Part shown: positions 1 through 40,473 of the stretch, one piece after another | How positions within the stretch are numbered: position 1 is the stretch's first letter | Layout of the letters: each line of letters opens with the position of its first letter | Assembly: GCA_017459605.1 (NCBI GenBank) | Contig: JAFUCQ010000110.1 | Location: 1 to 40,473, forward strand | From: Atopobiaceae bacterium | Lineage (GTDB): Bacteria; Actinomycetota; Coriobacteriia; Coriobacteriales; Atopobiaceae | DNA length: 40,473 nt | Direction: 5' to 3' | The notes under the pieces: generated by a model | The model's input: only the letters and a program-made list of their open reading frames with translations | Told to the model about the DNA's origin: nothing | The model's database searches: none | Translations under genes and position numbers: made by a program

Positions 1-150
1 CAAGACCTGCTTCATGGTGCTTTTTTGACCAAAAATCTTGGTGCGGTCGCGATAGCAGACGTTGAGATGGCGAGACACCAGTATAGACTCGCCGATGTCT
101 GCGCCGAGCGTGTATGTACCTGTTGCCGTGTTGTCTGCTTGTTCGCTCAC
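1..150 (-). CDS. oppF: Oligopeptide ABC transporter ATP-binding protein OppF, N-terminal fragment
   Basis: Only the first 50 codons lie in the window; the gene continues past the left edge. A GTG start at 150 overlaps the TGA stop of the upstream oppD (shared GTGA), typical of translational coupling. The visible protein includes ILVSRHLNVCYRDRTKIF, the usual opening strand of an ABC ATPase, where the family reads roughly LLEVKNLKKYF. The Walker A motif is outside the window. As the fifth gene after oppA, oppB, oppC and oppD, it is expected to be the second ATPase of the peptide importer, energising uptake at the inner face of the membrane. The call rests mainly on operon position, since the catalytic motifs cannot be seen. 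Confidence 0.75.
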   Translation of the reverse strand, partial: MSEQADNTATGTYTLGADIGESILVSRHLNVCYRDRTKIFGQKSTMKQVL

Positions 151-1043
151 AGCTCCACCTTAGGAATCGCATCAATCAGAGCCTTGGTATAGGCTTCTTG
201 GGGGTTGGTAAACACATCGTGCGTAATACCTGTCTCAATGATTTTTCCCTGCTGCATCACAATGACGCGATGGCAGAGCTGCTCCACCAAGCTCAGGTCA
301 TGACTGATAAAGAGAATGGCAGTACCTTGGCTCACGTTAATCTCTTTGAGCAGGTCGATGATTTGGGCTTGAATGGTTACGTCGAGTGCCGTTGTGGGCT
401 CGTCGGCAATGAGGATTTTTGGGTCACCTATCATGGCTGCTGCAATCATAGCGCGCTGACGCATACCACCCGAGAGCTCATGAGGATACATCCGATAAAC
501 CTTCTCGGGCTCGGGCAAACCAACAGCGCGCATGGTGTAGATGGCAAGCTCATAGCGGCGTGCTTTTGAGAGCCGGGGGTGGTGGATTCTGAGGGACTCT
601 TCAACTTGGCGTCCAATGCGGTGAAGCGGATTGAGTGAAGTCATGGGCTCTTGGAAGATGATTGAGATTTCGTCTCCCTGATACTTGCGCAAACACCTGC
701 GGTCACAGTTCAAAAAGTCCTTATCTTCAAAGAGGATTTGTCCACTTTTTGAGATGGTCTTCCTGTTGAGCAGCCCCGCGATAGCAAGAGCGCTCATGCT
801 CTTGCCTGAGCCAGATTCACCTACGATGCCCATGATTTCGCCCTTGTGCAACACAAGGTTAAAGTTTTCTACCACGCGCTCGGGGAGCTTGTGGTCGTGA
901 AACTCGATGCAGAGATCTTTGACCTCGAGAACTATCTCATTGGCAGCAACCTCTTCGGGGCTTGCAAGGATGTGTGGTGACGATGAGCTGCGCTCAGGTA
1001 GATTGGTGGGTGCTTGTGATGTGAGCTCGCGAACGTTTGTCAT
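147..1043 (-). CDS. oppD: Oligopeptide ABC transporter ATP-binding protein OppD
   Basis: A 298-residue ABC ATPase. Walker A is GESGSGKS at residues 75-82, followed by a Q-loop (IIFQEPMTSLNPLHRIG), the signature LSGGMRQR and Walker B ILIADEPTTALD. The phrase EPMTSLNPL and the spacing are characteristic of the peptide/nickel (Opp/Dpp) branch. About 35 residues of Ser/Pro-rich sequence precede the ATPase fold, so a later start is possible, but the ATG at 1043 lies just 2 bases after the oppC stop and is a natural operon start. The protein would hydrolyse ATP with OppF to drive import through OppB/OppC. It is the fourth gene of a tightly packed minus-strand operon. Confidence 0.92.
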   Translation of the reverse strand: MTNVRELTSQAPTNLPERSSSSPHILASPEEVAANEIVLEVKDLCIEFHDHKLPERVVENFNLVLHKGEIMGIVGESGSGKSMSALAIAGLLNRKTISKSGQILFEDKDFLNCDRRCLRKYQGDEISIIFQEPMTSLNPLHRIGRQVEESLRIHHPRLSKARRYELAIYTMRAVGLPEPEKVYRMYPHELSGGMRQRAMIAAAMIGDPKILIADEPTTALDVTIQAQIIDLLKEINVSQGTAILFISHDLSLVEQLCHRVIVMQQGKIIETGITHDVFTNPQEAYTKALIDAIPKVEL

Positions 1044-1045
1044 GA

Positions 1046-1885
1046 TTAGTCCAAACTCTGCGTTGCTGGGCGAATACCCTCGCCCATGAGGGAAAACCCA
1101 AGAACCATCAAGACAATGACGAGGCCCGGCCCCAACACCGAGCTGGGAACTTTGAAGAAAACCTCCTGCGCCTCAGAGATCATCTGCCCCAACGAGGCAA
1201 ACGGAGGTTGCGACCCGATTCCCAAAAAGCTCAAGCCTGCCTCTGCCAGCACGGCGTTATTAAAGCCAATGAGCAGGTTAGAAAGGAGCACGCCTCGGGT
1301 GTTGGGCAGTATGTGCACAAAGATGACGCGCAGGTCGGGTACACCCTGAAGGCGGGCATTCTTCACGTAATCGAGGTGCTTGCAGCGAATGAACTCACTT
1401 CTCACCACGCGGGTAAACGAGGGGATAAACGCAATGCCGAGCGCCCACATGACTTTAAAGGTGCCCGAACCAAAGAGCGATACAAAGATGAGAGCAAGCA
1501 GCACATTGGGAAAAGCAAAGAGGGCGTCCATGATACGCATGACTATCTCGTCGACAACGCCACCGTAGTAGCCGGTAATTGCCCCTATGAGAATGCCCAG
1601 ACCCGCTCCAATAATCATGGTTCCCAAGGCGACGAGTAGGGTAACGCGGCTTCCATACATGACGCGTGAGAAGATGTCTCGACCCATTTTGTCGGTGCCC
1701 ATGAGGTGGGTAAACGAGACGCCTTGGAGACGGTCGGTACTCATGGCGGTTGGCTCGTATGGCATGTAGAAGAAGCCTACTACCACGAGAGCTACGATGA
1801 TGAGCGTCATGATGGCACCAGCGCGGAAGAGCTCAGGGCGCGGCAGCGACTCGATGAAGCGATGTATGGCGTTTGGTTTCTTCAT
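1046..1885 (-). CDS. oppC: Oligopeptide ABC transporter permease OppC
   Basis: A 279-residue membrane permease of the binding-protein-dependent family (DppC/OppC branch). An N-terminal helix (MTLIIVALVVVGFFYM) is followed by the HLMGTDKMGRDIFSRVMYG block typical of OppC/DppC, more membrane segments, and the ATPase-contact EAA loop near ARLQGVPDLRVIFVHILPN. The open frame extends upstream to 2068, but that part overlaps oppB in another frame. The ATG at 1885, preceded by AGACAGGCG and 7 bases from the oppB stop, gives the expected family N-terminus (MKKPNAIHRF). It forms the translocation pore with OppB. Confidence 0.92.
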   Translation of the reverse strand: MKKPNAIHRFIESLPRPELFRAGAIMTLIIVALVVVGFFYMPYEPTAMSTDRLQGVSFTHLMGTDKMGRDIFSRVMYGSRVTLLVALGTMIIGAGLGILIGAITGYYGGVVDEIVMRIMDALFAFPNVLLALIFVSLFGSGTFKVMWALGIAFIPSFTRVVRSEFIRCKHLDYVKNARLQGVPDLRVIFVHILPNTRGVLLSNLLIGFNNAVLAEAGLSFLGIGSQPPFASLGQMISEAQEVFFKVPSSVLGPGLVIVLMVLGFSLMGEGIRPATQSLD

Positions 1886-1892
1886 CGCCTGT

Positions 1893-2834
1893 CTACTCCT
1901 CGGCGGTTCTTGGATCGATGACGCGGTAGAGTACGTCGACCAAAAAGTTAATGATAATGATGATGCTTGCAATCCACATGACGGCAGCAAGTACCACGGG
2001 GTAGTCTCGGTTGCCAATGGATGTGAGCAGGGTGTTTGAGATGCCGGGGATGTTAAAGACGCGCTCAACTACCAGTGAGCCTGCAAGCATATTGCCCAAG
2101 CTCATGCCCATGAAGGTAAGGACGGGCAAAAAGGCGTGTTTGAGCACGTGGTTGAACAAGACCCCGTTGGTTGAGTTGCCGCGACTATAGGCGGTTCTCG
2201 TGTAGTTTTTGCTCGCCTCTTCGAGAATGGAGCCGCGAATGAGACGTGCCGCCTGTGCTGCGCGTGGCAGCGCAATGGCAATGGCGGGAAAGACGAGATA
2301 TCCCACAAATTGCGGAATGCTCTTGGTGTAGGAGATATAACCTCCAGGTGCAAAGAGGTGCAAAATCATGCCAAAGACCCAGCTGATGATAATGCCTGAG
2401 AAAAAGGGTGGGATGGCCATGATGACTTGGTTGACTACCAAGACAATGCGGTCGAGAACAGAACCCGCATGCTTTGCCGTATAGATTCCAACAGGAAATG
2501 CAATGATGCACATAAACACAAACGACAGAAGCGCCAGCGACAAGGTCACGATGATCTTAGAAGACAGAAGCTCCGTGACGGGCTGGTGGTAGACGTATGA
2601 GGTTCCTAAGTCTCCGGTGACAAAGGCTCCGAGCCAGCGAACATACTGGAGCAACACGGGCTGGTCGAGTCCGAGTTCTTGTCTCAAGGCGGCTAGGCGC
2701 TCAGGTGTCGCGCTTGTGCCCAGCATGCGCGTTGCGGGGTCTCCCGAGATAAGTTGGAAGCTCAAATACAGGCACAAGCTCACCACCACGAGGGTGATGA
2801 GCATCGTGCCAAACTTCTTGAGTAAGTATCGCAT
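1893..2834 (-). CDS. oppB: Oligopeptide ABC transporter permease OppB
   Basis: A 313-residue permease with the standard DppB/OppB opening MRYLLKKFGTMLITLVVVSL, then the SGDPATRMLG segment and the LRQELGLDQPVLLQYVRWLG block that marks this subfamily. The C-terminal half has the expected helices, the EAA-type loop (RTAYSRGNSTNGVLFNHVLK) and the end FLVDVLYRVIDPR. Length is normal. It lies 34 bases downstream of oppA and 7 bases upstream of oppC. With OppC it forms the membrane channel of a peptide importer; the exact substrate cannot be told from the permease. Confidence 0.93.
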   Translation of the reverse strand: MRYLLKKFGTMLITLVVVSLCLYLSFQLISGDPATRMLGTSATPERLAALRQELGLDQPVLLQYVRWLGAFVTGDLGTSYVYHQPVTELLSSKIIVTLSLALLSFVFMCIIAFPVGIYTAKHAGSVLDRIVLVVNQVIMAIPPFFSGIIISWVFGMILHLFAPGGYISYTKSIPQFVGYLVFPAIAIALPRAAQAARLIRGSILEEASKNYTRTAYSRGNSTNGVLFNHVLKHAFLPVLTFMGMSLGNMLAGSLVVERVFNIPGISNTLLTSIGNRDYPVVLAAVMWIASIIIIINFLVDVLYRVIDPRTAEE

Positions 2835-2868
2835 GGTAGAGTCGCTGAGTTCTCAGGCAAAGGCTGGT

Positions 2869-4455
2869 TTATGCAGCGGGTTTGATGCTTGCGATGTTTT
2901 GTGCGTAGAGGGGATAGAACTCGTAACCATCAAAGCGATTGTTCAGAACTACAAAGCTGGGAAGGTCTTGGATGTAGACACTAGCTGCCTCATTGGCAAG
3001 GATTTTCTCGCAGTCTTTGTAGAGCGAGGTTTTCTCGGTCTCGTCAACCGATGCCACTGCCTTGGCGTATGTCTCGTCAAAGTTGGAGCTGTTGAAGTTC
3101 ACAAAGTTGTTGCCTGCATCAGAGACAAAGCGTGAAAGCATAGACGGAGCGTTGAGTGCAGAGGCATCAACGCCAACAACGGTGGCCTCGTAGTTTCTAT
3201 CTGAATAGACGTCACTCAGCCAGCTGTTCCACTCAATCTCTTGAATGTTGACGGTCACACCAATGGCGGCGAGCTGCTCTTTCAAAACCTCGGAGGTCTC
3301 AACGTGCTGGGGGTGTGCGCTCGATACCTGAATGGTAAAGCTAAAGCCGTCGGCATAGCCTGCCTCCGCGAGCAGCTCTTTGGCACGGTCGATGTCTTGG
3401 TTGTATACGTCGTTGAGCTCGGGCATAAAGTACTTGCTAAAGGCGGGATACATGCTGCTGCCAACCTCAGACCCCTTACCACCGCTCACAAAGTCCATGA
3501 TTTGCTGGGGGTCAATGGCGTAAGCGAGAGCCTGACGCACACGCACGTCGTCAAAGGGGGCGTGGGAGTTATTGAGGTAGAGCGCCTGAACAAGGTTCAT
3601 GCCGCCCTCAAGAATGTTGAACTGGTCTTCGGGAATCTGGCTGAGTTGGGCCTCTGGGGTGCGCCAATAGAGGTCAAGCGAGCCTCCCGCGAGCTCAAGG
3701 CCAATTGAGTCGGTGTTAGAGACAATCTTGAAGGTGACATTTGGAATGTGAGCTGCCTCGTCGGCATTCCAATAGTCGTCGAATTTCTCGAGCACAACGT
3801 TTTCAAGTGGGGAGCGTGAGACAAACTTGTAAGGGCCACTACCAACGGGGTTGGCATCAAGGTCACTCACAGATGCTGGAGTAATGCCAATGGTGAAGTA
3901 TGCCAAAAAGTCGGTGTCGGGCTCTTTGAGTACCACATCGACATGCGTGTCATCCACAATATCTACGCGGTCTACCTTGGCAAATGCCGAAACCAGCGAT
4001 CCTCCGGTGGTTGAGTCGCGATAACGCTCAATAGAATACTTGACGTCTTGGGCTGTGACGTTTGAGCCATCGTGGAACTTAACGCCATCGCGCAGCGTAA
4101 AGGAATAGACACTGCCGTCATCTGAGATGCCGTACTCAGAAGCAACCGTAGGATTGAGGTTACCTGCGGTATCAGGTTTGACCAAGCCCTCGTACACGTT
4201 GAAGAGAAGCTCGCGTGTAGCTGCTGACTCTGCCTTGGCAGGATCCATCGAGTCGATGTCTTGGGTAATGCCTATGGCAAGGTGGTCAGTGTCTCCTGAA
4301 GGGGTGCTCGTTTGAGAGGTTTCAGTGCTTGTGTTTGCGGTCGAAGTTGAACTCGAACTCTCGGTGTTTTGTTGGGCTCCTCCGCAAGCTGCTAAGAATA
4401 CTGCCAAGCTAAGTGCCAAAACGCTGAGAGACAGACGAACGAACTTTTTCCTCAT
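2869..4455 (-). CDS. oppA: Peptide-binding lipoprotein, SBP family 5 (OppA-like)
   Basis: A 528-residue solute-binding lipoprotein. The signal peptide ends in the lipobox LAAC (near residue 24), followed by a Ser/Thr-rich linker of about 30 residues and the family 5 fold: IGITQDIDSMDPAKAESAAT, ASEYGISDDGSVYSFTLRDG and KFHDGSNVTAQDVKYSIERY are classic segments. It is anchored outside the membrane and delivers peptides to OppBC. The start at 4455 has AAAGGAGG 8 bases upstream. It is the first gene of the opp operon, with the promoter expected in the 391-base gap to the right. Family 5 also includes nickel and heme binders, so substrate is an inference. Confidence 0.93.
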   Translation of the reverse strand: MRKKFVRLSLSVLALSLAVFLAACGGAQQNTESSSSTSTANTSTETSQTSTPSGDTDHLAIGITQDIDSMDPAKAESAATRELLFNVYEGLVKPDTAGNLNPTVASEYGISDDGSVYSFTLRDGVKFHDGSNVTAQDVKYSIERYRDSTTGGSLVSAFAKVDRVDIVDDTHVDVVLKEPDTDFLAYFTIGITPASVSDLDANPVGSGPYKFVSRSPLENVVLEKFDDYWNADEAAHIPNVTFKIVSNTDSIGLELAGGSLDLYWRTPEAQLSQIPEDQFNILEGGMNLVQALYLNNSHAPFDDVRVRQALAYAIDPQQIMDFVSGGKGSEVGSSMYPAFSKYFMPELNDVYNQDIDRAKELLAEAGYADGFSFTIQVSSAHPQHVETSEVLKEQLAAIGVTVNIQEIEWNSWLSDVYSDRNYEATVVGVDASALNAPSMLSRFVSDAGNNFVNFNSSNFDETYAKAVASVDETEKTSLYKDCEKILANEAASVYIQDLPSFVVLNNRFDGYEFYPLYAQNIASIKPAA

Positions 4456-4846
4456 GGTACTGGCCTCCTTTACATACGCACATGCGTAAGTTATGGCGGG
4501 CTTCTCGGTTAGCCCTTGACTATGATACCCACTTGTTAGATTTATGCATCATAGATAGGCTAACTGTTTTCAATAATATGCTACCTTGCTACTAGCAATT
4601 GAGAATATATCGCTCAGCGGTGCTGAATTGCTCGGAATGGTAAACTGATGCTCGTTTGAGCTGAGCAACGAGACCCTGTGCGCAACTCTCAATGTTTGGC
4701 AATGATAGCAAAGTGACTCATGTATCGGGAGATAACAGGGGTCTATTTTGTGCCGTTGTTTCTGGGATAGCTTGAGTAATATGGTTTTATTATGGTAGCA
4801 TTAAGGTTATAAATACGGGTTCTGAGACGTTCGAAAAGGAACAGGG
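4456..4846. other. Divergent intergenic region between oppA and a GGDEF gene
   Basis: This AT-rich spacer holds no convincing gene. It must contain the promoters for the leftward opp operon and the rightward diguanylate cyclase gene. Weak -10-like AT blocks occur near 4535-4550 (minus) and 4790-4815 (plus), but no pair of boxes with good spacing stands out. No clear hairpin with a T-run was found. Confidence 0.5.
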
Positions 4847-6001
4847 ATGGATTTTCGGTACGCCTTTGTATATGCAACAGTTACGGTTTTCTGCCTTCTT
4901 GCAGGGCTTATCGTGCTTTCAAAACTCGATTACAACATGGGTAGTGAGCGCGAAATTCATACTTTTCGCTATATGAACTCCACTTTCTTGGGCTTTTTGC
5001 TATGCGAATTGATTTGGGTGAGTTCGCAGGCACAATTTGTACCAATTCCATTCTATTGGGGAAGCGTATTTAAAATACTGAGTACCGTTCTGATTCCACT
5101 GATGGTCTATTTCTGGTTCATCTTTGCTGAGACACGCTTTGGCATGACGTGGCCGAGCAAACCGTTGTTTCTCATTCTTGCGTTTGTCCCTGTGGCGGTT
5201 TTGGTTGTGTTTTTCTGCGCCAACATAGGAACTAGAAATGCTTTTTCAATTGATGCTGAGGGACAGGTTGTAGCTGGTCCGGGTGCAGCCATGACAGGTT
5301 TGATCGATAACATATACGGACTTGCGATTATTTGCCACGGCTTGTTTCTTGCTGCTCGCGAAAAGACCAAGCACCGCCGACACGTGTACTTTACTCAGGT
5401 AGTGTTCATTGCAATCTGCACGGCTGGCGGTGTTGTTGACGCCGTAGTGAGTCAGACTCCTGTTATGCCACTGGCGATTACCTTGTCTTTTGTCTACCTG
5501 TTGGCAAACATTCAAGAAAACCAGATATATAACGATGCTTTGACGGGGCTCAATAATCGTCGTCGTGCGGAGCGCTATTTGCTCGAGTGCTTGGCAGATG
5601 CAAGCGACGAGAATCCAGTGCACCTGTTCATGCTCGACATCAATCGCTTCAAGAGCATCAATGACACGATGGGACATCTCGAAGGTGACCGTGCGCTGAA
5701 AGTTGCAGCACGCGCGATTGCTCGTAGTACAGGAGAGCTCCACGGCTTTGTTGCACGCTGGGGTGGCGATGAATTTGTTGCGGTTGTTCGTGGCAATGAC
5801 GGCGATGTATCTGAGCGCTTTAGCGAGGCGGTCGCACATAACCTTGCTGTAGCGACAGAAGATCAGGGCTTGAGCTACGCACTTGAGGCCAGCATTGGGC
5901 ATGCGCTTGCGAGCTCGCCCGCTACGAGTGTATCAGACCTGATTGACGAGGCAGACAAGCGCCTCTACGAGCAAAAGTCGCTGCTGGGTGTTGGCAGGTA
6001 G
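4847..6001 (+). CDS. Membrane-bound diguanylate cyclase (multi-TM sensor, GGDEF)
   Basis: A 384-residue protein. Residues 1 to about 220 form a series of hydrophobic helices (for example VTVFCLLAGLIVLSKL and PLFLILAFVPVAVLVVFFCA) that act as an integral membrane input region. The GGDEF domain starts at DALTGLNNRRRAERYL (about 228) and carries an intact active-site loop RWGGDEF near residue 304, with the metal-binding LDINRFKSINDTMGH segment. It should make c-di-GMP from two GTP. The inhibitory RxxD site usually found a few residues before GGDEF is absent, so product feedback may be lost. The start has AAAAGGAACAGGG just upstream. It stands alone and is divergent from opp. What the membrane part senses is unknown. 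Confidence 0.88.
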   Translation: MDFRYAFVYATVTVFCLLAGLIVLSKLDYNMGSEREIHTFRYMNSTFLGFLLCELIWVSSQAQFVPIPFYWGSVFKILSTVLIPLMVYFWFIFAETRFGMTWPSKPLFLILAFVPVAVLVVFFCANIGTRNAFSIDAEGQVVAGPGAAMTGLIDNIYGLAIICHGLFLAAREKTKHRRHVYFTQVVFIAICTAGGVVDAVVSQTPVMPLAITLSFVYLLANIQENQIYNDALTGLNNRRRAERYLLECLADASDENPVHLFMLDINRFKSINDTMGHLEGDRALKVAARAIARSTGELHGFVARWGGDEFVAVVRGNDGDVSERFSEAVAHNLAVATEDQGLSYALEASIGHALASSPATSVSDLIDEADKRLYEQKSLLGVGR

Positions 6002-6125
6002 GGCTGGCGGACGCGCCGGCGGGCGGTGCTGCGGGCGGTCGCGGCGGCGGGCTGGCGGTGGCGGCGGCGGGGGATGCTGCGACGCGGGCGGGCTGCGGGC
6101 GGTCGCGCGGCGGGTGCTGTGCCGG
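6002..6125. repeat. Very GC-rich, G-strand-biased simple repeat after the GGDEF gene
   Basis: Immediately after the stop codon, about 120 bases consist almost only of G and C with strong G bias on the plus strand, built from variants of GGCGGGCGGT and GGCGGCGGGC. This is unlike its AT-richer surroundings. Several GGG/GGCGG runs could form G-quadruplexes in DNA or RNA. Open frames over it encode only Gly/Ala/Arg-rich or Pro/Ala-rich low complexity, so it is treated as non-coding. Confidence 0.7.
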
Positions 6126-6247
6126 TGGGCTGGGTTTCTCGGCAGCCTCCCTTGCACGGCGGCACGACAATACTGCGCCTGTAGGTCGAGCGATATGCAG
6201 AACCATACACATTTTGCTCACTATTCGGGTTTACGAAATCGGTTTCT

Positions 6248-6356
6248 CGAATAACTGGCAAAGAGTGTATGAAAGTCTCAACAGCAAGTATGCACTTTAA
6301 CGCGATTATTCGGACTCCCAAAATAAAAGTCCGAATAATCAGGCAAGAGTGTATGA
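6248..6356. repeat. Imperfect 25-bp direct repeat around a hairpin
   Basis: Positions 6248-6272 and 6332-6356 match at about 20 of 25 bases and both end in GAGTGTATGA; the period is 84 bp. The second copy overlaps the right arm of the hairpin at 6304-6340. It may be a small duplicated element. Confidence 0.6.
6304..6340. terminator. Perfect 13-bp hairpin, possible shared terminator
   Basis: GATTATTCGGACT (6304-6316) and AGTCCGAATAATC (6328-6340) are exact complements with an 11-base A-rich loop. It lies between convergent genes, but no T-run follows on either strand. It could therefore be an RNA 3'-end structure, a protein site or part of a repeat element instead of a normal intrinsic terminator. 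Confidence 0.5.
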
Positions 6357-6387
6357 TTTAGAAATCGCACGACTTCTTGGTTCCATC

Positions 6388-6508
6388 AGACCGTGCGGGG
6401 TTACCGCCAAGGTGCGGGGTTCCCGTCATCGTGCGGGAATTACTGCGTGGTACTAACATCTGCAAAAAGCTCACGATGGGGCCATCGTCATCGTGCGGGG
6501 ATTACTGC
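6388..6508. repeat. GTGCGGGG-containing dispersed direct repeats
   Basis: The 22-bp segments 6425-6446 and 6487-6508 differ at one base (GTCATCGTGCGGG then A or G then ATTACTGC; 62-bp period). Two shorter relatives with GTGCGGGGTT occur at about 6393 and 6412. No coding function is apparent. Confidence 0.6.
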
Positions 6509-6669
6509 TGGAAACCCCATCATTGCTATCACCAACTACCCAGTGTCACCAAACCATGGACTTGCTCGATGTCACGAACGTGCACGCGCTTCTCGGTATC
6601 GAGAGAACCTATGGGTTGCTCGATATGGTGAAGCCAACCCGGTGATAGACGGAGCTGTGTTGCGTACGT

Positions 6670-6984
6670 TTAGAGCGAGCAGGACGGACCGGTTTTGCTC
6701 GCGGTGGTCTCGAGGTTGGGACGGTTTTTCTCGAGCCATTTTGCTGCATACGAACAGGTAGCATCGGGGGTGAGTCCTTTGGCCTCGATGTCTTCTACCG
6801 CCATGGTCACCAGCTTGCCTGCAATGCCCTGGCCGCCGAGGGATTTGTCCACGTAGGTGCGGTGGATGTTAACAACGCCGTTCTCAGTTTCGGTGAACTT
6901 AACCTCGCAGAGCAGAGAACCATCATCGCCGTTTGCGTAAATCCTGCCGTCTTCCTTTACGAACTCAAGTGTGCTGCCATCCAT
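6670..6984 (-). CDS. Small GNAT-like N-acetyltransferase (YjdJ/COG2388 type)
   Basis: A 104-residue protein of the short, single-domain acetyltransferase-like family (Acetyltransf_CG). The characteristic core is IHRTYVDKSLGGQGIAGKLV at about residues 39-58, where the GGQGIA loop binds the acetyl-CoA pyrophosphate, followed by the helix VTMAVEDIEAKGL and CSYAAKWLEKN. Length is typical for the family. The start at 6984 has a strong site (AAGGAGG, 7 bases away). The acceptor is unknown; members are small cytosolic proteins that rarely have an assigned substrate. The last 14 residues, after RPNLE, look unconserved. Confidence 0.85.
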   Translation of the reverse strand: MDGSTLEFVKEDGRIYANGDDGSLLCEVKFTETENGVVNIHRTYVDKSLGGQGIAGKLVTMAVEDIEAKGLTPDATCSYAAKWLEKNRPNLETTASKTGPSCSL

Positions 6985-7299
6985 GTCCGTGCCTCCTTAC
7001 GTGGGTTGTGCCAACTCGTGAGCCTCGCGCCGAGCTTTGCCAGAGAAAGAGCTGGCTGGGTGTTTAATTGGCTTCATTATAAAGAGGGGAGATGTCTGTG
7101 TACGTGACTTGGTTACCAATGGGAGCATCGCTATTGTGACGGACGAGAACTGCAAGAAGGACGAATACCGCAAGAAGGACGAGAACCGCAAGAAGGACGA
7201 GAACCGCAAGAAGGTCGAGAACCGCAAGAAGGACGAGAACTGCAAGAAGGACGAATACCGCAAGAAGGTCGAGAACTGCAGAGCCGAGCTTTGTCCCAA
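6985..7299. other. 315-bp gap holding the 18-bp array
   Basis: Between the start of the GNAT gene and the end of the AEC permease gene (both minus strand) there is only the 18-bp tandem array and about 150 bases of unremarkable sequence that should hold the GNAT promoter. No clear promoter boxes or terminator were recognised. Confidence 0.5.
7145..7280. repeat. 18-bp tandem repeat, seven units plus a partial
   Basis: Seven consecutive 18-bp units of consensus GAGAACCGCAAGAAGGAC run from 7145 to 7270, followed by a 10-base partial unit. Variants are AACTGC/TACCGC and GGTC for GGAC. The array ends 20 bases before the stop codon of the AEC permease (minus strand). On the plus strand the units would read (DENRKK)n, and on the minus strand Phe/Leu/Ser-rich. 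The plus frame runs on antisense through the permease, so the array is most likely non-coding, though a peptide cannot be excluded. Confidence 0.9.
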
Positions 7300-8382
7300 T
7301 CAAGCAAGCGACATGACTGCCACAATAAGAGGGATGGTGACAAACGATGCTACGGTGGTAAAGATAGTTCCTTTGGAAATGATGGTGGCGTCGACACCGC
7401 AGCTTGCAGCCACAATCGGGGCGATTGACCCCACGGGCATGGCGAGCATGATGGTAAAAATATGGGCCACGGTCCTGTCGAGTCCCAGAGCCGACAAAAC
7501 CCACCAGCTCAGAAGCGGAGCCAAGACGAGTCTCAATATCGTAAATATATAGAGCCTCTTTTCTCGGAGGACACTTCCAAACGAAACACGTGACAGAGCT
7601 TGTCCGAGTAGCATCATGCCGAGTGGCGCAGTCACTGCTCCTGCAATATCTGCAGCTTGCTGGAGAAAAGTGGGCAGCTGTAGACCAGAAAAGAACAGTA
7701 TGATTGCGGCGATGCTTGCAAGGAGGGGCACGTTGATGAGTTCACGAGCGAGGGCGGCCGCGTCCAAGGGATGGCTGTGTTGTGCGTCGCTGAGCGTTGT
7801 CGCGTCTAAGTCGGGCTCGCCTCGGCGATTCTTGCGTGAAGCCATGTTCATGCCATGCGTTTTTCGGGTGGGCTTGTCGGCAGCCACGTCTAAAGTGTGT
7901 CTCTCTCGGTCATCTCCGCGTGTTTGCGCGCGAAGTATTGAGGTGTTGATGGAGTACACAAACAGGGTCATAATCGACACAAAAATGGCAGCAAGAAAAG
8001 TAGCTCCCCCTCCAACGAGTTCGCTCACCATGGGAATGCCCAGAAAAGTAATGTTGGTAAAGCATCCCATAAAAAGGTAGCGACCCTGATATTCACGGGG
8101 TACGCGAAGTATTCGATTGATGCCCAAACCCAGCGCAAACATCAAAAAGTATAGAACTGCACCGAGCAGAATTGACCAGAGCACAAGGCTGCTGCCCTGT
8201 TCAGAGTCAAGTCGGGTAGCAGATCCAATGATGGTGCAGGGGAGGGTGAGGTTGAGAATGATATTCGAGACATCTGCGCGATTCGTGTCGTTGAGATATC
8301 CAAGATGCGCAGCAACGTATCCGAGTGCTGTTACAACAAGCAATGACAGCATGCTCGTAAGAGCTACAGAAACACTTGCCAT
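7300..8382 (-). CDS. AEC family transporter (auxin efflux carrier-like permease)
   Basis: A 360-residue membrane protein with about 10 hydrophobic helices in two halves. It shows the AEC pattern: LGYVAAHLGYLNDTNRADVS near the N-terminus, LPCTIIGSATRL, and the second-half block LASIAAIILFFSGLQLPTFL with ITAPLGMMLLGQALS-like sequence and VGSIAPIVAASCGVD. A hydrophilic loop of about 65 residues (roughly 152-215), rich in Arg/Asp/His, separates the halves and is longer than in many members. Such permeases move small carboxylates or other organic anions; the substrate here is not predictable. It starts at 8382 behind TGAGGTG. No partner gene is adjacent. Confidence 0.88.
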   Translation of the reverse strand: MASVSVALTSMLSLLVVTALGYVAAHLGYLNDTNRADVSNIILNLTLPCTIIGSATRLDSEQGSSLVLWSILLGAVLYFLMFALGLGINRILRVPREYQGRYLFMGCFTNITFLGIPMVSELVGGGATFLAAIFVSIMTLFVYSINTSILRAQTRGDDRERHTLDVAADKPTRKTHGMNMASRKNRRGEPDLDATTLSDAQHSHPLDAAALARELINVPLLASIAAIILFFSGLQLPTFLQQAADIAGAVTAPLGMMLLGQALSRVSFGSVLREKRLYIFTILRLVLAPLLSWWVLSALGLDRTVAHIFTIMLAMPVGSIAPIVAASCGVDATIISKGTIFTTVASFVTIPLIVAVMSLA

Positions 8383-8432
8383 AACAGCACCTCAGATACT
8401 ACATGTGTACAGTCAACTAACGGTTTGGCTCG

Positions 8433-8607
8433 AACTCTCGCTTAGGGTTGCTCGGAACTCTTGCAGAGGCTTGCCCCGAGTTGTCGTCCAGAGTTCCCGC
8501 CTTGGCTTGCCTCGAGATTTCGCCCAGAACCCTCGCCCCGAATTCTCGCCGCGAACTCTTGCGGAGGCTTGCTCAGAACCCTCGCCCAGAACTTCTACTC
8601 AGAGTTG
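8433..8607. repeat. Degenerate 13/23-bp tandem repeat
   Basis: The interval is made of two related unit types in mixed order: a 13-bp unit near AACCCTCGCCCAG and a 23-bp unit near AACTCTTGCGGAGGCTTGC plus TCAG. About eleven units fill the 226-bp spacer between the AEC gene start and the stop codon of the DUF1232 gene. No T-rich terminator or gene was recognised in it. Confidence 0.75.
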
Positions 8608-8608
8608 C

Positions 8609-9025
8609 TTAGAGCTCGGTCGAAGTGCCGTGAGCGTCTTTCCACTCACGGAACGCCTTGAGCTCTGGCTCGTTGAGCTTCAGCGCCAGCGTTATGACGG
8701 CAAGGTCGTCTGCAAGACCAAGTATGGGTACGTTGTCGGGGATAAGATCCTTGCGCTTAACAAGGTAAAGAATAGCGCTTACAGAGGTGGCGATGACCTT
8801 GGGAGAAACCTCGCCATACTCCTTGGTGACATAACTCTTAATCATGTCGACCATAGTGGGAATTTGGGTGAGGGCACCAACAACTGTGCTAGGGAGCTGC
8901 GAAACGCTACTCTGGAACTCTTGAAGGATGCCATCGAGCTTTGAGGGCTCAGAAATGAGCTGCTCTGCCTCAGAGATTCCGCTGTCAATAATTGATTGCG
9001 CTTGGTCGGTGCTGATGTCTGCCAT
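8609..9025 (-). CDS. DUF1232 (YkvA-like) small protein
   Basis: A 138-residue protein. Its middle contains the DUF1232 hallmark YLVKRKDLIPDNVPILGLAD (about residues 87-106), where the family reads roughly YLxxPxDLIPDxIPxxGxxDD. This segment is an amphipathic, weakly hydrophobic hairpin thought to associate with membranes. The N-terminal 60 residues are acidic and helical, without a signal peptide. Its function is not known in any organism to a useful level. The start at 9025 has an AAGGAGTCA site. It is followed by a minisatellite on one side and preceded by another on the other. Confidence 0.8.
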   Translation of the reverse strand: MADISTDQAQSIIDSGISEAEQLISEPSKLDGILQEFQSSVSQLPSTVVGALTQIPTMVDMIKSYVTKEYGEVSPKVIATSVSAILYLVKRKDLIPDNVPILGLADDLAVITLALKLNEPELKAFREWKDAHGTSTEL

Positions 9026-9359
9026 GATTGACTCCTTGTCTGTGATCTGGCAGTGCGAAGCACGCCAGAGATTGTTGCTGGGTTAAGTGTAGTGCAGATA
9101 GAACCCGTAGCGCGCGACTAAGGAGCTGAGCGGAGCTAAGAAAAGCGGTCGAGTACCAATAAGGCGCGGGCAAGGCATCGGTGCGAGTGAATCGACAGGC
9201 GCAGACAAGGCATCGATGCGGGTGAGTCGACAAGCGCGGACAAGGCATCGGTGCGGGCGAATCGACCTCGTACAGATTGTTTGCATCTGTGGGGTGTTTC
9301 CGTTCTGCTATGAGTCACAATAGATGAGGGCTTGATGTGATGTCGTATGAGGGGACACT
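9026..9359. other. 334-bp divergent spacer between DUF1232 and udk
   Basis: This spacer lies between divergent genes, so both promoters should be here. Its centre is a 3 x 35-bp tandem repeat (9163-9267). The flanks show no strong promoter pair or hairpin. No additional gene is seen. Confidence 0.5.
9163..9267. repeat. 35-bp tandem repeat, three exact-length units
   Basis: Units at 9163-9197, 9198-9232 and 9233-9267 share the core CAAGGCATCG-TGCG-GTGA-TCGAC and differ at a few positions each. They are contiguous, with no spacers, so this is a minisatellite and not a CRISPR array. It sits in a spacer between divergent genes. Confidence 0.9.
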
Positions 9360-9980
9360 ATGGCTGACATTATCGTGATAGGCATTGCTGGGGGTACAGG
9401 AAGCGGCAAGACAACCATTACGCATGAGATTGAACGGGCGTTGGGAAGCGACGTTACGGTCATTACTCATGACAGCTATTATCGGGCACACCATGAGTTG
9501 AGCTACGAGGAGCGCGTTCTGCTCAACTATGACCATCCTGATTCATATGATACCGAGATGATCGTGCGCGACATCGCGAGCCTCAAGCGAGGGGAGCCAA
9601 TTCAGTGCCCCATCTATGACTACACAATTTACGATCGCTCGGAAGAGTTTGTAACAATTGAGCCATCGCCCGTCATTATTGTTGAGGGGATAATGATTTT
9701 TCACCCAGAAGAGCTTCGAGAATTGATGGATATCAAGGTCTTTGTTGATGCAGATGCCGATGTTCGAATTCTGCGGCGCATTGTCCGAGACGTGAAAGAG
9801 CGAGGCAGAAGCCTTGACAGTGTGATTAATCAGGATTTGTCGACCGTCAAGCCCATGCATGAAGCTTTTGTTGAGCCCTCCAAGCGCTATGCGGACGTTA
9901 TTGTGCCGGTTGGTGGTCAAAACGTTGTCGCGCTCGAAATGCTCTTGGGCAGGATTCAGGCACATCTGAGACATTCATAA
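9360..9980 (+). CDS. udk: Uridine kinase
   Basis: A 206-residue P-loop kinase of the uridine kinase/phosphoribulokinase family, which phosphorylates uridine (and cytidine) with ATP or GTP in pyrimidine salvage. The P-loop GIAGGTGSGKTT lies at residues 8-19. ITHDSYYR (36-43) contains the substrate-binding Asp and Tyr residues, NYDHPDSYD (58-66) is the nucleoside-binding motif, and IIVEGIMIF is the Walker B-like strand. The segment RRIVRDVKERGRSLDSVINQ is the family lid. Length is normal. The start at 9360 follows GAGGGGACACT. It is a single-gene unit by orientation; a repeat-rich spacer follows. Confidence 0.95.
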   Translation: MADIIVIGIAGGTGSGKTTITHEIERALGSDVTVITHDSYYRAHHELSYEERVLLNYDHPDSYDTEMIVRDIASLKRGEPIQCPIYDYTIYDRSEEFVTIEPSPVIIVEGIMIFHPEELRELMDIKVFVDADADVRILRRIVRDVKERGRSLDSVINQDLSTVKPMHEAFVEPSKRYADVIVPVGGQNVVALEMLLGRIQAHLRHS

Positions 9981-10335
9981 TTGCTGAAGAGGGCTCTTTA
10001 TGCTCAGTGAGGGGTATTTGTTTTGTGCTGGATTGCTGGCGACGGTTAGCTGGCGAGCTGGTAAGCTGGCGAGCTGGAGACGGTAAGTTGGCGAGCTGGC
10101 GAGCTGGATTGCAGGGTTGCTGGCGAGCTAGCGACGGTCATCTGGAGGGGGTTTATCCCTAAGCCGTGGGGGATTTGAGCTCTATGGCGGGCAGTGATGA
10201 TGCGACAATGATGCTTATGTGGGGGAGTTTCAGACAACGTGTGAATCCCGTTATGGTGCATGGCATACTGTAGTATTCTCTTTAAGAAGTGTATATTCAC
10301 CATTATGAGGTTTCTATATAGAGGAGACATGCTTT
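9981..10335. other. 355-bp spacer after udk with GCTGGCGA repeats
   Basis: No gene was found. A low-complexity array occupies 10027-10138. The right part should contain the promoter of the deacetylase gene; an AT-rich stretch (10266-10322) ends in a good ribosome site AGAGGAGA before the ATG at 10336. A TTTAAG and TATGAG pair with 17 bases between (10280-10308 region) could be the promoter, but this is weak. Confidence 0.45.
10027..10138. repeat. GCTGGCGA low-complexity tandem repeat
   Basis: About 110 bases are built from variants of GCTGGCGA and GCTGGA with interspersed GACGGT(A/T)AG segments, an irregular array with a basic period of 8-9 bp. It is non-coding by appearance. Confidence 0.75.
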
Positions 10336-11967
10336 ATGGCAAACGAAAATCCTTATGTAAACGACGCTGAAGCAGACGCGCAGCGCGCCCAGCGAGCCCG
10401 TGCTCAGCAAGTCCGCGCTCAGCAGGTCCGTGCCCAACAGGGACGTACTCAGACATCGCGAGCTCAGGCAGGACAATCCCAGCAGGTTCATCGAGCTCAA
10501 GCTGGGCAGCAAGCGCAGGTTCGTACTCGTAGCGCTCGCCCAACGCAGGCCAACGCTGGCACAACACGCGCAGCTGCAGGTACTGCGGCAGGCAATGCTG
10601 CTTATCAACAGGCAGCTCGTCGTGCTCAGACCACGCAGGCAAGTGCAGCTCACCTGAGTCGTGGCAATTCTGGCTATGCTGCTACTTCTCACTACGCGAG
10701 TCGTTCTGCTCAGAGAAACGCCCAGCGAGGTGCTGCGGCCTATGATGCTAACCCTTCACGCAATTCTGCCTATAAGCGCCAAAAAAGGCGTAGCCCGGTA
10801 GGTCCCATCATATTTTTCATTGCACTTTTGGCGCTACTGGGTGGTTTGGGTTGGTTTGCCTTTAACGAGCTCACCAAGAACTTTGACGTGAGCATCAACG
10901 GAAGCGAAATTACCGTTACGCGCGGCGACACCTTGAGTAAGCTCATCGAAGAGGGCAAGGTTCAGACAGCTCCGGGAAACCTGCTTGCTGTTGATGGCTC
11001 GCTTCTTGAGGCGGGTTCAGGTCAGCTCTGCACAGTGACAATGAACGGTGAGCCAGCAGACGAGAATACCGAGATTCGACGTGATAGTGTTATCGAGATT
11101 GGTCCGGGTGGCGACCTCACCGAAGAGTTCACCACAAGTGAAGAGGTGCTCCCTGCAGAAACAGCAGGCGATGAAGCCACCTTTGAGAATTACTGGGTGG
11201 GAGCAATCCACCTGCTGTCTGACGGTAAAGACGGCAAACAGGTGGTCAAGACGGGAACCATCTCGGGCAAGACCGTCAGTGAGGTTGTTGAGCCAGCAGT
11301 TAACAAGGGTTATCACATCTATAGCGCACAGCCCGACGATAAGGTTATTGCGCTGACCTTTGACGATGGCCCGTGGCCCGAGACAACCGATGCCATTCTC
11401 GACATTCTTGAGGCAAACAACGCCAAGGCAACTTTCTTCACAATTGGCAATCAGATTCCTGAGTATCCTGAGCAAGTACGCCGTGCTCACGAGATGGGCT
11501 GCGAAGTGCTGACCCACAGTTGGGACCATGCAGCTGGCTCGGGACAAGGTGTCAACATGACCTACATGAGTGCTGATGAGCAGCGCGAGGAGATCTCTAA
11601 GGGAATCAAGGCAATTACCGATGTCATCGGAGAAGAGCCAGCTCACATTATGCGTGCTCCCGGTGGCAACTTCTACGATTCTCTGGTGGACAACGTTTGG
11701 GATATGCTCGATGCCGAGATTGGCTGGGACTTGGATACCCAAGACTGGCGACTTCCCGGATCTGACAGCATCGCTGAGGTTCTTGAGAGCGCAACCTCTG
11801 GCTCGGTTATCCTCATGCACGATGGTGGCGGCGACCGTACGCAAACCGTTGAGGCGCTGCGGACCGCTTTGCCAAAGCTTGCTGCAGAAGGCTATCGTTT
11901 TGTTACCATCTCTGAGCTGCTTGAATACGGCATGCCTGAGTCAATGAACAGCAGTACTGCAGAGTAA
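10336..11967 (+). CDS. Membrane-anchored polysaccharide deacetylase (NodB domain)
   Basis: A 543-residue protein. Residues 1 to about 150 form a cytoplasmic, Arg/Gln/Ala-rich low-complexity tail that includes a short (RAQQV) repeat. One transmembrane helix follows at about 155-175 (IIFFIALLALLGGLGWFAF), then a roughly 150-residue extracellular region of unknown fold. The NodB homology domain runs from about 335 to 530. Its catalytic motifs are complete: TFDDGP, HSWDH (metal His pair), RAPGG, DTQDW and LMHDGGGDR. It should remove acetyl groups from peptidoglycan or another surface glycan, which commonly protects against lysozyme. The start at 10336 has AGAGGAGA upstream. The long basic tail is unusual for the family. 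Confidence 0.9.
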   Translation: MANENPYVNDAEADAQRAQRARAQQVRAQQVRAQQGRTQTSRAQAGQSQQVHRAQAGQQAQVRTRSARPTQANAGTTRAAAGTAAGNAAYQQAARRAQTTQASAAHLSRGNSGYAATSHYASRSAQRNAQRGAAAYDANPSRNSAYKRQKRRSPVGPIIFFIALLALLGGLGWFAFNELTKNFDVSINGSEITVTRGDTLSKLIEEGKVQTAPGNLLAVDGSLLEAGSGQLCTVTMNGEPADENTEIRRDSVIEIGPGGDLTEEFTTSEEVLPAETAGDEATFENYWVGAIHLLSDGKDGKQVVKTGTISGKTVSEVVEPAVNKGYHIYSAQPDDKVIALTFDDGPWPETTDAILDILEANNAKATFFTIGNQIPEYPEQVRRAHEMGCEVLTHSWDHAAGSGQGVNMTYMSADEQREEISKGIKAITDVIGEEPAHIMRAPGGNFYDSLVDNVWDMLDAEIGWDLDTQDWRLPGSDSIAEVLESATSGSVILMHDGGGDRTQTVEALRTALPKLAAEGYRFVTISELLEYGMPESMNSSTAE

Positions 11968-11988
11968 TACATACGCGTACTCATACAA

Positions 11989-12044
11989 GGACGGGAACAA
12001 GGACGGGAACAAGGACGGGAACAAGGACGGGAACAAGGACGGGA
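11989..12044. repeat. 12-bp tandem repeat (GGACGGGAACAA)
   Basis: Four identical 12-bp units run from 11989 to 12036, and an 8-base fifth unit (12037-12044) merges into the left arm of the inverted repeat at 12038-12113. The identity of the units implies recent expansion. Confidence 0.92.
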
Positions 12045-12113
12045 GTTCTGTTGTAGCTGCCAAGCGTCATCGGCTTCACTGCGGTGCTTGTCAACTACTA
12101 CAAAACTCCCGTC
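12038..12113. repeat. Inverted repeat with 19-bp arms, large stem-loop
   Basis: The arms 12038-12056 and 12095-12113 (starting GACGGGAGTT and ending AACTCCCGTC) pair at 17 of 19 positions around a 38-base loop. The loop itself holds a CAAGC/GCTTG pair. It may stabilise or end the deacetylase transcript, though no T-run follows. Confidence 0.7.
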
Positions 12114-12139
12114 TGATTCTGCGTGGGCGATTTGGTCTC

Positions 12140-12171
12140 AAACCCTGTATACCCGTAGGTATACACGGTTT
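12140..12171. repeat. Dyad centred on GTATACC-CGTA-GGTATAC
   Basis: The arms 12140-12153 and 12158-12171 are complementary at 13 of 14 positions around a 4-base loop (AAACC..GTATACC / GGTATAC..GGTTT). A related half with GTATACC and GGGTAT lies at about 12246-12260. It could be a bidirectional transcript end or a protein-binding site. Confidence 0.65.
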
Positions 12172-12254
12172 GCTCATGTTATCCTGAGCGTTTAACAAAA
12201 CAGCAGGTAGACACTATCTACCTTTCATCCTCAATCAAAACTCTGTATACCTGT

Positions 12255-12355
12255 GGGTATGCTCCCTCCATTACTGGGGGCCAACCACTCAGTAATGGCA
12301 TCGGGCATTGAGACTTTAGGGTATGCTCCCTCCATTACTGGGGGCCAACCACTCA
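12255..12355. repeat. Duplicated 37-bp segment (64-bp period)
   Basis: Positions 12255-12291 and 12319-12355 are identical over 37 bases (beginning GGGTATGCTCC). In the first copy, CCATTACTG (12268-12276) pairs with CAGTAATGG (12290-12298), forming a hairpin that the second copy lacks. It lies just past the AICAR transformylase stop codon. Confidence 0.92.
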
Positions 12356-12394
12356 AAGGTAACAGAGCGTCCGTTGCTAAGCGAGTTTGTCGGC

Positions 12395-13573
12395 TTAGTG
12401 GTGGAACAGGCGCATGCCGGTAAAGCACATCACCATGTTGTACTTGTCGGCAGTCTCAATCACGTTGTCATCACGAATGGAACCGCCGGGTTCGGCAATG
12501 TAGCTGACACCAGATTTGTGCGCGCGCTCGATGTTATCGCCAAAGGGGAAAAAGGCATCAGAGCCCAAGCTCACGCCAGTTTGTGTGGCAATCCAGCTGC
12601 GTTTCTCGTCAGCACTAAGAGGCTCAGGACGAGAGCTAAAGACGCGCTGCCAAGCACCATCGGCCAAAACGTCGTCTGCCTCGTCAGAAATATAGACGTC
12701 GATTGCGTTGTCTCGGTCTGCTCGGCGAATTCCCTCGACAAACGGGAGATCTAGGACGCGTGGATGCTGACGGAGATACCACGTGTCTGCCTTGTTGCCT
12801 GCAAGACGCGTGCAGTGAACACGGCTCTGCTGACCTGCGCCAACGCCAATGGCTTGACCTCCCTTGGTGTAGCATACAGAGTTGGACTGGGTGTATTTGA
12901 GTGTGATGAGGGAGAGCATCAAGTCGATGGCGGCCTCATCGGATAGCTCGGTGTTCTTAGTAACAATGGTGTTCAACAGGTCGCGGTTAATCGTAAAGTT
13001 GTTGTGGCCCTGCTCAAAACTGATACCAAAGACCTGCTTGGTTTCGAGCTCGGCGGGATTGTAGTTGGGGTCGATTTGAACCACGTTGTATGAACCCTTA
13101 CGCTTACTTGCGAGAATCTCGAGAGCCTCGTCGGTGTAGCCGGGGGCAATGACGCCGTCGGACACTTCAGGCTTGAGATAGCGAGCCGTGTCTGCATCAC
13201 ACACATCGGACAGTGCTGCCCAGTCGCCGTATGAGCTCATGCGGTCTGCTCCACGGGCGCGGATGTAAGCACAGGCAATAGGGGAGAGCTCACCGTCTTG
13301 GTCAACAAAGTACATCTTGCGGTCAAGCTCGGTGAGTGGAAGACCAACAGCAGCACCTGCGGGGCTCACGTGTTTAAATGAAGCGGCCGCAGGAAGTCCC
13401 GTGGCTTGGGCAAGCTCGCGCACGAGTTGCCATGAGTTGAGTGCGTCGAGGAAGTTGATAAAGCCGGGGCGGCCTTGGATGACACGAATGGGCAGGTCAG
13501 AGCCATCGGCCATGTAAATGCGCGACGGCTTTTGGTTGGGGTTCATGCCGTATTTGAGTTCGAGTTCGTTCAT
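12395..13573 (-). CDS. purH: Stand-alone AICAR transformylase (C-terminal PurH domain only)
   Basis: A 392-residue protein matching only the AICAR formyltransferase part of bifunctional PurH. It starts at the domain boundary (ELELKYGMNPNQKPSRIY) and lacks the N-terminal MGS-like IMP cyclohydrolase domain. The catalytic Lys-His pair is in SFKHVSPAGAAVG (about residues 66-78). The later SDAFFPFGDNIERA and VIAPGYTDEALEIL segments are typical. It transfers a formyl group from 10-formyl-THF to AICAR, giving FAICAR. The start at 13573 has AGGAGG 6 bases upstream. It follows the PurO-like gene by 33 bases, so the two supply the last two steps of IMP synthesis. The symbol is used loosely, because PurH normally names the fused enzyme. 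Confidence 0.93.
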   Translation of the reverse strand: MNELELKYGMNPNQKPSRIYMADGSDLPIRVIQGRPGFINFLDALNSWQLVRELAQATGLPAAASFKHVSPAGAAVGLPLTELDRKMYFVDQDGELSPIACAYIRARGADRMSSYGDWAALSDVCDADTARYLKPEVSDGVIAPGYTDEALEILASKRKGSYNVVQIDPNYNPAELETKQVFGISFEQGHNNFTINRDLLNTIVTKNTELSDEAAIDLMLSLITLKYTQSNSVCYTKGGQAIGVGAGQQSRVHCTRLAGNKADTWYLRQHPRVLDLPFVEGIRRADRDNAIDVYISDEADDVLADGAWQRVFSSRPEPLSADEKRSWIATQTGVSLGSDAFFPFGDNIERAHKSGVSYIAEPGGSIRDDNVIETADKYNMVMCFTGMRLFHH

Positions 13574-13606
13574 TGTATCCTCCTAATCGCTGTACTGAGA
13601 AACTGC

Positions 13607-14242
13607 TTAGTCGCCGAGATGTTTGTTGAAGATGCGGGTTTCTCCTGCGTTGTAGCACCACAGCGAAATCTTGTTGTCTTCGTTGAGCGCTGCCCAGAGT
13701 TCCTCGGCTTCACAGAGTTTGACCTCGATGGGCTCTCCACTAAAGCTGGGGAGGGGATCTCCGTCATGCTCATAGGTTGAGAGGAAATAGCCAGTGCCTT
13801 CGTCGGCTCCTTCGTAGCAGAAGAACTCACGCAGGCAACGACCAGACTCCTGATGCTTCAAGATTGAGAGCTCAAACGAACCGTCCTCGTGAAGGATGGC
13901 AGAGATTCGCGGGGTAAAGTTCGGCGTATCGGGCTCAAACTCGCGGGTCATGCAGGCAGCGCGGAAATCTCCCATCTCAACGATGGTGTCGGTTTGATCA
14001 CCGTTAGTGATAACGAGACTCGAGTCGAGCTTACGAACTGGTGCGTAGATAATCAGGCTGGGGTCCTCAACCAGCTCGGGCTGGTGTGCCTCCGTACGAA
14101 TGCCGTCTTCTGTCTCGACAAAAATGCGATTGCGGCTGTTGGTACTGCGTCCCATGATGAAGTAGTAGGCGCAGTCTTTACCCACCACGATACCGCGTCC
14201 AGGGTACGCATTGTTTTGGAGAAGTTCGCGAAGGTCCTGCAT
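13607..14242 (-). CDS. purO: IMP cyclohydrolase, archaeal PurO-like family
   Basis: A 211-residue protein of the PurO-like IMP cyclohydrolase family (Pfam IMP_cyclohyd), first known in archaea. Recognisable parts are NAYPGRGIVVGKDCAYYFIM near the N-terminus, GRSTNSRNRIF, PNFTPRISAI, and the NAGETRIFNKHLGD end. The family closes the ring of FAICAR to give IMP. The open frame extends to 14356, but the ATG at 14242 is chosen because AAAGGA lies 6 bases upstream and because the region further upstream is the riboswitch and terminator. The gene directly before the AICAR transformylase lacks its own cyclohydrolase domain, which fits the pairing exactly. Placement in the family is from remembered motifs, not a search. 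Confidence 0.88.
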   Translation of the reverse strand: MQDLRELLQNNAYPGRGIVVGKDCAYYFIMGRSTNSRNRIFVETEDGIRTEAHQPELVEDPSLIIYAPVRKLDSSLVITNGDQTDTIVEMGDFRAACMTREFEPDTPNFTPRISAILHEDGSFELSILKHQESGRCLREFFCYEGADEGTGYFLSTYEHDGDPLPSFSGEPIEVKLCEAEELWAALNEDNKISLWCYNAGETRIFNKHLGD

Positions 14243-14282
14243 GACGTTCCTTTCTCTCGACGGCTTGCCTCGCTGATGAAAC

Positions 14283-14322
14283 AAAAAGGCAAGCCCCTCG
14301 CATGTGCGAGTACGGCTTGCCC
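14283..14322 (-). terminator. Riboswitch-linked intrinsic terminator
   Basis: On the minus strand GGGCAAGCC (14322-14314) pairs with GGCTTGCC (14297-14290), with a second pair TCGCA/TGCGA in the loop, followed by TTTTTG. The 5' arm uses the last bases of the ZTP aptamer (CTGGGC), so the aptamer and the terminator compete. This predicts transcription stops without ligand and proceeds into purO with ligand. Confidence 0.85.
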
Positions 14323-14395
14323 AGACGGTCGGCTTTATGTGTGCGCGCTGCTCCACCGTGGTTGACCACGATTATCCGTCAGTCACACCGCGCTT
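14316..14395 (-). promoter_or_regulatory. ZTP riboswitch (pfl motif)
   Basis: The leader of purO carries the conserved blocks of the pfl/ZTP riboswitch in order on the minus strand: GGTGTGACTGACGG (P1-P2 side), CGTGGTCAACCACGGTGGAGC (P2 hairpin and loop, shown in part as GTGGTCAACCAC), and GCCGACCGTCTGGGC (P3 and pseudoknot). The class senses ZMP/ZTP (AICAR ribotide), which accumulates when 10-formyl-THF is short. Placement before the AICAR-using genes is the textbook context. An overlapping terminator follows, so control is probably by transcription read-through. The call comes from motif recall; a covariance model search was not possible. Confidence 0.92.
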
Positions 14396-14505
14396 ATTCG
14401 CCTTTCACTTTAACATGGGGCAGGCCAAGCACACAGTAACTACGGATTGTGGCGTTCGCAATATTGTCCACGGTCAGCCCCGATTTGATTTGTGGTTTTA
14501 ATGGG

Positions 14506-14603
14506 TGTGTCGCCATTAACATGCCCTTTGCGGCGCTCGGGCAGTATTTTTCGGCAAAAGCCCAGATAAATGAAACCCGCATTTTCCAAAGGGCATGTTA
14601 TTG
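14506..14603. repeat. 98-bp repeat element, copy 1, with 14-bp inverted ends
   Basis: The element runs from TGTGTCGCC to GTTATTG. Inside, TAACATGCCCTTTG (14517-14530) is an exact complement of 14587-14600. The conserved interior contains CGGCAAAAGCCCAG and ATAAATGAAACCCGCA. It resembles a small mobile or structured-RNA repeat. Confidence 0.85.
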
Positions 14604-14632
14604 TTCGCAATGCAGCGAGTGAGCACGACCTG

Positions 14633-14730
14633 TGTGTCGCCATTAACATGCCCTTTGCGAGATTCGGACAGATTTTCTCGGCAAAAGCCCAGATAAATGA
14701 AACCCGCACTTTTCAAAGGGCGTGTTATTG
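14633..14730. repeat. 98-bp repeat element, copy 2, with 14-bp inverted ends
   Basis: The same length as copy 1, 127 bp away, with about 83% identity by eye. Its arms are 14644-14657 and 14714-14727. The one change in the right arm turns a T-A pair into a T-G pair, which still pairs in plus-strand RNA but not in minus-strand RNA, so the plus-strand transcript may be the one under selection. Confidence 0.85.
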
Positions 14731-14788
14731 AATGAGCAGGCATCACGACCTGATGCGTTTCCAAAGAAACTGTCGTGATTTGATTCGT

Positions 14789-15226
14789 TCATGTATCGAT
14801 ACGGACGATGTCAGTCAACTGCTTGTTTCGATAGAGGACATCTTCTCTTGCATCAAAACCCTTAGCTTCCCAAAAGGTGTTCCCATTTACGTTCTTTTTA
14901 AAGACGAGCATTCCCACCTTGTTGATTCCCTCATTTTGTAATGCAGCAAGTGCGTGCTCGACCAGTTGTGTCCCTATACCTTTATGTCGGTGGATAGGAC
15001 TCACTGCGGTATGGTAAATGTAGCCTCTTCTTCCGTCGTGCCCAGAAATAATCGTGCCGATTATTTTTTCTTGCTCGACAACAACAAAACAGGTGGTTGG
15101 ATTTCGCTTCAAAAATGCTGCGATGCCTTCTTTGGAATCATCGAGGTTGTTGAGTCCCATTCCTTTGCAGGACAGCCAAAGATTGTAGACTTCCTCGTAA
15201 TCATCTATCTGCATACCTCGAATCAC
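14789..15226 (-). CDS. GNAT family N-acetyltransferase
   Basis: A 145-residue single-domain acetyltransferase. It opens VIRGMQIDDYEEVYNLWL, the usual first strand and helix, has the central strand CFVVVEQEKIIGTIISGHDG, and the acetyl-CoA loop SPIHRHKGIGTQLVEHAL (R/Q-x-x-G-x-G type, about residues 77-94). The last part has the NTFWEAKGFD strand common near the GNAT C-terminus. It belongs to the RimI/YpeA-like group; the acceptor could be an amino acid, protein N-terminus or drug. The GTG at 15226 with AGGTGAGC upstream is chosen; an ATG four codons later (15214) is the alternative. The neighbours give no hint of substrate. Confidence 0.88.
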   Translation of the reverse strand: MIRGMQIDDYEEVYNLWLSCKGMGLNNLDDSKEGIAAFLKRNPTTCFVVVEQEKIIGTIISGHDGRRGYIYHTAVSPIHRHKGIGTQLVEHALAALQNEGINKVGMLVFKKNVNGNTFWEAKGFDAREDVLYRNKQLTDIVRIDT

Positions 15227-15464
15227 TATTGCTCACCTACCTCAAGCGGTTTGTCGTTGGTTTTTCTTTGTGCTCAGTGTAGATTACTGCGCCTTACGCA
15301 TCAATTTTACTAACACGCTATTGCATGCAAGGCTGACGCTCGTTAGGATTCAGCTGCGCCTTGCCTTGCGTGGTTTGAATTGCGTGTCGTCTCAGGGGAT
15401 TGTATCGCGCTGCACCTTGTTACTGAATTATGTTCCGAGCAGAGCTTGTTTGTAGTATCATAAA
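15227..15464. other. Spacer upstream of the GNAT gene
   Basis: About 240 bases without a recognisable gene, repeat or hairpin. It should contain the GNAT promoter. It is more AT-balanced than neighbouring repeats. Confidence 0.4.
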
Positions 15465-15767
15465 GCCATCGGCAAGCCTACGTTGGTGGATAGGCGGTGC
15501 CGTTATGAGTTTAAGGGTCGCAGTGTTCGTGCACTAGCGGCCCTCTTGCTCTTTACGGCGTCTGTGAACACGCCTACGTGTTTTGGAATGAATCTTCTTT
15601 CGAGCCATTCTTGAGCTGAGCTTCCGTCTTTGCGTTTGAGCATCGACGAGAGCTGCTGCAAGTCTCACAATTGAGCTTGCAAGCCCAATAAGCCTTAAAA
15701 GGAGCTCCATAGGCGATCACCTCCTATCGAGAAGAAGGCACCGCCCAGCACGTAGGTAGCCGGTGGC
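15465..15767. repeat. Long-range inverted arms enclosing a 58-codon ORF
   Basis: Left arm 15465-15501 and right arm 15737-15767 are complementary with small gaps. Matching blocks include GGCGGTGCC with GGCACCGCC, CCTACGT with ACGTAGG, and GCCATCGGC with GCCGGTGGC. They lie just outside the small ORF, about 33 bases beyond its stop and 27 bases before its start. They could close the mRNA into a panhandle, or be terminal inverted repeats of a small element. Confidence 0.7.
15534..15710 (-). CDS. Small basic peptide (58 aa), toxin-like candidate
   Basis: An ATG at 15710 is preceded by AGGAGGTGATC, a near-complete complement to the 16S rRNA 3' end, 9 bases from AGGAGG to the start. The peptide begins MELLLRLIGLASSIVRLAAA, a hydrophobic to amphipathic helix of about 22 residues, and ends in a very basic tail (RRKLSSRMARKK, then TRRRVHRRRKEQEGR). 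This layout of one helix plus a Lys/Arg tail is seen in type I toxins and membrane-active peptides, but I recognise no family. The ribosome site can pair with bases around the start codon (ATAGG/CCTAT), and complementary arms enclose the gene. It stands alone in a 1.2-kb gap. It could instead be a bacteriocin-like or nucleic-acid-binding peptide. Confidence 0.6.
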   Translation of the reverse strand: MELLLRLIGLASSIVRLAAALVDAQTQRRKLSSRMARKKIHSKTRRRVHRRRKEQEGR

Positions 15768-15793
15768 GTGGGACTCAGTATAAGCCCCACGCC
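15765..15793. other. 8-bp stem hairpin in the small ORF leader
   Basis: GGCGTGGG (15765-15772) pairs with CCCACGCC (15786-15793) around a 13-base loop. It lies about 55 bases upstream of the small ORF start (minus strand), next to the right inverted arm, and would structure the leader. No T-run follows. Confidence 0.65.
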
Positions 15794-15843
15794 ATCTCCC
15801 ATGCAAGGACAAATTTAGCTATCTACCAGCGCAAATAACTCAC

Positions 15844-15898
15844 AAAATCCAACAAAAATTCGACAAAATCTAACAGCAATCTAACAAAACACCCAACA
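15844..15898. repeat. AT-rich motif repeated about every 11 bp
   Basis: Five imperfect copies of AAATCTAACA (minus: TGTTAGATTTT) end at 15854, 15865, 15875, 15886 and 15898, giving spacings of 10-12 bp. This is close to one DNA helix turn. The array is upstream of the small ORF on its strand and could be a phased binding site, or simply another minisatellite. Confidence 0.55.
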
Positions 15899-15945
15899 AT
15901 CCCAGCTTAGGAGCTGTGCTCACATGCGCCGCAGACTTGTAGAAA

Positions 15946-16029
15946 AGCTGCATGAAGGGGACATGATGCCCTCGGGGATGTTTGGAGGTAGGGTGCAGCT
16001 GAGGGGAGCTGCATAAAGGGGACACGATG
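15946..16029. repeat. Imperfect 23-bp direct repeat
   Basis: Positions 15946-15968 and 16007-16029 match at 21 of 23 bases (AGCTGCAT-AAGGGGACA type; 61-bp period). No gene is associated with either copy. Confidence 0.65.
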
Positions 16030-16161
16030 GCGCAGGGCACTTTTGAGGATCGTTGAGATGGAACGCTTGCATGAAAGACAGGCAGAAAATGCCCTGTTTT
16101 TGGCTCTTGTCCTAGCGCTTTTCATCAGGAGGTTATCTCGATATGTGACCGCACTTTTCAA

Positions 16162-16366
16162 GGCGGTGGCAAGAATCAGGTGGTTGTTAAGAATCAAGGC
16201 AGCGGCGAGATTCTACGCGGCGGCAAGAATCGAGGCGGTTGGCAAGAATCCGAGCGGTTGGCAAGATTCAAGGCGGTTGGCAAGAATCCGAGCGGTTGGC
16301 ATGATTCAAGGCGGTGGCAAGATTCTACGCGGTGGCAAGGATCTGAGCGGTTGTCAAGATTCTGTG
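16162..16366. repeat. Degenerate 18-19-bp tandem repeat, about eleven units
   Basis: Units of the type GGCGGTTGGCAAGAATCCGA (17-20 bp) repeat from 16162 to 16366, some with GATTCTAC or GATTCAA endings. The array ends 17 bases before the operator-like palindrome of the ABC/YhgE operon. Frames over it are Gly/Arg/Lys-rich and look non-coding. Confidence 0.8.
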
Positions 16367-16382
16367 CATTTCGCATCCAAAA

Positions 16383-16412
16383 TTGAACCCAGTTCAAAAA
16401 TGGGAATAAGAT
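16383..16412 (+). promoter_or_regulatory. Promoter with operator-like palindrome for the ABC/YhgE operon
   Basis: TTGAAC (16383-16388) and TAAGAT (16407-16412) form a plausible sigma-70 promoter with an 18-base spacer. The -35 box is half of a perfect dyad TTGAAC-CCA-GTTCAA (16383-16397), and a related half GAACTGG (16416-16422) is downstream. Such dyads are typical TetR-family operators. The tetR gene at 20163 in the same cluster is the obvious candidate regulator; this link is an inference. Confidence 0.55.
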
Positions 16413-16453
16413 ACCGAACTGGTTAAAGACGGATGACCAAGGAGGTCTTTGCG

Positions 16454-17173
16454 ATGCAGGAACAGTCCACTGGCACCGACCAGATCCTTGTGGAGGCACA
16501 CGGTCTCGGTATGCGAGGTTTGCGAGGAAGGGCTTATCAGGATGTCGACCTCGAGCTGGCAGCCGGTCAAGCACATGCCATCTGCGCTGAGAACAAGGGC
16601 GGTAAGACGGAGCTCCTGCTCACGCTGGCGGGGCGTATGCTTGCCACTGAAGGGAGCCTCACCATTGCTGGTGTTAATGCACGCCAGCTCCGAGGACTTG
16701 ACAAGGTTCGTCCGTTAGTGGGCCTCGGTTTCCTCGAGCGTGTCAACGATGTCGAGCGTTTCTTGCACGTGCGTACGGTTGTCTCGGCTGAGCTGAGTCT
16801 TTGCGGCAAGCCATCTGGTCGTGCGGCAACCGAGGAGTACCTTTCTCGCTGGGGCCTTGCTGCTTGCGCTGCCACTACCATTGATGACCTCGAACGCCGT
16901 GATTTTGACCTGCTCGGTATCGCCTTGGCTATGGCGGGCGAACCGACAATCTTGGTTGTGGGTGACATCGAACGCGATCTCACTGAGCATCAATCATTGG
17001 TCTTAATTGAGCGTCTCTGTGACCTCGCGCATCACGATGGCATCTGTGTTATCTGCGGCGTGAACGACTATGACCTAACTGCTCACTTTGATAGTGCCTA
17101 TTGCCTAACCGATGACGCTCGTGCCCAGCGTGCTGCTTGGGAGCGCAAGAACCTCGGAAGGGAGGTGGCTTAG
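16454..17173 (+). CDS. Degenerate ABC-type ATPase paired with YhgE protein
   Basis: A 239-residue protein with the outline of an ABC ATPase but altered motifs. The Walker A region reads ICAENKGGKTELLLTLAGRM, keeping GKT but not the leading glycines. The place of the LSGGQ signature is taken by DDLERRDFDLLGIALAMAGE, and Walker B reads TILVVGDIERDL without the usual Asp-Glu pair. It may bind nucleotide weakly or act as a structural partner. The start at 16454 is preferred over 16433 because AAGGAGG lies 8 bases upstream of it. The stop is 1 base before the GTG of the YhgE-type gene, so the two are surely co-translated. In related clusters such ATPases accompany YhgE/Pip membrane proteins. Confidence 0.75.
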   Translation: MQEQSTGTDQILVEAHGLGMRGLRGRAYQDVDLELAAGQAHAICAENKGGKTELLLTLAGRMLATEGSLTIAGVNARQLRGLDKVRPLVGLGFLERVNDVERFLHVRTVVSAELSLCGKPSGRAATEEYLSRWGLAACAATTIDDLERRDFDLLGIALAMAGEPTILVVGDIERDLTEHQSLVLIERLCDLAHHDGICVICGVNDYDLTAHFDSAYCLTDDARAQRAAWERKNLGREVA

Positions 17174-17174
17174 C

Positions 17175-19934
17175 GTGGAAAATCCGCTGCGTGGACTGCG
17201 TTTCTCGCTGCTCGACTTTCATTCTGCCCGTGCCAACGTAGGTATGAAGATTGCGATGCTTGGCATTGCTCTCATCCCACTCATTTATGGTGCTCTCTAC
17301 CTTATGGCGTTCTACGACCCCTATGGTCGTCTCGACACGCTTGCCGTTGCTGTGGTCAATGAGGATGTCCCCGTAATGAGTGAGAGTGGCAAAGAGGTGC
17401 ATGCGGGAGACGATCTGGTCGAGGCGCTTGAGGAGTCGGGCTCGCTTGAGTATCACTTTGTCGACTCTGCTGAGGAGGCTCAGGCGGGTCTTGAGACGGG
17501 CACCTACTACAACACTATCGTGATTCCCGAAGACTTCTCACGCAAAGTTGCCTCTGCTCAAGACGACAATCCCGAGCAGGCACGCTTGGTTTTGGTGTGC
17601 AATGACGCTAACAACTACCTCTCGTCGATTTTGGGTGCCTCGGTTATGCGCCAAGTAACTGCCGAGACCAATTACACCATCGGTGAGAACTACTTTATCG
17701 AGATATTCGATACCATCTCTGAGACGGGCGATTCGCTGGGCGAGGCGGCCGACGGTTCTCGCGAGCTTGCCGACGGTCTTGGTGATGCCTACGACGGCTC
17801 TGCCCAGATAAGCGATGGCATAGCTACCGCCCGCGACGGCGCAAGCGATTTGGCGAGCGGTCTGGGCGATGCTCGTGATGGCTCTGCTCAGATAAGTGAT
17901 GGTCTCTCAACGGCGCGTGATGGCTCGTCTACCCTTGCGAGTGGTTTGAGTGACGCCAAATCTGGAGCTGACCAGCTTGCAGATGGAACACGCCAGCTCT
18001 CAGACGGAGCAAACGCTGCCAAGGAAGGCTCATCGAGTCTTGCGAGTGGCTTGAGCCAGCTCGAAGAAGGCTCCAGCCAGCTTACGGCTGGTCTTTCTGC
18101 AGCTCGCGATGGTGCCAGCACACTTGATGGTGGCTTGAGTCAGCTCGAGGGAGGATCCAAACAGCTTAACGATGGTATTGGTCAGGTTTCGCAAGGTGCC
18201 TCTTCACTGAGCGATGGACTAGGTCAGCTTGATGCGGGAGCCTCGAGCCTTGCAGATGGAGCGTCGAGGGTCTCTGACGGAGCCAGCCAACTTGCTGGTG
18301 CCATTGCGGCAAAGTCAGGTGATGTCTCGACTTTGCAGAGCGGAGCACAGCAGGTGGCAGGAGGGCTCTCCATGCTTTCAGACAGCTTGGGTACGCTTGC
18401 GTCTGGCGCTGGTACCGCGCGCGATTGCGCGAGCGGTGTGAGTGGCATCCTTGGCTCGATTCCTACTAATGAAGACGGCAACTACGTGATTGATGCCAGC
18501 ACTATGGGTCAGCTTCAGCAGCTTGCAGGAGGGGCGTCTCAAGCGGCTTCTGGTGTTGCCGACGGGGCGTCTCAAGCAGCGAGCTCAGCCGGTCAGCTTG
18601 CTGCCGGATCTGCCCAGGTCTCTGGAGGTGTAGATGAGGTAGCCTCGGGTCTCTCACAACTCCACAGCGCAGCTTCTCAGCTGGGCGATGGCGCAGCTGG
18701 CGTGGCCGATGGTGCTCAGGGTGTGGCTGCGGCTGTGTCTTCTGCCAAAGACGGCGCTGCGAGTCTCAGCGCAGGTGTGGGTCAAGTTCAGGCGGGCGCA
18801 CAGACCCTCGGTCAGGGCATCTCGTCTGCTAAAGAAGGTGCGGATAGTCTTTCTTCGGGTATCTCGGATGCCTACGATGGCTCGTCAACTATTACATCAA
18901 AGCTTGGTACTGCTCAGGCAGGAGCGCAGCAGCTCGATACTGGCATCGGGCAGCTCGCCGACGGGCTTGCTACTGGTTTGGCTGGCTCTCAGCAGCTTGT
19001 TGGCGGTCTGGGTCAGCTCTCGAGCGGTGCGGGGTCGCTTCACACGGGTCTCGATAGCCTCTACAAAGGATCTGATTCTCTGACGGGCGGGTTGCAATCG
19101 GCTTTAGATGGCTCCAACCAGCTGTTCGACGGTTTGGGTGAGCTTCATGATGGTTCGACTGAGCTTACTGACGGCCTTGCAGATGCACAGGATGGCTCGC
19201 TTGAGCTAGCAGACGGTCTGGCTGAAGGTGTCGAGAAAATCAAGGATGCTACGACTGGCTCTGGCGCGCGCTCGGCTATGATGAGCGAGCCGGTGGTGCT
19301 GGAGCAGGAGCACTACACCACGGTTGACAACTACGGATTTGGCTTTGCACCCTACTTTATTGCTCTGGGTCTGTGGGTAGGTGCTTTGGTTATGACCTTC
19401 TTGCTCAAACCGCTTAACAACCGGCTGGTCACTGCTGGTGTCAATCCCATTACGGTGGGTTTGTCGGGTATGGTGCCTTGGCTTATCGTAGGTCTGGCAC
19501 AGGCGATTCTTTTGGCATGTACTATTCAGTTTTTGTGTGGTATTGCCGTGGCACACCCCGTTGCCTACTATGGCCTGACAATCCTTGCGAGCTTCGTGTT
19601 TTGTGCAATTATCCAGATGATTACGGCTGCACTGGGCTTTCCGGGCAAGTTTCTTGCGGTGGTCTTGCTCATGCTGCAGCTCACAACAGCTGCTGGCACG
19701 TTTCCCATTGAGACTGAGTTCACCATCTTCCAAAAGCTGAGCCCTTGGTTGCCCATGACCTACATTGTTCATGCCCTGCGTCAAGCCATGGCGGGAGCCG
19801 ACCTCTCACTGGTGGGTGGCGACGTGGTGCGCCTTGCTGCCTTCTTTGTTGGTGCCTTTGCCGTGACCTGTCTGGTGGCGTGGCGAAAGAGGCTGATTAC
19901 CATGAGCGACTTGCACCCCTTGGTTGATTTGTAG
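17175..19934 (+). CDS. YhgE/Pip-family membrane protein with long repeat stalk
   Basis: A 919-residue protein. The N-terminus has one helix (MLGIALIPLIYGALYLMAF) after a short cytoplasmic part, then the YhgE/Pip opening (VAVVNEDVPV, GTYYNTIVIPEDFS). Residues about 180-690 are a long extracellular stalk of 10- to 14-residue repeats such as GSAQISDGLSTARDG and ASQLADGA, predicted to be helical coiled coil. From about 720 on, six hydrophobic segments form an ABC-2-type permease-like domain. The family includes the phage infection protein Pip and type VII secretion-linked proteins; the transported substance, if any, is unknown. The GTG at 17175 with GGGAGG upstream fits the operon, although the frame is open to 17112. 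A TetR gene follows. Confidence 0.88.
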   Translation: MENPLRGLRFSLLDFHSARANVGMKIAMLGIALIPLIYGALYLMAFYDPYGRLDTLAVAVVNEDVPVMSESGKEVHAGDDLVEALEESGSLEYHFVDSAEEAQAGLETGTYYNTIVIPEDFSRKVASAQDDNPEQARLVLVCNDANNYLSSILGASVMRQVTAETNYTIGENYFIEIFDTISETGDSLGEAADGSRELADGLGDAYDGSAQISDGIATARDGASDLASGLGDARDGSAQISDGLSTARDGSSTLASGLSDAKSGADQLADGTRQLSDGANAAKEGSSSLASGLSQLEEGSSQLTAGLSAARDGASTLDGGLSQLEGGSKQLNDGIGQVSQGASSLSDGLGQLDAGASSLADGASRVSDGASQLAGAIAAKSGDVSTLQSGAQQVAGGLSMLSDSLGTLASGAGTARDCASGVSGILGSIPTNEDGNYVIDASTMGQLQQLAGGASQAASGVADGASQAASSAGQLAAGSAQVSGGVDEVASGLSQLHSAASQLGDGAAGVADGAQGVAAAVSSAKDGAASLSAGVGQVQAGAQTLGQGISSAKEGADSLSSGISDAYDGSSTITSKLGTAQAGAQQLDTGIGQLADGLATGLAGSQQLVGGLGQLSSGAGSLHTGLDSLYKGSDSLTGGLQSALDGSNQLFDGLGELHDGSTELTDGLADAQDGSLELADGLAEGVEKIKDATTGSGARSAMMSEPVVLEQEHYTTVDNYGFGFAPYFIALGLWVGALVMTFLLKPLNNRLVTAGVNPITVGLSGMVPWLIVGLAQAILLACTIQFLCGIAVAHPVAYYGLTILASFVFCAIIQMITAALGFPGKFLAVVLLMLQLTTAAGTFPIETEFTIFQKLSPWLPMTYIVHALRQAMAGADLSLVGGDVVRLAAFFVGAFAVTCLVAWRKRLITMSDLHPLVDL

Positions 19935-20162
19935 GAGCTGATTGCCATGGGCGATGTGCATGAATGTCTGTCTCCTCAATCTGCAAGGTTGACTGCCATG
20001 AGCGATACATAAGAGCGATGCGCAGGAGTGATGCTTGTTCGTGACTTACTCCCCCCAGTCGACCTGCGCGACCTTCCTTGAGCGTGCAGGATGGCTACAG
20101 CAGACCTGCCACAGGAACACTCCTGTGGCAGGTCTGTGCCATAATGAATGAGGGAGGAAGCC
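19935..20162. other. Spacer between yhgE-type gene and tetR
   Basis: A short region with a few weakly repeated GATTGCCATG/GACTGCCATG segments right after the stop codon and a perfect 16-bp hairpin at 20101-20136. CATAAT (20140-20145) with TG upstream could be an extended -10 box for tetR. No gene is seen. Confidence 0.45.
20101..20136. promoter_or_regulatory. Perfect 16-bp inverted repeat before tetR
   Basis: CAGACCTGCCACAGGA (20101-20116) and its exact complement (20121-20136) flank a 4-base loop, ending 26 bases before the tetR start. It lacks a following T-run. It may end the yhgE transcript, or be a TetR binding site over the tetR promoter. Confidence 0.6.
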
Positions 20163-20792
20163 ATGAGCCTGCACAAAAAGATTTCCAAGCATGTCGAGAC
20201 AAGAACGCGCAAAAGCGAGCGTACGCGCGAGCGAATTGTCGCGGCGGCGCGTGAGTTTGTTCTCGAGCGCCGCGGAGTGGATTTCCAAATGGCTGAGGTT
20301 GCGGCTGCCTGCGGAATGACCAAGGGTGCCCTCTATTACTACTTCCGAGACCGAACAGCTCTGGTCGAGGAGGTCTTCGACCGAGCTGCTGGCGAGTTCC
20401 TTGAGCGCATTGAAGGAATTGGTGCTCTCAATCTACCTGCTCATGAAACACTTGAGGCCCTATGCGGAGTCTTTGCAGATGAGGTACGCCAAGGTGGTGC
20501 TGTTATCGTGGCGCTCGCAACCGAGCTAGCTGGCACAACGGGCGCTCTCTCGAGGCTTGAGATGCGTGTTGATCGCATCTCGGCAATCGTCGAGGAGCAA
20601 CTCAAGCGGGCTCGCGAGCAGGGTGAGGTTCGCGATGGGGTTGATCTGGGTCTCGTTTCGTCTGCCGTTTGCGGGGCGTTTCTTTTTGCGGCCTTCCGAC
20701 GTGTTCGTGAGCAAGGCGATGCCTTTGATGCCCCGACCTTCTCGGCTGAGCTTATGAGCTTGGTGTCGCATGGACTGGCAGACACTCGGTAA
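20163..20792 (+). CDS. TetR family transcriptional regulator
   Basis: A 209-residue regulator. The N-terminal helix-turn-helix is clear: RTRERIVAAAREFVLERRGV, then FQMAEVAAACGMTKGALYYY and FRDRTALVEEVFDRA, covering about residues 20-70. The C-terminal ligand domain is not conserved with anything I recognise and is Ala/Glu/Arg-rich. The ATG at 20163 is chosen for the GGGAGGAAG site 5 bases upstream; the frame also allows 20148. It lies right after the ABC/YhgE pair on the same strand and probably represses them, binding near 16383 and perhaps its own leader. Regulation of that pair is an inference from position. Confidence 0.9.
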   Translation: MSLHKKISKHVETRTRKSERTRERIVAAAREFVLERRGVDFQMAEVAAACGMTKGALYYYFRDRTALVEEVFDRAAGEFLERIEGIGALNLPAHETLEALCGVFADEVRQGGAVIVALATELAGTTGALSRLEMRVDRISAIVEEQLKRAREQGEVRDGVDLGLVSSAVCGAFLFAAFRRVREQGDAFDAPTFSAELMSLVSHGLADTR

Positions 20793-20892
20793 GTACTTCA
20801 CGTGCTGCCCCCACGCGTTGCGACTGCTTGCGCTCGATCCTGTGGAACTCGCGCCACACACGGTCGAGACAAACGATGCGTCGTCCAAAAAC

Positions 20893-21684
20893 TTATGCGA
20901 GCTTGAGAAGCTCCTTGTAGATAGTCTCGTCAGTTGAGAGATAGACATCAAAGACAACGTGCATGGGACTGGTGGGATGGGCAGAGAGCCATTCCAAAAC
21001 AGTAGCAACAGCGATTTCGGCTGCCTTTTGGTCGGGAAAACCAAACATTCCTGTTGATACACAGCAAAACGCCAGTGAGCGCAGGCCTTTTTGCTCTGCC
21101 AAATCGAGACAACTCGTGTAGCACGATGCCAGCTCATCACATTGTGCCTGCGTTGGGGCGCCAGTGGTGATTGGTCCGACTGTGTGCAAAATGTATTGAG
21201 AAGGCAGGTTGTAAGCCTTGGTTATTTTGGCGCTTCCCGTTGGCTCAGGATGTCCCTGCTTTGCCATGAACGCAGCACACTCAAGGCGCAGCTGAACTCC
21301 CGCAAAGGTGTGGATAGCGTTGTCGATACATTTGTGTCCGGGAACATGACAGCCGAGCATTTGATTGTTAGCTGCATTGACAATACCATCAACAGCGAGA
21401 GTTGTTATGTCTCCTCTCCACAGAGACACCCGCTCGTTGAGAGGAGAGGCGCTTGTGTCTTCGAGTGTTGCTATGCCCTTCTCAGCAATCATGCCTTGGA
21501 GCAGCTCATCTTGGAGCTGCAAAAAATCGTTTTGTGCAGGCTCAGCTGGGCGCGTGTTGACCAGCGCTCGGAAGGTCTCCCAGAGCCTATTGGTGTCTGT
21601 GCTTTTCTCTACATGGAAATCGCGCTCGTGTGATAAATAGTCAATCGATTGGATGAGCAGTTCGTGCTTGTGTTCTCTGTCCAT
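20893..21684 (-). CDS. Zinc-dependent macrodomain ADP-ribosyl hydrolase
   Basis: A 263-residue protein. The macrodomain begins at LWRGDITTLAVDGIVNAANN (about residues 88-107), the ADP-ribose-binding strand and loop. The next segment MLGCHVPGHKCID (about 109-121) has Cys, His and Cys spaced as in the zinc-containing Zn-Macro subfamily, where the zinc helps remove ADP-ribose from proteins. TGSAKITKAYNLPSQYILHT and CCVSTGMFGFPDQKAAE are the other ligand loops. The N-terminal 85 residues are the helical extension seen in that family. In many bacteria these genes sit beside SirTM sirtuins and lipoylation enzymes; none is present here. The start at 21684 has GGAGGGG upstream. Confidence 0.88.
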   Translation of the reverse strand: MDREHKHELLIQSIDYLSHERDFHVEKSTDTNRLWETFRALVNTRPAEPAQNDFLQLQDELLQGMIAEKGIATLEDTSASPLNERVSLWRGDITTLAVDGIVNAANNQMLGCHVPGHKCIDNAIHTFAGVQLRLECAAFMAKQGHPEPTGSAKITKAYNLPSQYILHTVGPITTGAPTQAQCDELASCYTSCLDLAEQKGLRSLAFCCVSTGMFGFPDQKAAEIAVATVLEWLSAHPTSPMHVVFDVYLSTDETIYKELLKLA

Positions 21685-21830
21685 ACAACCCCTCCAACAG
21701 CTCTCGATGACCTACTGCGGGTCATACGGAGCACCCCATGAATCTCTCAGCTATAACTGTAGCCCAAAAGACCTCGCTTGTGCTCTGTTTGTTCGCTCTA
21801 ATGTGATACTGCTCGGTGCACGACCAATGG

Positions 21831-21850
21831 CTGTTGCGGCTATAGCGCAA
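21831..21850. terminator. Weak hairpin after the P-loop gene
   Basis: GTTGCG and CGCAAC pair around GGCTATAG, 17 bases past the P-loop gene stop on the minus strand. There is no T-run, so terminator function is doubtful. Confidence 0.3.
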
Positions 21851-21866
21851 CACACGGCACTATCGA

Positions 21867-22844
21867 TTATCGCTGCTCGAGATGCGACCACATGGTCTCT
21901 GTGGCTTCTCTGAGCGCACCGCAAAGCTCGTCGACAAGCTGAGCATCCCACTCGTGGGGTTCTGCTCGCAAGAATGACGTCTTGTCAACGCGGTTATCAA
22001 AGACACCAATGGGCAGGTAGTACGTGGTCTCATGCGTATCTACGGTGATGTATCCGTCGCGCTCACTCGTTTCTTGCAGATAAGGCATGTCGTCGGTGCC
22101 GTAGTCGCCAAGCATGACGCCGAGCGGCACTCCATGGAACAGGTTCGAGCCGGGGTCATCGGGGTTTGCCCGTGCTTCATTCTTCCGACGTGATTCCTCA
22201 GGTGTAACCCACACGTACAAAATAGCAGCATCACGCAGGATGCGCGGGGTAAAGTGGGGGAGCGAGAACTGGTAGCCATGACCATCGCTCAGCGGCATCT
22301 CAGAGCCATCAGCACCGCCGCGGGCACATTCTATAACAAGGGTCTTTCCCTCATAGCTCTCTGCATACTGAGACTCGATGCCAGCGCGAATCTCACGAGC
22401 TTCTGCCTCGAGTGTCTGTGCAATTGAGTGGCGCAGATCTTCCTTGAGCAGTGCCATACGTGGCTTGATATCCACGGTCAAGGCTGCCCGGTCGATACGG
22501 TCAAAGAGCCACTCAGCCATCGACGAGGGATTGACTCGATTGCGACTCATGAGGTCATCGTAGTCTGCGTTGAGCAGCTCAATGAGGGTGCCCCAGTCAC
22601 GGCTATCAAAAAACGGCAGTTCATTGGCAGGATAGAATACCCTCTCAGCCGAGCGTCTCTCGAGCTCTTCGTCGATGCGCCTCATGAAATGCACGTAGGG
22701 AAAGTCATCGAGCTGGAGGTTCTCACCAATATGAAACTCCCGCTCAAGACGTTCAGGCTCAATGTTTGCCATCAAGTGGCGCAGCTCTGACTTGCCGCTA
22801 GCAGGCAGGGCGAGAAGAAGAACGGTAGTAAATACATCACTCAT
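21867..22844 (-). CDS. P-loop protein of unknown function
   Basis: A 325-residue soluble protein. The N-terminus VLLLALPASGKSELRHLM (residues 8-25) is a Walker A motif of the GxxxxGKS type with Pro/Ala replacing the usual leading glycine. The strand TLVIECARGGADGS (about 168-181) and DAAILYVWVTPEESRRKNEA (about 205-224) suggest a kinase-like nucleotide-binding core with a lid. I do not recognise a named family. No membrane segments or signal peptide. The start at 22844 has AAAGGAG. It is the first gene after the phn/phosphoesterase operon on the same strand (113 bases away), and may or may not belong to it. A role as a small-molecule kinase is only one possibility. Confidence 0.8.
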   Translation of the reverse strand: MSDVFTTVLLLALPASGKSELRHLMANIEPERLEREFHIGENLQLDDFPYVHFMRRIDEELERRSAERVFYPANELPFFDSRDWGTLIELLNADYDDLMSRNRVNPSSMAEWLFDRIDRAALTVDIKPRMALLKEDLRHSIAQTLEAEAREIRAGIESQYAESYEGKTLVIECARGGADGSEMPLSDGHGYQFSLPHFTPRILRDAAILYVWVTPEESRRKNEARANPDDPGSNLFHGVPLGVMLGDYGTDDMPYLQETSERDGYITVDTHETTYYLPIGVFDNRVDKTSFLRAEPHEWDAQLVDELCGALREATETMWSHLEQR

Positions 22845-22957
22845 GGGTACTCCTTTGTCTTTTCGGCGAGTGGATTCAACACAGTTTTGGGCGAACTTGT
22901 CTCTTTGGGCGAACCTGTCTCCCGTGTTTGCTCGGTATTATTTGTGCTTGCATGTGC

Positions 22958-24550
22958 TCATGCTTGTGTGTCATGCGCCACAACATGGATGTTGTGGGTG
23001 TGCTCAAAGTCAATGGGCGAGTGGCGGGCAATGTAGTCTGCGATGAGCTCAACCATGTCGGTGAGGTTTTCTGAGAGCGTCTCAGCTTCTTCGATCATGG
23101 GAAAGTCGCCGCCTCCGGCTGCTCGATAATTGTTTACTACGAGGGTAAATGAGTCACTATCGGCGACAGGTTTGCCCTCGTAGCTGAGGTTTTTGATGCG
23201 GCTTTTGCACGGGCAAGAAACATCAATGGTGTAGTCAATACCATCGACCATATCGTAGTTAAAGTCTTTGGGAGGGTTGGCATAGTCGGGCGCTACCACA
23301 ATGCACTCGCCTTCGAGAGAAAAGTATTCAGCGCACTTTTCGAGATAAGCCTTGAGCTGGGCTCCTGTGACACGTTTGAGGGCGAGGGTATTTGAGAAGG
23401 GGTAGCTTATGACGAGGTCTCGCATGGTGATTGTCTCGCCAAAGCCTGTGGCTCCCGTAAAGAGTGCAGTACCAGAGAGTTGTGCTCCCGTTGCCTCTGT
23501 CTGCACCAGATTCAAAAACGTAATCAACGGCGCTTTGTTAACTCGAGCCGAGGACTCATCATGAATCGCAAGATTGACAAGACTGGTGCCGAGGGGCTTA
23601 TCAAGCCACGTTTGGCACGCCTGCTCTTGTTCATGTACGAGCTCAGGTATGCGAGAATCGCGTGCTGCTGTTGTTTCATCAACCGAGATGAGCTGGGCAT
23701 GCTGTTTGCGCGTATCAAGCTCAATATCGATACAGGCAAGGTAGGTTCCCTGAGCTCCCGGCTGTACGCAGCTTACGAGTCGTCCGTCTGGTCCCGTTAT
23801 CTGCTCACAGATAGGAAGATGGGTGTGTCCCGTTAACAAAACATCGATGCCTTCTATCTCATGAAGCATGCGCCAAGCTTGGTTTTCTCCCGTTTGAGAC
23901 AGGGGCAAACTGGTCTTGTCAGGCTCGTTTTCAAAGCCTCCGTGATAGATAACAATGACAACATCGGGATGATGTTCACGGCGCACGTGCTCAACAGTTG
24001 AGCGGACTGCCTCAAAAGCATCGGCAAACTCGAGTCCTGCGAGGTGCTCTGGTGGCTCCCAGCGAGGAACAAAATGCGTCGTTGCTCCGATACAAGCAAC
24101 GTAATGCTCACCATAGCTCTGTATCGCATAGTCGAGAAGCTCAACCCTATCTGTCATCTCGCTTGGGTGTGCTGTGAGCTCTGAGGATACACGCGTGAGA
24201 TTACAGCACAAGGGCAGCGCTTTACAAGAGCTGAGGTGGCGCTCAAAGGCTTCTGTCCCATAGCTAAAGTCGTGATTTCCCGGAACCATGTAGTCGTAGC
24301 CAATGGCTGCCATGGCGAGGCTCGAAGGAGAAGGACCCAATTGTCCGGTGCGCTCATGAAAACTTGTCAGCGGCGAGCCTTCGATGGTATCTCCGCCATC
24401 GATGAGCACTGTCATGTCATCGCGCATCTCAGCTATCAGAGAACTCAAGCGCTCGAAGCTTCCCGGAATGGCTGAACCATCTGCGTAAGAATGAGCACAG
24501 ACACATCCGTGGACATCTGAGCTAAACAGTATGCGAAGGCGTTGGTTCAT
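22958..24550 (-). CDS. Cytosolic 5'-nucleotidase/2',3'-cyclic phosphodiesterase family protein
   Basis: A 530-residue metallophosphoesterase with a 5'-nucleotidase C-terminal domain. Metal-site motifs are all visible: SSDVHGC (residues 10-16), LIDGGDTIEGS, PGNHDFSYG and LTGHTHLPI. The C-terminal substrate domain contains NNYRAAGGGDFPMIEEAE, the usual base-stacking region. There is no signal peptide, unlike secreted UshA and CpdB, so it acts in the cytoplasm. It is the last gene of the phn-type operon, 8 bases after the phosphatase gene, which suggests it dephosphorylates a nucleotide or other phosphate ester brought in by the transporter. The start at 24550 has TAGGAGCG upstream. Confidence 0.9.
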   Translation of the reverse strand: MNQRLRILFSSDVHGCVCAHSYADGSAIPGSFERLSSLIAEMRDDMTVLIDGGDTIEGSPLTSFHERTGQLGPSPSSLAMAAIGYDYMVPGNHDFSYGTEAFERHLSSCKALPLCCNLTRVSSELTAHPSEMTDRVELLDYAIQSYGEHYVACIGATTHFVPRWEPPEHLAGLEFADAFEAVRSTVEHVRREHHPDVVIVIYHGGFENEPDKTSLPLSQTGENQAWRMLHEIEGIDVLLTGHTHLPICEQITGPDGRLVSCVQPGAQGTYLACIDIELDTRKQHAQLISVDETTAARDSRIPELVHEQEQACQTWLDKPLGTSLVNLAIHDESSARVNKAPLITFLNLVQTEATGAQLSGTALFTGATGFGETITMRDLVISYPFSNTLALKRVTGAQLKAYLEKCAEYFSLEGECIVVAPDYANPPKDFNYDMVDGIDYTIDVSCPCKSRIKNLSYEGKPVADSDSFTLVVNNYRAAGGGDFPMIEEAETLSENLTDMVELIADYIARHSPIDFEHTHNIHVVAHDTQA

Positions 24551-24558
24551 GGGCGCTC

Positions 24559-25479
24559 CTACAACGACGTGCGTTCGTGCGTTTGCGCGTGCTCGGACGC
24601 CTGCGCGTGCTCGGACACCTGCGCGTGCTCGGACACCTGCGCGTCTTCGGACGCCTGCGCGTGCTCGGACGCTTGCGTGCCTTCAGCGACTTCTTCGAGG
24701 TAAAACGCACGCATCTGGCTCAGACGCTTAGTATCGAGACCAAACTCAGCTTCGAGATAAGCCTCAGTGCTGGGATAGCGCTCTTCAATAGCGTCGAGAA
24801 CAAGATTGCCGATAATCTCTGAGACGCCAGACTCCATGGTGAGAAGCTCAAGAGCAAGCGGGTCTGCTTTAATGAGCGCGGCATTTTCTTTGAGCTTGCG
24901 CGCAATGATGTCTTTTCGATACTCGTTCGACAAGAGATAGTCGTACATAACATCGTCGCGCGAGGCTCCTAAGGCAAGCAAGATGAGCATGGCAGCAACA
25001 CCGGTGCGATCTTTGCCCGTAGCGCAATGAAAAAGCAAGGGAACGCGATGCTGTTCAAGCATGGATATGAGAATACGAAACGCCTCATTGTCAAACGGCA
25101 TGCCGCTGTAGTAAACGCGCAGCTTTGAGAGCTGATCGGCGCCACCTTCACCTATGCGGTGCATGCCGGTGGGAGAAAAGTCAATCTCCTCGCCACCGCG
25201 AAAAACAAGACCGCTGTGCTGGATAAACTCAACGTCTTCAAAGGCGGGATTGGGTTTGTCGGCTACCTCAGCGGAGGTTCTCAAATCCATGATGTATCGA
25301 ATCCCCAGCTCAGAGAACAGCTGGCGCTCGCTTGCGTTCATGGCATACAAGCCTGCGCTTCGGTAGATAAGACCACGGCGAATCACTCGGCCATCTGCGC
25401 CGATAAACCCACCGAGGTCTCTGAGGTTGAGCTTGTCTCGAAAGCCAGTCAGGCGTGAGCCAGTGTGTTGAGTTGCCAT
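24559..25479 (-). CDS. Tyrosine/serine phosphatase (Y_phosphatase3) with repeat tail
   Basis: A 306-residue phosphatase. NLRDLGGF and GLIYRSAGLYAM near the N-terminus and the active loop HCATGKDRTGVAAM (C-x5-R, around residue 150) mark the MptpB/IphP-like family, which acts on phosphoproteins, phosphoinositides or small phosphoesters. The last 38 residues are a charged low-complexity tail of six-residue units (ASEHAQ, VSEHAQ, ASEDAQ), encoded by an 18-bp DNA repeat at 24583-24680. The tail follows the complete domain and probably is not catalytic. It is the fifth gene of the phn-type operon (7 bases after the permease). The start at 25479 has a modest site GGAAGGCAG. Confidence 0.9.
   Translation of the reverse strand: MATQHTGSRLTGFRDKLNLRDLGGFIGADGRVIRRGLIYRSAGLYAMNASERQLFSELGIRYIMDLRTSAEVADKPNPAFEDVEFIQHSGLVFRGGEEIDFSPTGMHRIGEGGADQLSKLRVYYSGMPFDNEAFRILISMLEQHRVPLLFHCATGKDRTGVAAMLILLALGASRDDVMYDYLLSNEYRKDIIARKLKENAALIKADPLALELLTMESGVSEIIGNLVLDAIEERYPSTEAYLEAEFGLDTKRLSQMRAFYLEEVAEGTQASEHAQASEDAQVSEHAQVSEHAQASEHAQTHERTSL
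24583..24680. repeat. 18-bp tandem repeat inside the phosphatase gene
   Basis: About five and a half units of consensus CTGCGCGTGCTCGGACGC lie in the 3' end of the phosphatase gene and encode the SEHAQ-type tail. Unit number changes would lengthen or shorten the tail without a frameshift, because 18 is divisible by three. Confidence 0.85.
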
Positions 25480-25486
25480 GAGTTGA

Positions 25487-26326
25487 CTACTGCCTTCCGT
25501 GAGCTAAGCGTGTGCGAATCTTGGTGGAGAGCCACTCGATGATGACAACCAAAATGATGAGTGCCCACAAAAAGGCGCCAACATTGTGATACTTGGCACT
25601 TGAGATGGACTGAACCAAGGGGCTACCAATACCACCTGCGCCAACAATACCCAAGGTTGTTGCATCTTTGAGGTTAATGTCAAAGCGATAAATCGCTGTG
25701 GAGATAAAGCTTGCAAGGAGCTGTGGCAACACACCCACGCGGATCTTCTCAAAGGTGTTGCAGCCAGCAGCATCAAGTGATTCAAGAATGCCGGTGTCGA
25801 GATTCTCGATTGCCGTGACATACATTTTAGACACCATGCCAATTGAGCAGATGGACTGCGTCACAACACCGCAAAATGCACCGGGTCCGGTTACGCGAAT
25901 CCAAATAAGCGCCCACATGAGCGACGGGATGGTTCGGATAAACAAGACGATGGCGCGAAAGATCATAGCCACCGGGCGCGGCACAATGTTGGTTGCAGAC
26001 AAAAAGCTGATAGGAATGGCGAGCAATGCACCAAAGATGGTTCCCAAAATGGCAATCGCAATGGTTTGCAAGACAAGGAACGGCACACCATCGGTGGTGA
26101 GGTTAAAGAGCAGTTCGGTGTTGGGGTGCATAATACCGTTGATAACCGATCCGGCAATTTTGGCTCCGCTTTGGGTGATGCCATTAAAGTCGACACTTGT
26201 GGCACCCCATGCGGCGATGGCAAGCACGACCGCAAAAATCAAAATGCGCTTCCACAGGTTTTTGGGCTCGGCCGCAAGTGCTTCAAGAATGTTCTGACCG
26301 GGATTCATGTTCAAACTATCTTCCAT
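25487..26326 (-). CDS. phnE: Phosphonate-type ABC transporter permease PhnE (second copy)
   Basis: A 279-residue permease. It shows the PhnE pattern: TLTTDGVPFLVLQTIAIAIL-like N-terminal helices, RTIPSLMWALIWIRVTGPGA, and the ATPase-contact and C-terminal block DAAGCNTFEKIRVGVLPQLL followed by TLGIVGAGGIGSPLVQ, which is diagnostic of the family. The ATG at 26326 with AAGGAG 8 bases upstream is preferred to a GTG at 26335 that overlaps the site. It pairs with the other PhnE (12 bases upstream) to form the pore. The family moves phosphonates, phosphite or phosphate esters. Confidence 0.92.
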   Translation of the reverse strand: MEDSLNMNPGQNILEALAAEPKNLWKRILIFAVVLAIAAWGATSVDFNGITQSGAKIAGSVINGIMHPNTELLFNLTTDGVPFLVLQTIAIAILGTIFGALLAIPISFLSATNIVPRPVAMIFRAIVLFIRTIPSLMWALIWIRVTGPGAFCGVVTQSICSIGMVSKMYVTAIENLDTGILESLDAAGCNTFEKIRVGVLPQLLASFISTAIYRFDINLKDATTLGIVGAGGIGSPLVQSISSAKYHNVGAFLWALIILVVIIEWLSTKIRTRLAHGRQ

Positions 26327-26338
26327 CTTCCTCACTCC

Positions 26339-27238
26339 TTACTGCAGCTTGGAGCGCAGATAGTCACTGATAAGGTCGATAATCCATACCACCAAAAAGA
26401 GCGAGATAACAATGGCTCCTACGTCGTGATAGCGGCGAAGGCCCGTGCGCTCAGAAATGAGAACACCAAGACCGCCCGCGCCAACGTAGCCTAAGATGGC
26501 ACTGGCACGAACATTGAGCTCAAAGCAGTACAGACAGCTATCGAGATAGATTGGCATAATCTGCGGCATACAGGCAGACCAAAATGCCTCGAAGGTGGTA
26601 GCACCAAACGATTGCATGGCCTCAAAAGGCCCCATATCGATAGTCTCAATGCTTTCGTACAGCATCTTGGCAACAATACCTAAGGTAAACAGAGCAATTG
26701 CAACTGTTCCTGCAAAAGCACCCAGAGAAAAGATGAGTGCCAAGATCAGGGCGTAAATCAGGGTGGGAATTGAGCGGATAATCGACAGAATAAAGCGGAA
26801 GAACAACAAGGTGGGCTTGTTGTGGTTGATGTTTGACGATGCCAGAATGGCCACGGGTAGTCCCACGATGCAGCCGGCGAGCGTACCCACGATAGACATT
26901 TGTACCGTCTCGACGAGAGGACCAATTACACGCTGGGGAATAAACTCCCAGTTGGGCGTGAGTACCTGCCCCAAGATAGTACCAAGCTCACTTCCACGCT
27001 CAATGATGGTGGCAAGACTAAATCCTGTTGCTTGGATGGCTATCCACACCACCGCTAAGAAAATTGCAAGAATCAAAGGCGTGCGGCTTCGCGGGCGATC
27101 TACGGTGTTGCCGTTAGAAATGCTTATGGTCTCTGGCTTGAAGATGCGGTCAAAGAGGGGTTCTCGCTTTGCTGCAGCTTTCGCAGCAGCCTGACGCGCT
27201 TTCACGCGCTCGACATGCCCCTTCTCCTCAATTCTCAT
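26339..27238 (-). CDS. phnE: Phosphonate-type ABC transporter permease PhnE (first copy)
   Basis: A 299-residue permease with a charged cytoplasmic N-terminus of about 50 residues (KARQAAAKAAAKREP) and then five or six helices. The diagnostic segments are RSIPTLIYALILALIFSLGA, ESIETIDMGPFEAMQSFGAT and SAILGYVGAGGLGVLI. It begins at 27238 behind TAGGTGATG and ends 12 bases before the second permease. Two different permease subunits, each about 280-300 residues, imply a heterodimeric pore. The long basic N-terminus is unusual and is absent from the partner. Confidence 0.92.
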   Translation of the reverse strand: MRIEEKGHVERVKARQAAAKAAAKREPLFDRIFKPETISISNGNTVDRPRSRTPLILAIFLAVVWIAIQATGFSLATIIERGSELGTILGQVLTPNWEFIPQRVIGPLVETVQMSIVGTLAGCIVGLPVAILASSNINHNKPTLLFFRFILSIIRSIPTLIYALILALIFSLGAFAGTVAIALFTLGIVAKMLYESIETIDMGPFEAMQSFGATTFEAFWSACMPQIMPIYLDSCLYCFELNVRASAILGYVGAGGLGVLISERTGLRRYHDVGAIVISLFLVVWIIDLISDYLRSKLQ

Positions 27239-27249
27239 CCAATCATCAC

Positions 27250-28044
27250 CTATCCTTCGAGCATGTCTTTTGCCTCGGCAGACACCACGTCGGTCGAAGT
27301 GGGGATTGATGTTCCGTTGTACACGAGGTCGAGGACTTCTTGGGTTACCTCAGAGGTAGGTCCGTCATAGACAATCTCGCCAGCGCGAACGCCAATCACG
27401 CGGGTAGCGTATTTGAGGGCGAGGTCTACGTGGTGAATATTGATGAAAATTGAGATGTTGAGCTCTTTGTTGATGCGAGCAAAGTCGCTCATAACAACGT
27501 CGGCGATGATGGGGTCGAGAGACGCCACGGGCTCGTCTGCCAAAATGATAGAAGGATTTTGGTTGAGCGTTCGCGCCAAGGCAACGCGCTGCATCTGACC
27601 TCCCGACAGCTCGTCGCAGCGGCTGTACGCCTTATCAAGAATGTTGACTTTGTTGAGTGCCTCGAGAGCACGCATCTTTTGCTCTTTGGAGTAGATTCCA
27701 AACAATGTCTTGTACCACGGCATGTCAGGTACATCGCTCATCATGACGTTTTTGATAACCGTCGAACGGCTTACCAAATTGAAGGATTGGAAAATCATGC
27801 CAATCTTGCGGCGAAATCTTCGCATTTCGGCGCCTTTGAGCGTCATGACATCGGTACCGTCGACGGTGAGCGTTCCCTCTGTAATGTCAATCATGCGATT
27901 GATGGTTCGGATGAGGGTTGATTTGCCTGCGCCAGACAGTCCAATGATGGCAAGAAATTCTCCCTGCTCAATCTTGAGGTTTACGTGGTTCAAGCCTCTG
28001 GTACCGTTGGGATACACCTTTGATACATCTTGGAATTCAATCAT
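27250..28044 (-). CDS. phnC: Phosphonate-type ABC transporter ATP-binding protein PhnC
   Basis: A 264-residue ATPase. Walker A GLSGAGKST (residues 36-44), Q-loop MIFQSFNLVSRSTVIKNVM, signature LSGGQMQRVALARTL and Walker B IILADEPVASLDP are all intact. GTRGLNHVNLKIEQGEFLAI and the NLVSRSTVIKNV segment are typical of PhnC. It energises the two PhnE permeases. The gene starts at 28044 (GGAGATACC upstream), 11 bases before the first permease. It is separated from phnD by a 108-base gap holding a terminator-like hairpin. Confidence 0.94.
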   Translation of the reverse strand: MIEFQDVSKVYPNGTRGLNHVNLKIEQGEFLAIIGLSGAGKSTLIRTINRMIDITEGTLTVDGTDVMTLKGAEMRRFRRKIGMIFQSFNLVSRSTVIKNVMMSDVPDMPWYKTLFGIYSKEQKMRALEALNKVNILDKAYSRCDELSGGQMQRVALARTLNQNPSIILADEPVASLDPIIADVVMSDFARINKELNISIFINIHHVDLALKYATRVIGVRAGEIVYDGPTSEVTQEVLDLVYNGTSIPTSTDVVSAEAKDMLEG

Positions 28045-28072
28045 GCTGGTATCTCCATCTTATTTTCAACGT

Positions 28073-28110
28073 AAAAGGGCTGTCGCAGAATACGTGCTGC
28101 GGCAGCCCTT
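28073..28110 (-). terminator. Terminator-like hairpin between phnD and phnC
   Basis: On the minus strand AAGGGCTGCCGCAGC pairs with CTGCGACAGCCCTT around a short loop and is followed by TTACGTTG. It is within the phn operon, so partial termination could make more binding protein than ATPase and permease, as often seen in ABC importers. Confidence 0.7.
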
Positions 28111-28152
28111 GATTGCACTCTACAGAGTCAGACGGTGTAAGTCCTGTGAGCG

Positions 28153-29295
28153 TTACTCCATAGCTGCCAAAGCATCGCGGGCGGCGTCGTAGTCGGAGTC
28201 ATTAGCAGGCTGATAGCCAGTGTGGCTGTAGATACCGATAATCTCTTTGCCCTCGTCGGTGTCAGCAAGACCCATGAAGATGTCTGCAAGAGCAGTCTGG
28301 AACTCGCTGCTGTTGAGAACATCAGCGTTAGGACCAGTCTTTGCCAAGCAGATGGTGTCGTTGTAGATGTTGGGGGTAACGCCAATGACGTTGCACTCAT
28401 GCCAAATATCCTCGCTGCGACCCCACTCACCAGTCCAGCTCTCCTCGTAGTCCATACGAGCATCTGCATAAGCGCAGAAGATGTCGATGGTCTCGCCAGA
28501 GGCAAGCTGCATAAAGGCGTCTGCCTGCTTCATGTCGATGGTAACGTTGGGAAGATCGGTAATCTTCTTGCCGTAGGTCTCCTCAAGCCAGAGGTTGGGA
28601 TAGATGTAGGAGGCGTTGGAGGTAAGAGAACCGACACCCCAGTTAGCAGCTGAAATCTCTTCCCAGCTAATCTCCTCGCCGTTGTTTGCCTTAGCAGCGA
28701 GAGCCTGACCCGTCTCAGAGGGACCTGCCCAAATGAGACCCTTGTAGTAGGTTACGGGCACACCTTCCTCACGCTTGGTTGCCTGACCGTTCCAGTCAGA
28801 CGGCGTGAAGGTGTCAGGAATAAGGTTGTCACGGGTAGCGGTGAGCAAGAGGTTCATGTCATCGCCAAACAGGGCATAGGTGCCACCGGGGACATAACCG
28901 ATGTCTGCGGTGCCTGCGGCAAGAGCCTCGCCAGCGGCGTTGTAGTTGTCTGACACGGCAATCTCAACGGAGCCAACCTGATAGCCTGCTTCACCGAGCT
29001 TCTCAATCAAGATGTCCTTGAGACCAGAGGTGGTCGAGATAATCTCGTCTGCGGGACGAGAAGGAACGTACATGATTGAGAGCTTGTCGATGGCGGCGCC
29101 AGCAGCGCTTGAAGTAGAAGCGCTTGCCTCAGATGCAGATGCAGAAGCTTCTGCTGCAGAAGCAGATGCAGAAGCTGAAGCCTCGGATTTGGAAGCCTCG
29201 GGCTGAGCCTGTCCGCCTCCGCATGCGGCAAGAGCAAGGCTTGCAACAGATGCTGAACCGAGGACGAAATTCCTACGAGTGAGTTTGCTGTCCAT
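28153..29295 (-). CDS. phnD: Phosphonate-type substrate-binding lipoprotein PhnD
   Basis: A 380-residue binding protein. The N-terminus has a Tat-like signal LTRRNFVLGSASV followed by the lipobox LAAC and then a Ser/Ala/Glu-rich linker of about 40 residues. The mature part starts IDKLSIMYVPSRPADEI, as in PhnD (phosphate/phosphite/phosphonate binding family), and includes AAGEALAAGTADIGYVPGGT, a conserved ligand loop, and NASYIYPNLWLEE. The frame runs back to 29397, but ATG 29295 has AAGGGAG 7 bases upstream. Binding of a phosphate-containing ligand is expected from the family. A folded-in-cytoplasm export route is inferred from the twin arginine. Confidence 0.9.
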   Translation of the reverse strand: MDSKLTRRNFVLGSASVASLALAACGGGQAQPEASKSEASASASASAAEASASASEASASTSSAAGAAIDKLSIMYVPSRPADEIISTTSGLKDILIEKLGEAGYQVGSVEIAVSDNYNAAGEALAAGTADIGYVPGGTYALFGDDMNLLLTATRDNLIPDTFTPSDWNGQATKREEGVPVTYYKGLIWAGPSETGQALAAKANNGEEISWEEISAANWGVGSLTSNASYIYPNLWLEETYGKKITDLPNVTIDMKQADAFMQLASGETIDIFCAYADARMDYEESWTGEWGRSEDIWHECNVIGVTPNIYNDTICLAKTGPNADVLNSSEFQTALADIFMGLADTDEGKEIIGIYSHTGYQPANDSDYDAARDALAAME

Positions 29296-29458
29296 TGTTA
29301 TCTCCCTTACATTTCCGACATGGACTCCTGTCTGACAATCCCATGTCATGAGTAATGTTGTAATGTTGCCACAAAGTGCAGCCATTGTGCACGACAATTA
29401 CTATTCAATCGATGGACTACCCAATAAGTTTCAAGTTTCAAGTGAGCGAGTGTTCTCG
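29296..29458. other. Spacer upstream of phnD
   Basis: This gap holds the phnD promoter and the 3' end of the GGDEF gene transcript. It has short direct repeats (CAACATTA twice near 29355-29372 on the minus strand; TTGAAAC-like twice near 29430-29445). No clear promoter pair or Pho-box-like array was identified. Confidence 0.4.
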
Positions 29459-30517
29459 TTATGGTGTTGCGACAGAGAGGATTTGACCCCGTTCATCGGC
29501 CTTAATTCTTAAGAGCAGACCATCGGCATCGTTAATCATAGAGCGAAGCTCGCTGTCAGATTCGGGGGTTGCAAAGACAAATCCACAACTAAACGATATG
29601 GGCAATGCTTCGCCCTCGATTTCATGTTTGGCAAGGCGTCGCTTGCAGCGCTTGAGGGCTGTGCGAAACTCGTGCTCGGTAGCTTTATCGTACAAGACGA
29701 GCAGCTCGTCTCCGCCGTAGCGATAGCAATGCTCAGTTCCAAACTCGTTAGAAAATGCCGACGAGAATGCCTGAATGATGCTGTCGCCCACAACGTGGCC
29801 CAAGCGGTCGTTAAAGTCTTTGAACAGGTCAATGTCAACCATGGCAACACACAGAGGCTTGCCAATGTAGCTGGGAAAATCAGAGCGCAAGGCATAGCGG
29901 TTTTTGAGGCCACTCAACTCGTCGTGTTCGCTCATTTCGAGTAGTGCCGCAGTGCCTTCGACCGCATCGAAGCGCTCCGCCAGAATAAAAAGCGTTATTG
30001 AAACAGTGGCAGTGCCAAACGAAAAAATGTGGGACAGGTCGAGAAGAGCAATGTCTCTGTCTTTGAAAAGGATACACATGAGCGAAAACAAAACGATAAG
30101 CGCGAGCTCATAGCTCACTACGCGCCATGGTTTGTCGAGAATGCACAAGGGTAGCGTCATGATGAGCAGCAAAAAGGTAACGCTTTGGCGGTGTGGATCA
30201 AGGACGGTTCCCATCAGAATGCCCAAAAGCATGACCGGCAGCTGTATGGCATAGAAAACCCAGCTATCAATTGTTCTATTGTGGCTTTTGAGAATGCGAT
30301 ACCCAACAGCTATCAATATGTAGTATAGAGCAAGGCCTGAACTGGGAAGAATAGCTAAGGTTTGCGAGAGTGCAAGCTGAGAAACAACACTGGTAAACAC
30401 AACTGCCAAGCCAAGAATAATAAAGGCTCGGAGGTTAACCGAGTTTCTCCGCCGCACCTCAGCGTGGTATTCTTCAAAGCGCCTCGATGATAGACGCCGC
30501 TTTATTTCGTCGAACAA
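29459..30517 (-). CDS. Membrane GGDEF protein (diguanylate cyclase-like)
   Basis: A 352-residue protein. About six hydrophobic helices lie in residues 25-190 (for example FIILGLAVVFTSVVSQLAL and VTFLLLIMTLPLCIL). The GGDEF domain starts at DELSGLKNRYAL (about 194) and has the loop RYGGDEL near residue 265, a variant (Leu for Phe) that is usually active, with the metal/GTP segment MVDIDLFKDFNDRLGH. The start is a TTG at 30517 behind GGAGGGG. It is the third gene of a cluster with a binding lipoprotein and a GGDEF-EAL protein, 117 bases after the latter, and likely helps set c-di-GMP level. Confidence 0.88.
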   Translation of the reverse strand: MFDEIKRRLSSRRFEEYHAEVRRRNSVNLRAFIILGLAVVFTSVVSQLALSQTLAILPSSGLALYYILIAVGYRILKSHNRTIDSWVFYAIQLPVMLLGILMGTVLDPHRQSVTFLLLIMTLPLCILDKPWRVVSYELALIVLFSLMCILFKDRDIALLDLSHIFSFGTATVSITLFILAERFDAVEGTAALLEMSEHDELSGLKNRYALRSDFPSYIGKPLCVAMVDIDLFKDFNDRLGHVVGDSIIQAFSSAFSNEFGTEHCYRYGGDELLVLYDKATEHEFRTALKRCKRRLAKHEIEGEALPISFSCGFVFATPESDSELRSMINDADGLLLRIKADERGQILSVATP

Positions 30518-30634
30518 AAAGCCCCTCCACCCCTATAGACACCAGTCAAAACTGGCTTTCTCGCTACGCTATCGCCCGTGCGTGATGTTCCGTGCCCTCG
30601 TGAGAGCCTGCCTCGCTCTCTTGGCCACCATCTT

Positions 30635-33337
30635 CTATGGAGTGGCCTTGTGTTCTTGAATCTGTTTAAGCGCAACGGGGTTGATAGCAGCTGGCACCTC
30701 CGAGGGACGTGCCAGATAGTAGCCTTGAAGCAAATCGACATTGAGGTCTAAAAGACAGGCAAGCTCCGAAGGTGTTTCGATGCCCTCAGCAATAATTTTC
30801 ATGTTGCGCTCGTGGGCATACTCAACGATGTTGGTAACGATGCGCTGCTTGTCTACAGAACTGTTGATGTCTCGAACAATGGAAATATCCACCTTGACAA
30901 AACTGGGTTTGAGCTCGAGGAGCTTGAGCTCTGAGTTGTAGCCACTGCCATAGTCGTCGAGGGCAAAGAGTCCCGTAAATCCGGGAACCTTGCGCTTGAT
31001 GGCGGTGGCTTCTTCATCCATGTTTTCTGTCTCGGTAATCTCGATGACAAGATGGCTGAGCAGGTTGCTAAAGCGCTCAGCAATCCTTTCAAACTCAGAC
31101 ATATCCAAGCTTACGCTGGCAATTGAGTTGATAAAGAGCAGAGCCGCCTTGTCAACCTCGTTTTGCGAGAGAAGCCCCTGATAGCTTTCGAGGGTGCGAA
31201 TCCACGTCATACGCTCAACCTCGCGCAAGCGGCTCTCTTTGCGCGCAATGGAAAAGACATCTGCAGGGCTTTGCAGCGCATCAAGGGCAACACGGAGCAG
31301 TGCCTCATACGCAAATGGCCTACCACTTTGAGCGTCAAATATGGGCTGGAAGTGATAACTGGCAAGCTGGCAGTTGTCCATCAAATCGTTGAAACTTGCT
31401 TTTGCTCGCAGCTCATTTGAACGCTGACGGTAGTTGTCAATATCGAAGTAGGCAATGTTGTTTTTGCCGCTCATCTTGACCTGATACATGGTGAAGTCAG
31501 CGAGCCGCATGAGCTCTTCAAATTCTTCGGCGTCCTTGAGGTAGAGGGCAACACCTCCAGAGGCGTTAATGTGCTCGATTTTTCCACCCGGAAGTGCAAA
31601 CTCTGTTTGAGGGATTGAGGTTTTGAGTTTTTCGATAGAGGTCTCAATCTCTTGTTGCGAGTCGTGACCATGGAACAAAATGTAGAACTCATCGCCCGAG
31701 ACGCGGGCAACCAGTGCATTTGAAGGCGCCAGTTTTTTGAAAGTGTTCGCCGCTTGATAGATGTATTTGTCGCCCCAATCATGGCCGTACATATCGTTAA
31801 TCTTTTTGAGGTTGTCAAGGTCGAGCATGACAAGAGCTGCTTGCTTGAGCTCTTCTGGTTGAGAAAAGACAACACTTGCCTCTCGGTAGAAAGAGCGGCG
31901 GTTCATCAAGCCAGTGAGCATATCGTAGTCACGCTCATGTTCGATGCGGCTTTGCTCGGCTTCGCGCACCTTATCGATGTCTTCGGACAAGGTAGCAATT
32001 GCGGTAGTGAACTGGTCAATTTCTGCGATATTGGTCTTTGAGAGCTGCGGCATACCACGGTGGTTTTCGTGGGCGTCGTAGACCTCATTTGAAAGCTTAC
32101 GAATGGGCTTAGAAATGCTGTGTCCTACAAGCACCGCACCCACTATGCCTGCAACAGCCATAACGAGTGCTGTAATGACCAAGGTCCACTGGAGCTGTCG
32201 AGAAAACGAATGCAAGATGGTCTCAGGAATAACGCCGATAATACCCCAGCGGTCATGTTCAAACGGGGCGTGAGTGTTGTAGAGCTTGAAAGGTCTAAAG
32301 CCAGCATGCAAACCCACGGGGGCATCTTTTACGGTATAGCCTCCGTAGTGCGATGTTTCGAGGGTTATCGTGTTACCGAGCCGCTCAGTAAAGCTACCCG
32401 TCGCATTGACCACAGAAGGTGTGAGTTCAATCACATCTGTTGTCTGGTCATCCGAAAAAGAAACAAGGGCATAGGCGCCTTCTTGACCGTTAATAAAGTC
32501 ACGCATGGGCATGAGTGACTGCAGATACTTTGTTGCAAGACTTACTCCCACAACGCCATAGACAGTGCCGTCATCAAGGATGAGTGGGATGGTATAGCAG
32601 AGTGCCTGTCCGTCGGTGACATCGTCCTCTAAGAGACTTGTTGTACTCCAGTAGGCAAAATCTGAAGCGCTTGCATCGTGTGAACGAGTAAGAGCCGCTT
32701 GGAAAGGTATGCGGATAAAGTCAAAATTCTTGTCGCGAGCACGACCTTGGAAGTTGAAGAGGGGAGACCAGCCAACGTCAGTTCTAATGCGCAAGGTATT
32801 GAGCAGCTCAATGGAGCTATGCTCAATGGCGAGGTCTTCATTTCTTGCTGAGGGAGTTGCTGCAGGATCGGTATCTTTAATCAATATGCCCGGCATCTTG
32901 AGTGAGGTACCACTTAAATCTTCAAGGTTGTCGGTGTTAAAGATGACAAAGATTCCCGAGACTGCTTTATCACGTAACGTGCTAATCATGGGACCTATGA
33001 TGTATTGCTGCAGGCGCGACGTGCTTGTTATGTTGCCATCAAGGTCGCTGAGGTCGAGCTGATTTGACTCTATGAGCTCGGCTGCGCTGTTATTGATGAC
33101 GTCTGCTAACTGGTCGAGGTTTGAGACACTACCAACAAAATAGTCTTCGAGGTAGTTTTTGCGCGTGTCAACTTGGTTATCAAAGATGTCATTGTCATTT
33201 TGGTTTATGCGGCCAATGACGTTGTTAGCCAACAAAACGGCTGCAAAAATGAGCACTTCAGCAAGGATTAGCACAATAATCGGTATGAGTATTGTGCTGA
33301 AGATAGACCGTGTTGCTTTGTTCTCAGCCTGCACCAT
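30635..33337 (-). CDS. Cache-like sensor/HAMP/GGDEF/EAL protein
   Basis: A 900-residue protein. One helix at about 12-35 (FSTILIPIIVLILAEVLIFA), an extracellular sensor of about 330 residues that looks like a double Cache domain (VVGVSLATKYLQSLMPMR, GAYALVSFSDDQTTDV), a second helix at about 375-395, and a HAMP linker (GHSISKPIRKLSNEVYDA). The GGDEF domain starts near 470 (YDMLTGLMNRRSF); its loop reads SGDEF at about 546, a degenerate form. The EAL domain starts near 650 and keeps its catalytic signature: YEALLR, FINSIAS, VIEITET, ALDDYGSGY, FVKVDISI and AEGIET. It is thus likely a c-di-GMP phosphodiesterase. It starts 16 bases after the lipoprotein gene. Confidence 0.9.
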   Translation of the reverse strand: MVQAENKATRSIFSTILIPIIVLILAEVLIFAAVLLANNVIGRINQNDNDIFDNQVDTRKNYLEDYFVGSVSNLDQLADVINNSAAELIESNQLDLSDLDGNITSTSRLQQYIIGPMISTLRDKAVSGIFVIFNTDNLEDLSGTSLKMPGILIKDTDPAATPSARNEDLAIEHSSIELLNTLRIRTDVGWSPLFNFQGRARDKNFDFIRIPFQAALTRSHDASASDFAYWSTTSLLEDDVTDGQALCYTIPLILDDGTVYGVVGVSLATKYLQSLMPMRDFINGQEGAYALVSFSDDQTTDVIELTPSVVNATGSFTERLGNTITLETSHYGGYTVKDAPVGLHAGFRPFKLYNTHAPFEHDRWGIIGVIPETILHSFSRQLQWTLVITALVMAVAGIVGAVLVGHSISKPIRKLSNEVYDAHENHRGMPQLSKTNIAEIDQFTTAIATLSEDIDKVREAEQSRIEHERDYDMLTGLMNRRSFYREASVVFSQPEELKQAALVMLDLDNLKKINDMYGHDWGDKYIYQAANTFKKLAPSNALVARVSGDEFYILFHGHDSQQEIETSIEKLKTSIPQTEFALPGGKIEHINASGGVALYLKDAEEFEELMRLADFTMYQVKMSGKNNIAYFDIDNYRQRSNELRAKASFNDLMDNCQLASYHFQPIFDAQSGRPFAYEALLRVALDALQSPADVFSIARKESRLREVERMTWIRTLESYQGLLSQNEVDKAALLFINSIASVSLDMSEFERIAERFSNLLSHLVIEITETENMDEEATAIKRKVPGFTGLFALDDYGSGYNSELKLLELKPSFVKVDISIVRDINSSVDKQRIVTNIVEYAHERNMKIIAEGIETPSELACLLDLNVDLLQGYYLARPSEVPAAINPVALKQIQEHKATP

Positions 33338-33353
33338 ACTGCACCTTCAAGCG

Positions 33354-34805
33354 CTATGAAATACTACTCTGACCCACAATTGATGACAGCTGTCTATGCA
33401 CATCATCATACCAACGGTCAAAGCGCTCATCGGTCACGTACGGTGCACAGGCCTCTTCAAAAGACATGCCTTGAGCAAGGCGTGACTTGACCTGCTGGGC
33501 ATCGTGTGATGCCTCATCGCTCATACAGGCTTCCAAAATATCTCTGAACTGAGCTCCACCTTCAAATGCAGGCGGACTGTAGAGATGGCTGTTGTTGACG
33601 TCACTGAGGGCAATCTCGATGGTATCCTCGATTTTCTTTGAGATGGTTTCTTCGATTCTGCGAACCTCGTTGATGTCATTAGCTTCTTTTGTGACAGGAA
33701 GATAGCCTGACGATATTGAGAAGCTGAGGTTTTGTTCTTTTGCGGTAAACCATTTGAGAAACTCAATGCTGGCCTCAACCTCAATATCGTTGGTGTTGAT
33801 AACCGACATACCTGCGCCTTGCTGAACCGCGTAATCTTCGCCGCTCTCAAATTGTGGGGCAGGCAGAACGTCCATTTCTATAAAGTGCTCATCGCCCGAC
33901 TCGTCAATGATTGATGCTGGGAAAAACGTGGAGCTTGACGATGAACCAATGAGACTCAAGATGGAACCCGTTTTGATGTCATCACTTCTAAAGCGGCCCT
34001 GTGCGCAGAAATAGCCCTTTACAAAGGGGACATAGTAGTTATCCCAGAGCCTGCGAACAACGTCCTTGTCAAAGTTGAAGACAAGCTCTCCATCTTGGTA
34101 CGAGATGATATCAACGCCAAGCTGCTTTGCTCCAATGAAAAAGTAATTGGCAAGCGAGTCACGACCGCAGAGTGCTTTGCCGTCGTTGGCTTCGTCTGTT
34201 TTGGCATCAGTCCACTCGTAATAGAGCTGGGCAGTTTTGGTAAGACCCTCGATGGTTGAAAAATCGTCATAGCTTATATTGTTTGCCTGCAAAAATGGCT
34301 GAATATCATTCTTGTTGATAAAGAGAACCTCAGTTGATTTACCTACGGGAAAAATCTTGATCGCCCCGGTGGTGCCGAGACTTCCTTCGGAGAGGTAGCT
34401 TTGTATGTAGCGGTCTTTTTCTTCTTGTGTGAGGTAGGGCGCTATATCTACGATGAGCTCTTGTTCATCGAGCTGAAGTGCTGTGTCGGCGTAACAAGCC
34501 ACAATGTTGGGGAGCTCATCAGATCCAACTTTACCTGCGGCAGAGTCAAGTACCGCATCGCGCAAATCCTCAACGCTTCCGAGATTGGATGTCTCGACAT
34601 AGATACCCTTTTCACTGCCAACACTTGTATTAAAGTCATCAACGAGTTCTTGGAGGGCGGTGAGTTGGGCTCCGTTGTAATACGTCCACACACGGATGGA
34701 GGTCAATGTTTTATTGACTGTTCCTGAATCACCAACACATGCACCAAGCATGAGAGACACGACAACGAGTATGTAGATTGTCACACGACGAATGCTGCTC
34801 TGCAT
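33354..34805 (-). CDS. Extracellular solute-binding lipoprotein, family 1, without a permease
   Basis: A 483-residue binding protein. A signal peptide ends in the lipobox LGAC (about residue 23). The mature part shows the family 1 (sugar-type) pattern: IRVWTYYNGAQLTALQELVD, DELPNIVACYADTALQL, IFPVGKSTEVLFINKNDIQ and ASIEFLKWFTAKEQ. It is exposed outside the membrane. No permease or ATPase gene is near; instead it is followed by the GGDEF-EAL sensor gene (16-base gap). It may deliver a ligand to the sensor domain of that protein instead of feeding a transporter, an inference from the operon. The start at 34805 has GGAAGGC upstream. Confidence 0.88.
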   Translation of the reverse strand: MQSSIRRVTIYILVVVSLMLGACVGDSGTVNKTLTSIRVWTYYNGAQLTALQELVDDFNTSVGSEKGIYVETSNLGSVEDLRDAVLDSAAGKVGSDELPNIVACYADTALQLDEQELIVDIAPYLTQEEKDRYIQSYLSEGSLGTTGAIKIFPVGKSTEVLFINKNDIQPFLQANNISYDDFSTIEGLTKTAQLYYEWTDAKTDEANDGKALCGRDSLANYFFIGAKQLGVDIISYQDGELVFNFDKDVVRRLWDNYYVPFVKGYFCAQGRFRSDDIKTGSILSLIGSSSSSTFFPASIIDESGDEHFIEMDVLPAPQFESGEDYAVQQGAGMSVINTNDIEVEASIEFLKWFTAKEQNLSFSISSGYLPVTKEANDINEVRRIEETISKKIEDTIEIALSDVNNSHLYSPPAFEGGAQFRDILEACMSDEASHDAQQVKSRLAQGMSFEEACAPYVTDERFDRWYDDVHRQLSSIVGQSSIS

Positions 34806-34958
34806 GACATAAGCCTTCCCACTGAGCTAACTACCTAGTTATCATAGCTAAAGTTTTGATATATGGGCGCTTTATATAGCTATGAATTTATTTGGCAGTC
34901 TGAATAGTTTTATGGTTAACCCCGATAAGCTTGTACCCACATAAACGGCTTACTATCT
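34806..34958. promoter_or_regulatory. Short spacer with probable promoter of the binding-protein/GGDEF cluster
   Basis: An AT-rich stretch with TATGAT about 45 bases upstream of the start on the minus strand is a possible -10 box, but no good -35 was found. The ZIP gene ends at the right, with a small palindrome CTATCTTTAAGATAG around its stop codon. Confidence 0.35.
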
Positions 34959-35741
34959 TTAAGATAGGGCAACGTCAAGTGCCATCATGAGGGTAAATCC
35001 AAGGGCAAAGGATAACACGCCGATATTGGAGTGCTCACCCTCGCTCATCTCGGGGATGAGCTCCTCAACGACGACATAAATCATGGCTCCTGCAGCAAAG
35101 CTTAACAAGTAGGGAAGGAGCGGCGTTACCAGCTTAGCTGCCAGAATCGTGATAAAGGCACCGATGGGTTCTACAACTCCAGACAGAAAGCCCATAAGAA
35201 AGGCTCGTGGTCGGCTGGTGCCTTCTGCGTGAAGGGGCAGCGAGATGATAGCTCCCTCGGGGAAGTTTTGGATGGCAATGCCGAGAGCCAAAGTCATGGC
35301 TCCTGCGAGTGAAATGTTGGCATCTCCGGTTATCCAGCCTGCAAAAACTACACCCACCGCCATTCCTTCGGGGATATTGTGAAGGGCTACAGCGAGCGAC
35401 ATCAGTGTTGTTCTTCGAAAGCTCGTATGCGGACCTTCCGCCTCAGAAACACCGCGGTGAATGTGGGGGATGAGGTGGTCGAGGGCGAGCAAAAAAAGCG
35501 TTCCTGCCCAAAAGCCCACAAATGCAGGGACAAATGCAAGGCGCCCTGCCGATGCCGCCTCATCCATGGCGGGCTCAAGCAGACTCCAAATCGAGGCAGC
35601 AACCATAATGCCAGCTGCAAAGCCAGTAAAGGCACGGGTGATGCCAACACCAAGATCTTTTCGGATGAGAAATACGCAAGCAGCGCCGAGTGTTGTGCCC
35701 AAAAAGGGAATTGTCAGGCCAACTAAAACTTCAACAGGCAT
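34959..35741 (-). CDS. ZIP family metal transporter
   Basis: A 260-residue membrane protein with about eight helices. The metal-site helices are intact: ALHNIPEGMAVGVVFAG and AIQNFPEGAIISLPLHAEG (HNxPEG and NxPEG motifs that line the metal path). An additional histidine-containing loop LDHLIPHIHRGVSEAE lies in the middle, typical of the ZIP family. It likely imports zinc or another divalent metal such as iron or manganese. Start at 35741. It is a single gene by orientation, with the trpB2 terminator just upstream. The family cannot be resolved to a particular metal from sequence alone. Confidence 0.92.
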   Translation of the reverse strand: MPVEVLVGLTIPFLGTTLGAACVFLIRKDLGVGITRAFTGFAAGIMVAASIWSLLEPAMDEAASAGRLAFVPAFVGFWAGTLFLLALDHLIPHIHRGVSEAEGPHTSFRRTTLMSLAVALHNIPEGMAVGVVFAGWITGDANISLAGAMTLALGIAIQNFPEGAIISLPLHAEGTSRPRAFLMGFLSGVVEPIGAFITILAAKLVTPLLPYLLSFAAGAMIYVVVEELIPEMSEGEHSNIGVLSFALGFTLMMALDVALS

Positions 35742-35773
35742 GGTGAGTTTTCCTTAGTTTGTTGTGCGCTATT

Positions 35774-35806
35774 GAAAAGGAGCTCCTGAACGTATTCAGG
35801 AGCTCC
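35774..35806 (-). terminator. Intrinsic terminator after trpB2
   Basis: GGAGCTCCTGAA (35795-35806 read on the minus strand) pairs exactly with TTCAGGAGCTCC (35779-35790), a 12-bp stem with a 4-base loop, followed by TTTTC on the minus strand. It lies 30 bases past the trpB2 stop codon. Confidence 0.9.
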
Positions 35807-35836
35807 CCGTCTACGTACGTGTTGTTCACGTAAAGC

Positions 35837-37246
35837 TTAGTCGACGGGCAGACCTCCTGCAAGCTGAACCCCGTCTACGGCAGGGATGGTGGCAAATCCT
35901 GCCTCGAGTTCGGCACGTGTTGGCGCTGAGTCAATGAGCGCGCCAGAGTTAAAGGCCTCGTACGCTGCCATGTCAAAGTAGCCTGTGCCGGTGAGACCAA
36001 AGAGAATGACCTTTTCTTCTCCCGTCTCAGCACACTTTCGCGCTTCTTCCATGGCTTGGAAGATGGCGTGTGAGCTCTCAGGAGCAGGAAGAATGGTTTC
36101 GAGGCGAGCAAACTCAGTGGCTGCCTCAAAGACGTCGGTTTGCTGAACGGCGACTGCTTCCATGTAGCCGTCGTGTTTGAGCTGGGAGATGATGGGGCTC
36201 ATGCCGTGGTAGCGCAGGCCACCAGCGTGGTCAGGCGAGGGCATAAAGCCGTTGCCCAAGGTATACATCTTGGCAAGCGGGCAGGTTTGACCGGTGTCTG
36301 CAAAGTCATAGGCAAAGCGACCACGGGTAAGCGATGGACAACCCGTTGGCTCAACAGCAATAAAGCGAGTGTCAGGATGGGTTCCGTTGAGCTTATCGCG
36401 CATAAAGGGAGCAATGAGGCCGCCTAAGTTAGAGCCACCGCCAGCACAACCAATGACTATGTCTGGATACTCGCCAAGCTCTTCGAGGGCGATATAGCTC
36501 TCAAGACCAATGACCGACTGGTGGAGCAAGACTTGGTTCAACACCGATCCCAGCTGATAGCGGCCACGGTTCTCTGGTACATGAAGTGCTCGCTCAACTG
36601 CCTCAGAGATGGCGGTTCCCAGCGACCCGTTTGAGTCGGGGTTTTTGGCAAGCATCTTCTTGCCAATCTCGGTGGTGTTGGAAGGAGACGGCGTGACACG
36701 GGCGTTAAAGGTTTCCATGATGTGGCGACGGAAGGGCTTTTGGTTGTAGGAAACTTTGACCATAAAGACATCACAGTCGACACCAAAGTGGCTTGCCGCC
36801 TCTGAAAGAGCAGTTCCCCACTGACCAGCGCCTGTCTCGGTAGTAATCTTTTCGAGTCCCTGCTCGTGGGCGTAATAAGCCTGAGCAAGCGCGGAGTTCA
36901 GCTTGTGAGAACCGCTCGTGTTGTTACCTTCGAACTTGTAATAGATGTGCGCGGGGGTGTTGAGCGCGCGTTCAAGATTGTATGCACGACACAGTGGGCT
37001 TGGACGAAAGACCTTGTACATCTCCAGAACACCCTCAGGGATGTCAAACCATGCCGTGTTGTCGTCGAGCTCTTGGCGAACAAGCTCGTCGCAGAATACT
37101 GGAGAGATGTCGTCGAACTCAGCAATCTTGCCATTGGGCAGGCGCATAGGCTCAGGCTTGTTGGGCATATCGGCACGAAGGTTATACCACTGACGTGGGA
37201 TTTGATCTTCTCGCAAATACGAACGATACGGGATCTGTTCACTCAT
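35837..37246 (-). CDS. trpB: Tryptophan synthase beta chain type 2 (TrpB2), orphan
   Basis: A 469-residue PLP enzyme. The lysine that binds PLP is in GSHKLNSALAQAYY (about residues 112-125), the phosphate loop is GCAGGGSNLGGL, and QKPFRRHIMETF-type segments are of the TrpB2 branch, which is longer than TrpB1. It condenses indole with serine (or phosphoserine) to give tryptophan. The frame is open to 37507, but the ATG at 37246 with AAAGGAG 7 bases upstream gives the correct N-terminus. No trpA or other trp gene is adjacent, so it probably salvages indole. It is preceded by a structured spacer and an amino-acid ABC transporter. Confidence 0.93.
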   Translation of the reverse strand: MSEQIPYRSYLREDQIPRQWYNLRADMPNKPEPMRLPNGKIAEFDDISPVFCDELVRQELDDNTAWFDIPEGVLEMYKVFRPSPLCRAYNLERALNTPAHIYYKFEGNNTSGSHKLNSALAQAYYAHEQGLEKITTETGAGQWGTALSEAASHFGVDCDVFMVKVSYNQKPFRRHIMETFNARVTPSPSNTTEIGKKMLAKNPDSNGSLGTAISEAVERALHVPENRGRYQLGSVLNQVLLHQSVIGLESYIALEELGEYPDIVIGCAGGGSNLGGLIAPFMRDKLNGTHPDTRFIAVEPTGCPSLTRGRFAYDFADTGQTCPLAKMYTLGNGFMPSPDHAGGLRYHGMSPIISQLKHDGYMEAVAVQQTDVFEAATEFARLETILPAPESSHAIFQAMEEARKCAETGEEKVILFGLTGTGYFDMAAYEAFNSGALIDSAPTRAELEAGFATIPAVDGVQLAGGLPVD

Positions 37247-37293
37247 GGTGTACTCCTTTAAAGTCATACGTGCTGGGATAGTTTCCGTGCGAA

Positions 37294-37338
37294 GGTTTGT
37301 ACGTTTGTTGCCAGAGTAATGGCGTGTGCGTACAAACC
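37294..37338. promoter_or_regulatory. Nested hairpin in trpB2 leader
   Basis: GGTTTGTACG (37294-37303) is an exact complement of CGTACAAACC (37329-37338), with an inner GCCA/TGGC pair (37310-37323). It lies between the ABC ATPase stop codon and trpB2. There is also a 13-bp tandem TGCCTGAGCTGGA at 37343-37368. It could end the upstream transcript or control trpB2; no T-run follows. Confidence 0.55.
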
Positions 37339-37370
37339 GTGGTGCCTGAGCTGGATGCCTGAGCTGGGCT

Positions 37371-38105
37371 TTATGCCTCGAGGACCTTATCCAAGAACGA
37401 TTTCGTTCGCGGGTTTTGTGGGTTGGAGAAAATCTGGTCGGGGGTGCCCTCCTCAGCAATAATGCCCTCATCGATGAACAGAACACGGTCTGCAACGCTT
37501 TTTGCAAAGCCCATCTCGTGCGTCACGATTGCCATGGTCATGCCATCGCGTGCGAGGTGGCGCATAACGTCGAGAACCTCGCCCACCATCTCGGGGTCAA
37601 GAGCGCTGGTAGGCTCATCAAAGAGCATGAGTCCGGGTTGCATAGCCAAGGCGCGAGCAATGGCTACGCGCTGTTTTTGTCCACCTGAGAGACTGCGCGG
37701 GAAGGCGTCGGCCTTTTCTTCCAGACCAACGCTTGCCAAAAGCTTGCGACCCAGCTCGGTTGCTTGTGCCATATCCATCTTTTTTCGCATCGTGGGCGCA
37801 ATGGTGATGTTGTCCATAACGCTCAGGTGCGGGAAAAGATTGAACTGCTGAAACACCATGCCGATGTCTTCTCGGTAGGAGTCGATGTCGGGTGAGTTGG
37901 CGTCCATCACATGTCCGTCAACGGTGATGGTGCCTGAGGTTGGCTCTTCGAGACAGTTGATGCAGCGCAAAAAGGTAGACTTGCCCGAACCCGACGGACC
38001 GATGATGCAAACAACCTCGCCTGCCTCAATATTGCAATTAATGCCGCGAAGGACTTCGTTGTCTCCAAAGCTTTTGTGAAGATCGCGGATTTCTACTTTA
38101 GCCAA
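37371..38105 (-). CDS. Polar amino-acid ABC transporter ATP-binding protein (GlnQ-like)
   Basis: A 244-residue ATPase of the polar amino-acid uptake family. Walker [11 protein letters not shown]-loop [20 protein letters not shown], signature [15 protein letters not shown] and Walker [14 protein letters not shown] are complete. The phrase [14 protein letters not shown] is typical of the GlnQ/HisP group. The open frame extends a few codons upstream to 38126, but a TTG at 38105 gives the family start ([13 protein letters not shown]) and has GAGGAAGG upstream. It overlaps the permease stop by 8 bases. The gene is transcribed after the binding protein and permease. Confidence 0.93.
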
Positions 38106-38751
38106 GGGACACCTTCCTCTCCACAATGCGAGCCAGTAAGGTGAGCAGCCAAATCACGATAAAGAACAGCACGCCAACCATAATCCATACCTCAAAGGGT
38201 CGGTAGGTGCGGGCAATGATTTGAGATCCTTGGCGCACGAGCTCGGCAAGGCCAATGACGCAGATAATCGAGGTGTCCTTGATGGTGATACACCACTGGT
38301 TGACCACACTGGGAATACAAATGCGGATAGCCTGCGGCAAAATGATGCGACGCATGGTTTGACCGCGCGAGAGTCCCAGCGAGCGTGCTGCCTCGTTTTG
38401 TCCTGGGTCAACTGCTTGGATACCGCCTCTGAAAATCTCTGAGAGGTAGCCACCTGCATTGAGTGACAGGGCAATAACGCCCGCGGTAAAGGCACTCATG
38501 CGAATGCCGAGTACGCCAGTGATGCCAAAGTAGATGAAATAGGCTTGCACCAAAAGCGGTGTTCCACGGATGATGGCAACAAAGGCACTATTGAGTGCGC
38601 GCAGGGGGGCATGCTTAGAAAGGCCAGCAAGAGAAGCGAGTATGCCCAAAATCATGGCTATGACCAATGAGATAAAGGCAAGCCATAACGTTAGACCAAG
38701 CCCCTGCAACAGCAGGGGCAAGGATTCTTGCAATAGTTCAAAAAAGCTCAT
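38098..38751 (-). CDS. Polar amino-acid ABC transporter permease (GlnP/HisM-like)
   Basis: A 217-residue permease with about five helices. Family marks are [59 protein letters not shown] and [20 protein letters not shown] (the EAA-type loop). Only one permease is present, so it probably forms a homodimer. It lies 72 bases after the binding-protein gene and overlaps the start of the ATPase gene. Likely substrates are glutamine, other polar or basic amino acids. Confidence 0.94.
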
Positions 38752-38823
38752 GTGAAATACCTAAAATGTAGCGAATCGAATGAATGAATCGGGTGCTTGT
38801 GTTTGCGAGAAACAGCGCCAGAC

Positions 38824-39690
38824 TTAGCCCACAGACTGGACGTACTTGTTGACAATTTCGTCATAGGTGCCGTTGTCTTTGATGTTCTTGAGGCCATCGT
38901 TGAACATCTGGAGTAGCTCGGCGTTGTTACCCTTGTTGACAGCAAAGCCATACGGGGTAGCAAACTCGCTGGAGCTGTCGGCCTCGGCGATGAGCTTGAG
39001 GTCAACGTTTCCGGTGGAGATAGCGTAGCTCATAACGGGGGTGTCCTCGAAGCATGCAGCAGAGTTGCCTGCGATGACGTCTTGATACATAACATCAGAG
39101 GTGTCGAAGGTAGTCATGGTAAAGCCGTACTCATCAGCGAGGCTTTCTGCCCATGACTGGCTCATGGTGCCACTCTTTACAGCAACGTTTTTACCAGCAA
39201 GATCTTCAAGTGAGCTGATGTCGCCCGTGGCAAGAGCTGCAGCGCAGACGGTGGAGTCATAGTAGGCCTCAGAGAAGTCGAAGGTTTCTTTGCGCTTGTC
39301 GGTGATTGACATACCAGCGATAACGCCGTCTGCCTGACCAGACTGAACGGCTTGCAGTGCTGCGTCAAATCCGAGAGGATCGAGCTCGTACTCAAAGCCC
39401 TGGTCTTTGGCGACTGCTGCGAGAAGTTCAATGTCGATGCCAACATAGGTACCGTCAGCCTCGGCGTACTCAAAGGGGGCAAAGGTGGTATCGGTTGCAA
39501 TTCTGTAGGTGGTAGCACTGGCAGAAGTGGTAGCGGTGCTGGTGCTTGCGCTGGCTTCAGTGCTTGCGCTACCGCTTGAGCTTGCCTCGGTGTTTGAGCT
39601 GGTGTTTGAGCCACCACCACAGGCAGCGAGCACAATGGCAAGTGCAGCTACTGCAAACAGGCTGGCAGCAATCTTGGTAATCTTTTTCAT
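38824..39690 (-). CDS. Amino-acid-binding lipoprotein, SBP family 3
   Basis: A 288-residue binding protein. The signal ends in LAAC (about residue 24), followed by a Ser/Thr/Ala-rich linker of about 40 residues and a compact family 3 fold: IATDTTFAPFEYAEADGTYV, GIDIELLAAVAKDQGFEYEL and ALQAVQSGQADGVIAGMSIT. It captures a polar amino acid outside the membrane for the permease and ATPase encoded downstream. The start at 39690 has GGGAGGAACC. The linker resembles those of the other lipoproteins in the window. Confidence 0.94.
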   Translation of the reverse strand: MKKITKIAASLFAVAALAIVLAACGGGSNTSSNTEASSSGSASTEASASTSTATTSASATTYRIATDTTFAPFEYAEADGTYVGIDIELLAAVAKDQGFEYELDPLGFDAALQAVQSGQADGVIAGMSITDKRKETFDFSEAYYDSTVCAAALATGDISSLEDLAGKNVAVKSGTMSQSWAESLADEYGFTMTTFDTSDVMYQDVIAGNSAACFEDTPVMSYAISTGNVDLKLIAEADSSSEFATPYGFAVNKGNNAELLQMFNDGLKNIKDNGTYDEIVNKYVQSVG

Positions 39691-39952
39691 GGTTCCTCCC
39701 TTGTTGGGTACTAAAACTATCGATGCTCAGCATAGACTCTAGCATTGTGAGCTATCACACGCAGCGATAGCACTGTTTTTTCGCTCTGGTTACGAGCTGT
39801 TTACCTCATTACTTATGAGCACTCAGCATGAAAAGTGCTTACAGCATAGAAAGCTCAGCAGATAGCAAAGGGTAACTCGAAAGCTCGAGTTACCCTTAAA
39901 AGAACACGAGTATATGTGCAAAATTGCTATAGGCAAAAACGCTTGTACCTCA
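39691..39952. other. Spacer upstream of the amino-acid transporter
   Basis: About 260 bases with the binding-protein promoter. It contains a small dyad TGTGA-GCTA-TCACA (about 39746-39759) and a 13-bp hairpin at 39868-39897. No gene was found. Confidence 0.5.
39868..39897 (-). terminator. Hairpin after the LPXTG protein gene
   Basis: AAGGGTAACTCGA (39868-39880) and its exact complement (39885-39897) flank a 4-base loop. It lies about 55 bases past the stop codon of the surface protein gene (minus strand), with only a short TTT after the stem, so it is a plausible but imperfect terminator. Confidence 0.65.
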
Positions 39953-40473
39953 TCAGGCAGCTTGTTTGAGATTTCTCTTTGCGATGAGAGTTAGGGTCAT
40001 TGAACCTGTGAGCAGAATGAAAACTAACTCTGGTGACGTTGAATCTGCGGTATTTGGAAGTGTTGTTGTCGTCCTTGCTTGTGCCTGTGCCGTGGTTGGT
40101 GCTGCTGTGGCTGCAGGCTGTGTGTTTGGCTGAGCTGTGGGCTGCGGTTGAGGGGTGATTTGAGCAGTGGATGCAGCAGTTTGGGCAGCGGGCTGCACTT
40201 GCGGTGTGGGCTCGGGCTTAGGCTGCGGTGTAGGATTGGGATTCGGTGTCGGTTCTGGCTCTGGCTCAGGTTCGATGACGGCAGGTTTGTTTGTGATAGA
40301 GATTCTGCCCTGACCACGCTCATTACCATAAGAATCGGCACTAATGACACCATTGAGTGCTGTTATGACATAGTTTACTAAGGTATTGGAGTCATCGGGG
40401 TAGTCCTCGCTGACCACGTCTGTTCCTGCAAACATTGTCATACCGTCACCAGATAGCGGGAGGAGATAGGAAG
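39953..40473 (-). CDS. LPXTG-anchored surface protein, C-terminal fragment (probable 5'-nucleotidase)
   Basis: The gene enters from the right edge; about 173 codons are visible. The first part (SYLLPLSGDGMTMFAGTDVV, then DDSNTLVNYVITALNGVI) looks like the end of a 5'-nucleotidase C-terminal domain. A Pro/Glu-rich wall-spanning region follows (EPEPEPEPTPNPNPTPQPKP), then a Gln/Thr/Ala-rich stretch, and a sorting signal: LPNTA, a hydrophobic helix (LVFILLTGSMTLTLIA) and the basic end KRNLKQAA. A sortase would cleave it and link it to the cell wall. The nucleotidase call is tentative because the catalytic domain lies outside the window. Confidence 0.75.
   Translation of the reverse strand, partial: SYLLPLSGDGMTMFAGTDVVSEDYPDDSNTLVNYVITALNGVISADSYGNERGQGRISITNKPAVIEPEPEPEPTPNPNPTPQPKPEPTPQVQPAAQTAASTAQITPQPQPTAQPNTQPAATAAPTTAQAQARTTTTLPNTADSTSPELVFILLTGSMTLTLIAKRNLKQAA

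Follow-up and report, generated by a model that had tools for sequence, protein, structure and literature searches.

A solute-binding lipoprotein paired with a dCache c-di-GMP sensor in gut Bacillota and Coriobacteriia

LuxQ has a dCache (double PAS-like) ectodomain, which is the target of the binding protein LuxP. The best-known cases in which binding proteins control enzymes of c-di-GMP turnover are proteobacterial, namely NspS-MbaA and ArtI-STM1987. NspS-MbaA is a polyamine receptor of Vibrio cholerae and Sinorhizobium meliloti in which occupancy of the solute-binding protein (SBP) sets c-di-GMP (PMC8079147, PMC8967002, PMC9993111); the nspS gene lies directly upstream of mbaA, and NspS switches MbaA, an SGDEF/EVL enzyme (PMC8079147, PMC8967002). 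In Salmonella, the response of the dCache_1 diguanylate cyclase STM1987 needs ArtI, a periplasmic L-arginine-binding protein (PMC8846402). Clostridial three-component systems provide a further case, in which two-hybrid tests showed a lipoprotein SBP to bind its membrane sensor, and in which CuaS senses cellobiose alone and works better with CuaD (PMC10384115). Here we describe a lipoprotein gene and a sensor gene in a 40,473-nucleotide stretch of DNA from an Atopobiaceae bacterium, which is referred to as the window.

Gene order and conservation of the pair

The lipoprotein, an orphan SBP of 483 amino acids identified from its open reading frame and its match to PF13416, is encoded on the minus strand at 33354..34805 and belongs to the SBP_bac_8 family, CUT1-UgpB branch. 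A 16-bp intergenic spacer (33338..33353, minus strand), with the Shine-Dalgarno sequence GAAGGTG ahead of the sensor ATG, separates it from the gene for the sensor (30635..33337, minus strand; 900 amino acids), to which the open reading frame, Pfam matches and a structure model assign a TM-dCache-TM-HAMP-like-SGDEF-EAL organization. The open reading frame coordinates agree with an earlier note on this DNA, which had placed the lipoprotein gene 16 bases ahead of a GGDEF/EAL sensor gene, and the gap in 77 related pairs ranges from -53 to 89 bp with a median of 19. The note's remark that no permease or ATPase lies nearby is literally wrong: a phosphonate-type ABC operon (25487-29397) and an amino-acid-type ABC operon (37371-39690) flank the pair, each with its own binding protein.

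Among 80 relatives in GTDB genomes of Bacillota and Coriobacteriia, 79 have a homologous sensor gene directly after the lipoprotein gene, and hence the pairing is not due to chance. This order, with the SBP gene upstream of a transmembrane sensor that in most cases carries GGDEF-EAL, is the one expected of a receptor of the NspS-MbaA functional kind. The test of synteny across Coriobacteriia that had been proposed for the pair came out in its favor: the sensor occurs in 17 of 298 genomes, all 17 of which carry the SBP (hypergeometric P ~1e-26, before allowing for shared ancestry), and, outside the window genome, the SBP is followed immediately by a homologous sensor in 16 of 17 Coriobacteriia genomes. 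Conserved synteny and co-occurrence together reject a chance neighborhood. The pair is found, usually in single copy, in the gut genera Blautia, Faecalibacterium, Roseburia, Hungatella and Christensenella. The window genome also contains a sensor paralogue (C129, L057) that begins at a contig end, so that any partner gene would lie beyond the contig.

The sensor gene is followed, 117 bp on and on the same strand, by an open reading frame (29459..30517, minus strand) for a membrane GGDEF protein of 352 amino acids with the loop GGDEL, and the gap contains no terminator-like site; the gene is possibly co-transcribed with the pair in the window genome. The earlier note had counted this second GGDEF protein as part of the same unit, and its position does allow for a conserved three-gene system in which lipoprotein, phosphodiesterase and an opposing cyclase are kept together. 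We regard such a system as highly improbable, given that a similar GGDEF gene follows the pair in none of the related loci examined; the cyclase is consequently rejected as a conserved element and placed outside the core system. Other c-di-GMP components were also sought: a PilZ effector had no match in the window genome, no c-di-GMP riboswitch scored at Rfam gathering level within the window, and a search with RF01051 returned zero matches anywhere, the controls being equally silent.

The lipoprotein and its partner sensor

The lipoprotein matches the Pfam family SBP_bac_8 (PF13416) with E = 2.7e-23 and 83.6 bits, above the cut-off of 27, and carries a lipoprotein signal with the lipobox LMLGAC23, whose Cys23 is invariant across the family alignment. 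The nearest solved structures, by fold and by profile, are UgpB and dinucleotide-, glycerophosphocholine- and sugar-binding proteins. In a profile search of the PDB (E <= 1e-3), UgpB/CUT1 proteins were matched and PotD was not, and by this search the lipoprotein is not PotD/PotF-like, as NspS is. Because the MAFFT alignment of UgpB with the family is wrong over the N-terminal half of UgpB, we relied only on pocket residues of the C-terminal half and on S157. Seven UgpB contact positions were checked, and five are kept (S157, S288, G330, Y368 and R421; roles from PMC12718374), whereas the Trp clamp is missing and one phosphate-contact Tyr is substituted. The placement in the UgpB branch and the retention of most checked pocket residues weakly suggest a phosphate ester (e.g. 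a glycerophosphodiester or nucleotide) or a glycan as the likeliest class of ligand. The UgpB, glycerophosphocholine-binding and UpG dinucleotide-binding proteins are the closest solved CUT1 proteins in fold (TMt ~0.82) and profile, and the present family differs from them in its altered pocket and in being unlinked to a transporter.

The sensor consists of a first transmembrane helix (residues 12-37), a dCache ectodomain (~40-375), a second transmembrane helix (from 377) and HAMP-like helices, followed by a GGDEF domain with an SGDEF loop (470-627; Pfam E = 5.8e-33) and an EAL domain (653-878; E = 3.2e-40). An AF2 model of the N-terminal 470 residues (pLDDT 90.9) shows a double PAS-like ectodomain between transmembrane helices, ahead of the HAMP-like helices. 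The two PAS-like modules of the model sit on a long N-terminal helix, as in a dCache_1-type fold, and the Pfam dCache_1 score in the relatives is under the cut-off. The best Foldseek matches of the ectodomain model are dCache chemoreceptors, with McpU, PctD and TlpQ among those matched; LuxQ (rank 50, E = 7e-3) and DctB are also found.

These matches bear on where the ligand is recognized. Domains of the dCache type often bind ligands directly, and the CuaD-CuaS-CuaR system of a clostridium provides a precedent (PMC10384115), such that the ectodomain might itself bind a small ligand while the lipoprotein serves as a co-receptor or scavenger that raises its local concentration or affinity. We consider this possible but doubtful. 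The canonical amino-acid dCache motif is absent from 113 of 113 sensors, although other dCache ligands exist, and the ectodomain diverges faster than the SBP (median identity 31% vs 50%), suggesting that the SBP, and not the ectodomain, is where recognition of the ligand has been conserved.

The output domains had been described as a degenerate SGDEF loop next to an intact EAL site. Both the loop and the EAL residues are present, the window protein retaining the EAL motif and E678, N737, E766, E769, D794, D795, K815, E851 and Q871, with each catalytic or metal residue found in 74-80 of 80 family members; the sensor thus has the residues expected of an active EAL phosphodiesterase and is predicted to function as one. 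The word degenerate cannot be read as inactive, because SGDEF is the family's conserved form (66/80, with GGDEF in 10/80), the other GTP and metal residues of the domain are retained in 80 of 80, and the SGDEF enzyme MbaA synthesizes c-di-GMP in vivo (PMC8079147, PMC8967002). Decay is therefore rejected as the meaning of the SGDEF loop, and the domain is a candidate cyclase.

Exchange of outputs and partners

Most of the related sensors end in GGDEF-EAL, but the same SBP-sensor unit is also connected to a HisKA-HATPase-REC hybrid kinase, to GGDEF alone or to a LuxR-type HTH. The GGDEF-only form was counted for L142, L202 and L111 only, since the rows for L074, L144 and L128b are truncated at the ends of their contigs. 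In the SBP tree, the output types fall into separate groups (8 changes vs 31.4 in shuffles), and the kinase and LuxR groups each form one clade with 100% SH-aLRT, one row of the kinase clade ending at a contig end. From the swapping of outputs and this grouping in the SBP tree we conclude that the SBP moves together with the ectodomain, not with c-di-GMP enzymes. As judged from these sequences, the conserved unit is the lipoprotein together with the sensor ectodomain, and the output varies; in the window, the region of residues 12-375 (first transmembrane helix and dCache ectodomain; 32213..33304, minus strand) is the part that is co-conserved with the lipoprotein under any output domain. The divergence of SBP and sensor is correlated over 113 pairs (r = 0.93), which is partly trivial because linked genes share history, and within these pairs the divergence of the SBP follows that of the ectodomain (partial r 0.60) more closely than that of the output (0.26). 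The binding protein can also be exchanged: in two genomes (G270 and G287), the gene directly upstream of a sensor paralogue encodes a binding lipoprotein of another kind, Bmp/PnrA; at each of the 18 other loci examined, an orthologue of this Bmp precedes an ABC ATPase.

The lipoprotein could instead belong to an importer encoded elsewhere and share its operon with the sensor only for co-regulation, which would tie uptake and c-di-GMP to one nutrient. It is closely related to importer binding proteins and conserves ligand-contact residues, the outgroup SBPs L221 and L222 share operons with genes for a UgpC-like ATPase and two permeases resembling UgpA/UgpE, and CUT1 permeases lie within 7 kb of one family locus (L148). 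A linked permease is missing at the other 79 of 80 loci, however, and the family does not show the linked permease and ATPase typical of an ABC importer binding protein; dedicated linked transport is hence rejected. The co-conserved cognate permease that would have spoken against a sensory role was likewise not found as far as the search was run, which for distant permeases covered the window genome (89% complete). There, the other two SBP_bac_8 proteins each have their own permeases, an SBP of its own accompanies the other CUT1 permease pair read, and the CUT1 permeases identified thus sit in clusters with a binding protein of their own. Moreover, co-regulation leaves unexplained both the retention of one ectodomain family despite phosphodiesterase, kinase and transcription factor outputs and the replacement of the lipoprotein by Bmp beside the sensor paralogue. 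We therefore judge an importer function improbable. That the lipoprotein serves the sensor and not a transporter is strongly supported, because the pairing is conserved in two phyla, outputs swap and partners swap.

A putative two-protein receptor and its described counterparts

Lipoprotein and sensor probably constitute a two-protein transmembrane receptor that sets c-di-GMP turnover, for which we infer that the proteins touch, how they work, which way the effect goes and that the enzyme is active. The lipid-anchored binding protein would capture an extracellular solute and, in its liganded (or unliganded) form, dock on the dCache ectodomain of its partner; docking would then switch the HAMP-coupled GGDEF-EAL module between breakdown of c-di-GMP and, possibly, its synthesis. 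A natural tandem of SBP and sensor, modeled as one chain, reached a moderate pTM of 0.69 against a roughly estimated ~0.53-0.58 for random placement, which is only suggestive of contact. The core of the earlier proposal, a lipoprotein that works for the sensor of a c-di-GMP enzyme, is strongly supported by pairing, output swap and partner swap; its opposing cyclase is not upheld as part of the unit. As a bolder and rather unlikely extension, the UgpB-like lipoprotein and dCache ectodomain may form a portable receptor cassette for a single conserved signal of the gut, perhaps a phosphodiester such as glycerophosphocholine or a short oligonucleotide. This cassette would have moved between Bacillota and Coriobacteriia and become joined to a phosphodiesterase, a cyclase, a phosphorelay kinase and a membrane-bound LuxR-type transcription factor.

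A literature search, which was not exhaustive, found no account of this lipoprotein-sensor pair in Bacillota or Coriobacteriia; the family, widespread in gut bacteria and made of parts of known kinds, itself appears to be undescribed. It would extend binding-protein control of c-di-GMP to common human gut genera as a strongly conserved gene pair. Since the SBP consists of a single conserved soluble domain, screening one protein for ligands could assign a c-di-GMP input in many gut commensals, and the natural swaps of outputs and binding proteins make the family a test case for the reading of a binding protein by a dCache ectodomain.

Among the described systems, LuxP-LuxQ is related through the weak match of its ectodomain to the sensor model, and differs in that the present family has mostly c-di-GMP enzymes as outputs and an SBP of the SBP_bac_8 type. 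CuaD-CuaS-CuaR and XylFII-LytS, likened by layout, also place a lipoprotein SBP beside a membrane sensor and parallel the histidine kinase variants of the family, but their kinase and regulator are separate and a c-di-GMP output is absent. In ArtI-STM1987 a binding protein is required by a dCache_1 c-di-GMP enzyme, whereas the present family has a dedicated SBP, paired with its sensor, and an enzyme whose EAL domain is intact. NspS-MbaA shares the gene order, with the SBP gene immediately ahead of that for a membrane sensor, and the SGDEF and EAL-type domains of this sensor, the two systems being likened by layout and domains; the present SBP is a lipoprotein of the UgpB/CUT1 branch, the present family occurs in Bacillota and Coriobacteriia while NspS-MbaA is reported from proteobacteria, and the present sensors also drive kinases and transcription factors. 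By analogy, NspS acting on MbaA offers the best reading of how the lipoprotein may act on its dCache ectodomain.

A lipoprotein gene paired with a sensor gene

Window ORFs and domain matches bear out the coordinates and description that the earlier note gave for three minus-strand genes: an SBP_bac_8-family lipoprotein (the SBP) of 483 aa (33354-34805), a GGDEF and EAL protein (the sensor) of 900 aa (30635-33337) that begins 16 bp past the lipoprotein gene, and a membrane GGDEF protein of 352 aa (29459-30517), 117 bp past the sensor gene. The same note's statement that no permease lies nearby is literally wrong, as ABC transporter operons of phosphonate type (25487-29397) and amino-acid type (37371-39690) flank the locus; each has its own binding protein, and the lipoprotein is without an evident transporter partner in either. 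The third gene, which had been counted as part of the unit, falls outside the conserved unit in the related loci examined. Immediately before the lipoprotein gene, at 34806-34958, the sequence TTAGCTCAGTGGGAAGG is similar to the D-arm of a tRNA; a tRNA was not called there, and the similarity is possibly chance or an integration scar. A ZMP/ZTP riboswitch (RF01750, 55.9 bits) lies at 14312-14396 on the minus strand, and the window genome has 18 GGDEF matches, 6 EAL matches and no PilZ match.

The lipoprotein family is sharply delimited: in 20 named genomes, each with up to 53 first-look candidates, a profile of the lipoprotein finds one or two members per genome at E < 1e-128 and no other protein below 1e-30. 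Among the 80 best loci on GTDB contigs, a homologous sensor gene lies directly downstream on the same strand in 79, with a gap of -53 to 89 bp (median 19; 77 pairs), and the sole exception, L139, holds remnants only. Conservation across Coriobacteriia, which the earlier note had proposed to check, was examined in 298 genomes: 18 have the lipoprotein, including all 17 that bear the sensor (E<=1e-15), a co-occurrence with P of about 9e-27 if shared ancestry is ignored. With the window genome excluded, the sensor adjoins the lipoprotein in 16 of 17 genomes; in the 17th (L035) it is distant and carries a LuxR-type HTH.

Exchange of outputs and of binding proteins

The constant neighbour of the lipoprotein is the ectodomain of the sensor and not its c-di-GMP enzyme. 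In genome G153 (L022) and in the Bacillota loci L131, L132, L136, L145, L146, L148, L151, L201 and L226 the output consists of histidine kinase and receiver domains, and at L142, L202 and L111 of a GGDEF domain only. A related SBP subfamily of Bacillota (L203-L220, with L035 of Coriobacteriia) precedes a membrane sensor of about 540 aa that ends in a LuxR-type HTH and has no enzyme domain, apparently a one-component membrane-bound transcription factor; the HTH is Pfam-confirmed in L203, L204, L210, L214, L220 and L035, the rest being assigned from their length and their match to the sensor. In a quick tree of 113 SBPs, without bootstrap and with some long branches, the proteins split by output type (8 changes vs 31.4 in shuffles), and the LuxR and histidine kinase groups each form one clade (100% SH-aLRT), the latter taking in one row whose output is lost at a contig end. 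One Lachnospiraceae MAG has two tandem SBP-sensor pairs (L128:5447-13892), the second SBP clustering with the histidine kinase clade.

The distances between SBPs correlate with those between their sensors (r=0.93, 113 pairs), and in the phosphodiesterase pairs the partial correlation of the SBP is 0.60 with the ectodomain vs 0.26 with the output domains; median identities are 50% for the SBP, 31% for the sensor and 43% for the output. In a natural tandem from RUG11413, the SBP gene ends in TAG and the sensor start comes immediately after it in the same frame. Modelled as one chain with TAG taken as Gln, it gave a pTM of 0.69, against rough estimates of 0.53-0.58 for random placement and 0.90 for full confidence, a value that is no more than suggestive.

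Genomes G270 and G287 have a second sensor copy (L248:6296-10120 and L249:2277-6138, partner included), preceded by 6 and 43 bp not by an SBP_bac_8 protein but by a Bmp/PnrA lipoprotein (PF02608, E<1e-75). In the relatives examined, as in the window genome, Bmp orthologues precede an ABC ATPase, so another type of binding protein seems to have been taken up by the sensor family. A sensor paralogue is present in the window genome as well (L057:8381-11152, contig C129), but its start codon lies at the contig end, so that any upstream partner is cut off.

Probable origin and transfer of the cassette

Of the lipoprotein's relatives that are linked to ABC genes, the closest are L221 and L222, which are encoded alongside a UgpC-like ATPase and permeases resembling UgpA/UgpE; the simplest history is that a receptor took over an SBP from a transporter. 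The pair occurs in 1 of 140 genomes of the window's family, Atopobiaceae; in the 113-SBP tree it clusters with a Coriobacteriia clade (MAGs partly from rumen and deer) nested among Bacillota, and Coriobacteriia pairs occupy four separate parts of the tree. Taken together, these patterns point to repeated transfer of the cassette. The window contig may instead have been mis-binned, but its G+C of 0.524 is like that of other contigs of the window genome. The pair was also found on a 155-kb Subdoligranulum plasmid record (L272, OY725836.1) and in Acetoanaerobium noterae from sludge (L273, NZ_CP154629.1); hence it may be mobile, and it is not restricted to the gut.

Folds, active sites and known receptors

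The model of sensor residues 1-470 (pLDDT 90.9) comprises a TM helix, two PAS-like modules, a second TM helix and HAMP-like helices, and its best PDB matches are the dCache chemoreceptors MkcA, McpU, PctD and TlpQ, with DctB and LuxQ lower. The dCache_1 amino-acid motif is absent in 113 of 113 sensors. The SBP part resembles proteins of the UgpB branch, among them one that binds dinucleotides (TMt about 0.82). Positions with contact roles in UgpB (PMC12718374) map to S157, S288, G330, Y368 and R421, which are 92-100% conserved in the non-LuxR family; the LuxR subfamily SBPs are without R421. From this likeness and these conserved positions, a phosphate ester or glycan would be a plausible candidate ligand.

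Across 80 full-length enzymes the cyclase loop reads SGDEF in 66, GGDEF in 10, AGDEF in 3 and SGDEL in 1, the other GTP and metal residues are all invariant, and the EAL catalytic residues are kept in 74-80. MbaA, which bears SGDEF, produces c-di-GMP in vivo (PMC8079147). Our literature search, which was not exhaustive for SBPs in signalling, found no earlier description of the pair. Taken as a whole, the findings support a transmembrane receptor that is coupled to a binding protein and controls c-di-GMP turnover, for which we infer SBP-sensor contact, ligand, sign of effect and catalysis. Such a receptor would work in the same way as NspS-MbaA, a likeness that does not imply membership in that system; unlike NspS-MbaA, the pair has an SBP that is not PotD-like.
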